Assembly: GCF_005406125.1 (NCBI RefSeq)
Contig: NZ_BIXZ01000005.1
Location: forward strand, 62,001-126,000
From: Haloarcula mannanilytica
Lineage (GTDB): Archaea > Halobacteriota > Halobacteria > Halobacteriales > Haloarculaceae
Direction: 5' to 3'
Length of the DNA stretch: 64,000 bases
Shown: piece by piece, positions 1 through 64,000 of the stretch
How positions within the stretch are numbered: position 1 is the first letter of the stretch
Layout: the number at the start of each line of letters is the position of its first letter
Program-made: the position numbers and the translations under genes
The notes under the pieces: generated by a model
The model's database searches: none
What the model saw: the letters and a program-made list of their open reading frames with translations, nothing else
Told to the model about the DNA's origin: nothing

Positions 1-461
1 CGCCAGTACAGCGGGTGGAATTCGACCTGATGGGCGGCGATTTCATCGAGATGGTCCCGGGCAACCGTTAGCTGGTCGGGTTCGAAATTCGAGAGTCCGA
101 CGTGCTCGGTCAGTCCCGCCTCGCGTACAGCCTCGACAGCGGGTAGCGTCGTGTCGGGGTCATAGTCGCCCCGCGGTCTGTGAACGTACAGGAGGTCGAC
201 AGCGTCGAGTCCGAGCCGGTCGAGGCTGGCTTCTGTTCCCGGGCGGACAGCCGACGCCCCGAGCGCGTCGACCCAGAGTTTCGTCGCGACGGTCAGGTCG
301 GCCCGGCCGGTGTCGGCGGCGGCGATGCCCGCACCCACGACGCCCTCGTTGTCGTATATCTGTGCGGTGTCGAGGTGGCGGTAGCCACAGTCGATAGCCG
401 TGTTGATGACGGCCGCGTCCTCGATACCCATCGTGCCGAGTCCGACCGGTGGGAGATCCAT
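1..461 (-). CDS. Aldo/keto reductase, 3' part beyond the window
   Basis: NADPH-dependent oxidoreductase of the aldo/keto reductase superfamily, cytosolic; the substrate cannot be told. The N-terminal half of the TIM barrel is present: an opening PPVGLGTMG, the catalytic Asp and Tyr in YRHLDTAQIYDNE, the Lys in TVATKLW, then LDRLGLDAVDLLYVHRP and a GLSNFEPDQL segment ending in HQVEFHPLYW. The frame is open at base 1, so the C-terminal part lies to the left. The start is the ATG at 461, directly before the first beta strand. It stands alone here; the next gene to the right is on the same strand after about 80 bases. Confidence 0.85.
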   Translation of the reverse strand, partial: MDLPPVGLGTMGIEDAAVINTAIDCGYRHLDTAQIYDNEGVVGAGIAAADTGRADLTVATKLWVDALGASAVRPGTEASLDRLGLDAVDLLYVHRPRGDYDPDTTLPAVEAVREAGLTEHVGLSNFEPDQLTVARDHLDEIAAHQVEFHPLYW

Positions 462-541
462 GCATCGGGGTTCGGACCCTTCGCAAAAAGCAGTAGTGTC
501 TCCGACAGGCCACATCCCCCCAGATGTGGGCTGTCGGTCGG

Positions 542-949
542 TTAGAAGTCGGTACGTCGCGTAACGGCCTGTGCGTGGTCAGCCCACTTTTCGACGGTGG
601 GCGACCCCCAGTACTTCACCGCGCCGCTTCGCTCGTCGTAGTCGATGAGCCCGATCTGGTGGAGCACCGGCAGGTGCTTTTCTTCGAGTTGTGTCTGGAT
701 CGTCGACGGCGACGTACTTGCCGCACCACTCGCGCTCCTGGCCCCTTTGTTCGAGACCTCCGTTGCCAGCGTCTCGACATCGGTTGCCGTTCGGTCACTG
801 GTCGCGAAGTAGTGACAGACGGCACGGCGTCGCCAGTCTGCCAGGACCTCGAACACGTCGTCGACATCCGCCGTGGACAGTGTTCTCTCCGACGGCGTCA
901 TCCCACACCACTGATCACTGCGAGGACCTCCATTCCGTTGATTACTCAT
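542..949 (-). CDS. Haloarchaeal winged-helix protein, DUF7344 type
   Basis: A 135-residue protein resembling the small DUF7344 proteins that are common in haloarchaea and predicted to be ArsR-like winged helix-turn-helix regulators. The conserved stretch runs from LSTADVDDVFEVLADWRRR, through ATDVETLATEV as the helical part, to LPVLHQIGLIDYDERSGAVKYWG, which is the usual recognition-helix and wing ending. I chose ATG 949 because a TATA-like ggttaatac lies on this strand at about 990-982, near the spacing for a short or absent leader; ATG 976 and ATG 901 also fit the frame. No target can be inferred. Confidence 0.7.
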   Translation of the reverse strand: MSNQRNGGPRSDQWCGMTPSERTLSTADVDDVFEVLADWRRRAVCHYFATSDRTATDVETLATEVSNKGARSASGAASTSPSTIQTQLEEKHLPVLHQIGLIDYDERSGAVKYWGSPTVEKWADHAQAVTRRTDF

Positions 950-1059
950 CAGTGCGTGTAAAATTAATATCGCCAAGTAGTATTAACCGTATGCCTAGAC
1001 GGCTAGGCAGGGTTCGAAAAACGGTACGGTAATCGACCGCAACAATCGGTTCAGTCGGT

Positions 1060-3930
1060 TCAATTGATATCAAACACTGCGTCGATGAGGTTTCGCTCCG
1101 CCCGTCGGAGATGCTGATGGAGCGTCGGTGAGGCGATACCGAGCGTCTCCGCGAGTTGCTCGGCGTTCGTGTCCCGTGGCCAGGCGTAGTATCCCGTCAA
1201 AAAGGCCGTCCGGAGGACTTCCTGCTGGCGGTCGGTCAGGTTGTCCCGCGGGTCCGTCTCGGTATCGGCCGGCGCGTACTCCTGTTCACACTCCTGTTTC
1301 GCCGTCAGTGTGAAGTCCGATGTACAGGTGGTGAGTACCTCCCGTATCGCTCGGGAATCGGCGTCCGGGGGTGCCTCAACGGTAATCGAGAGTGTTCCGC
1401 CGTCGACGGTCATCGCCTGCCGGCGAGCGCCGACATCCAGCAGGAGCGACTGGATGGTTTCTGCGACCTGCACCTCGACGACGCCCCCGTCGTCATCCGT
1501 CCGAACGACCCGCGTATCGAGAATCTCCGAGTGAGCGCGGAGGTCATCTGAGACCGTCTCGGCCGACGCCCCATCGACAGAGAAATACAGGAGATGGGTC
1601 GTCCCGATATCGACGCTTCCCACGGCTTCGAGCCGACACTCGTGTGCGTTCGCCACCGAGACAAGGGGGTTGTCGGGGTTCCGCGATTCGAACGTCAGTT
1701 CGAGAACAGTGTCGTGGGACAACAGCTGCCTGTTCTGGACGGCGGCGAACGTGTACCCAACCATCTCGCCGACGACAGCGAAGCTCTCGACGATTCTGGG
1801 GCTGAACGCTGCCGGCTGGTCCGAGTACATGCAGAGCACACCGTGGACGACATCCCCCTGGACCAGCGGGATCGCTGCGACGGATTCGTACCCCTGCTGA
1901 TGCGCGGCAACTCCCCACCGCTCGAACTCGGTCGCCTCGTTGCAGTCCTGGATAGTCTGGACTTCGCCCGTCACGAGCGCTGTTTCGCCCGGTCCCTGTC
2001 CAGCCCCGTCGTCGAGGATGAGTTCGTCAAGAACGCCATCCTCGTCGCCGGCCACCGTTTTCGGCACGAGCCGGTCGTTCGCGCCGGCCCGCTCGCCGAT
2101 CCAGGCTAACCCACACAGATCGGATTCGACGATACGGTCACACACTGCCTCTGCAATCTCGTCGCGGGTCGCCGCACCGCCCAGCGCGTGAATGAGGTCC
2201 TGTATCAACATGTTGACCCCGTTGAGTGCCACCAGTTCGTCGCGCTGTCGTTCGACCGCATCCTGCCGTTTCCGCTCCTCGGTGATATCCTGGTGAATCC
2301 CGACCGCCCGGACCGCCTCGCCGTCGTCGTTCCGCTCGAACACCTTGCCGATATCCCGGATCCACTTCCAGTCACCGTCTTTCGTCCGCATTCGGAACTC
2401 GCAGTGATACCGGTCGGTTTCGCCCGATTTCAACTGTCCGAGCGCTTGTTCCGCTCGTTCGATATCATCCGGATGTACGAGGTCGGCCCACGTCTCGTAG
2501 TGCGGTTCTAGTTCGTCCGTGCTGTAGCCAAGCATACCGGTCCAGCGCTCGTCGAAGGTGACATCGTTGGTTTTGGGGTTCCAGTCCCAGACACCGAGTC
2601 CCGCGCCTTCGACCGCGAAGTTCAATCGCTCCGTCATCTGCTGATACTCTCGCTCGCGTTCGCGGCGCTCCGTGATGTCCCGAGCGACACCGATCAGCCC
2701 GCGGTAGGTCCCGCTGTCGTCGTGAATCAGCGTGTAGTTGACCGCCACGTCCCGCTCGGTCCCATCTTTCCGGCGGAACGTCAGGTCGACTGTCGTGCTA
2801 TTTTTGTCGGGTGCTTCGAGGACCTCCTCGACGGTTTCTTGCCCCTTCGAGAGTTCGCCGGGCGCGAGTACCGTCGAGGCGTGTTCGCCCCGTAGCTCGG
2901 CCGGCTCATAGCCTAGGTTCGACGCGAACGACTCGTTACAGAAATCGATGACACCCCGTTCGTTGAGCGTGTACAGCCCGTCCTGTGATTTCTCGACGAG
3001 CAGTTCGAGCAGTGCCGTCCGGGCGTCCCGACGGGCGGCTTCGGTGACATCCTTCAGCAGGGCGAGCGTGAGCCCGCCCGCAGCCTCCGGGAGTCGATAG
3101 CCGTGCCGGAGGAGATACCGGTCGCGCTCGCCGCCGGTCACGCGGACGGTGACCGGTTCGGTCGGTGAGTCCCGGAGGCGCTGGAGTTGGCGCTGCCCGC
3201 TGGTCGTGTCCGGAAGCGCCGCGGCCATGCAGTCATAGAAACCGTCGTGCTGGCAGTCCTCACCGTCGTGCTGGCAGTCCTCGCCGTCGGTCCCGTTGAC
3301 AAACGCCGATACAGATGCGTTCGACCAGCGTATCGTCCCGTCGTCCGCCAGCAGGACGGCGATTTCGTTCTCGTCGACGCGGGACTCGATTCCGGACAGC
3401 GCATCCTGGAGCGCGTACTCGGTTCTATCGACCGATGTCGAGACGACGCTGGCGATTTTCTCCGCCAGAAACGCCCACTGTTTGGCCCCGTCGTGTTTCT
3501 GGACGACGGTCTCCGCAGAATCAAAGAGGCTAGCGGTGCTGTTCTGGGCAGCAGCGTCAGTGTAGAGGATGACCGGGTAGCGGTCGTTCGATACCAGCGG
3601 TTCGGGAATCTCGCCCAGCCCCGTCGGGTCGAGAACGAGGCAGGACACCGCCGTCGACGCGGCCGCCTCCAGCGCGGCGTCCGTGGTCGCCACGCTCGTC
3701 ACCGAGATGTCGTCGTGCTGGTCCGCCAGCGCCTCGTGGACTTCCTCGCGTGCGGTCGCATCGGCGTCTAGATATACGACTTCGATCACGCAACTGGCCG
3801 GCTCGGTCTGGCGAGTTCCCGCTACCGCGGGACCGTCGAAATCGTTCTCGATCATCACCGTGGTATGGTTTTGACTCACTTCCCCGAGGCGTAATAATTG
3901 TTCGGCGGCGACAGCCGGGTTGGCTATCAT
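1060..3930 (-). CDS. Bat-type multi-PAS/GAF sensor with HTH_10 domain
   Basis: A 956-residue cytosolic sensor and transcription regulator of the bacterio-opsin activator type. In order: a receiver-like domain at about 45-165, three PAS domains at about 175-295, 305-425 and 430-555 (the third with GYSTDELEPHYETWADLVHP), a GAF domain at about 580-720, the Bat GAF/HTH-associated region at about 735-885, and a C-terminal HTH_10 with LTDRQQEVLRTAFLTGYY and PTLHQHLRRAERNL. The receiver has LDAD and VLDPTG but no obvious phosphorylation site. A seven-residue unit DGEDCQH is repeated at about 214-227. A second ATG at 3855 could be the true start. A long inverted repeat overlaps the first ATG. The signal sensed is unknown. 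Confidence 0.85.
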   Translation of the reverse strand: MIANPAVAAEQLLRLGEVSQNHTTVMIENDFDGPAVAGTRQTEPASCVIEVVYLDADATAREEVHEALADQHDDISVTSVATTDAALEAAASTAVSCLVLDPTGLGEIPEPLVSNDRYPVILYTDAAAQNSTASLFDSAETVVQKHDGAKQWAFLAEKIASVVSTSVDRTEYALQDALSGIESRVDENEIAVLLADDGTIRWSNASVSAFVNGTDGEDCQHDGEDCQHDGFYDCMAAALPDTTSGQRQLQRLRDSPTEPVTVRVTGGERDRYLLRHGYRLPEAAGGLTLALLKDVTEAARRDARTALLELLVEKSQDGLYTLNERGVIDFCNESFASNLGYEPAELRGEHASTVLAPGELSKGQETVEEVLEAPDKNSTTVDLTFRRKDGTERDVAVNYTLIHDDSGTYRGLIGVARDITERREREREYQQMTERLNFAVEGAGLGVWDWNPKTNDVTFDERWTGMLGYSTDELEPHYETWADLVHPDDIERAEQALGQLKSGETDRYHCEFRMRTKDGDWKWIRDIGKVFERNDDGEAVRAVGIHQDITEERKRQDAVERQRDELVALNGVNMLIQDLIHALGGAATRDEIAEAVCDRIVESDLCGLAWIGERAGANDRLVPKTVAGDEDGVLDELILDDGAGQGPGETALVTGEVQTIQDCNEATEFERWGVAAHQQGYESVAAIPLVQGDVVHGVLCMYSDQPAAFSPRIVESFAVVGEMVGYTFAAVQNRQLLSHDTVLELTFESRNPDNPLVSVANAHECRLEAVGSVDIGTTHLLYFSVDGASAETVSDDLRAHSEILDTRVVRTDDDGGVVEVQVAETIQSLLLDVGARRQAMTVDGGTLSITVEAPPDADSRAIREVLTTCTSDFTLTAKQECEQEYAPADTETDPRDNLTDRQQEVLRTAFLTGYYAWPRDTNAEQLAETLGIASPTLHQHLRRAERNLIDAVFDIN

Positions 3931-4010
3931 AGTGATTCTTGTAGCGATTTACCGGTACGCGTCGACCCCGGGGTCGGCGCTATCCGGAAATAATCTACAA
4001 TAATCACTAT
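3929..4010. repeat. 82-bp imperfect inverted repeat with central palindrome
   Basis: The outer arms at 3929-3944 and 3995-4010 are 16 bases each and match in 15 positions as inverted copies. Inside them is a perfect 14-base palindrome at 3963-3976 (cgacccc/ggggtcg). The element spans the whole gap between the Bat-type regulator start and the stop codon of the membrane protein gene at 4010. It could be an operator, a transcript hairpin or a small MITE-like insertion. No clear target-site duplication is visible. Confidence 0.65.
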
Positions 4011-4636
4011 CAGTCGATAACGAACAGCCGCTCCCGAAGGGTTTCGGCGACATTGGTGAGGTGGGCCTGTCCGAATGCCGCGACCAGAAGCGCCCCGAGC
4101 GAATTGAACATCGTATCCCGAACCGTGTCGTCGAGCCCGTGTTGGGCCAATGGCATCGTGACGCCTGTTTCCGTGGCAATGATATCGAGCCCGAACTCGA
4201 ACAGCTCCCAGATAACGCCAAAGGAGAGCACGACGACGAAGATATACACGAAAAAGACCCGTCCCGGGATGTGGACCTCGTCGCTGTGGAGGTCAATAGT
4301 CCGCGCGGTCGTGTACCCAAAGGCCGCGATGAGCGAGGCCGACATCGCGTGGGTGAGGTGGTCCCACCAGCCGACCTGTCCGTAGAGCCCGGCCGAGCCG
4401 AGCGTGTGCAAAAATACTGCGGTCGTGATCCAGAGGGCGAGCCACGGGTCCAGAGCGATGTTGTAGTTGCGCTGTACCACCGCAGGCAGGAACGTGACCA
4501 GCAATCCGACACTGCCGTTCGTGATCGGTTTGGGCTGGCCGGCAACGATGCCGTAGCCGACCAGCGCGAGCAACACGAGCTGCATCGCGCGGGTGATCCG
4601 CCGCTGGTTCCCCGTTGAGGGGCGGGGCAGCCTCAC
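4010..4636 (-). CDS. Multi-pass membrane protein, DUF2238/YjdF-like
   Basis: A 208-residue integral membrane protein with about five to six hydrophobic segments. The stretch GWWDHLTHAMSASLIAAFGY, followed by FGVIWELFEFG, resembles DUF2238/YjdF-like membrane proteins, whose biochemical role is not established. It starts with GTG at 4636, overlapping the stop of the upstream membrane protein gene by four bases (GTGA), so the two are probably translationally coupled and may act together. The family assignment rests on motif resemblance and is moderate. Confidence 0.6.
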   Translation of the reverse strand: MRLPRPSTGNQRRITRAMQLVLLALVGYGIVAGQPKPITNGSVGLLVTFLPAVVQRNYNIALDPWLALWITTAVFLHTLGSAGLYGQVGWWDHLTHAMSASLIAAFGYTTARTIDLHSDEVHIPGRVFFVYIFVVVLSFGVIWELFEFGLDIIATETGVTMPLAQHGLDDTVRDTMFNSLGALLVAAFGQAHLTNVAETLRERLFVID

Positions 4637-5271
4637 CGTCTCACCGTCCGTCGGATGGCGCGCCAGAGGCGGCGGTCACGCCGTCTGAAGTAGCCGTCGA
4701 ACAGCACGCCCGCGACGAGTCCGGCGAGCGTGACGTACAGCCACTCCGTCATCAGCGCCTCGTTGGTCGTGAGGTAGGTGGTCCCGAGATACCGGTCGGC
4801 GTTCCACCGGAACACCGTCCAGGCCGCCACTGCGGCGAGGGTCGTCAAGACGACGAGACAGACGGCGAACCAGTGGGTGACTTCGAGCGCCGTGAACATG
4901 TGGAGCTCCACGATGACGAGCAACGCCAGCGCAGCCAGCGAGAGGTAGCTGGCGAAGGTGCCGACGGTCCCGCCGACCAGTCCGCGGACGAGGATGGGGA
5001 GCAACGCGAGCACGAGCAGTTCCCAGGGGAGCATCACGCGCCACTCGCGGTAGGCCACCGGCGGGACGAGGACGACGACACCGACGACACCGACGAACAG
5101 TATCCACTGGTAATCAACGTCGAGGACGCTTTCGACGAACACGACGGTGAGAATCGCGACGAACACCCACGCGATCACCGCGTTCGTTCGCCCGTCTCGG
5201 AAGAGACGCTCGAACGTGTCTTCGAGATCGAGTGTTCCGTCACCGTCGGAATGACCGGACCCATCACTCAT
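4633..5271 (-). CDS. Membrane protein with acidic N-terminus
   Basis: A 212-residue protein with a Ser/Asp-rich cytosolic head of about 30 residues, then six or so hydrophobic segments and a very basic C-terminal tail (RRRDRRLWRAIRRTVRR). I do not recognise the family. The start is the ATG at 5271; the frame stays open upstream, but that extension is arginine- and histidine-rich and unlike haloarchaeal protein. Its stop overlaps the GTG start of the next membrane protein gene, so the two form a coupled pair. Confidence 0.65.
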   Translation of the reverse strand: MSDGSGHSDGDGTLDLEDTFERLFRDGRTNAVIAWVFVAILTVVFVESVLDVDYQWILFVGVVGVVVLVPPVAYREWRVMLPWELLVLALLPILVRGLVGGTVGTFASYLSLAALALLVIVELHMFTALEVTHWFAVCLVVLTTLAAVAAWTVFRWNADRYLGTTYLTTNEALMTEWLYVTLAGLVAGVLFDGYFRRRDRRLWRAIRRTVRR

Positions 5272-5346
5272 TGCCTCGAACTGAGATACGGCACTGAATA
5301 AACCCAGCGACGTATTTATACCGTGAACAGCCCCTTTTAGGTGTAT

Positions 5347-5946
5347 ATGATGCTGCCGACGCACGCGATAGCGGGGCTCGCCATCGCAGCGCCGCTGCTC
5401 GCGCTCGTGCCCGACCACGCGACGGCCGCACTCGCTGGCGGCCTCGTCGGTGGCGTTCTCCCCGACCTCGACCTGTATTCGGGCCACCGGCGGACGCTTC
5501 ACTATCCGACCGGGTACACGCTCGCGGCGGCCCCAGCCGTCATCGGTGCTGCCGTCCTTCAGACCCCGCTGCTCGTCGCGCTCGCGTTCGTCCTGCTGGG
5601 CGCGGCGCTGCACTGCCGGATGGACCGCTACGGCGGCGGCCTCGAACTCCGGCCGTGGGAGGGCACGTCCGAACGGGCCGTGTACGACCACGTGCGCGGA
5701 CGGTGGCGCACCCCGAAGCGGTGGATACAGTACGACGGGTCCCCCGCGGACGTGGTGCTCATGGGACTTGTGGGTGTGCCGTTACTCGCCGTTCTGGACG
5801 GGCCGTTCCGATGGGTCGTCGCTGTGGCCCTCGTCACCGGCGCGGCGTACGGCCTCCTCCGCCGCCGGCTGGCGACGCTCGCGCCGAAAGTATTCGGAAC
5901 CGTTCCCGAGCCGATTGCGGCCTACGTTCCGGACCGTTACCGGTAG
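5347..5946 (+). CDS. YdjM-like membrane-bound metal-dependent hydrolase
   Basis: A 199-residue membrane protein of the YdjM/DUF457 type, annotated in many genomes as a predicted membrane-bound metal-dependent hydrolase. The N-terminal THAIAGLAIAAPLL, then GGVLPDLDLYSGHRRTLHYP, gives the His/Asp pattern of that family, followed by about three further hydrophobic segments. The substrate is unknown. A TATA-like tatttata at 5313-5320 points to a start near 5341-5347; in-frame GTG 5341, ATG 5347 and ATG 5350 are all possible, and ATG 5347 was chosen. It is divergent from the membrane pair to the left. Confidence 0.75.
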   Translation: MMLPTHAIAGLAIAAPLLALVPDHATAALAGGLVGGVLPDLDLYSGHRRTLHYPTGYTLAAAPAVIGAAVLQTPLLVALAFVLLGAALHCRMDRYGGGLELRPWEGTSERAVYDHVRGRWRTPKRWIQYDGSPADVVLMGLVGVPLLAVLDGPFRWVVAVALVTGAAYGLLRRRLATLAPKVFGTVPEPIAAYVPDRYR

Positions 5947-5974
5947 TAACTCCGCTGGCGAACTGCCGCCCGCG

Positions 5975-6226
5975 TCAGTTCCGGCCGCCGGAAACCGTCT
6001 CTGCAACGTCACGCAGCGTCAGCCACGTGTTGATGCCGGCCCGCAGTGCGACTAGATCGGTCGCCTCGACGACGATTTCGACACGCTGTCCCTCCCGACT
6101 GAGGCGCGCCGTCGTCCGGTCGCCCTCGATGTCATCGATTTCGGGGCGGACGCTCCGCTCGATAGCGCGGGCCTGGTCAGGGCTGTCGTACTCGGCGGCG
6201 AGGCGGGTCTGGTATGGGGCGGTCAT
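5975..6226 (-). CDS. pcc1: KEOPS complex subunit Pcc1
   Basis: An 83-residue protein matching Pcc1, the small dimerising subunit of the KEOPS complex that makes the t6A modification of ANN-decoding tRNAs. The short alpha/beta domain shows ARAIERSVRPEID, then GDRTTARLSREGQRVEIVVE, and the family ending DLVALRAGINTWLTLRDVAE. It is full length. It is the last gene of a minus-strand run L37Ae - RpoP - Pcc1, a translation and transcription cluster; the gap to rpoP is 78 bases. The dimer bridges two Kae1 subunits in characterised KEOPS complexes. Confidence 0.88.
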   Translation of the reverse strand: MTAPYQTRLAAEYDSPDQARAIERSVRPEIDDIEGDRTTARLSREGQRVEIVVEATDLVALRAGINTWLTLRDVAETVSGGRN

Positions 6227-6304
6227 ACTGTGTCGAAGTCGTGTCGGGCGTCGATACCGCGATTGGTCGGGAGAATCGGTGTCCGCAGCCTGCGCCGTCG
6301 GAGT

Positions 6305-6439
6305 TCAGTTGACGTTGATCTCTTTCACGTCGGGGGACCGCTCCTTCAGCAGGACACGGTGTCCGCAGTAGGGGCAGCGAACGCCGCCGTACTCGTCCAG
6401 CGTCACGTCGCGCTTACAGCGTGAACACTTGTAGCTCAT
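6305..6439 (-). CDS. rpoP: RNA polymerase subunit P (Rpb12-like zinc ribbon)
   Basis: A 44-residue protein that is the archaeal Rpb12/RpoP subunit. It opens [12 protein letters not shown], carries a second cysteine pair in [10 protein letters not shown], and ends with the basic/acidic tail [13 protein letters not shown]. The two CxxC pairs form the structural zinc ribbon. Its size is normal for the family. It lies 26 bases after the L37Ae stop on the same strand and is very probably co-transcribed with it. Confidence 0.95.
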
Positions 6440-6465
6440 AACTGAGAGATAGGGGTGGAGGTCCT

Positions 6466-6744
6466 TTACTCCTCGTCTTCGGACAGCGCGGCCCGAATGG
6501 AGCGTCGGACGGTCTTGCCGCCGGGCGTCTCCGGCTTGTAGCTGCCGCCGGTGTACTTGTAGTCACAGTAGCTGCACTGCCAGATACCCGTGCCCTGGCG
6601 GTCGACACGGTCCTCGCCGCAGTTCGGACAGGTGTGGTCCTCGTTCATCTCCGATTCGATCTCCGCGACGCGGCGTCGGGACACGCGACCGTAGCGAGCG
6701 CCGAAACGGCCCGAGCTACCGGTCTTTCCGCTCTTGCTAGCCAT
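6466..6744 (-). CDS. rpl37ae: 50S ribosomal protein L37Ae
   Basis: A 92-residue ribosomal protein L37Ae (eL43) of the large subunit. The N-terminus is basic ([20 protein letters not shown]), and the zinc-binding region has [31 protein letters not shown], written here as two CxxC pairs around an insertion. The ATG at 6744 gives the family's standard start; the frame is open further upstream but the extra residues do not look ribosomal. It heads the operon with rpoP and pcc1. Confidence 0.95.
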
Positions 6745-6849
6745 AGTGGTCTGTTGTCCGCCGAGCGGCCACATAAGGCCTTCGAGATGCGGTCCGATTG
6801 ACCGACGGCCACAGGGGTTAACACGCTCCGTGGGCAACGGCCGACCGAC

Positions 6850-7074
6850 ATGGACGAGATACTCGACATCGTCGACCTCGTCGCGGACTCCGGCTTCGAG
6901 GGGATTGTTACGTGGCTCGTGCGACTCGTCGGTCTCGTCGCGCTGCTTGCCGGCCTCGGTCTGTGGCTGTTCACGGACATGGGGCTGCTGGTCGTACCAG
7001 CAGTGCTGCTACTCGTCGGCCTGGTCCTCCTCGTCGCCCCCAGCATCCTTCTGCTGGCCGCAGAGCTAACCTAG
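6850..7074 (+). CDS. Small two-helix membrane protein
   Basis: A 74-residue protein with an amphipathic start ([18 protein letters not shown]) and two closely spaced hydrophobic helices, the second very leucine- and valine-rich. The start ATG lies at 6850, divergent from the L37Ae operon, whose promoter shares the roughly 100-base gap. I do not recognise a characterised family; it looks like a conserved haloarchaeal small membrane protein. The next gene on the same strand begins 33 bases after its stop. Confidence 0.7.
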
Positions 7075-7106
7075 GCTCAATAGGTCGGCGAGCAAACCGT
7101 CGCTCG

Positions 7107-7751
7107 ATGGCAGCCTTCGACCGGCTCCGCAGTCGCCTCCAGCGGGCCGCGCCGGCGACGAGCGGGCGGCTCACTGCCGCGGAGTTCCTGCTTTCGGGTG
7201 CGGCGGCCGGCCTGGTCGGCTGGGTCGGCACGCAGATAATCGCGTGGTCCAACCACACCAGCGGCGCGTTGCTCGCCACGGCGCTGTGGGTCGTCCTGGT
7301 CGGCGGGTTCGTCGGCCTGACGGTCTTTCACGCCCCCGAGTCCGTCCGCTTTTCCGACGCAATGCTCGCCTGGGGAACGATCAACACCGCCGCGATGGTG
7401 CTGACGGTCGGCGGCCTCCTCGGTGTCGTTCCCGAGTCGCTGGCTTACTGGCACGCCTGGGTCGCCGCGTTAGCCGTCGGCTACTGCTGGACCGGCGGCG
7501 TCCTCGAAGGAGCCGGTCAGCCCGCACGCGGACGGGGCTATCTGGGTGCTGGCGTCCTCGGCCTCTGTCTGCTGGCTGTCGGGGCTGTGTCGTTCTCGCT
7601 GGTCGCCCCGACGGGCTATCTGGCGCTCGCCGCGCTCCACGCGGGCCCCATGCTCCTCGACGTACGAACAGGCTTGCCGGCGGTTTACCGGACTGCTGTC
7701 GTCGGAATAGCTGTCGCTTTCGTTCTCGTTATCGGCGTCATCGTGGCCTGA
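7107..7751 (+). CDS. Seven-helix-like integral membrane protein, unknown
   Basis: A 214-residue membrane protein with about six or seven hydrophobic segments and short loops. It has a basic amphipathic N-terminus (MAAFDRLRSRLQRAAP) and no catalytic motif that I can recognise. The ATG at 7107 was chosen; the frame extends leftward over the preceding gene but is arginine-rich there. It is on the same strand as the small membrane protein before it and converges on the DUF2103 gene, with 17 bases between the two stops. Confidence 0.7.
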   Translation: MAAFDRLRSRLQRAAPATSGRLTAAEFLLSGAAAGLVGWVGTQIIAWSNHTSGALLATALWVVLVGGFVGLTVFHAPESVRFSDAMLAWGTINTAAMVLTVGGLLGVVPESLAYWHAWVAALAVGYCWTGGVLEGAGQPARGRGYLGAGVLGLCLLAVGAVSFSLVAPTGYLALAALHAGPMLLDVRTGLPAVYRTAVVGIAVAFVLVIGVIVA

Positions 7752-7768
7752 ATGGTGTGACGCGGGCG

Positions 7769-8497
7769 CTACTCCTGCAGATCAGCCTCTTGGAGCGCCT
7801 CGTTCAGGTCGGCCCGGACGTGTTCGCCGAGTTCGCGGTCGCCGGCCGTCGTGACGACGCGGTTCTCCTGCACGCTGGAGCCGTCGCGGATGAGCACCCG
7901 GACGTTGCCGTTGGCGTCGGCGCGGGTCGCCTTCGCCCGGACGCCCGTCGGCGAACTCGCGCCGCCGGCGTCGATGGGGCCGGGGATGACCTTCTTGACG
8001 TGGGGGTGCCCGGCGACAGTCTGGATGACCCGCTGGCCCGACCGGCCGCCGATGAGCGTCGAGTGGCTCCCGCCGAGTTTCTCCGCGGGCGCGGCGTCGA
8101 CCACTTCGAGGGCGGGTTCGCCCTGTCGGTCGATGACCCGCTGGACCGGGTCGTCGCTCTCGACGCGGAAGAACTCGTAGTGTAGTTGCGGGCGGACGGC
8201 GGCGATAACGTCGCGGTCGCCCGTGACGTACACCTCCTCGGGTCGTTTGCGCCGTACCTCGTCGGCGACGAGACCGGCGAAGTTCCGGAGTTCGACGACG
8301 ACGGTTTCGTCGCTCCCCTCGCCCTCCGGCGTCGTCGTCACCGTGCGCTGGCCCACGACCGACCCCTCAAGCAGCGAGGTTACCGTCGCCCGCTCGCGGT
8401 CAAGTTCGAGGACGACGGCGTCCGTGTTGGCAGTGTGACAGACCAGACAGTAGTCGCCCGGTCGGTCAAGCGGCGTGGCACACTGCCGACAGTCCAT
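7769..8497 (-). CDS. DUF2103-type metal-binding protein
   Basis: A 242-residue protein beginning with a four-cysteine zinc knuckle, CRQCATPL and YCLVCHTAN, followed by a mixed alpha/beta body (GQRTVTTTPEGEG, LVADEVRRKRPEEVYVTGD) and a C-terminal domain with KKVIPGPIDAGG and GNVRVLIRDGSSVQENRVVT. This matches the DUF2103 predicted metal-binding proteins of archaea, whose function is unknown. The start is the ATG at 8497, right before the first cysteine pair. It lies 61 bases downstream of pantoate kinase on the same strand, so co-transcription is likely. Confidence 0.75.
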   Translation of the reverse strand: MDCRQCATPLDRPGDYCLVCHTANTDAVVLELDRERATVTSLLEGSVVGQRTVTTTPEGEGSDETVVVELRNFAGLVADEVRRKRPEEVYVTGDRDVIAAVRPQLHYEFFRVESDDPVQRVIDRQGEPALEVVDAAPAEKLGGSHSTLIGGRSGQRVIQTVAGHPHVKKVIPGPIDAGGASSPTGVRAKATRADANGNVRVLIRDGSSVQENRVVTTAGDRELGEHVRADLNEALQEADLQE

Positions 8498-8558
8498 AGC
8501 TGTGGCTACGGGTCCGCGCTGATAAGGAAGCCGGTTCGTGTCCCACGCAGTGACCGGC

Positions 8559-9395
8559 TCAGCCCTCGTCCTCGATGGTCGCGCCGGGTGGGTAGATGGC
8601 ACACACGTTGGCATCGTAGCCAGCGTCTGAGAGGCCGGTCCCGAGCGCGAACACCGTCTCGCCGAGCATCGCCATCGCCGCGTCCCCACCGGCTTCGGCC
8701 ACGTCGTCGATGACAGCTTTCACGTCCGGCGTCAGTAGCTCCGCCTCACGGGAGAACTGCCGCGAGGCCTGTACGAACGTCGATAGTGTTGGCTCTTTCA
8801 CGACAGTCGAGAGCGCGCGCTCGCCAGCGGTCGTCAACGTCTCGGTGTCGCCGCCGACCACGTCCGCCGTCGACAGTTCGCCGAGCGTGACGTACTCGAT
8901 GCGGCTGCGGGCCGGGATGGCGTCGATATAGTTGAACTGCGGCCCGCCGGGTTCGAGTCGGAGCGGAACGCCGCCGCGGGCCTGCGCGACAACATCGCCG
9001 AGGCCCGAGCCGGCCTGAACCTCCGCGCCGTGGGCGATGGTCACCAGTTCGTTGTACGAGAGCCCGTGGCCGAAGACGGCGTTTGCCGCCAGCGCAGTGC
9101 CAAGCGCCAGCCCGCCGGAGACGCCAAAGCCGGACCCGAGCGGGAGCGGCGTCTCGGCGGTGACGGTCGCCGTCGTCCGCAGCGCGTCCAGCACTCGCTT
9201 GACGGCTTCAACCTCTATTTCCTCGTCGTTCAGCGTTATCTCGGTCTCCGGCCCGCGGCTGACAGTGACGGCAACGCCATCAGACAAGGCCAGCCCGCCG
9301 CCGCGGGAGCCGGTCTCGATGGGGTCATCGCCCCGGTCGACCGTGAAAAAGCCCGTGATGTGGCCGGGCACGAACGCGTGTGCTTCGTCGCTCAT
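8559..9395 (-). CDS. Pantoate kinase (GHMP family)
   Basis: A 278-residue GHMP-fold kinase matching archaeal pantoate kinase, which phosphorylates pantoate to 4-phosphopantoate in archaeal coenzyme A synthesis, where the bacterial order of steps is reversed. It opens with AFVPGHITGFFTV, has the GHMP ATP-binding loop PLGSGFGVSGGLALGTALA, and then GAEVQAGSGLGDVVAQARGG. The C-terminal part carries MLGETVFALGTGL. The start ATG 9395 fits the family; a further ATG at 9428 is less likely. The usual partner, phosphopantothenate synthetase, is not in this window. Confidence 0.88.
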   Translation of the reverse strand: MSDEAHAFVPGHITGFFTVDRGDDPIETGSRGGGLALSDGVAVTVSRGPETEITLNDEEIEVEAVKRVLDALRTTATVTAETPLPLGSGFGVSGGLALGTALAANAVFGHGLSYNELVTIAHGAEVQAGSGLGDVVAQARGGVPLRLEPGGPQFNYIDAIPARSRIEYVTLGELSTADVVGGDTETLTTAGERALSTVVKEPTLSTFVQASRQFSREAELLTPDVKAVIDDVAEAGGDAAMAMLGETVFALGTGLSDAGYDANVCAIYPPGATIEDEG

Positions 9396-9566
9396 TGCCT
9401 CCCCGTGGGACTCAGCAGCGTTAAGCATTGGTGGTCGACCGCTCCCGCATCGCCCACAGCGGCTATCGCTGCCGGAAATAGCAGTTATAATGAGATTCGC
9501 GATATCTGACAGGCGGTTCTCCGACCCGTAGTTTGATGTGCGTTTACGGCGGATGACTGTGCAAAC

Positions 9567-9869
9567 ATGCCGACAATCAGCGCGCGGCTCCCGAGCGAAG
9601 AGAAAGACGAACTGGACGACGTGGCCGAACTGCTCTCCGAGGACCGGTCGACCACGATTCGGAAGGCGCTCCGGGAGGGACTGGAGACGCTCCGGCTCCG
9701 CGTCGCCGTCGAGCAGTACCAGTCCGGCGACGTGTCGGCGGCCGAAGCCGCACAGCTTGCTGATCTCTCTATCGCGGAGTGGCTCGACGTGGCCCGCGAA
9801 CGCAATCTGACGACGCAGCTCGAACTGTCCGACCTGGAGCTCGACGCCGACACGGCCGCGGAGCTATGA
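9567..9869 (+). CDS. UPF0175-family antitoxin-like protein
   Basis: A 100-residue protein of the UPF0175 family, predicted antitoxin-like DNA-binding proteins usually paired with a PIN-domain partner. It begins PTISARLPSEEKDELDDVAE, a ribbon-helix-helix-like segment, then RSTTIRKALREGLETLRLR, and ends with the family's VSAAEAAQLADLSIAEWLDV helix-turn-helix-like part. Its stop overlaps the start of the PIN-like gene by four bases (ATGA), giving the classic antitoxin-first coupled pair. Confidence 0.82.
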   Translation: MPTISARLPSEEKDELDDVAELLSEDRSTTIRKALREGLETLRLRVAVEQYQSGDVSAAEAAQLADLSIAEWLDVARERNLTTQLELSDLELDADTAAEL

Positions 9870-10375
9870 CCCGAATCTACGTCGGGCCGACATCGCTGTA
9901 TTCGCTGGGTCAGGTGGGTGAGCTGTCCTTGCTTGACGCGTTCGACGGTGACATCGTCATTCCCGAGCCCGTCATCGACGACGTTCAGGTCGAACCGACG
10001 GCGACGAATCTGTCGGAGTACCGCGAGAACGACATCGATACCGGCGTCGACGAGGGTCACGTCGGCCAGGCCGAGAATCTGCTCGGGGACGCCGACCTCG
10101 GAGCCGCCGTGACGGTGCTCGCCGGCGTGCTGGCCCACCGCGACAGCGACGACCGCGCTGCCGTGGCCGTCGTCTCCGAGGACCGCACCGTTCGCCGGAT
10201 GGCCCAGGGGCTGGGGGCCGAGGTGACGAGCAGCTTCGGCGTCGTGGTCCGGGCCGCTATCGAGGACAAGTACCTCAAACCGACCCAGGCAAAGCGGATC
10301 GTCAGACGGATCGACCAGCACGGGATGCACCTGACTGGGGAACTGCGAGAGCGAGCAGTTGGAGAGGTTGCCTGA
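9866..10375 (+). CDS. PIN-like (DUF3368) toxin partner, active site degenerate
   Basis: A 169-residue PIN-domain-like protein of the DUF3368 type that normally pairs with UPF0175. It aligns by eye with the family's pattern of first strand, LGQVGELSLLDAF, and the late SEDRTVRRMAQGLG with GVVVRAA. However, the first catalytic Asp is absent (IYVGPTSLYSL where families have VDASPLIAL), and the central LDxGEA is replaced by DLGAAVTVL. Only the late acidic pair (SED) remains. Nuclease activity is therefore doubtful. The ATG at 9866 overlaps the antitoxin stop. The 3' end is duplicated downstream. Confidence 0.75.
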   Translation: MTRIYVGPTSLYSLGQVGELSLLDAFDGDIVIPEPVIDDVQVEPTATNLSEYRENDIDTGVDEGHVGQAENLLGDADLGAAVTVLAGVLAHRDSDDRAAVAVVSEDRTVRRMAQGLGAEVTSSFGVVVRAAIEDKYLKPTQAKRIVRRIDQHGMHLTGELRERAVGEVA

Positions 10376-10382
10376 GTTCATT

Positions 10383-10411
10383 GCCGCGAGCACCGCGAGC
10401 GGCTGCTTTTT
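10383..10411 (+). terminator. Stem-loop plus T-run after the UPF0175/PIN pair
   Basis: Arms gccgc (10383-10387) and gcggc (10399-10403) enclose the loop gagcaccgcga; a run of five T follows at 10407-10411. It sits eight bases after the PIN-like stop and is a plausible terminator. A second hairpin, aactgc/gcagtt with loop gagagcga, lies inside the end of the gene at 10341-10360. Confidence 0.55.
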
Positions 10412-10470
10412 AGCGTAGCTTTTTCGAGGAGGGTGTGCGGTTTCCACCCGACGATGAAAAAGGTACACTA

Positions 10471-10528
10471 GCACGGAATGCACCTGACCGGGGAATTGCG
10501 AGAGCGGGCGGTTGGCGAAGTGGCGTAG
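10471..10528 (+). pseudogene. Remnant of a second PIN-like gene 3' end
   Basis: This 58-base stretch repeats the last 58 bases of the PIN-like gene (10318-10375) with a handful of substitutions, mostly at third codon positions, and keeps the reading frame for GMHLTGELRERAVGEVA-like residues (here with E-for-D-type silent changes) and a stop. Upstream of it the similarity ends and no start is present. It looks like the tail of a lost second copy of the toxin gene, left by duplication and deletion. Confidence 0.65.
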
Positions 10529-10663
10529 GTCTGCGACAAACAGCACGCTAATGGCTGTCATCGTCGGTATTTCGACAGAACAGGCTATGGGAGCGGTCGC
10601 CAGCCGGTCCGCTGCTGAACTTGAAAGCGTGGGTTTAACAGTGCGGCCCTCAACTCTGGAGGT

Positions 10664-11053
10664 ATGCAGGGTAATCTTCCGCCTGAAGCACAGGAGAAGC
10701 TCGAGGAACTGCAGGACCTTCAGCAGACAGCACAGCAGGTCGCCGCACAGAAACAGCAGGCCGAGACGGAACTCCAGGAATCCCAGACGGCCCTGGACGA
10801 ACTCGACGACATCGACGAGGACTCGACCATGTACCGCGAGGTCGGCGAGCTCCTCGTGAAGACCGAGTTCGACGAGGCCCAGGATGACCTCGAAGAGAAG
10901 GTCAACAGCCTCGAAGTCCGCGTCGAGACGCTCGAAAAGCAGGAAGAGCGCGTCCAGGAGCAGTTCGAAGAGCTCCAGAGCGAGCTCCAGCAGATGCTCG
11001 GCGGCGCAGGCGGCGCGGGTCCGGCCGGCGGCCCCGGCGCTGGCGGCGCATAA
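10664..11053 (+). CDS. pfdB: Prefoldin subunit beta
   Basis: A 129-residue prefoldin beta, one of the two subunits of the hexameric chaperone that hands unfolded proteins to the thermosome. Two long coiled-coil helices (residues about 7-50 and 70-113) flank the beta hairpin region with [18 protein letters not shown]. The C-terminal tail is Gly/Ala/Pro-rich ([16 protein letters not shown]), a haloarchaeal style extension. A TTTAA box about 28 bases upstream indicates a nearly leaderless transcript. DUF3194 follows after four bases, so the pair is an operon. Confidence 0.93.
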
Positions 11054-11057
11054 GGCG

Positions 11058-11294
11058 ATGCCGACAGACGATGAGGTCGTCGAGACAGCTTCGACCGCAG
11101 CCGAAGACGTTGTCTTCTCACGATACGATGTCGGCGCGGTCGAGGACCTCGACGTGACTGTCACCTTCGAAGACGGCGTTCTAGATGTCGACGTGTACGT
11201 CAACGCGCCCGACAGCCGGCAGGACGAGGCACAGGTCGCGGACGACGCCGCCCTCGCCGCGCGGGCCGCCGTCGACGACCTGTTCGAAGAATAG
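11058..11294 (+). CDS. DUF3194 family protein
   Basis: A 78-residue acidic protein resembling DUF3194, a short archaeal family usually encoded beside prefoldin beta. The alpha/beta pattern is EVVETASTAAEDVVF, DLDVTVTFEDGVLDVDVYV, and a final helix AALAARAAVDDLFEE. It begins four bases after the pfdB stop. The function is unknown; the constant neighbourhood of prefoldin in archaea suggests a link to protein folding, which is inference only. Confidence 0.8.
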   Translation: MPTDDEVVETASTAAEDVVFSRYDVGAVEDLDVTVTFEDGVLDVDVYVNAPDSRQDEAQVADDAALAARAAVDDLFEE

Positions 11295-11351
11295 ACCCCC
11301 GTAGCGGGGCTGGCAGTCACTCGATATTCTTGTGACACCCCGAAGGGACCG

Positions 11352-11678
11352 TCAGTCGCGGCTGTCGACGGCTGGGTCCCCGGTTCGGTCGCTGGCGAAC
11401 CCGGTTCGGAACGCGATCCAGCCAAGGACCGTGACGAACAGGATCGGCGGGAGAATCATGAACCCCCACAGCGGGTCCAGTCCCCAGCCGAGTAACAGCG
11501 CCAGGTCGAGCAATCCGATAGCGAGAAACGGCGAGACGAACAGGAGGGCGCGCTTCCGGTTCATCCCATCCGAGGATTCCGACGCCGACGAGTCCTCGTC
11601 GCCCGCGAGTAAGTCCGCCGTCGTGCGGTCCCCGGTTCCGTCGTCAGCGTGGACGCTGGACTCGGCGGTGTCTTCCAT
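11352..11678 (-). CDS. Small membrane protein, acidic head and two helices
   Basis: A 108-residue protein with an acidic, Ser/Asp-rich N-terminal half of about 45 residues, then a short basic patch (MNRKRALL) and two hydrophobic helices, with a polar tail. The ATG at 11678 was chosen over one nine codons upstream because the shorter form begins with a typical MEDTAESS head. No family is recognised. It converges on the DUF3194 gene and lies downstream of a secreted protein gene on its own strand. Confidence 0.65.
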   Translation of the reverse strand: MEDTAESSVHADDGTGDRTTADLLAGDEDSSASESSDGMNRKRALLFVSPFLAIGLLDLALLLGWGLDPLWGFMILPPILFVTVLGWIAFRTGFASDRTGDPAVDSRD

Positions 11679-11754
11679 ACAACCCTCTCGGGGTTCAGCA
11701 AGCAAAAAAACCGCGCTTGGTCAGTGGGTCGGGGGAGAACCGTCAGGTCAGGGG

Positions 11755-12216
11755 TTACGCGTCACTGTCGTCCGCGTCAGCGGTCTCGGACGCCGATTCG
11801 TTTGTGCTGTCGGCGGTATCACTGCCGGCGTCATCGCTCTCGTCGCCCGGGGTCAGTTCGCTGATCTGTGCGCCGAGGTCGCCCGTGAGGTCGCCGGCCT
11901 GCTTCTGCCCGATGAGGGTGTGGATCTCGCTGACGAAGTCAGGGACCTGGTTGGGGAGGGAAGACGGCGGGCCGCGCTGGTCGCCTGCCTCGCCGGCGTC
12001 AGCGGGCGGACCGCGGCGGTCAGCCGCCTCGGCAGCGCCGTCCGATTCGTTCTCAGTGTCGGCTGTGTCGTTCGCTGCCTGTTCGGCTGCGTTGTCCGCC
12101 TGTGCGTTGTCCGCGTGGTCATCGGCCTGTGCGCCTGCCGCGCCGGGCAGCGCCGCCGCCGAGCCCGTGATGACGAGCAAAGCAAGCAGGCCGCCGGCAA
12201 TGGTAGTGAGTTTCAT
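11755..12216 (-). CDS. Secreted Ala/Asp-rich protein
   Basis: A 153-residue protein with a clear Sec signal peptide (MKLTTIAGGLLALLVITGSA, then AALPGAAGA), so it is exported. The mature part is dominated by Ala, Asp, Asn and Glu, with two short repeats of RRGPPADAGEAGDQRGPP type and a middle segment NQVPDFVSEIHTLIGQKQAG that could be the only folded part. The C-terminal third is a low-complexity Ser/Thr/Asp stretch typical of cell-surface proteins in halophiles. No family is recognised. Confidence 0.7.
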   Translation of the reverse strand: MKLTTIAGGLLALLVITGSAAALPGAAGAQADDHADNAQADNAAEQAANDTADTENESDGAAEAADRRGPPADAGEAGDQRGPPSSLPNQVPDFVSEIHTLIGQKQAGDLTGDLGAQISELTPGDESDDAGSDTADSTNESASETADADDSDA

Positions 12217-12542
12217 TGTGATCGTTGCCTCCGCTCACTGCTCTGTCCCAGTGGCATATGAAGGGGGCAGGCCGAAAAGACCGATTAAGCCGAATTTGGT
12301 CGAATTGAGCATTCTATCGTCTGTTTTAATTCGGTTTAATTCCACTTCAGTGCGCACTCACCACTTCGTCGCGTCGAGACTGGTCCGCTGGGTGAGCTGG
12401 CTGGCGTGCGCGTCACGCGGCCGACGAGACGGAGGTCACGATCAGGGTGGTGCCGGAATCACCCATTCCGATAGCGTCCGGAATCGGCCCCTGAAACCAC
12501 TGCCGGGGTAGCTTTTCATACCCACAAACCCAACACCGTTCC
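12217..12542. other. 326-bp gene-free stretch with an AT-rich inverted repeat
   Basis: No convincing gene is seen here. The notable content is an inverted repeat of 13 bases, attaagccgaatt at 12284-12296 and aattcggtttaat at 12328-12340, with one mismatch, in an AT-rich patch lying 70-125 bases upstream of the secreted-protein start. It may be an operator. On the right side, a TATA-like cttttcatac at 12510-12519 serves the bifunctional-nuclease-like gene. Confidence 0.5.
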
Positions 12543-13004
12543 ATGGAACACGATGCCACGGTCGAAGGGGTCGGCGTCGGCGTCAACGAAGAGGGCGGTG
12601 GCACGCCGGTCGTCCTGCTCCGTGCGCGTGAGGAGATCGTCCCCATCTTCGTCAGCAAGGACCAGGCCCAGTCGATGCAGTTGGCAATCGCCGGCGAGCC
12701 GTTCGAGCGCCCGCTCACCCACGACCTGCTGGTCGAGATGGTGACGGAGTGCGGGGCCGCCATCGACCGGGTCCGCATCGACGACCTCGCCGACGGGACC
12801 TTCTACGGAAAAATCGATGCGGAACAGTACACCGACGACCGGCGCAAGGACATGGTGTTCGACGCCCGCCCCTCGGATGCCATCGCAATCGCCCTCCGGG
12901 TAGATTGTCCGGTCATGGTGACCGACGAGGTCATCGACGAGGCCGGACGGCCGCCGGAGCAGTTCGACCAGGGCGGGGGCGGGAGCGAGGATCTGGGGCT
13001 GTGA
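12543..13004 (+). CDS. Bifunctional nuclease-like protein (DUF151)
   Basis: A 153-residue protein of the DUF151/bifunctional nuclease family, small cytosolic proteins for which both nuclease and regulatory roles have been proposed. The core reads PVVLLRAREEIVPIFVSKDQ, PLTHDLLVEMVTECGA, TFYGKIDAEQ and the well-conserved DARPSDAIAIALRVDCPV. It has full family length with a short Gly-rich tail. It starts with ATG 12543. A HAD hydrolase gene follows on the same strand after 43 bases. Confidence 0.88.
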   Translation: MEHDATVEGVGVGVNEEGGGTPVVLLRAREEIVPIFVSKDQAQSMQLAIAGEPFERPLTHDLLVEMVTECGAAIDRVRIDDLADGTFYGKIDAEQYTDDRRKDMVFDARPSDAIAIALRVDCPVMVTDEVIDEAGRPPEQFDQGGGGSEDLGL

Positions 13005-13047
13005 AAACGCGAAACCTTTCTGCGTCTGTCCGCCCTTGCTTGTGTTG

Positions 13048-13704
13048 ATGGGGTACGAATCGGTTATCTTCGACAACGACGGCGTGTTGCTGACGCTGAC
13101 AGATATGGACGCACACTACGTTGGCGCGCGCCGGGCCTTCAAAGAACTCGGCGTCGTATCGCCGTCGACGGCCCACGTCGAGGCGATGAGTATCGGTGTC
13201 ACGGTCCCGGAACTCACCGAAATCTGTACCCAGTACGGTATCGACCCTGAGCGGTTCTTCCGGGCCCGCGACGAGGCGATGACCGCGGCCCAGCGGTCGC
13301 TCATTCGTGCCGGCGAGAAACAGCCCTACGCCGACATCTCTGTCCTCGACCGACTGGACTGTCCGCTGGGCGTGGTCTCGTCGAATCAACGGGACACCGT
13401 CGCGTTCGCGTTCGAGCATTTCGACATTGAGCACTACTTCGACAGCGTCTGGGCGCGGGAGCCGACAGTCGAGAGTCTCCGGCGGAAGAAACCGCGGCCG
13501 TACTACATCGAGCGGGCGATGGAGGATCTCGGCGTCAGTGACGCCCTGTTCGTCGGCGACAACGAGTCCGACATCGAGGCGGCACACCGGGCCGGCATCG
13601 ACTCGGCGTTCATCCGGCGGCCCCACCGGGTCGACACCCAACTCGACGTGACGCCGGACCACGATGTGTCCGGCCTCGAAGACGTGGTCCGGATCGCCGG
13701 CTGA
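13048..13704 (+). CDS. HAD-superfamily hydrolase
   Basis: A 218-residue HAD phosphatase-like hydrolase. Motif I is IFDNDGVLL with the nucleophile Asp and the DxD spacing, motif II is GVVSSN, the motif III Lys is in RRKKPRPYYIERAM, and motif IV is FVGDNESDIEAAHRAG. The alpha-helical cap at about residues 17-85 makes it a subclass I, phosphoglycolate-phosphatase-like enzyme; the substrate cannot be read. The ATG at 13048 gives the normal short lead before motif I; the GTG-type extension upstream adds nothing recognisable. Confidence 0.85.
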   Translation: MGYESVIFDNDGVLLTLTDMDAHYVGARRAFKELGVVSPSTAHVEAMSIGVTVPELTEICTQYGIDPERFFRARDEAMTAAQRSLIRAGEKQPYADISVLDRLDCPLGVVSSNQRDTVAFAFEHFDIEHYFDSVWAREPTVESLRRKKPRPYYIERAMEDLGVSDALFVGDNESDIEAAHRAGIDSAFIRRPHRVDTQLDVTPDHDVSGLEDVVRIAG

Positions 13705-13812
13705 GCCACCGGGACTGACTGGGCCGTATCCATACCCAACGGACACGTAGTCATGGCGTTGTGGTACGTATACTGAAAGCAACCTTTCCCATGGCAAGTG
13801 CCGTGAAACGGT

Positions 13813-16266
13813 ATGGAGAAGCCGGTCGGTGAAACGGACGAGAACGAACAAGCGGCACGTGACACACCGGCACAGCAGTCCCCGCCTGTGTTGTTGGAGA
13901 CACTCGCCGCGCGAATGCCAGAGCCAGTGGTCGTCACCGCCGCCGACGGGGAAATACGGACCGGGAACGACCACCTCAGCGACCTCCTCGGTTCGGAGCC
14001 ATCGGACGTGTTTGGGCGTCAAATCGGCGATTTTTTCCCGGATTTGAGCGATGTCAACCTCGGAGCCCACTGCAGTCAGTCGCCGGGAACACCGCTGACA
14101 TCGTCGTGTTCCGTCGGCGGTACGGAGCGGTGGGTCGAAATCGCCTTCGAACCCCAGCAGTGGGACGGCGAGGAGTTGTACCTCGGTATCGTCCACGACA
14201 TTACCGAGCGCCACGAGCGGACGGAGATGCTCGAACAGTACGAACGTATCGTCGAAACCATTGAGGACGGCATCTACACGCTCGATGAGTCGTTCACGAT
14301 GCAGACGGTCAACAGCGCTGTCGAGTCGATGACCGGCTACGACAAGGACACGCTGGTCGGGTCGAACGCAACGTTGCTGGCGGACGAATCCGTCATCGAG
14401 GAGGCCGCCGAGATGTCGCGGCAGTTCATCGAAGGCGAGCGCGACGTAGGAACGCTGACGACGGATCTCAGAACCGCCGACGGGGACACGCTCCCGATAG
14501 AGACAAAATTCACGACCTATGACCGCAAGGACGGGAGCTACCGGCAGGTCGGCGTCGTCCGGGACATTTCGGACCGGAAGCGGTTCGAGGAGACGCTCGC
14601 GGCGCTACACGAGTCGACCAGAAAGCTGCTGCACACGGAAACCAAGCCGGCCGTGGCCGAGCAGATACTCGACACGGCCGTCGACGTGCTGGAACTGCCC
14701 GATGTGGAGATCTATCTGTTCGACCGCAGCGACAACACCCTCCACAGCGTCGGCGACGCCGAATCGGACCGGAACGCGTCGATCGGACCGGGCGAAAGCA
14801 CAGTCTGGGACGTGTTCGTGCGGGACAGCGCCGTCGAAGTCGGCCCCGGCGAGAGCATCGACCTCGGTGCGGGACCGGTGACGACGGACGCAACGCGGCT
14901 CTGTCTGCCGCTCGAAGACCACGGCGTGTTCTACATCGAACTGGGCGAGCGACACACCGATGCCCGGACCCGCGAGATGGTGGACCTCCTCGCCGCTAGC
15001 GCGGAAGCCGCGCTTGCGCGCGTCGACCGCGAGACGACCCTCCGCGAGCGCGAGGCCGAACGCCGCGAGCAGAACCGCGAACTCCGACGGCTCAAGCAGG
15101 TCAACGCGATTATCCGGCGGATCGACCAGGTGCTCGTGGAAGCGGAGACCACAGAGGAGATCGAGCAGGCAGTGTGTGACCAGTTGGCCAAGTCCCAGTG
15201 GTTCTCTTTCGCCTGGATCGGCCGACAGGACACGACGGAACTCGTCCCCAGGGCGTGGGCGGGTGACACCGCCAGCTATCTGGACGCCGTCTCGCTGTCG
15301 CTGGAGCGCGAGGGCGGACCACCGGCGGTCCAGACGGCACAGTCCGAAGCGATGACTGTCGTTCCGTCGGTGGCCGACAACCTCCGGGGCGACCACTGGC
15401 GGACGGAGGCGCTCTCCCGCGAATTCCAGTCGGCGCTCAGCATCCCGCTCGAATACGACGATTTCGTCTACGGCGTCCTGACGGTGTACGCCGCACAGGA
15501 GGACGGGTTCGACGAGATGCTTCAGGAGGTGTTCGCCGAACTGGGCGAGACTATCGCAAACGCGATACGGGAAGTCGAGTCCCGACAGCGACGGGCCGGC
15601 GACGGCACCGTCGAACTCGAACTGTCGCTGTCGGCCCCCCAGTCGTTCCTGACACAGCTTGCCGACCGCATCGGCGTGCAGGTCGTCTGTGAGGGAGCCG
15701 TACAGCGCAGCGATGGGGCGATTCGTCTCTTCCTTGCAATCTCGGACTGCGACCCGGCAGTTGTCGAGGAGCAGGTAGCGTCGATGGCCCGGGTCGATAC
15801 AATGCGAGCGATTTCGACCGATCAACTGGACGGACTCTACGAGGTCGTCGTGACCGGCCAGACCGTCGCGGAGACGCTCCTTGAGCAGGGCGGGCGGTTG
15901 AAATCGCTGCGAACCTCGACGGACGGACTCACGGTGACAGTCGTCGTCTCTGGCGAAACCGATGTCCGGCAGTTCGTCGAACAGCTCGGCGAGCGGTACG
16001 CGGGCGTCACGCTGATCGCACGCCGTGACGGCGCACAGTCCGACGGCCAGCGCGACGGGACGGTTCGGTCGGCGCTCGAAGAGCAACTCACCGACAGGCA
16101 ACTCGAAGTGCTGCAAACGGCGTATCTGAGCGGCTTTTTCGACTGGCCCCGGGAGACGACCGGCCAGGAGATCGCGTCCAGTCTGGACGTGTCACAGCCG
16201 ACGGTCAACCGGCATCTCCGCGTCAGCGAGCGGAAACTGCTCGAACTCGTCTTCGGCGATAGCTGA
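13813..16266 (+). CDS. Bat-type PAS/GAF sensor with HTH_10 domain
   Basis: An 817-residue sensor and transcription regulator related to the Bat-type protein at the left of this window but without a receiver. In order: PAS at about 30-140, PAS at about 145-260 (IVETIEDGIYTLDESFT, GYDKDTLVGSNATLL), GAF at about 270-400, a helical linker rich in Arg/Glu, a second GAF at about 430-590, the Bat-associated domain at about 605-750, and HTH_10 with LTDRQLEVLQTAYLSGFF and QPTVNRHLRVSERKL. It starts with ATG 13813. Ligand and target genes are unknown; the HalOD1 gene follows 180 bases later. Confidence 0.87.
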   Translation: MEKPVGETDENEQAARDTPAQQSPPVLLETLAARMPEPVVVTAADGEIRTGNDHLSDLLGSEPSDVFGRQIGDFFPDLSDVNLGAHCSQSPGTPLTSSCSVGGTERWVEIAFEPQQWDGEELYLGIVHDITERHERTEMLEQYERIVETIEDGIYTLDESFTMQTVNSAVESMTGYDKDTLVGSNATLLADESVIEEAAEMSRQFIEGERDVGTLTTDLRTADGDTLPIETKFTTYDRKDGSYRQVGVVRDISDRKRFEETLAALHESTRKLLHTETKPAVAEQILDTAVDVLELPDVEIYLFDRSDNTLHSVGDAESDRNASIGPGESTVWDVFVRDSAVEVGPGESIDLGAGPVTTDATRLCLPLEDHGVFYIELGERHTDARTREMVDLLAASAEAALARVDRETTLREREAERREQNRELRRLKQVNAIIRRIDQVLVEAETTEEIEQAVCDQLAKSQWFSFAWIGRQDTTELVPRAWAGDTASYLDAVSLSLEREGGPPAVQTAQSEAMTVVPSVADNLRGDHWRTEALSREFQSALSIPLEYDDFVYGVLTVYAAQEDGFDEMLQEVFAELGETIANAIREVESRQRRAGDGTVELELSLSAPQSFLTQLADRIGVQVVCEGAVQRSDGAIRLFLAISDCDPAVVEEQVASMARVDTMRAISTDQLDGLYEVVVTGQTVAETLLEQGGRLKSLRTSTDGLTVTVVVSGETDVRQFVEQLGERYAGVTLIARRDGAQSDGQRDGTVRSALEEQLTDRQLEVLQTAYLSGFFDWPRETTGQEIASSLDVSQPTVNRHLRVSERKLLELVFGDS

Positions 16267-16362
16267 TACTGTCCGCTGTTCCTATTTCAAGATTTCGCCA
16301 CCTCAAGGTGGCGAATATCTTCGCAGATGTGCGGCTGACAGTATGAACCGTCGCTATACTGT
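16266..16362. repeat. Nested inverted repeats after the Bat-type gene
   Basis: A perfect hairpin ttcgccacct/ca/aggtggcgaa lies at 16294-16315. It is enclosed by outer arms atactgtc (16266-16273) and gacagtat (16337-16344), so a 79-base unit has both terminal and internal dyad symmetry. A third copy of the end motif, atactg at 16357-16362, can pair with cagtat. The structure could be a terminator, a regulatory RNA fold or a MITE-like relic. Confidence 0.6.
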
Positions 16363-16445
16363 TAGTGGCCCACCCAGGCCGGTCGTATCTGTATAGCCAC
16401 AATCACCTTTCGAATCACGGGATAAGGGAGAAACAGCGACGAAGC

Positions 16446-16745
16446 ATGTCCCAGGCAAAACTGGTCTACAGACCGTCACCCAACGAACCGCTGAGCGACA
16501 CGATTGTCCACGCGGTGGCCGACACGCTGGGTGTCGACCCCGTCGACCTCGACGACCGAATCAGTGACTGCATCGACCCCGACGCGCTGGACCGACTGTT
16601 CCATCCCGACAGGGACGGGACACCGAGTCCCGACGGGCTAGTCGTGTTTAGCATGGCCGGCTGTCGCATCGAAGTCGAAGGGAACCGGTCAGTGCTGGTG
16701 ACACCGTCCCGCGACATCTCGACGGCTGCTGGACTGCAAGCGTAA
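16446..16745 (+). CDS. HalOD1 output domain protein
   Basis: A 99-residue protein consisting of one haloarchaeal output domain 1 (HalOD1), a small domain found alone or at the end of haloarchaeal signalling proteins. The pattern is SDTIVHAVADTLGVDPVDL, then IDPDALDRLF and a final VVFSMAGCRIEVEGNRSVLV. I chose ATG 16446, since the upstream in-frame extension is not domain-like. Its position behind a Bat-type regulator suggests a signalling role, but this is inference. Confidence 0.85.
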   Translation: MSQAKLVYRPSPNEPLSDTIVHAVADTLGVDPVDLDDRISDCIDPDALDRLFHPDRDGTPSPDGLVVFSMAGCRIEVEGNRSVLVTPSRDISTAAGLQA

Positions 16746-17019
16746 CGCGGCTCCGTCTCTTCTGGCGCTGGTGTCGTCTTCCATCAAGCATTATTTAGCA
16801 AGCTACTGGCTAGTAACAGCTGTATTATTCGAACCTTATTTTCTTTTCTCGGATAGTAGGACCCCTTTGCTTTCAGTAGGACAATATTTCTTATTTGGTA
16901 GCAGATTAAAAACTGGTACGTATCTTGGAGTAAAACTGGCTAAAGCATGTTGTTAATAGTATCTTACTAGCAGCCTACGCGTCAGTACCACTATAAGCGC
17001 AACTTCACCTCTCGATTGT
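16746..17019. other. AT-rich gene-free stretch before the terpene-synthase-like gene
   Basis: From about 16785 to 17000 the sequence is conspicuously rich in A and T compared with its surroundings, with runs such as tattattcg and ttattttctttt. A short frame (16771-16956) exists but has few acidic residues and is hydrophobic without a pattern, so I do not call it. The stretch ends in a good TATA box. It may be a large regulatory region or sequence of foreign origin. Confidence 0.6.
16991..16998 (+). promoter_or_regulatory. TATA box for the small ORF/terpene-synthase-like operon
   Basis: The sequence ctataagc is centred about 26 bases before the ATG at 17020, the spacing expected for a leaderless archaeal transcript. 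This supports ATG 17020 as the first start codon of the transcript and argues against reading the terpene-synthase-like frame from an upstream TTG at 17016. Confidence 0.65.
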
Positions 17020-17169
17020 ATGGACCGCGGAAACCAATCGACCGAACCCGACGTGACATCCGAGAGGCTCACCGACCGAATAGAAACAGTCAAAGTTCAG
17101 TTAATGGGACATTATTCCACCGGCTGTACCGGGATCCAGGGCGCAAGCTTCGGAGGCCCGTCACAATGA
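17020..17169 (+). CDS. 49-residue small protein coupled to terpene-synthase-like gene
   Basis: A short frame from ATG 17020 to TGA 17169 encodes 49 residues (starting MDRGNQSTEPDVTSERLTDR, ending in a Gly/Ser-rich tail, with HYSTGCTG in between). The stop overlaps the ATG of the next gene as ATGA, and a TATA box lies 26 bases before its start, so it appears to be the leaderless first cistron. It resembles nothing I know. It may be a real small partner protein or only a device for translational coupling. Confidence 0.5.
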   Translation: MDRGNQSTEPDVTSERLTDRIETVKVQLMGHYSTGCTGIQGASFGGPSQ

Positions 17170-18131
17170 GCGTCGAGTCCTCCCCCGAAGCACAGGACCT
17201 TCTCGAAGAGGTTCGAACGACTGACCTCCCGGACCGCGTCGAGGAACTTGCAGACGAGTACGAACGCGTCTGTGGCGAACGTGACCGGTTCCTCTGGCAG
17301 TGGATCTACTCGCTGTTCCCCGAGTTCACGCTCTCGTCGGTCGACACGGACCACGCCGACCACGTCCGGACACAGAAGACGATTCTCACGATGTACGTCA
17401 CGATCTTGGACGACATCGTCGAGAACGACGGGGACCGTGATACCTTCGCAGAGGCCCGACGGCTCGTCCAGAACCCGTCAGCTGTGGACCCGAGCTGTGC
17501 GGCGGTAAGTGAGGAATACTTCTCCTTCATCCAGCGTGTCTGGCGGGAGTTCGAGAGCGGCCTGACTGACGCACCGCGTGTCGACGAGTTCTACGACGTG
17601 TTCACCTACGATATGCGACAGACGCTGAACGCGATGGACTACAGCGCGGTCGTCAACGAGAACCCACGGATCGCCAACCTCAGCGGGGCCGAAAGCTACG
17701 GGGCACACAATATGGTAATGTTCCCCTACGCCGCGGTAGACCTGATGTACTCGCAGGAATTCGACCTCGCTGACTACGGGACGGTCCGGGACCTCATCTG
17801 GGACCTTCAGGAGATGGCCCGCATCGGGAACTGGCTCACGACCTGGGAGCGGGAAGTCAAAGAGGGGGACTACACCGCGGGCATCGTCGTGCTGGCGCTC
17901 CAGGAAGGGTTTGTCACGCCCGAGGAACTGGAAAACCCCGACGGGAAGGACGAACTCATCGACAAGATCAAAGCCGAACGGTTCGAAGCGAAGTTCCGCG
18001 ACCGGTGGGCCGAAATCTACCAGTCCGTGCGCGACCGTGAGTTCGACACAGAGAGTGTCGATCTCGACGCGCTGGTGCAGGGAATGGAGACGGTGTTCCA
18101 GTACCACGAAGCCAGTCGCGGCCACAAGTAA
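17166..18131 (+). CDS. Class I terpene synthase-like protein
   Basis: A 321-residue, mostly helical, soluble protein with both metal-binding motifs of class I terpene synthases. The aspartate-rich motif is TILDDIVENDGD (Asp82, Asp83, Glu86) and the NSE triad is GNWLTTWEREVKEGD, with Asn222, Thr226 and Glu230 in exact N-xxx-S/T-xxx-E spacing. The length and the roughly 140-residue distance between motifs fit bacterial terpene cyclases. Substrate, product and activity are not deducible; a trans-prenyltransferase is unlikely because only one Asp-rich motif is present. It starts at ATG 17166, coupled to the small upstream frame, after an AT-rich leader region. Such enzymes are rarely described in archaea. 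Confidence 0.65.
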   Translation: MSVESSPEAQDLLEEVRTTDLPDRVEELADEYERVCGERDRFLWQWIYSLFPEFTLSSVDTDHADHVRTQKTILTMYVTILDDIVENDGDRDTFAEARRLVQNPSAVDPSCAAVSEEYFSFIQRVWREFESGLTDAPRVDEFYDVFTYDMRQTLNAMDYSAVVNENPRIANLSGAESYGAHNMVMFPYAAVDLMYSQEFDLADYGTVRDLIWDLQEMARIGNWLTTWEREVKEGDYTAGIVVLALQEGFVTPEELENPDGKDELIDKIKAERFEAKFRDRWAEIYQSVRDREFDTESVDLDALVQGMETVFQYHEASRGHK

Positions 18132-18141
18132 TCACGGCGTA

Positions 18142-18180
18142 CCGCGTCCATAACCGTGCAACTCCACGCGGCTATTTTTT
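18142..18180 (+). terminator. Stem-loop with T6 after the terpene-synthase-like gene
   Basis: Arms ccgcgt (18142-18147) and acgcgg (18166-18171) are followed by ctatttttt, with six T at 18175-18180. It lies 10 bases after the stop and fits an intrinsic-type archaeal terminator. Confidence 0.5.
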
Positions 18181-18272
18181 GATTGCGGGATATTCCCGAG
18201 AGACGTTGAAGCGGGGTCCAGGTGATTGGATGTCCGTTACGAGCGTTCCCCGATGGGCAACGGGGTGTGACG

Positions 18273-19223
18273 CTACGGCTCGCGGTGGCTCTCGACGACG
18301 ACCTCCCACGAAACGGTCCCGTTCTCGACGATGTTCGACGGTTCGAGTGGCTCTGCCGTCAGCGCCGCGTGGGAACTCGGGACGTTCGGGTCAAACCCGC
18401 CGAGAATGTCCGGCAAGAACGTCTCTTCGCCCGGTGGCCGACCGGTGTCCTCGACAGAGAGCGAGGGGACCGAGTCCCCTTCAGAAACGACTACGCGCAT
18501 GACCATCCCAAAGACCTGGTGGGGCGGACAGTAGAGATCGTAGACGCCCTCAGTTTCGAACCGATACAGCCAGGACCCGCCGACAGGTATCTGTGGCGAT
18601 GCGATGGGGCCGACCGAATCGGGCACTCGATTCTGTCGGCCGTGTCGCTCGTGGTACGCCGCGACGGCGTGGTCCGGCGTTTCGGCGCTGAACAGAACCA
18701 CGTCGCCGGGATTGACGTGTATCCCGGCCGGTTCGAAATGGAACCCGACCGTCGCAGTGACGAGTTCGGCGATTTCGGCGACGGTGCGGGTGACAGTGCC
18801 GTCCGGCGTCTCTATCTCGACTGTGGCGTCCGGCCGGTGGAGGTTCCGTGCGACGATGTCACCGTCGGCCGCCTCCAGATTGACGGTCGTCGTTGTCGGT
18901 TCCGAGAAGCCGCCTTGCTCGGCCAGTGCCAGCAGTAGGCCGGGAAGTCCGATGTGCATCTCAACCTCGTGGTCGGGCCGAACCGCGGCCGGGAACGACT
19001 CGAAGCACGAGGCGTCGGCGTCGCCGCCACACGGGTTCGGCTCCGCAGAGGCAAGGCCGAATATCGGGTCGATACTGTTCGATTGGCTGTTCTGGGCCAT
19101 GCTGTTCGGCGCAGCGGTCGGGTCCGCCGCACCGACAGTGGTTCCGAGTCCCGCACCGGCGGCCCCAACGCCGAGACTCTGCAGGAGTCGTCGTCTGGTA
19201 GTCGATAGGTCGGTTGGTCTCAT
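18273..19223 (-). CDS. Tat-exported plastocyanin-like copper protein
   Basis: A 316-residue protein with a twin-arginine signal (TTRRRLLQSLGVGAAGAG) and a cupredoxin fold, so it is exported and probably carries a type 1 copper. The late copper site is plain: Cys, His and Met in YDLYCPPHQVFGM; the first His is in ETPDHAVAAYHERHG. About 90 residues of an unusual segment with paired cysteines (NPCGGDADASC) precede the cupredoxin domain. The start is the ATG at 19223, before the Tat motif. Electron transfer at the cell surface is the likely role; the partner is unknown. Confidence 0.8.
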   Translation of the reverse strand: MRPTDLSTTRRRLLQSLGVGAAGAGLGTTVGAADPTAAPNSMAQNSQSNSIDPIFGLASAEPNPCGGDADASCFESFPAAVRPDHEVEMHIGLPGLLLALAEQGGFSEPTTTTVNLEAADGDIVARNLHRPDATVEIETPDGTVTRTVAEIAELVTATVGFHFEPAGIHVNPGDVVLFSAETPDHAVAAYHERHGRQNRVPDSVGPIASPQIPVGGSWLYRFETEGVYDLYCPPHQVFGMVMRVVVSEGDSVPSLSVEDTGRPPGEETFLPDILGGFDPNVPSSHAALTAEPLEPSNIVENGTVSWEVVVESHREP

Positions 19224-19651
19224 TGTGGTCACCTGTGTCCCGAACCGAGAGACGTGCGTCTCGACGGTGGATCGACCGCTTGCGCCCGAAGTCGACCCCG
19301 TGTCGAACAGACACGCCCTCAGTGTCTGCCATGGCCACCGCCCATGTGAACACTCACGCCGCAGTCGTGCCGTCGCGATATGACCGTGTCGTGGACCTGC
19401 TACGAGCACCGAACACCCTGTTACCGCCCAATTCCGCCATGACAGCGTCCGGTTCGTCCGACAGGCACTAAATTATTTCCTAAACTATAATTATAATTAT
19501 CTAATGTTTTGGATGGCGGGGAGCAGACGGCCCACAAGCGAAAGTAGCGGGCTGAAGACAGCAGAAATACCGCCTCTGACCGACTGGGTCTCGTCAGCAT
19601 TCGCTCAGTTGTCCACAGTCGGCGGTCGTCGCGAAACGCGGGGACGGCCCC
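19224..19651. other. 428-bp stretch between copper protein and citramalate synthase genes
   Basis: No firm gene. An AT-rich block at 19470-19504 includes the self-complementary ataattataattat and contains TATA-like sites usable on both strands. On the minus strand a 28-codon frame (19354-19440, MAELGGNR...) lies a short way downstream of such a box, ahead of the copper-protein gene; it could be a leader peptide, with low confidence. A 77-codon plus-strand frame from 19504 runs antisense into the next gene and is arginine-rich, so it is not called. Confidence 0.4.
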
Positions 19652-21160
19652 TCAGTCGTCGGCCACGAGCGGATCGTCGTCGTCGGCGACGAGACGGTCC
19701 ATCGCGTCCACCATCGCGCGCACGGACGCCCGAGTGATATCGGAGTCGCTGGCGGAGACGACGACGTGGTCGTCACCGCGTGACATCTCGATTTCGACGG
19801 TCACGAGCGCGTCCGTCCCGCCTGTAATGGCGTCGACGTGGTAGTCTTCGAGCGTCGCGTCGGCGGTGTGAGACAGGGCCGCCTCGGCGGCGTTCATCGC
19901 GGCGTCGACCGGCCCGGAGCCGACCGCCGCTTCTTTGCGCTCCTCACCGTCGACGGTGAGCCGAACACTCGCCGTCGGCGTATCGGAGCCGGAAACGGCG
20001 GTCAGACCGAGCAGTTCGACCCGGCGGTCGCGTGCGTCGCCGGTCACTTCGTCGGCGATTGTCAGCAGGTCGGCGTCCGTGACGCGCTTACCGCGGTCAC
20101 CGATCTCCTTGACGCGGCTGACGATCTCCGAGAGTTGGTCCTCGGTGACCTCGACATCGTTTTCATCGAGCGCGGCCTGAACGCCGGCCCGACCCGCGTG
20201 CTTGCCGAGCGCGAGCCGCCGCTCGCGGCCCACCTTCTCCGGCGGGTACGGCTCGTACATCGAGTCGTCCTTGAGCGTGCCGTCGGTGTGGATACCGGAT
20301 TCGTGGGTGAAGGCGTTCTCGCCGACCACTGCCTTGTTGGGGGCCAGCGGGATACCGGTCCGGTTAGCGATGAGCTGGGCGAGGTCGTACACTTCAGTGA
20401 GGTCCATCGACTCGACGCCGTAGCCGTGATCGAGCGCGATGGCGACCTCTTCGAGAGCGACGTTGCCGGCGCGCTCGCCGATGCCGTTTATCGTCCCGTG
20501 GACGAGGTCCGCACCCGCCGCGATGGAGACCAGGGCGTTCGTCACCGCGAGCCCCAGGTCATCGTGGGTGTGGGTGCTGACCGGCCCCAGGTCCGAGAGT
20601 CGGGAGACGCATTCGAGTGCTCGATCCGGCGTCGCGTGGCCGACGGTGTCGGCCCAGCAGATGCGGTCCGCACCGGCCTCGACTGCGGCCCCGAGCAGTT
20701 CTTCGAGGTAGTCGAGGTCGGCCCGCGAACCATCCTCGCCGATGACCTCGACCCACAGCCCGTGGTCGGTGGCGTACTCCACCAGTTCGACCGTCGTGTC
20801 GACGTTCTCGGCCTTGGAGGTGCCGACCTTCTGCTCGACGTGTTTGTCGCTTGCGGGGACGACGAGGTTGACCCCGTCAACGTCACACTCAAGCGCGAGG
20901 TCGATGTCGCTCCGGATACCGCGACAGAAGCTGGTGACAGTGCCGTCAAGGTCCAGCCCCGCGACGCGGGAAATCGTCTCGCGCTCGCCGGGTCCGGTAC
21001 AGGCGCTCCCGGCCTCGATGACATCGATACCCGCCGCGTCGAGTGATCGGGCGATGTCGGCCTTGTCATCGGGCGTCAGCGAGACGCCGGGGGCCTGCTC
21101 GCCGTCACGCAGCGTCGTATCGAGAAACTGTACTTCACCGACATCTGAGAGGGCACGCAT
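19652..21160 (-). CDS. (R)-citramalate / 2-isopropylmalate synthase
   Basis: A 502-residue Claisen-condensing enzyme joining acetyl-CoA to a 2-oxo acid, in isoleucine (citramalate) or leucine (isopropylmalate) synthesis. The HMGL-like TIM barrel starts QFLDTTLRDGEQAPGVSL, with STHTHDDLGLAVTNAL and HGTINGIGERAGN for metal and substrate binding; the C-terminal third (about 370-490) is the LeuA regulatory domain for feedback inhibition. The two substrate types cannot be told apart safely by eye. The ATG 21160 start precedes the first strand by eight residues; GTG 21220 is an alternative. A short upstream frame may act as a leader. Confidence 0.85.
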   Translation of the reverse strand: MRALSDVGEVQFLDTTLRDGEQAPGVSLTPDDKADIARSLDAAGIDVIEAGSACTGPGERETISRVAGLDLDGTVTSFCRGIRSDIDLALECDVDGVNLVVPASDKHVEQKVGTSKAENVDTTVELVEYATDHGLWVEVIGEDGSRADLDYLEELLGAAVEAGADRICWADTVGHATPDRALECVSRLSDLGPVSTHTHDDLGLAVTNALVSIAAGADLVHGTINGIGERAGNVALEEVAIALDHGYGVESMDLTEVYDLAQLIANRTGIPLAPNKAVVGENAFTHESGIHTDGTLKDDSMYEPYPPEKVGRERRLALGKHAGRAGVQAALDENDVEVTEDQLSEIVSRVKEIGDRGKRVTDADLLTIADEVTGDARDRRVELLGLTAVSGSDTPTASVRLTVDGEERKEAAVGSGPVDAAMNAAEAALSHTADATLEDYHVDAITGGTDALVTVEIEMSRGDDHVVVSASDSDITRASVRAMVDAMDRLVADDDDPLVADD

Positions 21161-21353
21161 GGCTGGGTGCCCCCCAAATAGTGTGTTCTGACTCACAGAA
21201 GATGCTCCATCACGCGCCACGAATTTCGCGGCCAGCCGCCTCGCGGCGACTTCCTCTATCCTCCGCCGGGTGTTCCGACATAGTGGTGACTACTCTAACC
21301 CTCATGGTCTAAAAGGTGACGGAACCGACCACGACGGCCCCAACCGGTCGCGC

Positions 21354-21701
21354 TCAGGGCTCAAGACGGACCGTGTCACCGGCTGAAACGTCCGAAGCCG
21401 CGCCGCCTGGTAATTCGATCACAGTGTCCGCTTTCGCGTAGCTGACCGAGCGCCAGGGCCGTAAGGTTTCGACAGCTTGGACCTCCTCGTCGACGAGCCA
21501 GAGCACGTCAAGCGGGAACCGGACGAACAGCATGTGGATGAACTGCCGGCTAGGGCGGTCGAACGGGAACACGAGCGCGTAGTCGTCGGGAATTGACGAC
21601 CGAAACATCAGCCCCCGGCCCTGTTCGAGCATCGATTCGGCGTATTCCACCTCTGTCGCCAGCGGCCGAGCCGCGCCGTCGGGGTCGTGGACGAGGCGCA
21701 T
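21354..21701 (-). CDS. DUF192 family protein
   Basis: A 115-residue protein of the DUF192 family, small beta-rich proteins of unknown function found alone or exported. It shows the family's ESMLEQGRGLMFRSSIPDDY, ALVFPFDRP, IHMLFVRFPLDVLWLVDEE and the closing DTVIELPGGAASDVSAGDTV. There is no signal peptide from this start (ATG 21701), so it would be cytosolic. The next gene starts divergently 81 bases away. Confidence 0.85.
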   Translation of the reverse strand: MRLVHDPDGAARPLATEVEYAESMLEQGRGLMFRSSIPDDYALVFPFDRPSRQFIHMLFVRFPLDVLWLVDEEVQAVETLRPWRSVSYAKADTVIELPGGAASDVSAGDTVRLEP

Positions 21702-21782
21702 ACCACCGCGGAAGTCAGGGGCAGGGAAAAGCGTTCTGTCGGAACAGTGGGTTTGAGGGGCCACAGACCTATATCGTGACCT

Positions 21783-22331
21783 ATGGAGAAGGCCCCCGGG
21801 GGTACGTCCGTCGGCGTCGACGACCCGTACGACTACGTGAAGCGATGTGACTTCGTCACCGACGAGGGGAAGTGCCGCTGGGCGCGTGAACACGGCCACC
21901 ACGACCCCGAGTTCGCCGACGCCCGGAGCGCCGATGACTTTCGCTGTCCGGCGGCAATTGCGCCGGACGATGCTGACGCAGACGCGGAGCCGGAGTGGGA
22001 CTGGGCCGACTGCCCGCATTTCCGCTCACGAAACCACGACCGGGAGTGCGTTCGCTGCGGCCTCGAAGAGCGGCGGATGGCCCACTCCGAGGAACGACCC
22101 CTGCTGGAGGAACACCACCTCTCGTACCGCGAAGACGGGGACGATCTTTCACACGAGATAACAGTGTTTCTCTGTCGGTGGTGCCACGCGAAAATTCACC
22201 AGTCGTGGGCGAGACTCAACGACGACGCAACCCCGGACCCCGAGGCCATCGCACAGCGCGAACAGCGCCGCTCCAGGGAGCAGTCGGAACTGGGCTTCGA
22301 GTCAGCCGCCGACCGATACGACGAGTTGTAA
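21783..22331 (+). CDS. HNH-like zinc-finger protein, haloarchaeal
   Basis: A 182-residue acidic protein with several cysteine/histidine pairs: KRCDFVTDEGKCRWA and FRCPAAI at the N-terminal half, then CVRCGLEERRM and a C-terminal LLEEHHLSYRED with FLCRWCHAKIHQ. The last pair, with HH and CxxCHAKIH, resembles the beta-beta-metal fold of HNH nucleases, though the characteristic Asn is not evident. A DNA- or RNA-related role is possible; activity is uncertain. It starts with ATG 21783. Confidence 0.65.
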   Translation: MEKAPGGTSVGVDDPYDYVKRCDFVTDEGKCRWAREHGHHDPEFADARSADDFRCPAAIAPDDADADAEPEWDWADCPHFRSRNHDRECVRCGLEERRMAHSEERPLLEEHHLSYREDGDDLSHEITVFLCRWCHAKIHQSWARLNDDATPDPEAIAQREQRRSREQSELGFESAADRYDEL

Positions 22332-22368
22332 CCATCTGAGTATCAACTGTGAGAATCAATGGTGGACC

Positions 22369-22376
22369 GATAAGTA
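22369..22376 (+). promoter_or_regulatory. TATA-like box for the histidine kinase gene
   Basis: The sequence gataagta is centred about 28 bases before the GTG at 22401, which fits a leaderless transcript and supports that start codon. Confidence 0.45.
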
Positions 22377-22400
22377 GGTACACCATAATCAACTATTATA

Positions 22401-23504
22401 GTGACTCCTCCGGCGATCACGAAACAGTCGCTGGGGACGGGATACGTCGTCGCAACCGGTGTCGTGCTTTCCGGGGCACTGCTCGCCCACGGCGTGTCTA
22501 TCGGCCACCCGTCCCCGATTGACGTGGTCATCCTCAGTGTGGGGTTAATACCGGCTATAGCACTGGGAGCGGCGAATTACTGGCTCCCGGTGAGCGGACT
22601 GACCGGCGACCAGATATGGACCGCCGCGGAGTGGTGTGGGTTCGGCGTCGCGCTGTTTACCGTTATCACAATCGTCGTGTTGCTCGCTCCGATTCCGCAG
22701 TCCTCAATGGTCCCGCCGATACTCGCAAGTGGGGTGGCAGTCGGCGGGTTCGGCGGCATTTTATTCGGATGGCTGCTCGAACTCCGCCGGTCCCGACGCC
22801 GACTCACCCAAAGCAACGAAGTGCTGTTTCGGGTGTTACGACACGACCTCCGGAACGATCTCAACGTCGCGCTTGGACACATCGGCGAAATACAGCGGGC
22901 AGCTACAGAGGAGCGGGAGATGAGTGCCGAGTCGCGTGCGCACGTAGAGCAATTAAACGACAGCATCGACGATATCATCAATACCACGGAGAAAGCGAGA
23001 CAGATAGAGTACGCCTTCGACGCGGACCGACGGGCACAGCAGCCCATCGATCTCGTTCCGCACGTCAGGGAACACGCGAACACAATCACGAAGTCGTACC
23101 CGGAGGCGACTGTGGAACTCGACCTCCCCGAGCAGTCGCTGGTGTACGCCGACTGGATGCTCGACACCGTGTTACAGAACGTTATCGAGAACGCGGTCAT
23201 TCACTGCGAGGCGGCCCCGACGCTTTTCATCTCCGTCGAGGAACACGACAGATCGGTGTTCGTCCACATCGGCGATAACTGCCCATCGATTCCACAGCAC
23301 GAGCGGGATGTCCTCGGCAGTGGCACGGAGACGCCGCTCAAACACTCCAAGGGCGTCGGACTGTGGCTGACGACGTGGATCGTCGAGAGCTACGGCGGGG
23401 CGGTACATCTCACGACGACGGACGACGGCAACACCGTGACTCTGGAGTTTCGCGGGCCGACCGTGCTTGACGAGATTCGCCAAACCCTGCGGGAGTGGCC
23501 CTGA
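22401..23504 (+). CDS. Membrane-bound sensor histidine kinase
   Basis: A 367-residue sensor kinase with four hydrophobic segments in the first 130 residues and no large extracellular domain. The H-box is FRVLRHDLRNDLNVALGH (phospho-acceptor His about 148), followed by a dimerisation helix, an N-box LQNVIENAVIH, and a degenerate G-box region with GDNCPSIP and GVGLWLTTWIVESYGG. It begins with GTG 22401. No response regulator is adjacent, so it is an orphan, as is usual for haloarchaeal kinases. The signal is unknown. Confidence 0.85.
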   Translation: MTPPAITKQSLGTGYVVATGVVLSGALLAHGVSIGHPSPIDVVILSVGLIPAIALGAANYWLPVSGLTGDQIWTAAEWCGFGVALFTVITIVVLLAPIPQSSMVPPILASGVAVGGFGGILFGWLLELRRSRRRLTQSNEVLFRVLRHDLRNDLNVALGHIGEIQRAATEEREMSAESRAHVEQLNDSIDDIINTTEKARQIEYAFDADRRAQQPIDLVPHVREHANTITKSYPEATVELDLPEQSLVYADWMLDTVLQNVIENAVIHCEAAPTLFISVEEHDRSVFVHIGDNCPSIPQHERDVLGSGTETPLKHSKGVGLWLTTWIVESYGGAVHLTTTDDGNTVTLEFRGPTVLDEIRQTLREWP

Positions 23505-23540
23505 AGCCGGACGCGTGCGGGACTGTCCGGCCGCATCAGG

Positions 23541-23550
23541 AGATATATAC
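23541..23550 (+). promoter_or_regulatory. TATA box for guaAA
   Basis: The sequence agatatatac is centred about 28 bases before the ATG at 23574, as expected for a leaderless or nearly leaderless transcript. Confidence 0.55.
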
Positions 23551-23573
23551 GCCTTCGTAGCCTTTCGCCGATA

Positions 23574-24143
23574 ATGACCCAAATCGACGTTATCGACAAT
23601 CACGGCCAGTTCACCCACCTGGAGCAGCGCGCGCTCCGGGACATGGGCGTCGATGTCTCGCTCAGGGACAACACGACCCCGCCGGAAGAGATCGACGCCG
23701 ATGGCATCGTCCTCTCGGGCGGTCCGGACATGGACGACATCGGCAACTGCCCCGCGTATCTCGATCTCGACGTTCCAATACTCGGCATCTGCCTGGGGAT
23801 GCAACTCATCGCCGACGAACTCGGTGGCCGGGTCGGCGGCGGCGAATACGGCGGCTATGCCGACGTGACAGTCGAGATTCTCGACGATGAGGACCCGCTG
23901 CTCGGCTCGTTGTACCCCGAAACGCGCGTGTGGGCCAGTCACGCCGACGAAGTGAAGGAGGTCCCGCCCGGATTCGAGCGAACCGCGACCTCCGATGTCT
24001 GTGGCGTCGAAGCGATGAGCAACACGGACGAGGCGATATTCGGCGTCCAGTGGCATCCGGAAGTCGCCCACACGGAAGAGGGCGAGGCAGTGTTCGAGAA
24101 TTTCCTGTCAGTCTGTGACCGACAGTCCGTCGCACGCCAGTAA
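23574..24143 (+). CDS. guaAA: GMP synthase, glutamine amidotransferase subunit
   Basis: A 189-residue class I glutamine amidotransferase that releases ammonia for the amination of XMP to GMP. In archaea GMP synthase is often split, and this is subunit A. The nucleophile Cys lies in ILGICLGMQLIADELGG; the His and Glu of the triad are in FGVQWHPEVAHTEEG. It opens with IDVIDNHGQFTH, typical of GuaA. The ATP-pyrophosphatase subunit B is not in this window. Confidence 0.92.
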   Translation: MTQIDVIDNHGQFTHLEQRALRDMGVDVSLRDNTTPPEEIDADGIVLSGGPDMDDIGNCPAYLDLDVPILGICLGMQLIADELGGRVGGGEYGGYADVTVEILDDEDPLLGSLYPETRVWASHADEVKEVPPGFERTATSDVCGVEAMSNTDEAIFGVQWHPEVAHTEEGEAVFENFLSVCDRQSVARQ

Positions 24144-24169
24144 ACCGGCACAGGGCGGATGTGACTGGT

Positions 24170-24177
24170 TTTATATT
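24170..24177 (+). promoter_or_regulatory. TATA box for the DUF2070 gene
   Basis: The sequence tttatatt is centred about 27 bases before the ATG at 24201, consistent with a leaderless transcript. Confidence 0.55.
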
Positions 24178-24200
24178 CGCTCGTGGGGTGTGATAGATAA

Positions 24201-26057
24201 ATGACGGCGACACAGGGCAATCTCGCTAGCCTCTCGCGGTTCATTTTCCGGGCTCCGACCTGGTACACGAGTTTAGCGTTTGCACTGGTCATCGCCGCAA
24301 TGACGGGCATCGTTGCCTTCGATTCGCGGTTCATCCTCGACGACGCCTGGCAGGGCGTGTTCCTCATCGGCCTGCCGACATCAATCGCCAGTGCCGTGAC
24401 GCCGTGGGTCGACCGACAGCTGGGTGGCCAGCTAACCCCGAACCGGGCCACCCTGCTTGCGGTCATCTGCGAGCTTATCACAATCGCGATGCTGACCGTC
24501 GCCGGCGTTATCGCCCTCATCACCGTCCGTCTCGGGCAGAACTTCGTCTTCGACGTACTGTTAGTCGCGCTGGCGTCGATATTCGCCTTCCGGCTGCTGA
24601 TACTGATGGCCGTCTCCCGGCACTCGCTGCTGAAAGCGGCGATTCCAGCGAGTATCCAGACGGTCGCCGCCGCCGTCCTCCTGGCGATATACAGCGGGGC
24701 GACCGCGTTCATCCTCGAAGACCCGATGCTCCGGGAGTACCTCTCGCGCCCGGAAGAGGTCCCGCCGCAGGTCCAGGGCTTTCTCCCGCAGGACTTCATC
24801 ATTCTCGCGGTCATCTGTGTCATCTACGCGCTGGCGGTCTGGCTGTTTCTGGTCGTCATCGACCAGCCGTGGCGCTCCTCGCTTGGGGTCTCCGCGCTGG
24901 ATTTCCTCCGGGGGTTCATCGGCCACATCGCCGAAGGCACGCGCGAACTGGAGGAGTTCTTCGAGGACATCGGCGAGGAAGCCGTCGTGCCGGTCACCGT
25001 GCTATCGGTCCGCCGGCCGGGCGGCGAGGAGAAGGCACGGTTCGTCCTACCGATGATTCACCCCGGCCCGATGGGTGAAATCGGCGGCGGAAACCTCCCG
25101 AAACGCGTCGCCGAGTCCGCCGACGGCCTGGCTTTCCCGCCCCACGCCACCGCCGGCCACGACTTCAACCTCGTCACCGAGCGGGAAGTCGACACCATCC
25201 TGTCGACGGCCGAGACAGCCTACCAGAACCTCGAATACGACGACCAGGCGACGGCGGGCCATCGCGTTACCGAGGGGGAAGCCACGCTGACCGGACAGGC
25301 TTTCGGTTCTGACGCGCTCGTCGTGAACACGTACGCACCGGGCTGTGCAGACGACGTTGAGTACGCCGTGGGCCTCTCGGCCATGTCCGAAGCACGGGTC
25401 GATGGACTCGACGACGTGTTGCTGGTCGACGCCCACAACTGCAACGACGGGCTGGAAGGGGATGACCTCGGCCACGTCGTCCCGGGGAGCGAGCGCTCGT
25501 TCGACATGCTTCACGGGGCTGGCAAACTCGGCGGCCTGCTCACCGACGCCGAGGCCGGCCAGCTTCGCTGTGGAGTCGCCTGGGACAAGACCCCCTGGGA
25601 GCCCGAGGACGGCATCGGCCCGCTCGGGATTCGGGTCTGTGTCTTCGAGGTTGACGGCCACCGGACGGCGTACGTCCTCATCGACGGCAACAACATGGAA
25701 CCGGGACTCAGAGAGCGCATCATCGACGCCGTCGAGGGCGTCGACACGATGGAAGTGATGACCAGCGACACGCACATCGTCAACACCGTCGAGGCCGAGA
25801 ATCAGGTGGGACAGGCCATCCCCGAGAAGGAAGTCATCGCCCTCATCGAGGACCTCGTCGACCGCGCCGTCGCCGACCTCGAACCCGTCGAGGCCGGAAT
25901 GGCGAGCGAGCAGGCGACCGTGACGGTGTTTGGCAACGACCGGACCGAGACGCTGGCCTCGACCGCCAATGCGATGGTTTCGATGGGCGGCGCGCTTGCC
26001 GCGGCATTCATCCTCGTCGTGATGACGGTCAGCGTGCTGATTTTCCTGTTGACCTGA
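24201..26057 (+). CDS. DUF2070 integral membrane protein
   Basis: A 618-residue archaeal membrane protein of the DUF2070 family, with about six hydrophobic segments in the first 220 residues, a large soluble domain at about 240-585 and a single C-terminal anchor helix. The soluble domain contains FVLPMIHPGPMGEIGGGNLP, ATAGHDFNL, LLVDAHNCNDG and TSDTHIVNTVEAEN, His/Asp clusters suggesting a metal-dependent hydrolase; this is inference, as no activity is established. It starts at ATG 24201 and is the last protein gene before the serine tRNA. Confidence 0.87.
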   Translation: MTATQGNLASLSRFIFRAPTWYTSLAFALVIAAMTGIVAFDSRFILDDAWQGVFLIGLPTSIASAVTPWVDRQLGGQLTPNRATLLAVICELITIAMLTVAGVIALITVRLGQNFVFDVLLVALASIFAFRLLILMAVSRHSLLKAAIPASIQTVAAAVLLAIYSGATAFILEDPMLREYLSRPEEVPPQVQGFLPQDFIILAVICVIYALAVWLFLVVIDQPWRSSLGVSALDFLRGFIGHIAEGTRELEEFFEDIGEEAVVPVTVLSVRRPGGEEKARFVLPMIHPGPMGEIGGGNLPKRVAESADGLAFPPHATAGHDFNLVTEREVDTILSTAETAYQNLEYDDQATAGHRVTEGEATLTGQAFGSDALVVNTYAPGCADDVEYAVGLSAMSEARVDGLDDVLLVDAHNCNDGLEGDDLGHVVPGSERSFDMLHGAGKLGGLLTDAEAGQLRCGVAWDKTPWEPEDGIGPLGIRVCVFEVDGHRTAYVLIDGNNMEPGLRERIIDAVEGVDTMEVMTSDTHIVNTVEAENQVGQAIPEKEVIALIEDLVDRAVADLEPVEAGMASEQATVTVFGNDRTETLASTANAMVSMGGALAAAFILVVMTVSVLIFLLT

Positions 26058-26120
26058 GGCGGTCGGCCGAAGGCGGTACGGGACCTATCGCCGTCGCTCG
26101 TCGGTTTGGCTGCAGAGAAC

Positions 26121-26204
26121 GCCGAGGAGGAGATTTGAACTCCTGAGTCCGTGAGGACAGTTGCTCTCGAAGCAACCGCCTTGGCCAGGCTAGGCTACCT
26201 CGGC
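26121..26204 (-). tRNA. tRNA-Ser(CGA)
   Basis: On the minus strand the 84 bases fold as a class II tRNA. The acceptor arm is GCCGAGG paired with CCTCGGC, the anticodon stem is GTTGC/GCAAC around the loop TTCGAGA, giving anticodon CGA, and the T arm holds GTTCAAATC. The long variable arm between the anticodon and T stems fits serine. No CCA is encoded and no intron is seen. It decodes UCG. No integrase is nearby. Confidence 0.95.
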
Positions 26205-26289
26205 TCACCCGATAGTTCCGCTGTTTGCTCTTTAGGGGTTTCGATTTTGGTCTCGACATCCCTTTACCGGACCCGTAACATGACAGGCT

Positions 26290-27237
26290 ATGGACGCAAC
26301 TGAGGCAAGTGACGCGTCGAGCCAGATACTCGATGAGATCGGAAGCGCCGTCATCGCTGACCGGGGGTTCTTCGAGACGGTGCTGTTGGGGGTCGTCGCA
26401 AAGGGCCACGTCCTGCTGGAAGACGTGCCCGGCACAGGCAAGACGCTGACCGCCCAATCGTTTGCGACCGCGCTGGGGCTGTCGTTCTCCCGCATCCAGT
26501 TCACGCCGGACCTCCTGCCGGCCGATATCACGGGAACACACATCTTCAACGAGCAGTCCCGGAGCTTCGAGTTCACCGAGGGGCCGGTGTTTGCCAACGT
26601 CGTGCTGGCCGACGAAATCAACCGCGCGCCGCCCAAGACTCAGTCAGCCCTGTTGGAGGCGATGGAGGAGGGACAGGTCACCGTCGACGGCGACACCTAC
26701 GACCTGCCGTCGCCGTTTTTCGTTATCGCCACGCAGAACCCCGTCGACATGGAGGGGACCTTCGAGTTGCCGGAGGCACAGGTCGACCGGTTCCTCGCAA
26801 AAACGTCGCTTGGCTATCCCGACGGCGAGGGCGAGGTCGAACTACTCCGGCGGCGCGCCGGCCGGGACACACAAAGCCCGACCGTCGAGCCGGTACTCGA
26901 CGCCGCGTCGGTCGAGGAACTCCGTAGCGTCCCGGAGACAGTCACCGTCGACGACGACCTGCTACAGTACATGGCCGACCTCGTGCGGGCGACCAGAGAC
27001 GACTACCGCGTGGATGTCGGTGTCTCGCCGCGTGGGACCCAGCGGCTGTTCGAAGCGACGCGGGCGATGGCGACTATCGCCGGCCGCGACTACGTCGCCC
27101 CGGATGACATCAAGCGTGTCGCACAGCCGGTGCTGGCCCACAGACTGGTGTTAACTCCAGATGCCCGCGTCGAGCAGGTCGACAAAGGAACGGTCATCCA
27201 GAGCGTCCTCGACGAGGTCCCCGTCCCGACCGTCTAA
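26290..27237 (+). CDS. MoxR-type AAA+ ATPase
   Basis: A 315-residue AAA+ ATPase of the MoxR family, cytosolic chaperone-like proteins that help mature other proteins. Walker A is EDVPGTGKTLTAQS, Walker B is VVLADEINRAPPKTQSALLE, sensor 1 is FFVIATQNPVDMEG, and the C-terminal lid has SPRGTQRLFEATRAMA and APDDIKRVAQPVLAHR. The usual DUF58 partner is not next to it here. The stop overlaps that of the convergent GtrA gene by four bases. Confidence 0.92.
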   Translation: MDATEASDASSQILDEIGSAVIADRGFFETVLLGVVAKGHVLLEDVPGTGKTLTAQSFATALGLSFSRIQFTPDLLPADITGTHIFNEQSRSFEFTEGPVFANVVLADEINRAPPKTQSALLEAMEEGQVTVDGDTYDLPSPFFVIATQNPVDMEGTFELPEAQVDRFLAKTSLGYPDGEGEVELLRRRAGRDTQSPTVEPVLDAASVEELRSVPETVTVDDDLLQYMADLVRATRDDYRVDVGVSPRGTQRLFEATRAMATIAGRDYVAPDDIKRVAQPVLAHRLVLTPDARVEQVDKGTVIQSVLDEVPVPTV

Positions 27238-27644
27238 CCCCAGGTCCAGCGGGCGTCGAGCGCGTACCGATACAGGCCGGTGATGACGATAGCGCCGCCG
27301 TTCCCGACGAGGTACGCGACGCCACCCCAGGTGACGAACAGCCAGAGAAGCCCCAGTTGAAACGGGATCGCGGTCCCACGGACCAGGTTCGTCTTCCCCA
27401 TCCCGACGAGGTACTCCCTGAGCGTCGAGTGTTGGGACCGGTGGAACGTCCAGGCGTTGTTGAGGACGTACTGAAACAGGATGGTGATCTCGATGGCGAT
27501 AGCCGCCCCGATCAGGTAGTTCAGGCCGCCGACATCGACGAACGACCACAGCAGCGCCGTCTGGACCGACGCTGCGACGACGCCGACGAGGAAAAACCGG
27601 ACGAGCTGCTGTCGCCGGGCCGGTGTGACGACAGCGGACGCCAT
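27234..27644 (-). CDS. GtrA-family membrane protein
   Basis: A 136-residue protein with four hydrophobic segments, of the GtrA family, thought to help move lipid-linked sugars across the membrane. The start RRQQLVRFFLVGVVAASVQT, then YLIGAAIAIEITILFQYVLN with NAWTFHR, is the family signature; the ending YRYALDARWTW repeats it. It lies six bases after the stop of the sulfatase-fold gene upstream on this strand, so the two are an operon, which suggests work on surface glycans or glycolipids. Confidence 0.88.
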   Translation of the reverse strand: MASAVVTPARRQQLVRFFLVGVVAASVQTALLWSFVDVGGLNYLIGAAIAIEITILFQYVLNNAWTFHRSQHSTLREYLVGMGKTNLVRGTAIPFQLGLLWLFVTWGGVAYLVGNGGAIVITGLYRYALDARWTWG

Positions 27645-27650
27645 ACAGCC

Positions 27651-29069
27651 TTACTGATAACCGAGCGCTTTTAGTCGTGCTGTTATCTCCTCGGACGCCT
27701 CCGTGTCGCCGGTACCGGTCCCGTCGCTGTCGAGGGCAGCGAGGTGGTCTGCGACGGCCTCCGACAGCCGGTCCAGCACTGTCGCCGGCGGGTCGGCAGC
27801 AGTCGACTCCGCACAGAGGTCTACCTGTTCCTCCGAGTCGTTCGTCCGGTCGTACAGTTCCTGTCGACCCGACTCTGTGAATTCGATGTAGGTGTAGCGC
27901 TCGTCGCGGGCGCTGAGAAGGAGTTCGCCGTCCGCGCGGCTCCGCGGAATCGGCTGGCTGGTCACGCTCTCGCCGCGGACTGCCGCGGAGACAATGGGGC
28001 CGCGGTCCTCGATAGCCTCGCCGTGGATCGCCGGGGCGACAGAAGTCCCCTCCCACTCGGACGCCGGCGTGAGCGACAGCAGGTCACACACCGTCGGCGC
28101 GATGGTGTCGAGACCGACTGGCGTCTCGACCGACCGGCTCTCGCTTTCCGGTGTCGAGACGATGTAGGGAACGTCGATGAGTTCCCGGTAGAGCTTGGGG
28201 TAATGGGCGAGATGGCCGTGTTCGAGGAACTCCTCACCGTGGTCGCCCGCCACGACGACGGCCGTGTCGTGGCGGTGGCCCTCGGTTTCGAGCGTGTCGA
28301 GTAGCCGTCCGACGCTGGCGTCGACCTGCCGAACCGTCGCCTCGTACAACGTCCGGAGCGTCTCCAGTGTCCGTTCGTCGACCTCCCAGCCCAGTCCAGT
28401 GCGGAGGTGGGAGCCGAGCATCCGCAGGACGCCGAAGTGGTTGTCCGATACCTCGCGGATATGCCGCGGAGCGGGTACGTACGGCGTGTGCGTGTCCATG
28501 TAGTGGACCCAGAGGAAGAACGGCCCGTCAGTCGTTTCCAGGAACTCGATGGCGTGGTCTTCCAGATCACCCATCCGAGACACGTCAGCGAAGGGTCGCT
28601 CGTCGGAGCCGCCGCTGAGGACTGTCGCGGCGCGCCGGAACGGTGACGTACCCAGCTGGACCCACGCCTGGATCGTCGGGTGAGCGGCTAGGTACTTGCT
28701 GTAGCCGCCGCTGTCGACGAACGGTTCGAACTCGTCGAACCCGCGGTCGTACCCCCAGTGGTCCGTGAGGAAGCCGTTTGCAGCGTTGAACCCAGCCGTC
28801 TCGAGACCCGCGTCCGATACTTGTTCTGCCAGCGTCGGCGTCGACGCCAGGCCGATGTCGTCGCTCTCGGAGAACACCGGCCGTGACCCGTGGATGGACG
28901 GGAACGAGAACGGCGTCCAGTTCCCCTGTGCGACGGCGTTCTCGAAGACGACGCCCGAGTCGGCCAGCGAGTCCATGACCGGCGAGACGCTGTCGTCTCC
29001 ACCGAGCGCGTCTGCACGCAACGAATCCACCGTGACCAGCACCACGTTCTCGGTCGCTGGGGCCGTCAT
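27651..29069 (-). CDS. Sulfatase / alkaline phosphatase-fold enzyme
   Basis: A 472-residue enzyme of the sulfatase/phosphodiesterase part of the alkaline phosphatase superfamily. Metal-binding Asp in VLVTVDSLRADALG, nucleophile region NWTPFSFPSIHGSRP, the FLWVHYMDTHTPYVP strand and VVAGDHGEEFLEHGHLAHY with Asp and His ligands are all present. The canonical Cys/Ser-x-Pro-x-Arg sulfatase site is not seen, so the nucleophile is probably Ser or Thr and the enzyme may act as a phosphatase or transferase. No signal peptide is visible. It shares an operon with GtrA. Confidence 0.82.
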   Translation of the reverse strand: MTAPATENVVLVTVDSLRADALGGDDSVSPVMDSLADSGVVFENAVAQGNWTPFSFPSIHGSRPVFSESDDIGLASTPTLAEQVSDAGLETAGFNAANGFLTDHWGYDRGFDEFEPFVDSGGYSKYLAAHPTIQAWVQLGTSPFRRAATVLSGGSDERPFADVSRMGDLEDHAIEFLETTDGPFFLWVHYMDTHTPYVPAPRHIREVSDNHFGVLRMLGSHLRTGLGWEVDERTLETLRTLYEATVRQVDASVGRLLDTLETEGHRHDTAVVVAGDHGEEFLEHGHLAHYPKLYRELIDVPYIVSTPESESRSVETPVGLDTIAPTVCDLLSLTPASEWEGTSVAPAIHGEAIEDRGPIVSAAVRGESVTSQPIPRSRADGELLLSARDERYTYIEFTESGRQELYDRTNDSEEQVDLCAESTAADPPATVLDRLSEAVADHLAALDSDGTGTGDTEASEEITARLKALGYQ

Positions 29070-29288
29070 TATCGACCCACTCTCCCCCGGGACGGTAATG
29101 TTACCGACGTATCGCGTCCGAAAGCCGAGGGGTATCCCCCGTACGTGCCACCTGATTCTCTCATACCCCTTATACTAGACACTGAATACTGAACGTTCCG
29201 GATAAATTCAGCGGTTTATAACCGAACTATACGCGCGTGTCGTAGTATTAAGGACTTTCTTCGGCGATGGACTGTCAGAGTATACCCG

Positions 29289-29819
29289 ATGACAGATCCG
29301 ATCCAGTTTCGGCCCTACGACGACCGGGACGCCGACGCCGTTTGGGCTCTCCACGAGTGGGCGATACGGGAAACCGGAAACGATCCCAGTGATATTCCCG
29401 GCACGGCGGACCTAGAAAACGTCGAGGGGCGGTATCTCGACACTGGCGGGGATTTCATCGTGGGTGTGGTTCCCAACGCTGCCGACGAACAACTCCCGCA
29501 AACGTTCGACGGTGGCCTGGCTGCGATGGGCGGGTTCCTTCCAAACGAAGTCGGCCACGATGACGAGCGGACAGTTCCGGGCGCGGCCGAACTCCACCGG
29601 ATGCGAGTCGCTCCGTCCCAGCAGCGACGCGGCTACGGGCGAGTACTGCTACACAGACTCGAACAGCGAGTCGCTGCGCAGGGGTACGAACTACTGCTGG
29701 CGACGACGGCACAGAGCCAGACGGCCGCGGTCGCGTTCTACCGGGACGAGGGCTACGATGAGGTGGCGCGGTCCCGACAGGGGGAATACGAACTCGTCCA
29801 CTTCGAGAAGCGGCTCTGA
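29289..29819 (+). CDS. GNAT-family N-acetyltransferase
   Basis: A 176-residue GNAT acetyltransferase using acetyl-CoA. The core runs FRPYDDRDADAVWALHEWA, then a beta bulge with AELHRMRVAPSQQRRGYGR, where QRRGYG is the acetyl-CoA pyrophosphate loop, and the end YELLLATTAQSQTAAVAFYRDEGYDEV. The acceptor cannot be told. The start ATG 29289 is divergent from the sulfatase-fold gene, with a 219-base gap that includes AT-rich promoter-like stretches. Confidence 0.87.
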   Translation: MTDPIQFRPYDDRDADAVWALHEWAIRETGNDPSDIPGTADLENVEGRYLDTGGDFIVGVVPNAADEQLPQTFDGGLAAMGGFLPNEVGHDDERTVPGAAELHRMRVAPSQQRRGYGRVLLHRLEQRVAAQGYELLLATTAQSQTAAVAFYRDEGYDEVARSRQGEYELVHFEKRL

Positions 29820-29848
29820 CTGCCGTTCCGAAATCGGTGGTAAAGGGT

Positions 29849-31567
29849 TCAGTCGCCGCTGTAGGCGTCGTCTCCGTCCTCACCGAAGGAAGTGTTGAGC
29901 CCGCCCGGGCTCTCCCGGTCGCGTTCGCGCATACTCTGTCGTGTGAACTGCGGCTTGGCGCGGACGGCCTGTTTCGAGCGGAACGACCACCACAGCGCCA
30001 GGGACAGGCCGACGGTACCGACGATGCCGACAGCGGTGGCCGGCAGCGATGCCTGCGTGTACAGGAACGCCGTCGAGAACAGCGTGCTCGCGAGCAACAT
30101 GCCGAGGATGAGCCGCTTGGTCATCGTTGCGAGCAGGCCGTCCGAGTCCTCGATGTCAGCCTGGACGCGGAAGTCCTCCCGCTCGACCCGGTCGAGGACG
30201 TTTTCGAGTTTGGGCGGAATCCTCACAGCCGAGCGGGTCGCATCGGACACTTCGGTCGCTCTGTCCTCGATGAAGTTCCGGACACCCTCGGCGAGGTACC
30301 CCTCCTCACGGAGGTAGTCGGTGGCGACGCCGATGAAGTCGAAGTCTTCATCCAGGGTGACACAGACGCCTTCGACGACCGTGGCGACGCGCAACACAAG
30401 CGCCAGGTTCGCCGGCAACCGAAGCGGGAACTCGTAGATGGTGTCCTCGACCTGCTGGATGATCTGCTGGACGCGGTACTGCTCGATGTCCTCGCCACGA
30501 GCGTCGGCGATAGCCAACTCCATCACGTCGCCCATCACTTGCCGGTCGGCCTCCGGCGAGAGCGTCCCCATCTCAATGAGGGCATCGAGGATGGCGTCGA
30601 TGTCCTGCTCGGCGACGGCGGCGTAGAAGTCGATGATCTTGTCCTGGACGAACGGATCGACCCGCCCGGACATCCCGAAGTCATAGAAGACGAGCGTCCC
30701 GTCGTCCTGCACGGCGAGGTTCCCGGGATGGGGGTCGGCGTGGAACACGCCGTCGTCGATTATCATCTGGAGGTACGCCCGCTGGAGCGTCTCGGCCAGT
30801 TCCGTTCGATTGATGCCGCCCGCATCAAGGCTGTCGATGTCGTTGATCTTCGTCCCGGGGACGTACTCCATTGTCAGTACGCGCCGCGTGGAATGAGACT
30901 CCTTGACCTTGGGGATACAGATGCGGTCGTTGTCCCTGAAGTTCTCCCGGATCTCAGTGAGCATCCGGCCCTCCCGCTGGTAGTCCATTTCCTCGCGGAT
31001 GGTCTTCGAGAACTCGTCGGCCAGTGTCTCCAGCGAGAACGACCGGGAGTCGTCGATGAAATACATCAACAGCGGGAGCGACCAGCGGACGACACGCAGG
31101 TCTGCCTCGACGAGCGCTTCGATACCGGGGCGGCGAATCTTGACAGCGACCTTCTCCCCGTCGATTTCGGCCAGATACACCTGGCCGAGCGACGCACCGC
31201 TTATCGCGTCTGTCTGGAATTCGTCGAAGCGGTCGTCGACGGACCCCAGTTCGTCCTCGATGACGACCCGCGCCTCGTCCCAGTCCGCCGGTGGCACGCG
31301 GTCCTGCAGCTTCGAGAACTCCTCGATGTACTCCGGTGGCAGGACATCCGGTCGAGTCGAGAGGATCTGCCCGAGCTTGATGAACGTGGGGCCAAGCGTC
31401 AGCAACGAGTCGAGCAGCTGCTGTGCACGTTTGCGACGCTGTTCAGGCGTGACACGGCGCGATGAGCCGATCACGAAGAACCGCTTTCGGTCTCGTGCGT
31501 ACGCGACCAACAGGGGCAGGAAGTGGCGAGCGACGACGAGGAACCGCCAGTACGCGCGAAGGTTCAC
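29849..31567 (-). CDS. ABC1/UbiB-family atypical kinase
   Basis: A 572-residue ABC1/AarF/UbiB-type atypical protein kinase-like ATPase. The family's KxGQ motif is in TFIKLGQILSTRPDVLP; then come GASLGQVYLAEIDGEKVAVKIRRPG, the ATP-binding segment, and the HADPHPGNLAV with YDFGMSGR metal site. Two hydrophobic segments near residues 490-540 anchor it in the membrane. Members are tied to quinone or isoprenoid lipid metabolism; the substrate here is unknown. The start is GTG 31567, 18 bases after the Hsp20 stop, forming an operon. Confidence 0.92.
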   Translation of the reverse strand: MNLRAYWRFLVVARHFLPLLVAYARDRKRFFVIGSSRRVTPEQRRKRAQQLLDSLLTLGPTFIKLGQILSTRPDVLPPEYIEEFSKLQDRVPPADWDEARVVIEDELGSVDDRFDEFQTDAISGASLGQVYLAEIDGEKVAVKIRRPGIEALVEADLRVVRWSLPLLMYFIDDSRSFSLETLADEFSKTIREEMDYQREGRMLTEIRENFRDNDRICIPKVKESHSTRRVLTMEYVPGTKINDIDSLDAGGINRTELAETLQRAYLQMIIDDGVFHADPHPGNLAVQDDGTLVFYDFGMSGRVDPFVQDKIIDFYAAVAEQDIDAILDALIEMGTLSPEADRQVMGDVMELAIADARGEDIEQYRVQQIIQQVEDTIYEFPLRLPANLALVLRVATVVEGVCVTLDEDFDFIGVATDYLREEGYLAEGVRNFIEDRATEVSDATRSAVRIPPKLENVLDRVEREDFRVQADIEDSDGLLATMTKRLILGMLLASTLFSTAFLYTQASLPATAVGIVGTVGLSLALWWSFRSKQAVRAKPQFTRQSMRERDRESPGGLNTSFGEDGDDAYSGD

Positions 31568-31585
31568 CGGCTTGCCACCTCTGGG

Positions 31586-31942
31586 TCAGTCCCCGTCGAT
31601 CGGGATTGTCGTACTCGGTGCGGCTGTCGCCTTCGGCAGGCGGAGTTCGAGGACACCGTTTTCCACGGTCCCCTCCCCGCCCTGCCCGGTCGTGTCCGGC
31701 GGGAGCGGGAGTTCAGCGTCGAGGAACACGGAGCGATCCTCGCGGACAAAGGTGAACTCGCCGGGCACGTCCTTGGTCCGTTGTCCGTCGATACGGAGAC
31801 GGCCCCCTTCGACGGTCACGTCGATTGTGTCCGCGGTCACGCCCGGCAGATCGAGCACGAGCAGGTATTCGTCCTCGGATTCGAGCACGTCCGCGAACAC
31901 AGCGTCGGGGAGGTCCCGAAGCGCTTCACGCAGGGCTGACAT
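31586..31942 (-). CDS. Hsp20-family small heat-shock protein
   Basis: A 118-residue protein with an alpha-crystallin domain. The strands read FADVLESEDEYLLVLDLPGV, IDVTVEGGRLRIDGQR, DRSVFLDAELPLPPDT and NGVLELRLPKA, which is the usual Hsp20 ending; a short C-terminal TTIPID stands where the IxI anchor often is. It is an ATP-independent holdase. The start ATG 31942 gives a short N-terminal arm. It sits between the GIDE-like membrane protein and the ABC1 kinase on the same strand. Confidence 0.88.
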   Translation of the reverse strand: MSALREALRDLPDAVFADVLESEDEYLLVLDLPGVTADTIDVTVEGGRLRIDGQRTKDVPGEFTFVREDRSVFLDAELPLPPDTTGQGGEGTVENGVLELRLPKATAAPSTTIPIDGD

Positions 31943-31989
31943 ACGCCCGTCTAGGTGGTACGCTGTGGTAAACCCGACGGTCCCGGCGA

Positions 31990-32766
31990 CTACAGAAGGA
32001 CGGAAAGGAGAACAAACACGCCGGCGGCGACGATCACCAGTCCGAACACGGTCTCCGTAATCGCGCCCCGCGCAATCCGCCAGGCAGTGCCCCGCTCGCT
32101 GGTGTCGGAGATGACAAACACCGGCGTGCCGTCGCCGTCCCCGACGACGGCATCGACGAGATTGCTGCCCCATTCTGTTGCAGGGCCACGCATCGCCTGG
32201 CCGTAGACGTACACGTCCTCGCCAACGTCCAGCCGTCGCTCGGTGAAACGCTGTTTGTTCCCCAGGCTGATTTCCGTCACGAGTAGGTTCACGGACCCGT
32301 CCTGGGCCTCGACGGCCTCCGTCCGCTCGACGTAGTCGGCCAACCGCTCAGGGAGTTCCGTGCCGGGGGACACCGTCACTGACTGGGATTCGAATCGCAC
32401 GTCCGCGCCGTCGGGATTGACTCGCACGCGAGCGCCCCCGTCGTCGACGACAAAGTCGACACCGCCCTGTCCCTCGTCCAGCGTCTCCCAGCTGGAGTGT
32501 TTCCCCGACGAACGGTACTCCTCGACCTCGTAGGTGTAGGCCAGACACTTGCTGCCGGTAAAGGGGGCCGTGACCGTGCCGGCCTCCTCGTCGGCGACGG
32601 CCGTCCCGGTGATTTCGACCGGCCCGGTGTATCCGTCGAGCGAGCCCACCGGGACCGGATCGTTACGGAGGATGTGAACCACTGTCCGGAGTTCCCGGCC
32701 GCCACGGGCGAGGAGGACCGCGCCGACAGCTAGGAACACGACGGCGACCAGTTGCGCGAGGACCAT
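31990..32766 (-). CDS. GIDE-domain membrane protein
   Basis: A 258-residue protein with one N-terminal and one C-terminal hydrophobic helix and a beta-rich domain between them, resembling the GIDE domain of MUL1/MULAN-type mitochondrial membrane proteins and their prokaryotic relatives. The pattern is GYTGPVEITGTAVADEEAGT, FTGSKCLAYTYEVEEY, WETLDEGQGGVDFVVDDGGA and, late, GEDVYVYGQAM with TPVFVISDTSER. There is no RING finger, so ubiquitin ligase activity is not implied. It heads an operon with Hsp20 (47 bases) and the ABC1 kinase. Confidence 0.7.
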   Translation of the reverse strand: MVLAQLVAVVFLAVGAVLLARGGRELRTVVHILRNDPVPVGSLDGYTGPVEITGTAVADEEAGTVTAPFTGSKCLAYTYEVEEYRSSGKHSSWETLDEGQGGVDFVVDDGGARVRVNPDGADVRFESQSVTVSPGTELPERLADYVERTEAVEAQDGSVNLLVTEISLGNKQRFTERRLDVGEDVYVYGQAMRGPATEWGSNLVDAVVGDGDGTPVFVISDTSERGTAWRIARGAITETVFGLVIVAAGVFVLLSVLL

Positions 32767-32877
32767 ACGTCCACTCCGAGCCGGACCGAACAAAAGGGTT
32801 CTCGGTCCACGGAGACTGGTGACGGACAGGTCGTGACCACTCGGGGTGTTTTTGCCACCGTACCCACTAGCAGAGGT

Positions 32878-33807
32878 ATGGCTGGCCCCTCGCCGCCGAA
32901 CGTGGATTCGGTCACACTGGAGACTGCACGCAGACAGCTCGGGAGCTTCGCGGTCCCCGTCGACCGGACAGACAGAATCCCGCTCTCCGTCGCCGTCGGA
33001 CGGATACTGGCGACGGATGCGACGGCGAACACACCCGTCGAGGAGGCCAATGTATCGGTCGGTGACACCGTCTTCGAACAGGGCCATCAGGTGCGGCCCG
33101 GAGACGTGGGACTGCTGAAAGCGGCCGGCATCTCGGAACTGCTCGTCCGTCAGCGACCGCAGATCGGAATCGTGCCGACGGGCGACGAACTGGTCCAGCG
33201 AGACACCAGTGGGGACCAGCAGACCGAGACGGCAGGGTTCACGCTGGCGCAGTACGTCGACCGCTGGGGCGGGAAGGTGACCTATCGGGACCCCGTCGCC
33301 GACGACGCGCCGGCACTCCGGATGGCCGTCCAGCGAGACCTCACGCGGGACGCCATCGTCATCACCGGGACCGAGCCGGGGGATACGCTGCGGGAGATCG
33401 TCGCGGACCTCGGCGAGGTGTTCACCGACTCCGTCGACATGGACCCGGGCCAACGGACCGGGGTCGCCGTCGTCGAGGACCGCCCTGTCCTGCTGTTGCC
33501 CGAGTCGCCGACAGCGGCCCGCGTCGGCGCGGTACAACTCCTTCGGCCGCTGCTGAAAGCGTTCGCCGATGCACCGCTGTCGGACCACCCGCACCGCGCA
33601 GCCCCACTGACCGACGGGGTGGACAGCCCAGTATCCGTTCGCTCGTTCGTGCCGGTCACCGTGACTGACGGCGAGGCGACGCCATTGCCGGGTGCTGACC
33701 TGGCGACAGCGACCCGAGCCGACGGCTGGATATCCGTCCCCGCAGACAAAACTGGCTACAGCGCCGGAACGACTGTCACCGTCGAGAACTGGGACTATCT
33801 ACCCTGA
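32878..33807 (+). CDS. MoeA-like protein lacking the catalytic middle
   Basis: A 309-residue homologue of molybdopterin molybdenumtransferase MoeA, which normally has about 400 residues. The start (VDRTDRIPLSVAVGRILATD) and the later QIGIVPTGDELV are recognisable, but after ATANTPV it passes straight to SVGDTVFEQGHQVRPGD, so the SAMDGYA motif and the GADxVV region, about 100 residues, are missing. In the MoCF-like part, the SGGxSxG loop is replaced by TGTEPGDT. It is probably not a working transferase and may be a regulatory or binding paralogue. It starts at ATG 32878. Confidence 0.75.
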   Translation: MAGPSPPNVDSVTLETARRQLGSFAVPVDRTDRIPLSVAVGRILATDATANTPVEEANVSVGDTVFEQGHQVRPGDVGLLKAAGISELLVRQRPQIGIVPTGDELVQRDTSGDQQTETAGFTLAQYVDRWGGKVTYRDPVADDAPALRMAVQRDLTRDAIVITGTEPGDTLREIVADLGEVFTDSVDMDPGQRTGVAVVEDRPVLLLPESPTAARVGAVQLLRPLLKAFADAPLSDHPHRAAPLTDGVDSPVSVRSFVPVTVTDGEATPLPGADLATATRADGWISVPADKTGYSAGTTVTVENWDYLP

Positions 33808-34442
33808 GACGACGACAGGTCAAGCAACGAGGCGACGCGCCGGTCACCGCGCACGCACCGGCCCGTTTCTGCCGGTGACCGCCGCCCGACGTGGACCCCG
33901 TCGAGGCCCGCGTTCCACGCCGCGCCGATATCGGATGGGTTGTCGCCGGCGAGCACGCCACGGTGGCCGTTGTGCCCGACGTTCATCTCCCGCATCGCCA
34001 GTTCAACCGGCTTCGGGTCGGGCTTCCAGCCGATGTCGTCGTCACAGCAGACGACCGTGTCGAACCAGTCAGCAATGTCGAGATGGTCCAGTACCGGGTC
34101 GGTGAGATACTGCTGGCAGTGCGTGACCAGCCCGACCGGGGCGTCGAGGGTCGCGAGGAACCGCTCGGCATCGTCGTAGAGGTACGTCGCCTCGGCCCGC
34201 GTGACGGGGTCTTCCTCCTCATGGAACAGCCGCCAGAACTCCTGCTGGTCGATATCGCGGTCTTTGAGCGTCCGTGTCCGTGTGCCACCGAATCCGTACC
34301 AGAGCGCGTCACGCTCCCGGTCCGTGAACTCGACGCCGAGGCGATCGCCTACGGCACCCATCACTTTTCGGGGGTACGCTGGCTCGATGTCGACGAGCGT
34401 GCCGTCGAGATCGAACAGCCAGAAGTCGTAGTCGGTGGTCAT
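33795..34442 (-). CDS. HAD-superfamily hydrolase
   Basis: A 215-residue HAD hydrolase of the phosphoglycolate phosphatase type. Motif I is WLFDLDGTLVDIEPAYP, motif II is GLVTHCQQYL, the motif III Lys is in IGWKPDPKPVELAM, and motif IV is LAGDNPSDIGAAWNAG. A helical cap lies between about residues 18 and 90. The substrate is unknown. Its 3' end overlaps that of the convergent MoeA-like gene by 13 bases. It starts at ATG 34442. Confidence 0.87.
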   Translation of the reverse strand: MTTDYDFWLFDLDGTLVDIEPAYPRKVMGAVGDRLGVEFTDRERDALWYGFGGTRTRTLKDRDIDQQEFWRLFHEEEDPVTRAEATYLYDDAERFLATLDAPVGLVTHCQQYLTDPVLDHLDIADWFDTVVCCDDDIGWKPDPKPVELAMREMNVGHNGHRGVLAGDNPSDIGAAWNAGLDGVHVGRRSPAETGRCVRGDRRVASLLDLSSSQGR

Positions 34443-34545
34443 AAGGGGTAGATTTCTTGGGGATTCTCAAATAAAGTCTTTCTGTGCCTACGGTCAGTTT
34501 TGCGACAGCTACGACACCGTTAGAGGCTGACTACGGCGGATGGGG

Positions 34546-34971
34546 TCACTCGACGTGTACCGAGCTACCGAGATATTTGCGCAGCACCTCGCTGACCGAG
34601 TCAGCGTTAAACAACGTCAGGTCCTCGGCGATGGTCGATTTCAGGCCATCTAGATACGCCTTGTCGGTCCGAAGTTCGCTGAACGACGCCGAGACGACCG
34701 GACAGCCGAGTTCGTCCTCGACAGCAGTCCGGAAATACCGTTCGTCGGCCAGTTCGCCCCGCCAGAGGGTGTCCCTGAAGAACAGCCAGCCACTGGTTCC
34801 TGGCTCGTCGGCCGCCCGGTACAGCGTCGTCTCGACCCGGTTGGGGTCGGTCCACAGCCCGCCCGCGTCCGGTTCCAGCCGCACTTCGACTTGGAAGACA
34901 TATCGTGCGGTCGCGCCGTCGGGGTCCGTCGGCCGGAGGGACGCGAGACCATCGGTCGTGTCCACGGTCAC
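34546..34971 (-). CDS. LWR-salt family protein
   Basis: A 141-residue protein of the LWR-salt type, a small haloarchaeal family of unknown function named for its Leu-Trp-Arg motif, here in FFRDTLWRGELADERYFR. It also has ARYVFQVEVRLEPDAGGLW and the ending LTLFNADSVSEVLRKYLGSS. The start was set to GTG 34971, five bases after the stop of the upstream pterin dehydratase gene, because an earlier start would run inside that gene. Co-transcription with it and with hemA is likely. Confidence 0.78.
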   Translation of the reverse strand: MTVDTTDGLASLRPTDPDGATARYVFQVEVRLEPDAGGLWTDPNRVETTLYRAADEPGTSGWLFFRDTLWRGELADERYFRTAVEDELGCPVVSASFSELRTDKAYLDGLKSTIAEDLTLFNADSVSEVLRKYLGSSVHVE

Positions 34972-34975
34972 ACCG

Positions 34976-35254
34976 TCAGTCGTGGATGCCGTTGAGCCGC
35001 TCGGCGAGGTCGATGTCGTTTTGTGTGATACCACCGGCGTCGTGGGTCGTGAGTCGGACTTCGACTTCACCCCAGGTGATGGTCATCTCCGGGTGATGCC
35101 ACGCGTCCTCCGCGAGGCCGGCTGCGGCGCTCAGAAAGCCCGACGCATCCAGATACCCGTCGAATTCGAAGACGCGGACGATCTCGTCGCCGTCACGCTG
35201 CCACTCGTCGGGTAGTCGGTTGCTAATCTCCTCGTCAGAGAGCAAGTCAGCCAT
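34976..35254 (-). CDS. Pterin-4a-carbinolamine dehydratase-like protein
   Basis: A 92-residue protein of the PCD/DCoH family, which dehydrates 4a-hydroxytetrahydropterins. The family's key stretch AEDAWHHPEMTITWGEVEVR holds the catalytic His pair, followed by TTHDAGGITQNDIDLAERLN. It has normal full length. The biopterin-dependent hydroxylase that it would serve is not in this window; in many archaea the protein may have another pterin role. It lies 41 bases after the hemA stop, on the same strand. Confidence 0.9.
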   Translation of the reverse strand: MADLLSDEEISNRLPDEWQRDGDEIVRVFEFDGYLDASGFLSAAAGLAEDAWHHPEMTITWGEVEVRLTTHDAGGITQNDIDLAERLNGIHD

Positions 35255-35295
35255 ATCCGGGCTTTCGGTCGGCGCAGGCAAAAAGGTGGGCGTGG

Positions 35296-36642
35296 TTAGT
35301 CGTCGGATAACCGATCGAGCATCGCGTTCGGAATCTCGTCACGCATCCCGTCGGGGATGTCCTCGACGGTCATGTCCTCAGCGAAGGCCGGCATCTCGGC
35401 CTGGTCGGGGCCGCCGAAATCCGGATCGAACAGCTGGAGCGCCGTGTGAATCGTTGACCAGTCGTCCTCCTCGGCGGCGTCGCGCAGGCTCTTGGTCGGC
35501 GCGGCGAGGATCTGCGAGACGATAGCGTCGGCCATCGACTCGACGACTTCCGCCTGCTCATCGTCGAAGTCAGCCGCCGAGAGCGCACTGTTTATCTCTG
35601 CGGCCTTGACCTGCTCGGCGCTCTCGTACATCGTCGAGATGACCTTGTCGGCGCGCTTGCGCTTGTATTGGGTGAGCAGTCGGTCGAACTCCTCATCGAC
35701 GATCCGCTCGACTGCTTCAGCAGCACGCTGTCGCTTGTTCCGTGTTTCGGCGGTCACCGACTCCAGTGCATCGAGGTCGTACACCGACACCGATGGGAGG
35801 CGGTCCGCGCCAGCCGGAACGTCACGTGGCTGTGCGATGTCGACAATTGACACCTCGCCGGCGTCGCTGAACGTCCCAATCTCGAACACCTGATCGCCGC
35901 TCCCCGTGGCCGAGACGACGACGCGAGACTCGGCGACGGCTGCTTCAATGCCATCGAGCGCGACCGCGCTGGCGTCGACATCGACCGACTCGGCGACGTG
36001 CTCGGCATGTGGTACGGTCCGGTTTGCGACGAGCAGGCGGTCTACCTCCTCGCTGAGCGCCTTCGCGGCGAGTTGCCCCATCTCGCCCGCGCCGACGACG
36101 AGGCCGGTCTCGCCCGCAAGCGAACACTCCTGGTCAAGCAGGCGAACCGCAGCGGAAGCCAGCGAGACGACGCCCTCGTTGATCGCCGTCTCCGTGCGGG
36201 CGCGCTCGCCGACGTGGATCGCTTTCGTGACGCCGTCTTCCAGCATCGGCCCGATGCCGCCGACGCCACGAGCGGTTTCGTAGGCGGTCCGGAGCTGGCC
36301 GAGAATCTGGTCTTCGCCCAGCACAATCGATTCGAGGCCGGCCGCGACCCGCAGCAGGTGGCGGAGACTCTCCTCGTGGCCCATCTCGACGACGACATCA
36401 TCGGGGACAGCGCGGGTGAACAGTTCGAGGGCTTCAAGTCCGTCCTCGTGGTCCGAAACGACGACGTACCCCTCCGTTCGGTTGCAGGTCTGGAGAGCAA
36501 TTGCCTCCTCGACCTCGGGGTTTGCGAGCAGGGATTCGACAGCGTGGCGCTCGCTGTCCGCCGCAGCGGTCTCTAATTGGTCGACGCTCGCGCGCTCGTG
36601 GGAAATACAGACCCCAACGATTGCACCAGTATCCCCTCTCAC
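35296..36642 (-). CDS. hemA: Glutamyl-tRNA reductase
   Basis: A 448-residue glutamyl-tRNA reductase, the first step of tetrapyrrole synthesis by the C5 route, giving glutamate-1-semialdehyde. The catalytic Cys lies in ALQTCNRTEGYVVV, the substrate-binding part has MGHEESLRHLLRVAAGLESI, the NADPH-binding fold shows GLVVGAGEMGQLAAKAL, and the C-terminal dimerisation domain is helical. The GTG 36642 start overlaps the stop of the precorrin-2 dehydrogenase gene by four bases, so the two are translationally coupled. Confidence 0.95.
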   Translation of the reverse strand: MRGDTGAIVGVCISHERASVDQLETAAADSERHAVESLLANPEVEEAIALQTCNRTEGYVVVSDHEDGLEALELFTRAVPDDVVVEMGHEESLRHLLRVAAGLESIVLGEDQILGQLRTAYETARGVGGIGPMLEDGVTKAIHVGERARTETAINEGVVSLASAAVRLLDQECSLAGETGLVVGAGEMGQLAAKALSEEVDRLLVANRTVPHAEHVAESVDVDASAVALDGIEAAVAESRVVVSATGSGDQVFEIGTFSDAGEVSIVDIAQPRDVPAGADRLPSVSVYDLDALESVTAETRNKRQRAAEAVERIVDEEFDRLLTQYKRKRADKVISTMYESAEQVKAAEINSALSAADFDDEQAEVVESMADAIVSQILAAPTKSLRDAAEEDDWSTIHTALQLFDPDFGGPDQAEMPAFAEDMTVEDIPDGMRDEIPNAMLDRLSDD

Positions 36643-37286
36643 GTTTGATCACCAGGTAACTCTCCGATCACGTCTCTAGCTACTTGCTCACCTTTGGACC
36701 TGCCACTATCTAAAGCCTTCCAAACTTCCCGTGACCTGACAACGAGCCTGACGGCATCGCGTCGTTCGGTCGGCGGGACGCCCCGGTCGCGGAACTCCTC
36801 GCGGAGGTCGCCAACGAGGTCCGCCATCAGTCCGGCGGTCCCGAACTCGTCTTCGAAGTGCTCTCGCAGGTATTTCGACAGTGCTGGTGCGCGCCCGCCG
36901 GTGGCAATAGCAAGCGTCACGGGGTCGTCCCGGACCGTCGCCGGAACGACGACGTTTCCGAAGGACTGGTCGCCGTGGTCGTCGGCGCGGTTGACGAGCG
37001 CGCCATGGTCCTCCGCGGCCGCCGCGAAGGCCGCGTTCAGGTCCGAGTCGTCTGTCGCGGCCACGACCAGCGCCGGGTCGGTCCGCTCGACCCAGTCCGC
37101 GGCGTCCTCGGGTGCCGGTGCAGCCCTGACTGTCTCCGCGTCCCCGAACGCCCGGTCAGCGAACTCGGGGCTGAGGACGACGACGGTCGCTTCCGTGGCG
37201 AACGTTCGGACCTTACGCGCGCCGACCGGACCGCCGCCGATGACGAGGACCGTCTCGCCCTCGAAGTCGTGCATCAGCGGTATCAT
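36639..37286 (-). CDS. Precorrin-2 dehydrogenase / ferrochelatase-like
   Basis: A 215-residue NAD-binding protein of the CysG N-terminal/Met8/SirC type, which oxidises precorrin-2 to sirohydrochlorin and in some members inserts iron to give siroheme. The Rossmann motif is TVLVIGGGPVGARKVRTFA, followed by LVVAATDDSDLNAAFAA, NRADDHGDQSFGNVVVPA and the dimerisation part LAIATGGRAPALSKYLREH. The start ATG 37286 is preceded, 34 bases away, by the siroheme decarboxylase-like gene. The operon context points to haem synthesis by the siroheme branch. Confidence 0.9.
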   Translation of the reverse strand: MIPLMHDFEGETVLVIGGGPVGARKVRTFATEATVVVLSPEFADRAFGDAETVRAAPAPEDAADWVERTDPALVVAATDDSDLNAAFAAAAEDHGALVNRADDHGDQSFGNVVVPATVRDDPVTLAIATGGRAPALSKYLREHFEDEFGTAGLMADLVGDLREEFRDRGVPPTERRDAVRLVVRSREVWKALDSGRSKGEQVARDVIGELPGDQT

Positions 37287-37320
37287 CAGCGGTTCCCTCC
37301 TGTGTGCCGCGGGCGCTCGG

Positions 37321-38376
37321 TCACGCTGTCTCTGCGTTCTGCCGCGCTCGCTCGTCGAGCCTGATCCCTGTCTTCTTCAGGATGCGCGTCGAGAACAGCG
37401 TGTCCCAGTCCTCGTCGGCCACGTCCCAGTGGTCGGCCATCCGGTCGCGGACCTGCTGGATGCGCTCCTGACTCTCGGTTTCGCTTCGCCCGTGGGTCAT
37501 CGCGAAGAAGTTGTACGGCCAGACGCCGTCGTGGCGCGGCCGCTCGTAGCAGTGGGTCACAAAGTCGAATTCGGCAATAGCCTGACCGACCTCGTCGATC
37601 TTGTCGTCGGGTACGTCCCAGACGGTCATCCCGTTCTCACTATAACCCAGTGCATAGTGGTTCGGGATGACGCCGACCCGGCGGACTTTCCCCTCCTCGT
37701 TGAACCGCTGTATCGTCTCCAGTACCCACTCGACATCCGTACCGATTTCCTCAGCCACGTCTGCGTACGGCGTGGCGGTAATCGGCAGGCCGTCCTGAAT
37801 CGCCAGGACGAGGTCCAGTTCGTCGGCGGTAAGCGACCGCTGCTCGGTCGGCGTCACGTCCGGCCCCAGGTCCGAGCAGTCGATGTCCTGGGTCTGTGGC
37901 CCCTCGACGGGGAACTTTGCGCCGACGTGGAACTCCTGTTGTTTCGGGAGGTTGTACGTCTCCTCGCCCGTCTCGGCTTCGATTTCGGCCAGCACCTCGT
38001 CGACGCGGTCCTCGTCGGCCACCGAGAGGACGAACCACATGTTCAGATGGGGATGTTCGCGCTCGTAGTTGTGCGCGACCTCCGGGTGGGCGTTTATCAG
38101 TTCGGCGTGGTCGTCGTAGCTGTCCTCGGGGGCGTGGGTTGCGACGAGCGTCGCGGTGCCGCCGATGGCCTCGGCGTTGATGAGTGCCCCAAACCGCGTG
38201 AGCACGCCCGCCTCGTCGAGGTCCTGTACGCGTGCTAGTAGCTCGTCTGCATCGATGTCGACGCCGTGGTCGGCGAGGGCCGCCGCAGCCGGCTCGAACG
38301 GGCGCTCGACGACCGGAAAGCCCCCTTGAAAGGCGTTCAGCACAGCCCGGTCTACTGTCCCGAGGTCTTCGCTCAT
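37321..38376 (-). CDS. Siroheme decarboxylase, fused AhbA-AhbB
   Basis: A 351-residue protein made of two tandem Lrp/AsnC-like halves. In characterised systems AhbA and AhbB are separate chains that together decarboxylate siroheme to 12,18-didecarboxysiroheme, a step of the alternative haem pathway. The first half has LTRFGALINAEAIGG and NMWFVLSVADED; the second has VRRVGVIPNHYALGYSENGM, the AhbB-like active-site stretch, then VTHCYERPRHDGVWPYNFFA. Both start with winged-helix segments. It heads the operon with the precorrin-2 dehydrogenase and hemA. A transcription regulator is a less likely reading. Confidence 0.85.
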   Translation of the reverse strand: MSEDLGTVDRAVLNAFQGGFPVVERPFEPAAAALADHGVDIDADELLARVQDLDEAGVLTRFGALINAEAIGGTATLVATHAPEDSYDDHAELINAHPEVAHNYEREHPHLNMWFVLSVADEDRVDEVLAEIEAETGEETYNLPKQQEFHVGAKFPVEGPQTQDIDCSDLGPDVTPTEQRSLTADELDLVLAIQDGLPITATPYADVAEEIGTDVEWVLETIQRFNEEGKVRRVGVIPNHYALGYSENGMTVWDVPDDKIDEVGQAIAEFDFVTHCYERPRHDGVWPYNFFAMTHGRSETESQERIQQVRDRMADHWDVADEDWDTLFSTRILKKTGIRLDERARQNAETA

Positions 38377-38484
38377 GCGGACACCTGGGAGTTCTGCGGA
38401 TAAAAGGCGACCGGACGAGGCAGTTCCGCGCTCGCTCAGACTGGTCGCCGGAGGGCTTTACACGTCTACAGCCCAAGTTTGTCC

Positions 38485-38775
38485 GTGGCAATCTCGACGG
38501 TCGAACTGGCGATCCGGCTGCTCGTTTACCTGCTTGTCCTGATAGGTGCGCCGCTGTCGTTCGTGCTGATGTTCCGGCTCATGGATTACGCTGCACACGA
38601 CAGTCTGGTCGAGCAGTTCAGCGGCCACCGGACTGGTCCGGATACCGGCCAACTCAACGCCTACTTCGAGCAGGCCGCGGTCGAAGCAACCACGTGTCGG
38701 TTCTGTGGCGCGGCCAACGGCCCTGATTACACGTACTGTCACAACTGCCAGGAACGGCTGGTGGCCGGCGACTGA
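38485..38775 (+). CDS. Membrane protein with C-terminal zinc ribbon
   Basis: A 96-residue protein with one long N-terminal hydrophobic segment (LAIRLLVYLLVLIGAPLSFV) and a C-terminal four-cysteine zinc ribbon: CRFCGAANGPDYTYCHNC. The middle is polar (HDSLVEQFSGHRTGP). The start is probably GTG 38485, with TTG 38479 also in frame. I do not know the family. It converges on the following gene with five bases between the two stops. Confidence 0.68.
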   Translation: MAISTVELAIRLLVYLLVLIGAPLSFVLMFRLMDYAAHDSLVEQFSGHRTGPDTGQLNAYFEQAAVEATTCRFCGAANGPDYTYCHNCQERLVAGD

Positions 38776-38780
38776 CGTGA

Positions 38781-39191
38781 CTACTCGCCTTCGACACCGG
38801 TGACCGCGTAGCCAGCGTCTTCGATGGACGCGAGAATCCCGTCGTGATCGGCGCTGGCCTCGTAGTAAAACACCAGGTCGAAGGAGCCGTTGCGGAGGAG
38901 TTGCTGGCACTCCCAGACGAACTCCTCGTCGTCCAGCGTGAGCCCCTGGTGCTGGTTCGACGCGAACTCGGGATCGTCGCTCCCGGAGTAGACGTACGTG
39001 TCCGTCGGGTCAAGGCCTGCACCCTCGGCGATGAGTTCGCCGACCTCGATGGTAGCCTGCATCATCTCGATCTCGTCGCTGCCGTCGTACTCCGTGTGGA
39101 CGACAGCGCCGTTGAGCTGGATTTCGCCCGGCTCAAGCAGCTGTTTGGTCCGGCGGTAAAGCTCCTCGTCGAGTGCCTCGGCCTCGCTCAT
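38781..39191 (-). CDS. Conserved haloarchaeal protein, DUF5778-like
   Basis: A 136-residue acidic protein with alternating helices and strands: EELYRRTKQLLEPGEIQLNG, VVHTEYDGSDEIEMMQATIE, then FVWECQQLLRNGSFDLVFYY and ILASIEDAGYAVTGVEGE. It resembles the DUF5778-type haloarchaeal proteins, of unknown function; the assignment is from memory of the pattern and moderate. It starts with ATG 39191. It is followed to the right by a gene-poor gap and the two cold-shock genes on the same strand. Confidence 0.65.
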   Translation of the reverse strand: MSEAEALDEELYRRTKQLLEPGEIQLNGAVVHTEYDGSDEIEMMQATIEVGELIAEGAGLDPTDTYVYSGSDDPEFASNQHQGLTLDDEEFVWECQQLLRNGSFDLVFYYEASADHDGILASIEDAGYAVTGVEGE

Positions 39192-39345
39192 ACCATGCGG
39201 TCGGCGTCGCTGTCCCTAAGACACTTCGGATTCCGAGCGCTAGTCGGCTCTACCCGAAGATATTCGGTTCGAGAGCGGTGGCGACGCACGGGCCGTAGCT
39301 ACACCGCTCTAACCGGGAACTCCACCGAAAAGCGAGTCGCCTCGG

Positions 39346-39540
39346 CTACAGTCGCGTGAGGTTCTTCGCTCGCGGGCCTTTGTCTGCCTGTTCGATGTCG
39401 AATTCAACTTCTTGCCCTTCTTCTAAGTCCGGGCCGCCGACGTCTTCCATGTGGAAGAACACGTCTTCGTCGGCATCGTCGGTTTCGATGAAACCGTAGC
39501 CACCCGTATCGTTGAAGAAGTCGACAGTGCCTGTCGCCAT
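39346..39540 (-). CDS. Cold-shock domain protein, second copy
   Basis: A 64-residue single-domain cold-shock protein of the CspA type, binding single-stranded RNA or DNA. The RNP-1-like GGYGFIETDD and RNP-2-like [10 protein letters not shown] motifs are present, and the rest is strongly acidic as in haloarchaea. It differs from its upstream twin at six of 64 positions. Only two bases separate the twin's stop from this start, so both are made from one transcript. Confidence 0.93.
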   Translation of the reverse strand: MATGTVDFFNDTGGYGFIETDDADEDVFFHMEDVGGPDLEEGQEVEFDIEQADKGPRAKNLTRL

Positions 39541-39542
39541 GG

Positions 39543-39737
39543 TTACAGCCGCGTGAGGTTTTTCGCGCGCGGGCCTTTATCGGCCTGCTCGATCTCGAAT
39601 TCCACTTCTTGCCCCTCTTCGAGGTCAGGACCTTCGATGTCCTCCATGTGGAAGAAGACATCCTCGTCGGAGTCTTCGGTATCGATGAAACCGTAACCGC
39701 CTGTGTCGTTGAAGAAGTCTACCGTACCGGTCGCCAT
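39543..39737 (-). CDS. Cold-shock domain protein, first copy
   Basis: A 64-residue CspA-type cold-shock protein, with [10 protein letters not shown] and [10 protein letters not shown] as the two nucleic-acid-binding motifs. It is the first gene of a tandem pair that arose by duplication; most of the six differences from the second copy are conservative acidic or aliphatic swaps. A TATA box lies about 28 bases upstream. Cold-shock proteins of this type are thought to keep RNA unfolded. Confidence 0.93.
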
Positions 39738-39761
39738 TGCAGTTGAACGTTAAGCCGGGGT

Positions 39762-39769
39762 GTATTAAA
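39762..39769 (-). promoter_or_regulatory. TATA box for the cold-shock gene pair
   Basis: On the minus strand the sequence TTTTAATA is centred about 28 bases before the ATG at 39737, which fits a nearly leaderless transcript for both cold-shock genes. Confidence 0.6.
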
Positions 39770-39860
39770 ACTATGCGCATATATTTCGGCAGATTAGGAG
39801 GGAAATAACTGTAAGCGGCTCCTTCCACAAAGCCCTTATTGAGTGGTTGAAATGTATTCA

Positions 39861-40778
39861 ATGATGCTATCGAGGGGGAAGCGATTGGGCTATGCGGCCT
39901 ACGAGCGATTGCTTCAGTGGGAACTGTCAGGAACACCGGACCACGTCGCCGTCATTCAGGATGGGAACCGGCGCTATGCACGGAAACAGGGGGCCGAAAC
40001 CCACGAGGGTCACAGAGAGGGGGCCGAAACGACGGAGGCGCTGCTGAACTGGTGTGACGAACTCGACATCCGCGAAGTGACGCTGTATGCGTTCTCGACG
40101 GAGAACTTCGACCGCGACCCCGAGGAGCGAGAGCACATCTTCGACCTCGTCGAACAGAAGCTCCGGACGTTTGCTGACGCCGACCGGGTCCACGACGCTG
40201 GCGTCTGTATCCGCGCCATCGGCGAAACCGAGATGCTGCCCGAGCGAGTCCAGGACGCCATCGACTACGCCGAGGAGCGAACGGCCCAGTACGACCAGCT
40301 CAACCTCAACGTCGCACTGGCCTACGGCGGCCGGGCCGAACTGCTCGGCGCGGCGCGCGATGTCGCCAGTAGCGTCGAGGAGGGCGACCTCGACCCGACG
40401 GACGTTTCTGCGGAGACCATCGAGGAGCGACTGTACGAGGGGCCGACCCGCGATGTCGATCTCATCGTCCGGACCGGCGGCGACGAACGCACCTCGAATT
40501 TCCTGCCGTGGCACGCCAACGGCAACGAGGCCGCCACGTTCTTCTGTACCCCCTACTGGCCGGAGTTCCGGAAAGTCGACTTTATGCGGGCGATTCGTAC
40601 GTACCAGAACCGCGAGCAGTCCTGGCGGACGACCCGCGCTCGCCGCTCGCTGGCGCTGGTCCACGCCATCGAGCAGTCGGAACTGCCGACGGCCAAACGG
40701 ATGCTTGGGCGATTCCGGGACGCGCTTCCGAGTGCCGAGCGCGAGCAACTCGACGAGGAATACGAAATCGCGGACTGA
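39861..40778 (+). CDS. uppS: cis-Prenyltransferase, catalytic-type subunit
   Basis: A 305-residue Z-type prenyl diphosphate synthase that would extend a polyprenyl chain for glycan carrier lipids. The pyrophosphate-binding motif with catalytic Asp is VAVIQDGNRRYARKQG, then REVTLYAFSTENFDR and IVRTGGDERTSNFLPW. After that the usual WQxAYxELYF stretch is replaced by WHANGNEAATFFCTPYWPEF, and no C-terminal RxG motif is seen. Starts at 39843, 39852 and 39861 are all in frame; ATG 39861 gives the closest fit to the family. Its stop abuts that of a second, convergent homologue, with which it may form one enzyme. Confidence 0.9.
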   Translation: MMLSRGKRLGYAAYERLLQWELSGTPDHVAVIQDGNRRYARKQGAETHEGHREGAETTEALLNWCDELDIREVTLYAFSTENFDRDPEEREHIFDLVEQKLRTFADADRVHDAGVCIRAIGETEMLPERVQDAIDYAEERTAQYDQLNLNVALAYGGRAELLGAARDVASSVEEGDLDPTDVSAETIEERLYEGPTRDVDLIVRTGGDERTSNFLPWHANGNEAATFFCTPYWPEFRKVDFMRAIRTYQNREQSWRTTRARRSLALVHAIEQSELPTAKRMLGRFRDALPSAEREQLDEEYEIAD

Positions 40779-41387
40779 TCACCGGCCAAACCGGCGCTGG
40801 CGTTCCTGATAATCCCGCAACGCCCGCAAGTAATCCCGCAGCCGAAAGTTCTGCCAGTTCACGTCAGTAAAGTACAGCTCCGAATACACGGATTGCCAGA
40901 TCATGAAATCAGAGAGTCGCTCGGCTCCGGTTTTTATCACGAGGTCCGGGTCGGTCGGAAAGACGAGATGTTCCTCGACTGCGGCCTCGTCGATGTCGTC
41001 CGGGTCGAGAGAGCCCTTCTCGACGCTTTCGGCGAGCTTCTGGACCGCCGTCGCGAACTCCGATTGCCCGCCCAGGCCGATAGAGATCTGAATCGGGGCG
41101 TCGGCTGTCGTCTCATCGTCGGGTACTCTGACCGCTATCTCTCTGGGCGCGGTAACGTTTTCGAGTTCCCGCTGGAGCGTCGGAATCGCCTCCTCGTCGA
41201 GGACACTCACGTAGACGACGACGGTTTCGGTGCCGTACTGGACAGTCCAGTCGAAGAAGCGTTCGAGCGTGGTGTAGGCACCGTCGCCGAGCAGGTCCCG
41301 CTCCGTGATGACCAGCGCGACCGTCTCGGGCAGGTCGGCGTCGCTCATCCGCACGCGTGTGGCGAGATATCGGTCGTATAGTCCCAC
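40779..41387 (-). CDS. cis-Prenyltransferase-like subunit without catalytic motif
   Basis: A 202-residue homologue of cis-prenyltransferases in which the N-terminal DGNGRWA motif is missing (ETVALVITERDLLGDGAYTT stands there). The C-terminal part is well kept: VIKTGAERLSDFMIWQ, SVYSELYFTDVNWQNF, and an ending RRFGR that contains an RxG motif. This is the pattern of the non-catalytic subunit in eukaryotic enzymes (NgBR, Nus1). The start is GTG 41387. It lies end to end with the catalytic-type homologue on the other strand. Confidence 0.8.
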   Translation of the reverse strand: MGLYDRYLATRVRMSDADLPETVALVITERDLLGDGAYTTLERFFDWTVQYGTETVVVYVSVLDEEAIPTLQRELENVTAPREIAVRVPDDETTADAPIQISIGLGGQSEFATAVQKLAESVEKGSLDPDDIDEAAVEEHLVFPTDPDLVIKTGAERLSDFMIWQSVYSELYFTDVNWQNFRLRDYLRALRDYQERQRRFGR

Positions 41388-41487
41388 GCCCGCCGGTATG
41401 CTGACAGCCCCAGTAAATCCCACGGTACCGTCCCCTCGCCCCAGCAGTTCGGAAAGGGTAAGTGCCTCTCGGGGATACCGGTGGCAC

Positions 41488-42846
41488 GTGACTGGCACAG
41501 TCCGACGTGCAGGTGGGTTCGCCGCCGTGGGGACCCTCGCGGTCGTCGTCCCGGCCGCGACGGGCTTTCGCTCGCTCGAACTCGCGACTGTCGCCGCCAT
41601 CGCACCCTTCGTCCTCGTCGCTGCGCTCGGCGTAACGGTCATCGGGCAGGACTCGCGGCTGTTCGACCTGTTCGCGCGTCCCGGCGACTACGAGGACGGG
41701 AAACTGTACGGGCTGGCGGCTTTCTCGCTTGCGGCCGCCGGACTCGCGCTGCTTGCCGTCCGATTCAGCTTACCGGTGCCGGTGTTCGTCGGCGTCGTCG
41801 TCATCGTCGCCTACGGGAACCTCGGGCAGCGGCTCGCCTACACGGTCCGTTCCGACGAGGTGGTCGCGACCGCGGGCTTCGTCCTCGTCGGCTTTGTCGC
41901 CGGCGTCGCGGGACAGGTGCTCGGGACACAGATTCAGGCCGCCGTCGGCGAAGGGGCTGCCGCCGTCGACCTCCCGTTAGTGCTGTTTCTCGCCGCTAGC
42001 GGTGCGTTCGTCGCCGCGCTGCTTCGCTCGGTGCTGTTCGAGCGGGACGACCCGCTGGTGATGCTCACCGTTGGACTGCTGCTGTGGCTGTTTTTCGAAC
42101 TCGACCCGTCGGTGACGACCCAGCGTGTCGTCATCGCGCTGGCCGTGACAGTACTGCTTGGCTATCTCTCCTACGCCCTCGACACCGCGTCGCTCCCGGG
42201 GATGCTCACCGGCGTTCTCCTCTCCTTTTTGACCATCGTGCTCGGCGGGTTCGGCTGGTTCGCCATGCTCATCACCTTTTTCGGACTCGGTGGCCTCTCG
42301 ACGAAGTACCGCTACGAGGAGAAACTGGAGCGGGGCATCGCCGAGGAAAACGAGGGCGCACGGGGGAGCGGGAACGTGCTCGCAAACTCCATCGTCGCGC
42401 TGTTTGCCGTCGTCGCCGCGGCGGCAAGCCCGAGCCACATCGCTGTGAACCCGCTACTCTTCTTCTATGCGTTTGCCGGGGCCGTCGCCGCCGCGATGAC
42501 CGACACGTTCTCTAGCGAGTTCGGCGGACTCTACGACAACCCGCGGCTCATTACGACCCTCAGACCCGTCGAGCCGGGCACTGACGGCGGCGTCACCTGG
42601 CAGGGGGTCGCCGCCGGGGCCGTCGGCGCAGGCATCATTGCCGGTATCGCCGCGCTCACGCAGGACATCGGCACGGTCGGCGGCAGCGTCATCCTCGTGT
42701 GTGGGCTGGTCGGCATGACCGTCGACAGCCTGCTGGGTGCGACCGTCGAGGGCTCTGTCGTCGGCAACCAGGGCGTCAACATGCTCGCGACGCTGGCGGC
42801 CGCGCTGACCGGGGCCGGCGTCGTGCTGGCAGTCGGCCTCCTATGA
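41488..42846 (+). CDS. DUF92 integral membrane protein
   Basis: A 452-residue membrane protein with about twelve hydrophobic segments. The C-terminal half is the DUF92 domain, with GFGWFAMLITFFGLGGLSTK, AAAMTDTFSSEFGGLYDNPR and VGMTVDSLLGATVEGSVVGN. The family includes the plant phytyl-phosphate kinase VTE6, so an isoprenyl phosphate kinase role is possible, particularly beside the prenyltransferase genes; this is inference. The start is GTG 41488. Its stop overlaps the start of the acetyltransferase gene as ATGA. Confidence 0.82.
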   Translation: MTGTVRRAGGFAAVGTLAVVVPAATGFRSLELATVAAIAPFVLVAALGVTVIGQDSRLFDLFARPGDYEDGKLYGLAAFSLAAAGLALLAVRFSLPVPVFVGVVVIVAYGNLGQRLAYTVRSDEVVATAGFVLVGFVAGVAGQVLGTQIQAAVGEGAAAVDLPLVLFLAASGAFVAALLRSVLFERDDPLVMLTVGLLLWLFFELDPSVTTQRVVIALAVTVLLGYLSYALDTASLPGMLTGVLLSFLTIVLGGFGWFAMLITFFGLGGLSTKYRYEEKLERGIAEENEGARGSGNVLANSIVALFAVVAAAASPSHIAVNPLLFFYAFAGAVAAAMTDTFSSEFGGLYDNPRLITTLRPVEPGTDGGVTWQGVAAGAVGAGIIAGIAALTQDIGTVGGSVILVCGLVGMTVDSLLGATVEGSVVGNQGVNMLATLAAALTGAGVVLAVGLL

Positions 42847-43259
42847 TCCGCGAGGCCCGCCCCGACGACGAGGCCCGTCTCCGGGCTATCCAGACGAATG
42901 CCCTCGACGAGCCGTGGCCGGACCTCCTCAGCGTCGGCATCAGCGGGCCGCCGCTCGTGCTGGTACTCGACATCGGTGAGCCACTCGGCTACGCGCTGGT
43001 CGTCCCGGATCACCCGGTCGCGTACCTGGCGGAGTTCGCCATTGCGCCCGGAAAACAGGGCCAGGGCCTCGGGACGACGCTGATGGACGGGCTGCTCGAC
43101 CGACTCCGGGTCAGTGGATTCGAGACGGTCAGACTCACGGCCCGAGCGGACGACGAGCGGGCGCGCTCCTTTTATGATGGGTTCGGGTTCTCGGTGGCCG
43201 ACGAACTACCCGACCACTACGACGACGGCGACGGCGTGTTGCTCATTCGGGATCTCTAG
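42843..43259 (+). CDS. GNAT-family N-acetyltransferase
   Basis: A 138-residue GNAT acetyltransferase. It opens with IREARPDDEARLRAIQ, has the acetyl-CoA-binding YLAEFAIAPGKQGQGLGTTL with Q/GxxGxG-like GKQGQGLG, and continues with VRLTARADDERARSFYDGFG. It is close in style to ribosomal protein alanine acetyltransferases, but the substrate cannot be decided. It is translationally coupled to the DUF92 gene before it, and its stop overlaps that of dnaG by four bases. Confidence 0.85.
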   Translation: MIREARPDDEARLRAIQTNALDEPWPDLLSVGISGPPLVLVLDIGEPLGYALVVPDHPVAYLAEFAIAPGKQGQGLGTTLMDGLLDRLRVSGFETVRLTARADDERARSFYDGFGFSVADELPDHYDDGDGVLLIRDL

Positions 43260-44602
43260 CCCTCGATGCGAACCTGCACGGCCGTCGGCTGTTTCACGTA
43301 CTCACCGTGGCCGGCGGAAACAACGACCCCGACGCCGCGCTGGGCGGCGACATCGAGGAGCTTCTGCGTGCAGTCCCCGTCGATGACGACGGTCCGGGGG
43401 ACCTCGTCGGCCGATTCCAACAGCGAGACGACATCGTCGGCGTCGCCCTCCGCGAGCAGCGTCGCGTCCTCGTCGACCAGCCTGGCCGTCCCACTGTGGT
43501 TCTCGATAACGGCTTCGATGTGGTCCGAAAGCGACGGGATAGCCGGTTCGTCGCCCTCATCAGGCGTGGTTTCGCTCGTCGCGGCGTCCGTTACGGCGGC
43601 TGTCTCCGTCTCCTCGACCACGGTCCCGTCGGTCGTCTCAGCCTGGGTCGTCTCAGCTTGGGCCGTCCCGGTTTGCGTCCCAGGCCCGGGCTGGCTGTCA
43701 GTGGTGTCCTCCGATGGCGTAGCCGTCACGGCACCGCCGTCGGCGGTCGTCGACTCGCCGGTCTGAGTCATCTCCTCGCGGATGCTGTCGAGGCTCTTGG
43801 CGCTTGCGACCGTCTCGTAGGGGACCTTATCTCGCAGCGCGGACATCACCTCGCTTCGGGAGAGGTCTTCGACGGACTTGCCGCTGGGCGTGACGGCGAC
43901 GTAGTCCACGTCGCCGACCTGCGCGAGTTCCTTCAGAATGAGGTCTCCACCGCGGTCGCCGTCCAGAAACGAGGTCACCGTCCGACCGGCCGTCAGGTCC
44001 GCGATGGCGTCGGGAACGTCCGTTCCCTCGACCGCGATGGCGTTCTTGATCCCGTATTTGAGCAGTTGCAACACGTCCGAGCGGCCTTCGACGATAACAA
44101 TCGCGTCGGAGTCGGCCACCCGCGGCCCAGCCGGGAGTCCCTCGTAGTCGGTCACGTCGGCGACCCGGACCTGCTGTCTGACCGTTTCGACGATGTCCTC
44201 AGTCCGGATCGACTTCTCCTCGAAGTCGTTCAGCAGCTCCGTCGCGCGCTCGACGACCTCGCGGCGCTTGGCGCTCCGTACGTCCTCGATCTCTGCGACC
44301 TCGATCTGGGCGCGGCACGGTCCCACCTGTTCGATGGTCTCGAGCGCGGCCGCGAGGATCGCCGTTTCAACCCTATCGAGGCCGCTTGCGACGGTGATCT
44401 CGCCGAAGGACTGGCCGCCTTCCGAGCGGATTTCCACGTCGATGCGGCCGACCTTCTTCGAGTCCTGCAGGTCCCGTAGGTCCAGTTCGTCCCCGAGCAG
44501 CCCTTCCGTCTGGCCGAACACCGCGCCGACGACGTCGCTGCGCTCGACGACCCCCGCCGCCGTGATGTCGGCATGTATCAGATATTTCGCCGTGTCTTGC
44601 AT
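43256..44602 (-). CDS. dnaG: DnaG-like primase / exosome-associated protein
   Basis: A 448-residue archaeal DnaG. Despite the bacterial primase name, the archaeal protein is mainly known as a partner of the RNA-degrading exosome. The central TOPRIM domain is at about 170-260: DAIVIVEGRSDVLQLLKYGI, then TVTSFLDGDRGGDLILKEL. An N-terminal domain with KYLIHADITAAGVVERSDVV precedes it. Residues about 285-365 are a Thr/Glu-rich low-complexity spacer and a final beta domain follows (DGDCTQKLLDVAAQRGVGVV). The start ATG 44602 is standard. Confidence 0.93.
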   Translation of the reverse strand: MQDTAKYLIHADITAAGVVERSDVVGAVFGQTEGLLGDELDLRDLQDSKKVGRIDVEIRSEGGQSFGEITVASGLDRVETAILAAALETIEQVGPCRAQIEVAEIEDVRSAKRREVVERATELLNDFEEKSIRTEDIVETVRQQVRVADVTDYEGLPAGPRVADSDAIVIVEGRSDVLQLLKYGIKNAIAVEGTDVPDAIADLTAGRTVTSFLDGDRGGDLILKELAQVGDVDYVAVTPSGKSVEDLSRSEVMSALRDKVPYETVASAKSLDSIREEMTQTGESTTADGGAVTATPSEDTTDSQPGPGTQTGTAQAETTQAETTDGTVVEETETAAVTDAATSETTPDEGDEPAIPSLSDHIEAVIENHSGTARLVDEDATLLAEGDADDVVSLLESADEVPRTVVIDGDCTQKLLDVAAQRGVGVVVSAGHGEYVKQPTAVQVRIEG

Positions 44603-44799
44603 GATTGTCCTGTTTTCCAGCCCGTCGAACGGTGTTCCGACGGACTGCTGTCACTATACTGATGTTGGATAGTACAGCGGAATAACCTTGCGCACGCGAG
44701 CCGACGACTACTGCTGTAGCAGTGTGCGACGAGCCCCGTTGTCTCGGAGGGTTGACGGGCGATGCACTCGGCGGACTGTTCCATTCAGGCGGCCGGTTG

Positions 44800-45510
44800 T
44801 TACTCCAGTAGCGGGCGCATGCCGTCGATACCGGCTTGGATAGCCTCAAGTGGGTCCTCGGGGTTGTCGTGTTCGAAAACGAGCCATTCGGTGCCGGCCT
44901 CGCGGGCCGCGTCGACCACCGCCTGCAGCGGGACGACACCCTCGCCGAGGGCCGTCGGCTCCCCGTCTTCAGTCATGTCTTTGAGGTGGACGACGGGAAC
45001 ACGTCCGTCGAGTCGACGGAGCAGTGCGACGGGGTCCTGGCCCGCGGCGTGGGCCCAGCCGGCGTCGAACTCGATGCCGATCGATGTCTGGTCAATGAGC
45101 GCGTCGAAGGCGGTGCCGTCGCCGAGTGGGACGAACTCGTGGTCGTGGTTGTGGTACAGCAGCGGGCGGTCGACATCCTCGTTGAGCATCCCAAGCAGCG
45201 TCGCCGTCGACTCGACAGCGCTCTCGCTCGCGAAGTGGTCGTCGTCGAGATACGGGAGGACGGCGTACGGGGCATCGAGCGTTCGGATCTGATCGCGGAC
45301 CGTTCGAGCGTCGGACTGGAGGTCTTCAAGTTGGACGTGGGCACCGGCGATACCGAGCCCCGACTCGTCGAGCGCGCGCCGGGACGCGCCTGGATCACCG
45401 ACACCGGCGAACTCCACGCCGTCGTAGCCGGCGGCTGCGATGCGGTCAAGTACGTCCGATAGCGGCTTTTCGAGGTCCCGGAGGGTCCAGAGCTGGATTG
45501 CCGTCTGCAT
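44800..45510 (-). CDS. Sugar phosphate isomerase/epimerase-like TIM barrel
   Basis: A 236-residue TIM-barrel protein of the xylose-isomerase-like AP endonuclease 2 superfamily, with sugar isomerase/epimerase members. It starts IQLWTLRDLEKPLSDVLDRI, has AAGYDGVEFAGVG, metal-ligand-like LLYHNHDHEFVPLG, SIGIEFDAGWAHAAGQDP and VPVVHLKDM, and ends with EWLVFEHDNPEDPLEA. The substrate is unknown. The start ATG 45510 is divergent from the tRNA-binding-domain gene. A hairpin ctgct/agcag near 44711-44725 lies after it. Confidence 0.87.
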   Translation of the reverse strand: MQTAIQLWTLRDLEKPLSDVLDRIAAAGYDGVEFAGVGDPGASRRALDESGLGIAGAHVQLEDLQSDARTVRDQIRTLDAPYAVLPYLDDDHFASESAVESTATLLGMLNEDVDRPLLYHNHDHEFVPLGDGTAFDALIDQTSIGIEFDAGWAHAAGQDPVALLRRLDGRVPVVHLKDMTEDGEPTALGEGVVPLQAVVDAAREAGTEWLVFEHDNPEDPLEAIQAGIDGMRPLLE

Positions 45511-45561
45511 ACCACCGCTGCGAACGCCGGCGTAAAATAAGTGGACATACTACCGGATGGC

Positions 45562-45906
45562 ATGGGATTCACTGAAACTGAGATCGACCCTGCACGGTTC
45601 CTCGAAGACGTAGAGATGCGTATCGGCGAAATCGTCGATGTCGAGCCGTTCCCCGAAGCGCGCAAGGACGTGTACAAACTCGACGTTGATTTCGGTGACG
45701 AGACCCGTCAGTCCGCCGCGGGACTGACCGACGTGTACGATCCGGAGGACCTGCTCGGCTCGCAGGTTGTCGCCGTCGTCAACCTGGGCACGGTCTCTAT
45801 CGCGGGTTTCGAGAGCGAGTGTCTCGTTACCGGCGTCGACAGCGAGGAGGGGGTCGTCCACCTGACACCCGAGCGAAAAGTGGAACCCGGCACGCGGGTG
45901 TATTGA
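45562..45906 (+). CDS. CsaA-like tRNA-binding domain protein
   Basis: A 114-residue protein that is a single EMAP/CsaA-type OB fold, as in the tRNA-binding ends of methionyl- and phenylalanyl-tRNA synthetases. The pattern is VEMRIGEIVDVEPFPEARKD, YKLDVDFGDETRQSAAGLTD, LGSQVVAVVNLGTVSIAGFE and the ending GVVHLTPERKVEPGTRVY. In bacteria CsaA has export chaperone activity; the archaeal role is open. The start is the ATG at 45562; an earlier in-frame start exists 21 bases upstream. Confidence 0.88.
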   Translation: MGFTETEIDPARFLEDVEMRIGEIVDVEPFPEARKDVYKLDVDFGDETRQSAAGLTDVYDPEDLLGSQVVAVVNLGTVSIAGFESECLVTGVDSEEGVVHLTPERKVEPGTRVY

Positions 45907-45951
45907 AGACGATTCTGTGACGTGGACGCATTGAAGACGATTGTTCTTCAA
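45902..45951. repeat. Direct repeat and hairpin after the CsaA-like gene
   Basis: The 13-base attgaagacgatt occurs at 45902-45914, across the stop codon, and again at 45930-45942. The second copy also forms a hairpin, ttgaaga (45931-45937) with tcttcaa (45945-45951). It could end the transcript, although no T-run follows. Confidence 0.5.
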
Positions 45952-46009
45952 CAAGACTCAGTGAAGGTTCGTCACCCATTAGTACCGCCAGTGGCTAGCC
46001 TGTCGTAAT

Positions 46010-46219
46010 ATGAGTACGGTCAGGACTGTCGGGTGGACAGTCGTCGCGCTCGTGTTGATGGCACTGGCAGTGCCGTGGTTCCTCTGGGACACCAGTGCAA
46101 TCGCTGCGGGACTGCCGGTGTGGCTGTGGTGGCACATCGGCTGGATGGCGCTTGCGAGCATCGTCTTCGCCGTCTTCGCGCGCACCGACTGGGGCCTGGG
46201 CGTCGAGGAGGTACGCTGA
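46010..46219 (+). CDS. DUF3311 small membrane protein
   Basis: A 69-residue membrane protein with two hydrophobic helices, of the DUF3311 type, which is commonly encoded just before sodium:solute symporters. It shows WTVVALVLMALAVPWFLWD, then LPVWLWWHIGWMALASIVFA and a short charged tail. Its stop is one base before the start of the symporter gene. It is probably an accessory subunit of that transporter; the exact function is unknown. Confidence 0.87.
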   Translation: MSTVRTVGWTVVALVLMALAVPWFLWDTSAIAAGLPVWLWWHIGWMALASIVFAVFARTDWGLGVEEVR

Positions 46220-46220
46220 G

Positions 46221-47747
46221 ATGGCCGACACCGCGCTCCAGCTTGGGATTGTCGGCGCGTACATGGTTGTCGCGCTCGCGGTGGGGGCCGTCGCCTACCG
46301 GCTCACCGAGCGCACCGCCGAGGACTACTACCTCGCGAGTCGAACGCTTGGCACGGTCGTCCTGCTGTTTACCACGTTTGCGACCCTACTGTCTGCCTTC
46401 ACGTTCTTCGGCGGCCCGAACCTCGCGTTCAGCGCCGGCCCCGAGTGGATTCTCGTCATGGGGCTGATGGACGGGATTATCTTCGCCGTCCTCTGGTACG
46501 TGCTGGGCTACAAGCAGTGGCTAGTCGGCAAGCGCCACGGCTACGTCACGCTGGGTGAGATGCTTGGCGACCGGTTCGGGTCGACAGCACTCCGTGTCGT
46601 CGTCGCCGGCGTGAGCCTGTTCTGGCTGTTCCCGTACGTGATGCTCCAGCAGAAGGGTGCCGGGCAGGCCATCGTCGGCCTCACGAACGGCGCGGTCCCG
46701 TTCTGGGTCGGGGCCGGCGGCATCACGCTGTTTATGATCGCCTACGTCGCGCTCTCGGGGATGCGCGGCGTCGCCTGGACGGACACGCTCCAGGGGCTGT
46801 TCATGCTCTCGTTGATCTGGGTCGCCGTCGCGTGGGTCCTCTCGGCTGTCGGCGGCGCGGGCGAGGCGACGGCGCTGCTGGCAACGGAGAAGCCCGCCTT
46901 TGTCGGCCTCGGCGGCGGCATCTACACCCCGCAGTACATCATCTCAACCGCCGTCAGCATCGCCTTCGGCGTGACGATGTTCCCCCAGATCAATCAGCGC
47001 TTCTTCGCCGCGGGGTCGAAAAAAGTGCTCAAGCGGACGTTCGCGCTCTGGCCGGTGCTGGTCCTCCTCCTGTTCGTCCCGGCATTCATGCTTGGCGCGT
47101 GGGCGGCCGGACTCGGCGTGACGGTTCCGGAGGGCGGCAACGTCATCCCGGCGTTGCTGGGCGAGTACACGCCAACGTGGTTCACCGCCCTAGTCATCGC
47201 CGGCGCGATGGCCGCGATGATGTCCTCTAGCGACTCGATGCTGCTGTCAGGGTCGTCGTACCTCACCCGTGACCTCTACCGGCCGCTGACCGGCCGCGGT
47301 GACGCGAGCGACGAACAGACCGACCGCCGTGAGGCGCTCGTCGCCCGCCTCGGCGTGGTCGCCTTCGCCACTCTCTCGTTCGTTGCGAGCCTCTACACGC
47401 CGGGCACGCTGGTCCAGATCGGCGACACCGCCTTCAGCGGCTTCGCTCAGCTAACGGTTCCCGTTGCTCTCGCGCTGTACTGGCAGCGGACCACGCGCTC
47501 GGGGATGTACGCCGGCGTGATCGGCAGCCAGGTGTTCTACGGCCTGCACGTCTTTCCGGTGATTGCGACAGTAGCGGGACTGCTCGGCCTCGACGTTGCC
47601 CTGCCGACGGCGTACATGGGCTGGACGCCCGGTGTTGTGGGCATCCTGGTCGGCCTCCTGCTGACGGTCGCCGTCTCGCTGACGACCGCGCCCGCCGCGA
47701 CCGAGAACCGCACTGCCTACGCCGTCTCCGGCATCGAAAGCGACTGA
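46221..47747 (+). CDS. Sodium:solute symporter family transporter
   Basis: A 508-residue transporter of the SSS family with about 13 transmembrane helices, coupling substrate uptake to sodium. Family features include TAEDYYLASRTLGTVVLLFT with FATLLSAFTFFGGPN, VALSGMRGVAWTDTLQGLFM, and AMMSSSDSMLLSGSSYLTRD, where the serines belong to a sodium site. It is close to pantothenate/proline-type and monocarboxylate-type members, but the substrate cannot be named. It is in an operon with the DUF3311 gene. Confidence 0.9.
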   Translation: MADTALQLGIVGAYMVVALAVGAVAYRLTERTAEDYYLASRTLGTVVLLFTTFATLLSAFTFFGGPNLAFSAGPEWILVMGLMDGIIFAVLWYVLGYKQWLVGKRHGYVTLGEMLGDRFGSTALRVVVAGVSLFWLFPYVMLQQKGAGQAIVGLTNGAVPFWVGAGGITLFMIAYVALSGMRGVAWTDTLQGLFMLSLIWVAVAWVLSAVGGAGEATALLATEKPAFVGLGGGIYTPQYIISTAVSIAFGVTMFPQINQRFFAAGSKKVLKRTFALWPVLVLLLFVPAFMLGAWAAGLGVTVPEGGNVIPALLGEYTPTWFTALVIAGAMAAMMSSSDSMLLSGSSYLTRDLYRPLTGRGDASDEQTDRREALVARLGVVAFATLSFVASLYTPGTLVQIGDTAFSGFAQLTVPVALALYWQRTTRSGMYAGVIGSQVFYGLHVFPVIATVAGLLGLDVALPTAYMGWTPGVVGILVGLLLTVAVSLTTAPAATENRTAYAVSGIESD

Positions 47748-47843
47748 GCCGGACTCGAAGTGGGCTCCAGTACCAGCCGTGCCAACCACCGGACGGCCAC
47801 CGGACATGTAAACCTACAAAAGCGTCCAGGTCAAAGTACAGGT

Positions 47844-48266
47844 ATGGACACCGACAAAAACGTCGGCGGTCGAGACCGCCTGATCCGAGCAGTGCTGGCA
47901 GTCGTCCTGACAATCGTCTCTCTGCGCTGGCTTCGCAGCGGGAAGCGCAAACGCGGGCTGCTTGCCGGCATCGGCGCGCTCGGCCTGGGATTCAACGCCT
48001 CGACGGGCTACTGTGGCCTCAACGACACGCTCGACATCGACACGACGATCGACGACGACGATGACGTGTTCGCGCCGGACGATGAACCGGCGACCGACGA
48101 GTCCGCGGACGTGAGCGTTGATTTCAGCTCCGAGGGGGACACCGAGGCCTCGGAAGTCCACAAGAACGGCACGCTGACCTGCGCCGTCTGTGAGGACCCC
48201 ATCGTCCCCGGTGAGCGTCGCGGCCCGAACGATCAAGGCGACATCGTTCACGAGACCTGCGAGTAA
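47844..48266 (+). CDS. DUF2892-type membrane protein with C-terminal zinc motif
   Basis: A 140-residue protein. The N-terminal 60 residues resemble the YgaP-type DUF2892 hairpin: NVGGRDRLIRAVLAVVLTIV and GIGALGLGFNASTGYCGLND, which anchor it in the membrane. Then come about 45 very acidic residues and a C-terminal knuckle with CAVCEDPIVPGERRGPND and VHETCE. The fusion of a DUF2892 hairpin with a CxxC...C motif suggests metal or thiol chemistry, as inference. It starts at ATG 47844. Confidence 0.75.
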   Translation: MDTDKNVGGRDRLIRAVLAVVLTIVSLRWLRSGKRKRGLLAGIGALGLGFNASTGYCGLNDTLDIDTTIDDDDDVFAPDDEPATDESADVSVDFSSEGDTEASEVHKNGTLTCAVCEDPIVPGERRGPNDQGDIVHETCE

Positions 48267-48306
48267 CGCGCTGTCGAAGGGTGCGCTGGACGGCCCGAGT
48301 CTGGTT

Positions 48307-48314
48307 CTTTTTAT
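48307..48314 (+). promoter_or_regulatory. TATA box for the CARF-like regulator gene
   Basis: The sequence ctttttataa is centred about 27 bases before the ATG at 48338, consistent with a leaderless transcript. Confidence 0.6.
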
Positions 48315-48337
48315 AACCGCCGCCCCAGCCCTCAGGT

Positions 48338-49255
48338 ATGCAGACCCACATCGTCCCGGTCGGGTTCGACTACGACCGGCTCATCGCGCCGCTGGTGCGC
48401 GAGCAACTCGACGTGGACCGCGTCATCCTGCTTGAGGGCGCGGTCGGCAGCGAGGCCAACGTCGAGTACTCGCGCAATCTCGCGGAGAAGCTCGAAAAGG
48501 ACTACCAGAACCTGCTCGGGGCCGAAACCGAGCGGTTCGTCGTCGCCGACGTGTACGACTACGACGAGGCCTTCGAGCAGGCCTTCGAACTCATCAACGC
48601 CGAACTCGACGCGGGCAGCGAGGTGTGGGTCAACGTCTCCGCGATGCCCCGAACCGTCTCCTTTGCCTTCGCGACGGCGGCCCACTCGATTATGGTCGAA
48701 CGCGAGGGCGACCGGGACCGCATCCACACCTACTACACAGTCCCCGAGAAGTACCTCGAAACCGAACTCGCGGAGGAACTGCGCAAGCAAATAGACATGC
48801 TTGAGGACATGCGTACCGGCGAGGATGTCGACGAGCGCGTCGACGAGCGGCTCGAAACCGCGCGGGACCTGCTGGCGGAGTTCGACGAGCGCGGGACGAC
48901 CATCGGCGCGAAGGAGATCGACGGCTCCCACATCGTCGAACTGCCGGTCGCCTCCTTCTCGAACGTCAAGCCCTTCGAGGAGGTCATCCTCTTCACGCTG
49001 GGCGAACACGGCGAGTTCGAGTCCGTTTCCGAGCTGGCCCAGCAGTTGGCCCGGGACATGGGCGAGGAGTACACCGACTCCTTCCGCTCGAAGGTCATCT
49101 ACAACGTCGACCGGCTCGGCCCCGGCGGGAAGGGGTACATCGAGCAGGAGGACCACGGGAAGTCCTACCGGACGACGCTTTCTCGCATCGGGCAACTGTG
49201 GGTTCGCGCTCACTCGGCCGAGGACCGCGAGCGCCGCGAACCGGACCTGACCTGA
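48338..49255 (+). CDS. CARF-like/HTH regulator, DUF6293 (HFX_2341) type
   Basis: A 305-residue protein with an N-terminal Rossmann-like domain (about 1-140) and a C-terminal winged helix, like the DUF6293/HFX_2341 regulators. The first domain starts THIVPVGFDYDRLIAPLVRE, with EVWVNVSAMPRTVSFAFATA, where NVSAMPRT is the likely nucleotide-ligand loop of CARF-type domains. A charged helical linker leads to FEEVILFTLGEHGEFESVSE and VIYNVDRLGPGGKGYIEQ. In other CARF proteins the ligand is a cyclic oligonucleotide; here none is proven, and no CRISPR genes are near. Confidence 0.82.
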   Translation: MQTHIVPVGFDYDRLIAPLVREQLDVDRVILLEGAVGSEANVEYSRNLAEKLEKDYQNLLGAETERFVVADVYDYDEAFEQAFELINAELDAGSEVWVNVSAMPRTVSFAFATAAHSIMVEREGDRDRIHTYYTVPEKYLETELAEELRKQIDMLEDMRTGEDVDERVDERLETARDLLAEFDERGTTIGAKEIDGSHIVELPVASFSNVKPFEEVILFTLGEHGEFESVSELAQQLARDMGEEYTDSFRSKVIYNVDRLGPGGKGYIEQEDHGKSYRTTLSRIGQLWVRAHSAEDRERREPDLT

Positions 49256-49335
49256 GTGAGTGGCTGGTGTGAGTTCGCCGGGGCGCCGCCGAAAACCGAA
49301 GTCGTTAATCCTGCCGTTGGCAGACTACTAGACAG

Positions 49336-49434
49336 ATGGTGCGTCGACTCTCCCGAACGCTGGTTCTCGCGCCCGTCGGTGTAGGGGTCCCCACGCCCCA
49401 CACCACCCCTACCCCTCGACGCACGCACCGCTGA
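49336..49434 (+). promoter_or_regulatory. Structured valine-rich leader ahead of valS
   Basis: A possible leaderless 32-codon frame (ATG 49336 to TGA 49434) has five valine codons in its first 18, using all four synonymous forms. The same bases can fold: outer arms gtgcgtcga (49339-49347) and tcgacgcac (49416-49424), and inside them two mutually exclusive hairpins, gtaggggt (49381-49388) with acccctac (49405-49412), or ggtgtagggg (49378-49387) with ccccacacc (49396-49404, one bulge). A TATA-like ttaat at 49305-49309 sits about 26-30 bases upstream. It resembles an attenuator for the valyl-tRNA synthetase gene, 50 bases further on. Confidence 0.5.
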
Positions 49435-49484
49435 CAACCACGCCGCAATCCGCTGCTATCCGGGTGCTACACCCGAGTTCGAAC

Positions 49485-52157
49485 ATGAGTGATACACAGG
49501 ACCCACCGCAGGACGAATCGACCACAGACGAATCGGAGAATGCCCTCGACGGGGAGTACGACCCCCGCGAGGTAGAGCCCGAGTGGCAGGACCAGTGGGT
49601 CGCGGACAAGACCTACGCCTACGACGAGGACGCCGACACCCGCTTTACCATCGACACGCCGCCGCCGACGGTGTCGGGGAACCTCCACATGGGCCACCTC
49701 TACCAGTTCACGCTGCAGGACTTCGTCGCCCGCTTCCACCGGATGCGCGACGACACCGTCTACTTCCCCTTCGGCTACGACGACAACGGTATCGCCTCGG
49801 AGCGGCTCACCGAGCGCGAACTCGATATTCGGCACCAGGATTACCCGCGACGGGAGTTCCAGGAGAAGTGCCGCGACGTGTGTACGGCGTTCGAGGACGA
49901 GTTCACCGAGGACGTGCAGTCGCTGGCGATCTCCATCGACTGGGACAACACCTACAAGACCATTGCGCCGGATGTCCAGCGGGTCTCCCAGCTTTCCTTC
50001 CTCGACCTCTACGAACAGGGCCGGGAGTACCGCCAGCGCGCGCCGACCATCTGGTGTCCGGACTGTGAAACCGCGATTTCGCAGGTCGAGCAGGAGGACA
50101 AGGACAAGCACACGAAGTTCAACGACATCGCCTTCGACCTCGTCGAAACAGGCGAAGGGCCGGCCGACGAGGACGCGACGTTCACTATCTCGACGACACG
50201 CCCGGAACTGCTGCCGGCGTGTGTCGCCGTCTTCGTCCACCCCGACGACGACGCGAACCAGCACCTCGTCGGCGGCAGCGCGCGGGTCCCCATCTTCGAG
50301 CAGGAAGTCCCCATCATCGCGGACGAGCGCGTCGACATGGAGACCGGCAGCGGTATCGTGATGTGCTGTACGTTCGGCGACCAGAACGACATCGAGTGGT
50401 ATCAGGCCCACGACCTGCCGCTACGGCTGGCTATCGACGAGTCCGCGACGATGACTGACCTTGCCGGCGACTACGAGGGGATGCACACCACCGAGGCCCG
50501 CGAGGCCATCATCGAGGACCTCGACGAAGAAGGGTCGCTCTTGGAGAGCCGCGACCACGACCACACCGTGCAGGTCCACGAGCGCTGCGAGGAAGAGGTC
50601 GAGTACCTCGTCACCGAGCAGTGGTATATCGAACTGCTCGACAAGAAAGAGGAGTACATCGAGGCCGGTCGCCAGATGGAGTGGTACCCCGAGAAGATGT
50701 TCACCCGCTACGAGCACTGGATCGAAGGCCTGGAGTGGGACTGGTGTATCTCCCGCCAGCGCGACTCGGGCATCCCGATTCCGGTGTGGTACTGCGACGA
50801 CTGCGGCGAGCCCGTGATGGCCGAACGCGACCAGCTCCCGGTCGACCCGCTGTCGGACGACCCGCCGGTCGATGCCTGCCCCCACTGCGGCCACGACTCG
50901 CTGACGCCCGAGGAGGACGTGTTCGACACGTGGGCGACCTCATCACTGACCCCACTGGTGAACGCTGGCTGGGACTGGGACGCCGACAGCGAGGAGTTCA
51001 CCATGGAACTGCCGGAGCTGTACCCCTTCGATCTGCGCCCGCAGGGCCACGACATCATCTCCTTCTGGCTGTTCCACACCGTCGTCAAGTGCTACGAGCA
51101 CACCGGCGAGGTGCCCTTCGAGAACGTGATGATAAACGGGATGGTGCTAGACGAGAACCGCGAGGCGATGTCCAAGTCCAAGGGCAACGTCATCCCGCCC
51201 AGCGAAGTGCTCGAAGAGTTCCCGGTCGACGCCACGCGCTACTGGGCCGCCGGGACCTCCATCGGCGACGACTTCCCGTACAAGGAAGGCGACCTGGAGG
51301 CCGGCGAGCGACTCCTCCAGAAGCTCTGGAACGCCTCGCGGCTGGTGGACCAGCTCACGCCCGCGAGTCAACCCGACGAACCCGAGGACCTGGCAGCGGT
51401 CGACGAGTGGCTACTGGCCGAGTTGGACGCGACCGTGGAGTCGATCACGACGAAGTTCGAGGACTACGAGTTCTCGAAGGCCCGCAACGAACTCCGGTCC
51501 TTTTTCTGGAACACGTTCTGTGACGACTACCTCGAAATCGCCAAGCAACGGTTATCCGAGGGTGGCGACACCTCGACGGAGTACACGCTGCTGCAGGCCC
51601 ACCGGACCTTCTTGCAGCTGTTCGCGCCGTTCCTCCCGCACATCACGGAAGAGCTGTGGGACCGCGTGTACAGTGAAGACAGCTCCATCCACACGACGGA
51701 CTGGCCAACCGCGGGCGGCTACGACGCCGACCTTGACGCCGGCGAGACGGCGATGGAAGTCGTCTCCGCGCTCCGGCGGTACAAGACCGAGAACGGCCTA
51801 CCGCTGAACGCCGACCTCGACCACGTCGAGGTGTTCGGCCACATCGGCGGCTTCAAGGACGCCGTCGCAGAGGCGATGCACGTCGCCCAACTGGACACCT
51901 ACGACGAGACCCCGGACATCACGACCGAGGTCAGCGGCATCGATCTGGACTACTCCATCGTCGGCCCCGAGTTCGGCAGCGAAGTGGGCGCTATCGACGC
52001 CGCTATCGAGGACGGCGACTACGAGATCGACGGCGACACGCTACGGGTCGCCGGCGTCGAACTCGACGACGAGATGTTCACTGTCGAGGAGTCCCGGACC
52101 TACTCCGGCGAGGGCGAGATGACCGAAACCGAGAGCGCCGTCGTCGTCGTTCGGTAA
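49485..52157 (+). CDS. valS: Valyl-tRNA synthetase
   Basis: An 890-residue class Ia synthetase that charges tRNA-Val. The HIGH motif is in TVSGNLHMGHLYQF and the KMSKS motif in EAMSKSKGNVIPPS. The editing CP1 domain (about 180-340) has the TTRPELLPACVAVFVHP strand; the fold closes with the anticodon-binding helices (about 600-760). Archaeal style is seen in two zinc-binding pairs, TIWCPDCETA and VWYCDDCGEP with DACPHCGH. The start ATG 49485 follows the structured leader; an alternative start lies 21 bases upstream in frame. Confidence 0.96.
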   Translation: MSDTQDPPQDESTTDESENALDGEYDPREVEPEWQDQWVADKTYAYDEDADTRFTIDTPPPTVSGNLHMGHLYQFTLQDFVARFHRMRDDTVYFPFGYDDNGIASERLTERELDIRHQDYPRREFQEKCRDVCTAFEDEFTEDVQSLAISIDWDNTYKTIAPDVQRVSQLSFLDLYEQGREYRQRAPTIWCPDCETAISQVEQEDKDKHTKFNDIAFDLVETGEGPADEDATFTISTTRPELLPACVAVFVHPDDDANQHLVGGSARVPIFEQEVPIIADERVDMETGSGIVMCCTFGDQNDIEWYQAHDLPLRLAIDESATMTDLAGDYEGMHTTEAREAIIEDLDEEGSLLESRDHDHTVQVHERCEEEVEYLVTEQWYIELLDKKEEYIEAGRQMEWYPEKMFTRYEHWIEGLEWDWCISRQRDSGIPIPVWYCDDCGEPVMAERDQLPVDPLSDDPPVDACPHCGHDSLTPEEDVFDTWATSSLTPLVNAGWDWDADSEEFTMELPELYPFDLRPQGHDIISFWLFHTVVKCYEHTGEVPFENVMINGMVLDENREAMSKSKGNVIPPSEVLEEFPVDATRYWAAGTSIGDDFPYKEGDLEAGERLLQKLWNASRLVDQLTPASQPDEPEDLAAVDEWLLAELDATVESITTKFEDYEFSKARNELRSFFWNTFCDDYLEIAKQRLSEGGDTSTEYTLLQAHRTFLQLFAPFLPHITEELWDRVYSEDSSIHTTDWPTAGGYDADLDAGETAMEVVSALRRYKTENGLPLNADLDHVEVFGHIGGFKDAVAEAMHVAQLDTYDETPDITTEVSGIDLDYSIVGPEFGSEVGAIDAAIEDGDYEIDGDTLRVAGVELDDEMFTVEESRTYSGEGEMTETESAVVVVR

Positions 52158-52250
52158 CCCCGTCGCGTTTTTCCTGTCGCAGAATCACCGCGTTCGCACC
52201 CATCGCCGCGACCAGTAGCATCAAGACCTGCGCGTCCGGTCATTGGAACC

Positions 52251-52427
52251 ATGCGAACGGAGGAGGTTATTCGGGACCGAATAGAGGCGCTGCAAGCGGA
52301 GTACGACAAACACGACCCGCCGTCGACCGAAATGGAAGACGAAGCCGAGGTCGCTATCCTGCGGGCCATCGAGGAACTGGAGTGGGTCCTCAAAGAGCGC
52401 GAGACCGAGGACGGCTTCACGACCTGA
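52251..52427 (+). CDS. Small acidic helical protein
   Basis: A 58-residue protein, mostly one or two helices with many Glu residues (TEEVIRDRIEALQAEYDKHD, EAEVAILRAIEELEWVLKER) and an acidic tail. The pattern and codon use are those of a real haloarchaeal gene, and it begins with ATG 52251 after a normal gap. No family is known to me. Its stop lies 33 bases before that of the convergent membrane protein gene. Confidence 0.68.
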   Translation: MRTEEVIRDRIEALQAEYDKHDPPSTEMEDEAEVAILRAIEELEWVLKERETEDGFTT

Positions 52428-52460
52428 GACGCCGCTAGAACGAGCGCGGGACAGCGGCAG

Positions 52461-53228
52461 TTACGCCTGCCGTTTCACTTTCTCCACGCGGGTCGCCAAG
52501 GCGAGAAACGTCGCCAGGATAGTCAACACGACCGCCCAGCCCGCCGCGAGATCGTGGGCCAGCACTGTGTGGTCGAACCCGCCGGCGACCAGCGGCTCGG
52601 CGCGCAGCCAGGTGTGGTGGGGGCCATCGAGAACCGGGACGAAGTAGTCGACGATGTCGTTAAAGCCGTACCAGCCGACGGCGACCGCGACGGACGCGAC
52701 CGAAAAGCTCGCGTAGCGGTGGATGAGAAACGCCTCCAGTGCCATCGCAAGGTGGCTCAGAATCAGGAACCAGTAGAGCCACAGCGGAATCCCGCCGGGG
52801 CCGTTGAGGACGAGCTGGACGTACGGCGTCCACAGGCCGAGCTTGATACAGCCGAAGAAGCCCAGCATGTGGAGGGGTTCTGCGTTCCAGTCGAGCCGCC
52901 AGGCCACAAGCGAGAGGCCAATGAACATCGTCGCCACGGGCGAGTCCGGAATCAGCGGGTAGGCGGCAAGCGGGGCCGCGCCGAGTTGGCCCTCCACGAG
53001 CGGCGGCGCGGTGTTCAGCGGCCGACCGGCGTAGTACCAGAAGCCAAACAGCGTCCCCACCAGATTGACGAGCGCGATGGGCCAGGCCAGCCGGAGGCCG
53101 ACGTTCTCTAGCCACGCCGGCAGCGGCGCGACGTACCGCGGCAACCCTTCGGCGTCGGGGAGCCGACGACTGAACACCCGCGCGACAGCCGCGTCGATGC
53201 GCCCGCCGACACCCTCGTCCGGAGCCAT
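52461..53228 (-). CDS. DUF1405 membrane protein
   Basis: A 255-residue membrane protein of the DUF1405 family, with about six hydrophobic segments. It reads IALVNLVGTLFGFWYYAGRP, with LIPDSPVATMFIGLSLVAWR, then LGFFGCIKLGLWTPYVQLVL and LILSHLAMALEAFLIHRYA. The SDSP and HLAMxxE stretches are characteristic. The function is unknown. The start ATG 53228 is divergent from pdxS, and about 45 residues of soluble N-terminus precede the first helix. Confidence 0.83.
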   Translation of the reverse strand: MAPDEGVGGRIDAAVARVFSRRLPDAEGLPRYVAPLPAWLENVGLRLAWPIALVNLVGTLFGFWYYAGRPLNTAPPLVEGQLGAAPLAAYPLIPDSPVATMFIGLSLVAWRLDWNAEPLHMLGFFGCIKLGLWTPYVQLVLNGPGGIPLWLYWFLILSHLAMALEAFLIHRYASFSVASVAVAVGWYGFNDIVDYFVPVLDGPHHTWLRAEPLVAGGFDHTVLAHDLAAGWAVVLTILATFLALATRVEKVKRQA

Positions 53229-53302
53229 GTCGATGCAGTGGGGGGACGCGATGAAAACGGTAGTGGTCGATAGCGGGCAGGCGGCCCGTCGGAAGGACAC
53301 GC

Positions 53303-53311
53303 GTTAAGTAA
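53303..53311 (+). promoter_or_regulatory. TATA-like box for pdxS
   Basis: The sequence gttaagtaa is centred 26 bases before the ATG at 53333, fitting a leaderless transcript. Confidence 0.5.
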
Positions 53312-53332
53312 ATCCAGACCCAACTCGGAGTA

Positions 53333-54241
53333 ATGACTGAAGAGACTGACCTTGAGGACCTCCGCCGCGGGACCGACCTCGTCAAGCGCGGCTTCGCGAA
53401 GATGCAGAAGGGCGGCGTCATCATGGACGTGGTCAACCGCGAGCAGGCCCGCATCGCCGAGGACGCCGGTGCAGTCGCCGTGATGCACCTTGAGTCGGTA
53501 CCGGCCGACATCCGCAAGCGCGGCGGCGTCGCCCGGATGGCCGACCCCGGCAAGCTCGAAGAGATCATCGAGGAGGTGTCGATTCCGGTGATGGGCAAGG
53601 CCCGTATCGGCCACACCGCCGAGGCCCAGATTCTGGAAGCCGCCGGCGCGGACATGGTCGACGAAAGCGAGGTGCTGACCCAGGCCGACGACCGCTATCA
53701 TATCGACAAGCAGGAGTTCACCGCGCCGTTTGTCTGTGGCGCGCGCAACCTCGCTGAGGCCCTCCGCCGCATCGACGAGGGCGCGGCGATGATTCGGACG
53801 AAAGGCGAGGCGGGCACCGGCGACGTGAACCAGGCCGTGACCCACCAGCGCAACATCCAGCGCTCCATCGGCATGCTCGAAGGGATGGCTCCAGAGGAGC
53901 GCGACGAGTGGGCGCGCGAACACGGCGCACCACGGCGGCTCGTCCACGAGACGGCCGACCGCGGTCGACTCCCGGTCGTCAACTTCGCGGCCGGCGGCAT
54001 CGCGACGCCCGCCGACGCAGCGCTCATGATGCAACACGGCTGTGACGGCATCTTCGTCGGCTCGGGCATCTTCGGCGCGGAGAACCCCCAGGCGATGGGC
54101 GAGTCTATCGTCGCGGCGGTCAACAACTACGACGACCCCGAACAGCTCAAGGAAATCGCGAAGAACCCCGGCAAGGGGATGAAAGGCCAGGCGAACGCGG
54201 ACTTAGACGAGGAAGAGCAGCTGCAGGGCCGCGGCGTCTAA
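53333..54241 (+). CDS. pdxS: Pyridoxal 5'-phosphate synthase subunit PdxS
   Basis: A 302-residue PdxS, the TIM-barrel subunit that builds pyridoxal phosphate from ribose 5-phosphate, glyceraldehyde 3-phosphate and ammonia; the glutaminase PdxT is not in this window. Conserved parts are [20 protein letters not shown] with the ribose-binding region, [59 protein letters not shown] with the catalytic Lys, and [20 protein letters not shown] with [10 protein letters not shown]. Size and order are normal. Confidence 0.97.
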
Positions 54242-54347
54242 GCGAGGCGAGGAGTCCGAAGCACTGTCGATTTCTAGCTACTCTGTCACGCGACAACGGC
54301 ACATGGACGTTCGAAGACGAAGACACAAGTTCCTACGGTGGCGATAG

Positions 54348-55571
54348 GTGGCTGTGCAGGGGACGGCTACGCCCACACCAGCGGCTAACGAAACCGGTGA
54401 GGGGCTTCTCGAACTCTTTACCGCGCTACAGCGGTCGCTCGAACAACTGGCCGCGACGCAGGGGCGGCTCGTCGCGACGCTCATTCTGCTTGTCGTGCTC
54501 CTTCTCAGCGTCGTCGTGATTCCGGCCGCGCTCTCCCGGCTCCGGGCCGCGACATCCGACCGAGCCGGCGACTGGCTGCAGGTCATGGCCGACTACACGC
54601 CGACGACGATACGGGGCGTGTTCCTCCGGATCGCTCAGTTCTCGATGGTCGTGCTCGTCGTCATCTCGTTTCTCATCGTCTGGGGCGTCCTCGATGTCGT
54701 CGGGGCGGTGGAACCGTACCTTGGCGGGAGCGATCAGTCGGTGCTGGCGACGATACAGACGGTCGTCCTCGTCATGCTGGCGTTCGTCCTGTCCGACCAG
54801 ATGCAGCGATGGATCGAACGGTTCAGTCAGGCCGTCACCGGGTTCACCGAACACCAGGAGGAGATTCTCCTCCGACTGGGACAGGTCACCGTCTTTGTCA
54901 CTATCGGGGCGACAATCTTTGCCGTCTGGGGCATCGATCTCAGCGGGCTATTGGTCGGGGCTGGATTCCTCGGTATCGTCGTCGGTTTGGCCGCCAGACA
55001 GACGCTGGGCTCGCTCATCGCTGGCTTCGTCCTGATGTTCTCCCGGCCGTTTACCATCGGTGACTGGGTACTCATCGGCGACCAGGAGGGGATCGTGACT
55101 GACATCACGATCTTCAACACGCGCCTGGAGAACTTCGACGGCGAGTTCGTCATCATTCCCAACGACAACGTGAGCAACCGCGCGGTGACGAACCGCAGTC
55201 GCAAGGGGCTGTTGCGCCTCACGGTCGACGTGGGCGTGGACTACGACGCTGACGTGGATCAGGCGATGGAACTCGCCCGTGAGGCGATGACCGACATCGA
55301 ACACGTCGTCGACTCGCCGACGCCGGACGTGGTCCCGAAGAACTTCGGGGACTCCGCCGTGGTGATGGAACTCCGGTTCTGGATCGACCACCCGACGCCG
55401 CCGCGGAAGTGGCGCGCCATCTCAGCGGTGGTCCGGGGCGTGAAGGCCACCTTCGACGAGGAAGATATTTCGATCCCGTTCCCACAGCGGACCCTCTCGA
55501 ACCGCGCGGATTCGGCCGAGGCGGTGGCGCAAGAACACGGTGTTGAGATGCGTTCAGACGGCGACGGCTGA
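54348..55571 (+). CDS. MscS-family mechanosensitive channel
   Basis: A 407-residue small-conductance mechanosensitive channel, releasing solutes on osmotic downshift. After an N-terminal soluble segment come about five transmembrane helices; the last, pore-lining one is LLVGAGFLGIVVGLAARQTL, with GSLIAGFVLMFSRPFTIGDW. The cytosolic beta domain follows with GIVTDITIFNTRLENFDGEF and VIIPNDNVSNRAVTNRSRKG. The GTG at 54348 is the start. It runs to within one base of the convergent small membrane protein gene. Confidence 0.93.
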   Translation: MAVQGTATPTPAANETGEGLLELFTALQRSLEQLAATQGRLVATLILLVVLLLSVVVIPAALSRLRAATSDRAGDWLQVMADYTPTTIRGVFLRIAQFSMVVLVVISFLIVWGVLDVVGAVEPYLGGSDQSVLATIQTVVLVMLAFVLSDQMQRWIERFSQAVTGFTEHQEEILLRLGQVTVFVTIGATIFAVWGIDLSGLLVGAGFLGIVVGLAARQTLGSLIAGFVLMFSRPFTIGDWVLIGDQEGIVTDITIFNTRLENFDGEFVIIPNDNVSNRAVTNRSRKGLLRLTVDVGVDYDADVDQAMELAREAMTDIEHVVDSPTPDVVPKNFGDSAVVMELRFWIDHPTPPRKWRAISAVVRGVKATFDEEDISIPFPQRTLSNRADSAEAVAQEHGVEMRSDGDG

Positions 55572-55572
55572 C

Positions 55573-55881
55573 CTACAGGTCGAGGCCGTCGAGCAGGAGG
55601 CCCAGTCCGAGGAACCAGCAGCCAACCGCCGTCGCGAGCGTGCTGACGTGGAACAGCCAGGACAGCCCTCGCCCCGCCGTCAGCGGCCCGTTCAGTGCGG
55701 CAACCGCGGCGTCAATCCCGGCCAGCAACGAACCGGCGTTGAGCGCAATCCCGGCGAACGCACCGACAGCGACCGGCAGCGCTAGGGCGACCAACGCGAG
55801 ACCGACGCGTTCGACCAGCGTAGCGACTGCAGCGATATCAAGCGGGCCGTCGTAGGTCCCGTTCGACTGTCGCTGTGCCAT
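55573..55881 (-). CDS. Small membrane protein
   Basis: A 102-residue protein with three hydrophobic segments and few charges, rich in Ala, Leu and Gly: VERVGLALVALALPVAVGAF, AGIDAAVAALNGPLTAGRGL and STLATAVGCWFLGLGLLLDG. The start ATG 55881 gives a short polar N-terminus. No family is recognised. It converges on the channel gene with a gap of one base between the two ends. Confidence 0.65.
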   Translation of the reverse strand: MAQRQSNGTYDGPLDIAAVATLVERVGLALVALALPVAVGAFAGIALNAGSLLAGIDAAVAALNGPLTAGRGLSWLFHVSTLATAVGCWFLGLGLLLDGLDL

Positions 55882-56094
55882 GCTATTTCATAACACGTTC
55901 GGCTGGCATAAAAGTGCGCCCCCTGACGGCGGTCGTGGAATGCGCTTGAACTCCATCGGCCGACCGAGAAGCCCCCAAAACAGCCGCATTCGGACCTGCA
56001 CACTCAGTTTTCAGCCCGATCCGATTGCCGAGGAGTCGACAACTGAGTGGTCGCCGGTCGAAACTACTATCCCCAACGGGACGAACGGAGTGGT

Positions 56095-56676
56095 ATGAGC
56101 ACTCCGCCGGGGGAGTATTACACCGAAGAACGCTGGCAGAACTGGCTAGACCGTATCGAGGAAGAAGATGTCGACCCTGAAGACGAGGATTCGGCGCGGC
56201 TCCTGTTGAACCTCCAAGACGACGCCGCGATCGCGGTCGCGAAGATTCTCACCGACTACGAGGACGGCGACCTCGACGAGGAGACGACCATCGACGAGCT
56301 TACCGGCGTCCGTGAGATCGTCCTCGACGACATCGAGATCGACGACGAAGAGACTGTGATGCTGATCGACGGCGTCCAGACCTCGCTGCTGTGTGTGTTC
56401 TACGCAGCCGAGGAGTTCGTCGCGGAAGGCGCTGCGGACGACGCGACCATCACCGACTACATCGAGGCCGCCGCGGACGCGGAAGCGGAGGAGGACCTCG
56501 ATGCGGCGCTTGGCTACTGTGTCCAGGCCGGCACACAGATCATCGGTGGGTCAGACCTCCCGATGGAGGTCGCCGAAGACCTCGAATACGGGCTCGTCTC
56601 CGAGTGGGTCAACGGACTCGACAGTCTCCAGACCGCGATGAGCGACCCGGAAGTCGTCGAAGAAGACGAGAGTTGA
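56095..56676 (+). CDS. DUF2150 family protein
   Basis: A 193-residue very acidic protein of the archaeal DUF2150 family, of unknown function. It begins EYYTEERWQNWLDRIEEEDV and has SARLLLNLQDDAAIAVAKIL, LDEETTIDELTGVREIVLDD, and a C-terminal helical part with ALGYCVQAGTQIIGGSDLPM. The start ATG 56095 is chosen because the upstream frame has a basic, non-conserved flavour. The next gene, an exported surface protein, begins 46 bases after its stop, on the same strand. Confidence 0.85.
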   Translation: MSTPPGEYYTEERWQNWLDRIEEEDVDPEDEDSARLLLNLQDDAAIAVAKILTDYEDGDLDEETTIDELTGVREIVLDDIEIDDEETVMLIDGVQTSLLCVFYAAEEFVAEGAADDATITDYIEAAADAEAEEDLDAALGYCVQAGTQIIGGSDLPMEVAEDLEYGLVSEWVNGLDSLQTAMSDPEVVEEDES

Positions 56677-56722
56677 TAATTCGGCAGTCAGGTTTTTACC
56701 GCCGTCTCCGCAACTCACCGCC

Positions 56723-58675
56723 ATGACTTTCACGGGCGATGAGCGCGCACAGTCAGTCCAGGTTGGGGCTGTACTGCTGTTCGGCGTGCTTATCATCGCC
56801 TTCTCTTCGTATCAGGCCTTTGCCGTGCCGGAGCAAAACCGGGAGGTGGAGTTCAACCACAACCAGCAGGTCCAGACGCAGATGCAGGACCTGCGAAACG
56901 CAATCGTCAGCGTCCCGGGACAGCCGAGCCGGCAGGCCGTCTCGATCCAGTTGGGGACCCAATACCCGTCTCGGCTCGTGGCAACCAACCCCGGGCCGCC
57001 GTCGGGATTGCTGTACACAGATGGGACCAGCAACGAGTCCCAGAACCTCACAGTTCGCAATGCAGAGGCGATTAACCCCGAGACGGCAGATTACTGGAGC
57101 GGGACCGCACCGCGGCATTACAACACGGGGGCCATCGCCTACAAGCCGGAGTACAACGTCTACGGCGAAGCCCCGGAGACCGTCTACGAGCACTCGGTCG
57201 TCTACAACCAGTTTCGCGAGGGGAACCTCACGCTCTCGGAGCAGGCGATGGTCGACGGCCGCGACATCACGCTCGTCGCGCTCAACGGGTCGATGAGCCG
57301 CTCCGCAAGCGGTTCGGTCGCGGTCGACGTAGAGCCGAAATCCCAGTCATCCCGAACGATCCGTATAACGAATCCGACAGAAACTTCGAATGTGTCGGTC
57401 TCGTTTCTCAGCAGACTCCCAGCGTCAGAGTGGGAGGCACTTCTCAGCGACGAACAGTACGTTGCAAACGTTACTCACACCGAGGGACCAGGATCGCTCT
57501 ACAACGTCACCATGGTTTTCGAGCGGGGAGTCACATATCGTCTGCAAATGGCGAAAGCCAGCGTCGGCACAGGCGCTACTGACGAGCGCGAAGCATACCT
57601 CACGACCGTCAGTACTGGGAACAGTAGTGTCGAGCAGGGTGACAGCGAGGAAATCGTTCTGGAGGTCCGGGACGCGTACAACAACCCCGTAAGCGATATC
57701 GAAGTTAACGGCGCAGTCGAGGGGAGTAACACAGGGTCGCTCACGACGGATACAGAGACCTCCGACAGCAACGGGCGCGTCGAATTCACCTACGAAGCGA
57801 AGCAGTCGACGGATACCGGGACCCACACCGTCCAGTTCAGCCTCAACGAAATCGATTCGTTCAACGGCGGTACGCCCGAAGACGTTTCAGTGCCGGTGAC
57901 GGTGACGGAAGCAAATCAAGGCTCCGGTGGCGGGTCCGACAGCAGTGAGCTCATTTATAATGAGGATGCTGTCGCGCTCGATAGTAACGGCGACACTGAC
58001 GGCGGCGTCCGATTTACCGTCACTAATGAGCTAGGCGAGACTATTGAAATAACAACAGTGGCGATTGACCCCGTTGACGACCAGATTGACTACCTCAGCG
58101 ACAACACTGCTGGATTCTTCCAAAGATCTCCACAGGAAACTGAATTGTATATCGAGGCAGATCCCGACGGCTATACCGATCTCGGCACTGGGGCCAGCCT
58201 CCCTCGAACCATAGATGTTGATGGCGATGACAACTACTTTAGCGGCCCGAATCCGGTTCTATCCGACACGTCAACCGCTACGTTCCATCTGTTCGAGTTT
58301 GGGAATGGTAACAACGAGATAGATATGAACGGCGAGAGCGTCACGATAACCGTGACGTACGAACTATCGAGCGGCGGCACCGATTCAAAGATGTTCACGG
58401 TCACTCCGGGTGGTGCAAACACGAACGAGCAACCGGACGCCGATTTCACGATAGATAGTTCCGGAAATAGTAATAATCGAAACTTCGATGCCAGCCCGTC
58501 CAGTGACCCGCAAGGAGACCCCCTGACCTACGAATGGGACCTTGATGGTGACGGTCTCTTCAACGATGCGACCGGCCAGACGGTAAAAGAAAAGGTACCC
58601 TCCGACACGACGGTAGCACTTCGCGTCGTTGACTCGGAAGGAAACGCTGACACTGTCCGCAAAGAGGTTCCGTAA
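56723..58675 (+). CDS. Pilin-like exported surface protein with Ig and PKD domains
   Basis: A 650-residue exported protein. Its N-terminus DERAQSVQVGAVLLFGVLII resembles archaeal type IV prepilins, with the hydrophobic helix after the cleavage site, but the body is far larger. A long beta-rich region (about 60-280) is followed by an Ig-like domain (about 295-395, EIVLEVRDAYNNPVSDIEVN), a Gly/Ser hinge (QGSGGGSDSS), another beta domain (about 405-560), and a C-terminal PKD domain (about 565-650, YEWDLDGDGLFND). Many N-x-S/T sites suggest glycosylation. Base composition falls towards AT in the second half, hinting at transfer. No PGF anchor is seen. Confidence 0.75.
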   Translation: MTFTGDERAQSVQVGAVLLFGVLIIAFSSYQAFAVPEQNREVEFNHNQQVQTQMQDLRNAIVSVPGQPSRQAVSIQLGTQYPSRLVATNPGPPSGLLYTDGTSNESQNLTVRNAEAINPETADYWSGTAPRHYNTGAIAYKPEYNVYGEAPETVYEHSVVYNQFREGNLTLSEQAMVDGRDITLVALNGSMSRSASGSVAVDVEPKSQSSRTIRITNPTETSNVSVSFLSRLPASEWEALLSDEQYVANVTHTEGPGSLYNVTMVFERGVTYRLQMAKASVGTGATDEREAYLTTVSTGNSSVEQGDSEEIVLEVRDAYNNPVSDIEVNGAVEGSNTGSLTTDTETSDSNGRVEFTYEAKQSTDTGTHTVQFSLNEIDSFNGGTPEDVSVPVTVTEANQGSGGGSDSSELIYNEDAVALDSNGDTDGGVRFTVTNELGETIEITTVAIDPVDDQIDYLSDNTAGFFQRSPQETELYIEADPDGYTDLGTGASLPRTIDVDGDDNYFSGPNPVLSDTSTATFHLFEFGNGNNEIDMNGESVTITVTYELSSGGTDSKMFTVTPGGANTNEQPDADFTIDSSGNSNNRNFDASPSSDPQGDPLTYEWDLDGDGLFNDATGQTVKEKVPSDTTVALRVVDSEGNADTVRKEVP

Positions 58676-58694
58676 CGGCCTTTCTTACCAGACC

Positions 58695-59477
58695 TCAGCA
58701 GAGGTTCACAGTAATATAGACGACACCGTCAGCGGTGGCCGCACCGACGCCGATGTGGTTCGCGTTCGGCATGTACAGCGTATCGCGGGGGCCAGAGAGG
58801 TCGAACCAGTGGTCGGCGACGGCGTTGGCAGTCCGGGTCGCGTTCGCGCCGTTGGGGTCGATGCTCGTAACCAGTTCGAGGTCGGTCACCGGGCGGATAT
58901 ACGTGTTCTCCACGTGGCGGAGGCGACACCGGTCGGACAGCCCAGCGGCCGCGTACCGGTCCCGGGTGTCTGACCCGTTCGCAATCGGGGAGGCCGACCC
59001 TTGCGCGGCCATTCGCTCGCTGTGAGTGGCGGCCATAGCCGAAAGTTTCTGTCCGGTCGTTGTCTCAGTCGGGAGGGTTCCGTCGATGGCGTCGTTGGTA
59101 AGCGGATCGCCGCGTCGGTCGTTGATTGCCGCTATGAGCGCGCCTTCGAGGCGGTCCGTATCGAGCGGCCGTTCTGTGTCCTCCGGTGTGGTCTGGACCC
59201 GCTCCGGTGTCGAGACGGGTGTCGCCGACTGTGGCTGCGTCGCTCCGGTACCAGTCCTCTCACTACGTGGTGTCGCTGGCGACGCACTGGTAGGCGTCTT
59301 TGCCGGTGATGCACTATCCATACTGGGGGTCGCTGCTGGTGGCCTGTCGGTCGTCACCGCCGGCGCTGGTTCGGACGGAGATGTCCCGACAGTCCCTGCT
59401 ACTGCCATCCCCGCGAGTAACGAAGCGCTGATCGCCGCCAGGACCACGAGCCCGAGTGAGATACCCGATCTGTTCAT
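58695..59477 (-). CDS. Exported CAP-domain (SCP-like) protein
   Basis: A 260-residue protein with an N-terminal signal-anchor helix (SLGLVVLAAISASLLAGMAV), a long Thr/Pro/Ser spacer of about 80 residues that would be O-glycosylated, and a C-terminal CAP/SCP domain. The domain shows ALIAAINDRRGDPL, LSAMAATHSERMAAQGSASP, and the ending NHIGVGAATADGVVYITVNLC. The protein is exported and probably cell-surface bound. CAP-domain proteins are variously proteases, lipid binders or structural; the role here is not deducible. It starts with ATG 59477. Confidence 0.82.
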   Translation of the reverse strand: MNRSGISLGLVVLAAISASLLAGMAVAGTVGTSPSEPAPAVTTDRPPAATPSMDSASPAKTPTSASPATPRSERTGTGATQPQSATPVSTPERVQTTPEDTERPLDTDRLEGALIAAINDRRGDPLTNDAIDGTLPTETTTGQKLSAMAATHSERMAAQGSASPIANGSDTRDRYAAAGLSDRCRLRHVENTYIRPVTDLELVTSIDPNGANATRTANAVADHWFDLSGPRDTLYMPNANHIGVGAATADGVVYITVNLC

Positions 59478-59658
59478 GTGAAAGGTTCAGATGGCGTTCC
59501 GAGAAATGATACTTGGACGACCATTCTCTCGGAACTAGTTCGAACGGCGTAGAATCAGCTTTCTCTCTACAAATATGTTTGGACAGGATCACAGCTCCGA
59601 TTACCAGTGACGAAAACCCGCCCGTAAACATCTTTACGTTGGATACGTGTGCTGAGGT

Positions 59659-60345
59659 ATGGGTGACCTGTCGCGGCGCGGCTTCGGAGCATCGTTGCTC
59701 GTCGCGCTCTCTGCCGGCTGTCTCGGAAGTCGTTCTGGACAGGACGCCGAGACGACGCCGGCCCCGGAGCCGACAGCGTCACAGCGGGCCGTCACGACGG
59801 AAGGTGCCGATACTGCCTCGACGCCAGCGGCAAACAGCGCCGCTCCGTCCACAAATACGTCGACAGCACAGCGCTCTGAGACGGGCCAGGCAAACATCTC
59901 GACGGAGACCTCGGCGCGACTCCAGGTCGAAACAGAGACCCCAACGGCGACGCCCGAACCGAACCGCCGGTCGGTCGATACAACGTTCCGGCTGGAAGAA
60001 AACGAGTACGAGGACTACACGATTGAAGCGACGGGCCAGACGACACTGCAGTACGACCTTATCGTGCGGCGTGGTCCGGCTGTCGACGTTATCCTGTTCA
60101 CCGAGGAAGAGTACCGGGCGTTCCAGCGTCGCTATCGGGCCCGGTACGCCAGCGAGGTGTCGCGGTTCCACCGGACGAACATCCGCGACAACCGGATTAC
60201 CATCGCGCCGGGGACGTATCGACTCGTGGTCAACAACACTGACTGGTCACGTGCCGTTCCGTCGCCCGACGAACCGTTCGATGCTATCGAAGACGAGTGC
60301 ATCGTCGATTTCTCCTTCAGGACGGACCCGGCGACCGACAATTAG
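59659..60345 (+). CDS. Tat/lipobox-type secreted lipoprotein
   Basis: A 228-residue lipoprotein with a Tat-type start (LSRRGFGASLLVALSAGC) and a lipobox LSAGC at residues 17-21, so it would be exported and lipid-anchored. Residues about 25-105 are a Thr/Ser/Pro-rich spacer; the folded part (about 105-225) is beta-rich, with DTTFRLEENEYEDYTIEATG and NRITIAPGTYRLVVNNTDWS, which resembles ligand- or polymer-binding domains of halophile surface proteins. No family is recognised. It is divergent from the CAP-domain gene. Confidence 0.78.
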   Translation: MGDLSRRGFGASLLVALSAGCLGSRSGQDAETTPAPEPTASQRAVTTEGADTASTPAANSAAPSTNTSTAQRSETGQANISTETSARLQVETETPTATPEPNRRSVDTTFRLEENEYEDYTIEATGQTTLQYDLIVRRGPAVDVILFTEEEYRAFQRRYRARYASEVSRFHRTNIRDNRITIAPGTYRLVVNNTDWSRAVPSPDEPFDAIEDECIVDFSFRTDPATDN

Positions 60346-60396
60346 CCGTCTGCCGCGTGCTGCTGGCTCGCGTCCCGTCGGAACAATACTAGACAG

Positions 60397-60428
60397 TTGT
60401 CGAATAGCCAGTCGACAAACCCATATAC
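60397..60428 (+). promoter_or_regulatory. Operator-like dyad and TATA box upstream of hmgB
   Basis: Perfect inverted arms ttgtcga (60397-60403) and tcgacaa (60412-60418), eight bases apart, lie directly before the TATA-like atatac (60423-60428), which is centred about 25 bases ahead of the ATG at 60450. Placement next to TATA suggests a site for a repressor or activator of HMG-CoA synthase. Confidence 0.55.
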
Positions 60429-60449
60429 ATCCGCGCTGACGTTGAACCC

Positions 60450-61787
60450 ATGACTGCTGTCGGTATCGACGCCATGGAGATCTGGACCGGGAAGCTCAAA
60501 CTCGACCTCGCGGAGACGTTCGCGCCGGCCCAGGGGGACGATCCGGGCAAGTACACCAAGGGGCTCGGCCTGCGCGCGTCGTCGTTCCCGGACGTGTACG
60601 AGGACATCGTCACGATGGGCGCGAACGCGGCCTACCGGCTAATGGACCGCAAGGGGCTGACCCCCGATGACATCGGCCGCATCGACGTGGCGACCGAGAG
60701 CGCCTTCGACAACTCGAAGCCGGTCTCGACGTACATCGCGGGCTGTCTCGAACAGGTGTACGACGAGAACTTCCACCACGCAAACAAGGGCGAGCGGAAG
60801 TTCGCCTGTATCTCCGGGACACAGAGCCTCGATGACGCGTACAACTGGATCCGCGCCGGGCGCAACCGCGGTCGGGCCGCGCTCGTCATCGCCACGGACA
60901 CTGCCCTGTACGCCCGTGACGACCCCGGTGAGGCCACGCAGGGGGCCGGCGCGGTGGCGATGCTCGTCGACGAGAACCCCAATCTGGTCGAACTGTCGAC
61001 CGAGCAGGGGTACGGCAGCGCCGACGAAACGGACTTCCTCAAACCGAATCAGCAGTTCCCCTCGGTCGACGGGAAGCGCTCGGTCAACGTCTACCTCGCC
61101 CGCATGCGCGAAGCGCTGGAGGACTTCGCCGAGGTGGCCGGCGACATCCACCCGGGCGACTACGAGATGATCCCGTTCCACACGCCGTTCCCGGGCATGG
61201 TCCGGAAGGCCGCAGCGCTTGGCTACCGGCACATCATCCGCGGCACGGACGTTGGTGACCTGATGGCCGAGGAAATCGGCCACCAGCCCATGCGCGCGGA
61301 TTTCGAGACCGACGACGAGTTCCACGCCGCCATTAAGGAGTACACCGACGCACTCACCGAAACGGAACGCTATCAGGACTGGTACGCCACCGCAATCGAG
61401 CCAACCCTCGCAATCTCCCGCGAGGTCGGCAACTGGTACACCGGCTCCGTCCACATCGCCCGCGCCGCCGGCCTGAAACACGCCCGCGAGAACGGGCTGG
61501 ACCTGGATGAGGCCCGTTTGTTAGTCGCTTCCTACGGTTCGGGCGCACAGGCCGAGGTCCACGCCGAGACCATCGTCCCCGGCTGGGAGGAAGAGATCGG
61601 CGCGCTCAGCATCGACGAACAGATCCGGAACCGCTACGACCTCTCCTTTGCGGAGTACGAACAGGTCCACGACGTGCACAACCACGAGACTGAGACCGAT
61701 GTCGAGGAGTTCACCGCGCCCGAAGACGAGTTTGCCTTCGACGGCTGGGGGCGGATGGGTGAGCGGAAGTATCGGTACGTGGAGTAG
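60450..61787 (+). CDS. hmgB: Hydroxymethylglutaryl-CoA synthase
   Basis: A 445-residue HMG-CoA synthase, which joins acetyl-CoA and acetoacetyl-CoA in the mevalonate pathway for archaeal isoprenoid lipids. The catalytic Cys is in KFACISGTQSLDDAYNWI, the general-base Glu in RIDVATESAFDNSKP, the His in YEMIPFHTPFPGMVRKAA, and the late GNWYTGSVHIARAAGL and LVASYGSGAQAE are the usual thiolase-fold parts. The length is normal. It starts at ATG 60450, preceded by a TATA box and a dyad. No other mevalonate gene is in this window. Confidence 0.95.
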   Translation: MTAVGIDAMEIWTGKLKLDLAETFAPAQGDDPGKYTKGLGLRASSFPDVYEDIVTMGANAAYRLMDRKGLTPDDIGRIDVATESAFDNSKPVSTYIAGCLEQVYDENFHHANKGERKFACISGTQSLDDAYNWIRAGRNRGRAALVIATDTALYARDDPGEATQGAGAVAMLVDENPNLVELSTEQGYGSADETDFLKPNQQFPSVDGKRSVNVYLARMREALEDFAEVAGDIHPGDYEMIPFHTPFPGMVRKAAALGYRHIIRGTDVGDLMAEEIGHQPMRADFETDDEFHAAIKEYTDALTETERYQDWYATAIEPTLAISREVGNWYTGSVHIARAAGLKHARENGLDLDEARLLVASYGSGAQAEVHAETIVPGWEEEIGALSIDEQIRNRYDLSFAEYEQVHDVHNHETETDVEEFTAPEDEFAFDGWGRMGERKYRYVE

Positions 61788-61929
61788 CGAGGTTCGGAGC
61801 GAGCAACGCGAGTGAGAACCTCGAACCGAAGCGGCGACCGCGGGGAGCCGTGGAGAATATCGAGAGGCCGAGCGAAGCGAGGGCTCTCGAATAGCGAACG
61901 GGGAGCGTAGCGACCCGTGAGTACGAGAG
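61788..61929. repeat. Array of stem-loops with similar GAGC...GCGA loops
   Basis: At least three hairpins stand in series straight after the hmgB stop: cgaggttc (61788-61795) with gaacctcg (61816-61823); tcgagag (61860-61866) with ctctcga (61884-61890); and acggg (61898-61902) with cccgt (61914-61918). Their loops hold gagcgagcaacgcgag, gagcgaagcgag and gagcgtagcga, variations of one motif. The terminator-like hairpin at 10383-10403 has the loop gagcaccgcga. No T-run follows here. The function is unknown; it is a haloarchaeal-style structured repeat. Confidence 0.65.
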
Positions 61930-61979
61930 CGCGCGTTACTTGTTATTAGGCGTCAGATAATATGACCGGAAACTAACGC

Positions 61980-62687
61980 TCAGGGAAGCTCTCGCAGACC
62001 GTCCAGCAGGTCCTCTAGATCGATATCGGTGATCGCCAGCGAGAAGTCGTCAATGCGGGCGAGGTCCTGCGCGTGCTCCCAGACGGCCTCGTCGTCGAGG
62101 CCGTGGAGGATGACCGCGTTGGGCGTCGGGGAGACGACCCGGAGCGCGACCAGCGGTGACTCGCCGCGGGTCACGTTCGTGAACACGAGCGCGCGGTTTG
62201 TCGACTGGCCGTACAGCTGATAGAACTCGTCTGAGGAAAGGCGTGTGATGGCGGCGATGGAGTTAATAACGGTGTGGCCCGCCACGGTGTCCTGGCTGCC
62301 CCGGAAGAGCTCTTTGGCGTCGATGGCATCGTAGACGCGCTCGACGCCGACGTTGGCCGAGTACTCCCGGAGGTCATGGACCACATCGCTGTCGAACCCG
62401 GCCGAGAGCACGCGGGCGTGTTGCCGGATGTGGTCGCCGCCGCGGTCCTCGTCGATGTCGAGTAACGCACCGACGAGTCGTCTGACAACGCCGATACCGG
62501 GGTTGTCACGGCGACCGCTCTCGTAGTCAGACACCACGGACGGTGACACGTCGAGTTCGTCCGCGAGTTCCGTCTGCGCGACATCGAAATCGGTACGCCA
62601 CTTCCGCAGGGTCGCCCCTGGTTCGTCGCTCAGTGCCACCTCACCCGCCATTTTCTCCGCGAGATCCTCGCGTGCGCCCCCTGCCAT
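61980..62687 (-). CDS. XRE-type helix-turn-helix regulator
   Basis: A 235-residue transcription regulator. The N-terminal XRE/cro-type helix-turn-helix (about 25-80) reads GATLRKWRTDFDVAQTELAD with ELDVSPSVVSDYESGRRDNP. The C-terminal domain (about 115-235) has TVAGHTVINSIAAITRLSSD and ALVFTNVTRGESPLVALRVV, a conserved archaeal ligand-binding part with no known ligand. It starts at ATG 62687, 52 bases before the end of the neighbouring pilin gene on the same strand. Confidence 0.85.
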   Translation of the reverse strand: MAGGAREDLAEKMAGEVALSDEPGATLRKWRTDFDVAQTELADELDVSPSVVSDYESGRRDNPGIGVVRRLVGALLDIDEDRGGDHIRQHARVLSAGFDSDVVHDLREYSANVGVERVYDAIDAKELFRGSQDTVAGHTVINSIAAITRLSSDEFYQLYGQSTNRALVFTNVTRGESPLVALRVVSPTPNAVILHGLDDEAVWEHAQDLARIDDFSLAITDIDLEDLLDGLRELP

Positions 62688-62739
62688 TAGTTCACACGCT
62701 GGGCAGACGCGAATAAAAGGGTATCGGAACCACGGGCCC

Positions 62740-63294
62740 TTACCGGCGGGCAGTCAGTTCGACCGCAGCCAACACGCCGTTCGAAGGAGCGTGAACGACG
62801 CGTACGTCGATGGCGTCGCCCGGTTCGACGGTGCCGCCGCCGGCGTTCAGCTGGAAGGTGATCGTCCGCCCGGCTGACCAGGGCTGGCCCCCCTCGGCGA
62901 TGACGCCGCCGACGCAGTAGTCGTAGACGACGTTGTCCGGGTCGTCGGTGTTGCTCGCTGAAAGCGCCGTTCCGGCGACCGGGAGGTCGACGAGACGGGC
63001 GCGGGTGCCGGTGTCCGGAAGCCGGACAGCGATCTCTATCTCGTCGGCCGGAACCGAATCGCCGCCAGCGTGTCGGATCTCCACCGTGTTCTCACCGCAG
63101 CCGCCGGAGGGACCAGTCACGAAGCTCCCCGTCGAGCGGGCGACGGTGGGCGTCCGATCGTCCAGATCGACAGTCTCATTCAACACGAACCCACCGACTG
63201 TCGCGGCCAGGAGGACGGTGATCGAGAGCAGCAGAACGACGCCGATGACTGGGGAGACGCCGCGAGGGTCGTGACTGTAGGTAGGGCGGTCCAC
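62740..63294 (-). CDS. Type IV pilin-like protein
   Basis: A 184-residue archaeal type IV pilin-like protein of the DUF1628 kind. The prepilin peptidase site and hydrophobic helix are RGVSPVIGVVLLLSITVLLA. The body is beta-rich, with RTPTVARSTGSFVTGPSGGC, EIRHAGGDSVPADEIEIAVR and FQLNAGGGTVEPGDAIDVRV; a pair of cysteines may form a disulfide. The start is GTG 63294. Pilus assembly genes are not adjacent, so its export machinery lies elsewhere. Confidence 0.85.
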   Translation of the reverse strand: MDRPTYSHDPRGVSPVIGVVLLLSITVLLAATVGGFVLNETVDLDDRTPTVARSTGSFVTGPSGGCGENTVEIRHAGGDSVPADEIEIAVRLPDTGTRARLVDLPVAGTALSASNTDDPDNVVYDYCVGGVIAEGGQPWSAGRTITFQLNAGGGTVEPGDAIDVRVVHAPSNGVLAAVELTARR

Positions 63295-63349
63295 GGCTGT
63301 CGTTCTCTATGCTATGCCTTCCGTCAAAAACCTCAGCAGCGAGCCCCCG

Positions 63350-63919
63350 CTACAATTCGCCGAGTGCGGTAGCGAGTGCGGCCCCGACGGTCCCGAAGAC
63401 GACCGGGTAGACGATACCAGCGAGGACAATCGCCGTCAGCAGCGTCGGCGCGCCCTGTCCCGATTCGCCGGCGCTGACAGTGAACAGCACCGACCCAAGC
63501 ACCGCCAGCGGGAGATAGCCCAGCACGACGGCGGGACCGACGCGAACCGCGCGGCCGATGTCGGCCGCCCCGTCGAGACGAGCAGTCGCCATTCCCGCGG
63601 CCGTTAGCACTGCCGGTGGGAGCAGGTACAGAATCGGCGACAGCGACTCGTTCTCGGCGATGAAGTTGACCGCCGACGTGCCGCCGAGGAACGGGATGTT
63701 GACGGTAATCGTCGTCGTCACGAACTGGGCGTTGAAAAACACCCAGCCGACGATTTTCCAGGCCGCCCGGTCATCGCCGAACGACTCGGCGATGTTCGTC
63801 AACAGGGCGTCCTGAACGGTGGGGATGCTCAGGGCGTAAACGAAGACGTACGTCAGAACGAACGCGGCGGTACCGGCGAGGGCACCGACGCCGTAGCTCC
63901 GACGGGCTGTATCACTCAT
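63350..63919 (-). CDS. Haloarchaeal multi-pass membrane protein
   Basis: A 189-residue membrane protein with about five hydrophobic segments: YGVGALAGTAAFVLTYVFVY, a periplasmic-side loop with FNAQFVTTTITVNIPFLGG, LSPILYLLPPAVLTAAGMAT, VVLGYLPLAVLGSVLFTVSA and LAGIVYPVVFGTVGAALATA. It resembles haloarchaeal conserved transporters of unknown function, but I cannot name it. The start ATG 63919 was chosen over an upstream in-frame start. Nothing recognisable lies between it and the right end of the window. Confidence 0.68.
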   Translation of the reverse strand: MSDTARRSYGVGALAGTAAFVLTYVFVYALSIPTVQDALLTNIAESFGDDRAAWKIVGWVFFNAQFVTTTITVNIPFLGGTSAVNFIAENESLSPILYLLPPAVLTAAGMATARLDGAADIGRAVRVGPAVVLGYLPLAVLGSVLFTVSAGESGQGAPTLLTAIVLAGIVYPVVFGTVGAALATALGEL

Positions 63920-64000
63920 GACGGTTAGGCCGCGGCCGGTGACGGGGATATGTCTTCTGGCTGTCGTGGGCGGAGTAGCGCTCCGCAATCACTAAACGCC

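Follow-up and report, generated by a model that had tools for sequence, protein, structure and literature searches.

A gene of Haloarcula mannanilytica that probably encodes a class I terpene synthase lies beside its own BAT-type sensor-regulator, and relatives of the gene in other clades lie beside other regulators or kinases. This wiring is the new point of our analysis, and the neighbours of the gene suggest that terpene production is turned on and off by a sensor-regulator of the cell's own. On sequence and model evidence, we put the probability at roughly 0.7 that the protein is a class I terpene synthase that depends on Mg2+ and whose expression the adjacent BAT regulator probably controls via the element CTGGTACGTA. 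Positions refer to the window, the whole stretch of 64,000 nucleotides that was analysed. The terpene synthase homologue (TS) occupies 17166–18131 on the + strand and encodes 321 residues; the assignment draws on the PF19086 score, the AF2 fold, PDB matches and homologues found throughout Halobacteria.

The start of TS is the ATG at 17166, as in the Haloarcula sister genes; the longer frame that opens at a TTG (17016) extends the ORF mechanically and is not kept in those sisters. In the Pfam search, the protein scores 32.9 bits against PF19086 (Terpene_syn_C_2), above the curated gathering cut-off of 23.7 and well outside what chance would give, which answers the profile search proposed in the earlier note. 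TS is the one PF19086 gene in the source genome, and 38 of 59 TS homologues match the model at E 0.01 or better. NCBIfam holds no model for the protein, and PF00348 is absent among its Pfam matches up to E 10. PDB sequence searches with the single protein or with a profile gave nothing significant, the best profile match being to class I diterpene synthases of the Sat1646 type (E 0.14 and 0.3); thus, family membership rests on the Pfam score, the fold and the motifs together. An unrelated all-helical protein was rejected as an identity, with a GCR1_C match below its own cut-off and a phmmer match to PDB entry 3gnl at E 1.1. A viral origin was likewise set aside, with no relative on viral contigs and no PHROG match. 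A chain-elongating prenyl synthase (trans-isoprenyl diphosphate synthase) was rejected on the single Asp-rich motif and the unmatched PF00348, and the translation holds no second Asp-rich DDxxD motif, as the earlier note had said. The 321-residue frame also carries DDIVE and the Asn222/Thr226/Glu230 triad as described there, and the proposal that an archaeon here carries a candidate class I terpene synthase is borne out by fold, family profile, motif order and near-absolute conservation. To judge from sequence and model, the Haloarcula gene very probably codes for a terpene enzyme from a large archaeal family that is almost without annotation, and the enzyme would work by the mechanism of an ordinary class I terpene synthase.

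The AF2 model of TS has a pLDDT of 95.7 and a pTM of 0.93, and we assign the predicted structure to the alpha-domain class I isoprenoid synthase fold with very high confidence. Structure prediction had been suggested as a check, and it returned a class I terpene synthase fold rather than one foreign to the alpha-domain helical bundle. The best PDB matches of the model in Foldseek are class I terpene synthases, with E values down to 5e-5, and the 50 rows also include a few isoprenyl diphosphate synthase-type entries. After VIA realignment, terpene synthases fill all of the 50 best rows, at Z values of 19.9–22.4. The model aligns with taxadiene synthase at a Z value of 22.4 and an RMSD of 3.0 over 264 residues, and with selinadiene synthase at a Z value of 21.2 and an RMSD of 2.9 over 266 residues. 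A methanogen homologue, 17–24% identical to the rest of the family, models as the same fold (pLDDT 88.1), and its top match is Sat1646 at a Z value of 23.0, tied with others.

The Asp-rich metal-binding motif DDIVE (Asp82, Asp83 and Glu86; 17409–17423, +) lies in predicted helix 61–86, within the segment TILDDIVENDGD of residues 79–90. The NSE/NTE-type motif NWLTTWERE (17829–17855, +) lies in predicted helix 201–232; the segment GNWLTTWEREVKEGD carries its ligands Asn222, Thr226 and Glu230, and Asn222 is 140 residues C-terminal of Asp82. Both motifs are assigned as metal binding from their conservation. Asp83 and the Asn/Thr/Glu triad are kept in 59 of 59 aligned homologues, save one Ser at Thr226, and in a wider sampling of 100 rows the metal-binding residues are kept in essentially all. 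There, Asp83 is found in every family row that has a letter at that column, Asp82 in 97/99, Glu or Asp at position 86 in 99/99, Asn222 and Glu230 in 99/99 each, and Thr226 in 98/99 with one Ser. A wide alignment of 37 rows, which spans Halobacteria, methanogens and MAG contigs, has Arg39, Trp46, Asp83, Pro137, Asp192, Asn222, Thr226, Trp227, Glu230 and Asp235 as invariant positions. Two features count against the assignment: TS has Trp in place of Asp at the second position of the NSE-type motif, and it lacks the C-terminal Arg-Tyr pair of bacterial terpene synthases. All three metal ligands of the NSE-type motif are present, and the profile alignment pairs NWLTTWERE with NDLASYERD of Sat1646. 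TS thus resembles the bacterial and fungal type of class I terpene synthase described by PF19086 in its alpha-domain fold, Asp-rich motif, N-xxx-S/T-xxx-E motif, length and lack of a second DDxxD, but differs in having NW for ND, in lacking both the Arg-Tyr pair and a sensor Arg in helix G, in being archaeal and in its linkage to sensor-regulators.

Typical bacterial terpene synthases have the diphosphate-sensing Arg in helix G (PMC9814573). In TS this residue is absent: the column 46 residues before Asn222 is variable and holds Glu176 here. In the crystal structure of Sat1646, the sensor Arg220 is located in helix H, three residues before Asn223, and the linker Asn182 and the effector Tyr183 are located at the helix-G break (PMC9814573). 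The likely equivalent of Arg220 in TS is Arg219 (17820–17822, +; 99/99), three residues before Asn222, which makes it the likely helix-H diphosphate sensor. Asn182 and Met183 (17709–17714, +; 94/99 and 93/99, respectively) are the likely linker and effector at the predicted break between helices G1 and G2, and the AF2 model has a helix break between residues 181 and 185. The TS family therefore appears, from sequence and model, to share the sensor/linker/effector arrangement of Sat1646. The methanogen group (L205–L210) is without Arg219 and Asn182 and retains the metal ligands. Sat1646 and Stt4548 (7e4n, 7e4o, 7e4m) are actinomycete class I diterpene synthases of the pimarane type (PMC9814573); TS would resemble both in the helix-H sensor Arg, and Sat1646 also in the Asn linker at the helix-G break. 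Sat1646 has EDWQVD as its Asp motif where TS has DDIVE, and both actinomycete enzymes use copalyl diphosphate (CPP), whereas the Haloarcula genome is without a class II cyclase match. The family would supply naturally occurring cases of the rarer placement of the sensor in helix H, and of terpene synthases adapted to salt.

We infer the activity, substrate and product of TS as follows. DDIVE and NWLTTWERE would hold an acyclic prenyl diphosphate (FPP or GGPP), ionisation would be triggered by Arg219 as the helix-H sensor together with Asn182/Met183 as linker and effector, and a cyclic or linear terpene would be released. The source genome encodes two polyprenyl synthases and two enzymes of the squalene/phytoene synthase type, which indicate that linear prenyl diphosphates are made. 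CPP is unlikely as the substrate, since the genome contains no match to the class II cyclase families PF13249 or PF13243. Whether the released product is a cyclised terpene is the point at which the strongest alternative enters: a class I fold with a non-cyclising reaction, that of a linear terpene synthase, a diphosphate lyase or hydrolase, or a prenyltransferase. The fold and the metal motifs cannot separate these activities, and no characterised enzyme in the PDB is close to TS in sequence; however, the second DDxxD of the chain-elongating type is absent and the nearest folds are mostly cyclases, so we consider such a reaction possible but rather unlikely. Elsewhere in the window, two cis-prenyltransferase (PF01255) genes lie next to a gene for a DUF92 integral membrane protein (39843–40778, +; 40779–41642, −; 41305–42846, +), and in the Methanohalobium loci L123 and L198 the TS homologue likewise has a DUF92 gene beside it. 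On a plasmid of Halobellus limi, a prenyltransferase/squalene oxidase repeat protein (L153, 10135–11295) is encoded a few genes from TS and, in this lineage, might serve as a class II-like partner.

The BAT-type sensor-regulator linked to TS (13813–16266, +) has 817 residues and the Pfam architecture PAS-PAS-GAF-GAF-BAT-HTH_10. Between it and TS lies a gene for a HalOD1 output-domain protein (16365–16745, +; PF18545, 79.2 bits), which keeps the same place across Haloarcula and is found near TS in other genera. In the BAT tree, the proteins adjoining TS form one clade with 98/98 support, whose 25 rows comprise 24 TS-linked proteins and one paralogue from the source genome itself. The BAT–TS pair is seen in three arrangements, with the regulator gene in tandem upstream, divergent or downstream, which suggests that the pair has been kept together through rearrangement. 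Other multi-domain BAT-type regulators of the source genome are encoded at 1063–1239 (−) of the window and at G000:C6:37177; of these paralogues only the C6 regulator, whose gene adjoins one for HalOD1, falls inside the TS-linked clade.

The regulator and TS also share a sequence element. CTGGTACGTA lies upstream of TS at 16913–16922 (+) and is exact in 15 of 15 Haloarcula alignment rows and in a Halomicroarcula locus (L078), which has two copies, both before TS. A copy with one mismatch, GTGGTACGTA, lies at 13761–13770 (+), 52 bp upstream of the regulator start, and at this place L072–L076 have the exact CTGGTACGTA. In each of five Haloarcula loci of 17 kb the 10-mer occurs exactly twice, one copy immediately before the BAT gene and the other about 273 bp before TS, and 680,040 bp of control haloarchaeal DNA contain one exact match. 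CTGGTACGTA was chosen after the TS region had been seen, so the copy in the BAT promoter is the sole independent test, and the species compared are related. A genome-wide search for the promoter element gave three exact 11-mers, one of which is the TS site. An element in both promoters is most simply read as autoregulation by the BAT protein together with its control of TS. Expression of TS in Haloarcula would thus probably be controlled by the adjacent PAS/GAF/HTH_10 regulator via CTGGTACGTA. We infer direct binding of the BAT protein to DNA and a signal that it senses; by analogy with Bat, that signal may be oxygen, redox or light, and under the control proposed the terpene would be made in response to it and not constitutively.

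In the 15 Haloarcula loci, strongly conserved intergenic blocks (TTCAGTA..., AAAAACTGGTACGTA and GTCAGTACCACTATAAG) lie at 16870–16925 and 16985–17030 of the window; they are probably promoter and operator sequences. TS is directly preceded by a small leader ORF of 49 residues (17020–17169, +), whose TGA overlaps the TS ATG as ATGA. The leader is conserved in Haloarcula, with 47–56 residues and the same start in 15/15 loci and the ATGA overlap in most; it has no Pfam match, and no counterpart was seen in the other genera looked at. A link between a Bat-type regulator and isoprenoid enzymes has a precedent in Halobacterium, where Bat controls bop and, through Brz, its circuit extends to crtB1, the gene for phytoene synthase (PMC2253796). 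The bat–bop–crtB1 system of Halobacterium salinarum resembles the TS locus in having a Bat-type PAS/GAF/HTH regulator close to the gene controlled (a predicted target here), in a circuit that reaches an isoprenoid enzyme and in a conserved small ORF that precedes the target gene (PMC2253796). The TS locus differs in that the putative target is a terpene synthase, not an opsin or phytoene synthase, and its leader ORF, unlike the small ORF of Halobacterium, has no CPxCG zinc finger.

Outside the BAT clade, TS homologues adjoin other signalling genes. Another group has a FilR1-type winged-helix regulator and HalOD1 as neighbours. In the six methanogen loci L205–L210, a homologous PAS-HisKA_2 kinase gene always adjoins TS (two are Pfam-confirmed). 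PAS-kinases lie beside TS in L123 and L198, a gene for a 7TM-sensor histidine kinase lies directly downstream of TS in L145, L149 and L151, and FIST is beside TS in L142. Signal domains occur within 1.5 kb of TS at 50 of 87 non-redundant loci, compared with 12 of 120 control positions in the same kinds of genomes. After collapse at 60% identity the counts are 16/41 against 4/40 (p 0.004), and at 50% identity 9/30 against 4/40 (p 0.06); the collapsed counts make the linkage clear within clades and moderate between them. At 39 of 103 rows of the TS tree, the scan found no signal-domain neighbour, and Natrialbaceae and some other clades are without one. Among the identified recurrent neighbours there is no tailoring enzyme (several clusters in Natrialbaceae and Halobellus being left unannotated), which led us to reject a biosynthetic gene cluster around TS, and the clearest neighbours are regulators. 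Among the papers accessible to our literature search, none was found on linkage between terpene synthases and sensors.

The variety of sensor types beside TS in separate lineages (BAT, FilR1-type with HalOD1, PAS-HisKA_2, PAS-kinases, 7TM kinases and FIST) would also be expected if the terpene itself were the signal, with TS making an isoprenoid ligand or messenger that the adjacent BAT regulator, PAS kinase or 7TM kinase senses. The same pattern is expected, however, if the sensor merely controls TS transcription, and several clades are without linkage, so we hold this reading to be unlikely; if true, it would mean an archaeal terpene-based signalling system in a family that archaea share with some contigs binned as uncultured bacteria. 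A pseudo-enzyme with a regulatory role, sensing the isoprenoid pool by binding prenyl diphosphates, would fit both the linkage to regulators and the loss of Arg219 and Asn182 in the methanogen group; yet the residues that bind metal belong to the best-conserved positions in the family, as expected of catalysis, which makes this version very improbable. The preferred reading remains a catalytic terpene synthase whose gene is probably under the control of its neighbour.

The gene order BFN domain protein–HAD hydrolase–BAT regulator–HalOD1–TS–CimA/LeuA is kept in Haloarcula and largely in Halomicroarcula. The AT-rich stretch to which the earlier note had pointed before TS is real: the distal intergenic part has a GC content of 0.43, against 0.61 in the TS gene. 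The acquisition read from it did not hold up, as the AT-richness and the gene order are common to the Haloarcula species compared and 15 of the 16 sampled Haloarcula genomes carry TS. The region before TS is AT-rich in each of the 15 Haloarcula loci (GC 0.41–0.51) and contains strongly conserved blocks, as a long regulatory intergenic region would. A recent acquisition from bacteria, for which the AT-rich stretch would speak, is therefore rejected as extremely improbable, because this stretch is shared by all the sister species and the pattern is vertical with conserved synteny in Haloarcula and Halomicroarcula. Deeper transfers of TS between haloarchaeal genera are possible.

Archaeal isoprenoids are known mainly for membrane lipids and pigments. 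A preprint by Samusevich et al. (bioRxiv 10.1101/2024.01.29.577750), cited in PMC12797696, claims terpenoid biosynthesis in archaea, to judge by its title; because of this claim, archaeal terpene synthases as such are not new. The view that such enzymes are little described in archaea stands in part, set against this preprint and against the terpene clusters reported in haloarchaeal (Halomicroarcula) genomes (PMC8600319). Archaeal enzymes were expressed in PMC13235557. With a widespread family, mostly annotated as hypothetical proteins, that keeps its terpene synthase motifs intact and has a sensor-regulator of its own, specialised terpene metabolism in archaea, and perhaps signalling by volatiles, becomes directly testable in haloarchaea and Methanosarcina that are open to genetics.

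TS homologues were found in 87 of 292 sampled Halobacteria genomes, covering 35 of 77 genera, and in 39 of 393 genomes from other members of the phylum, including methanogens. Further homologues lie in one Methanohalobium MAG and on three contigs binned as bacteria. Most sister proteins in Haloarcula are 90–93% identical, and plasmid-borne homologues are annotated as hypothetical proteins. The methanogen group L205–L210, probably Methanosarcina, gives no Pfam terpene synthase match and carries VDDSCD/DDCCD and NxxxTWxRE/KE motifs. One haloarchaeal genome (L067) has two tandem TS homologues, at 7326–8390 and 8671–9711. The contigs binned as bacteria are L145, L149 and L151, one of them assigned to Lysobacteraceae with a GC content of 0.30 and probably misbinned; a polyprenyl synthase is encoded near TS in L149 and an HMG-CoA synthase near TS in L151.
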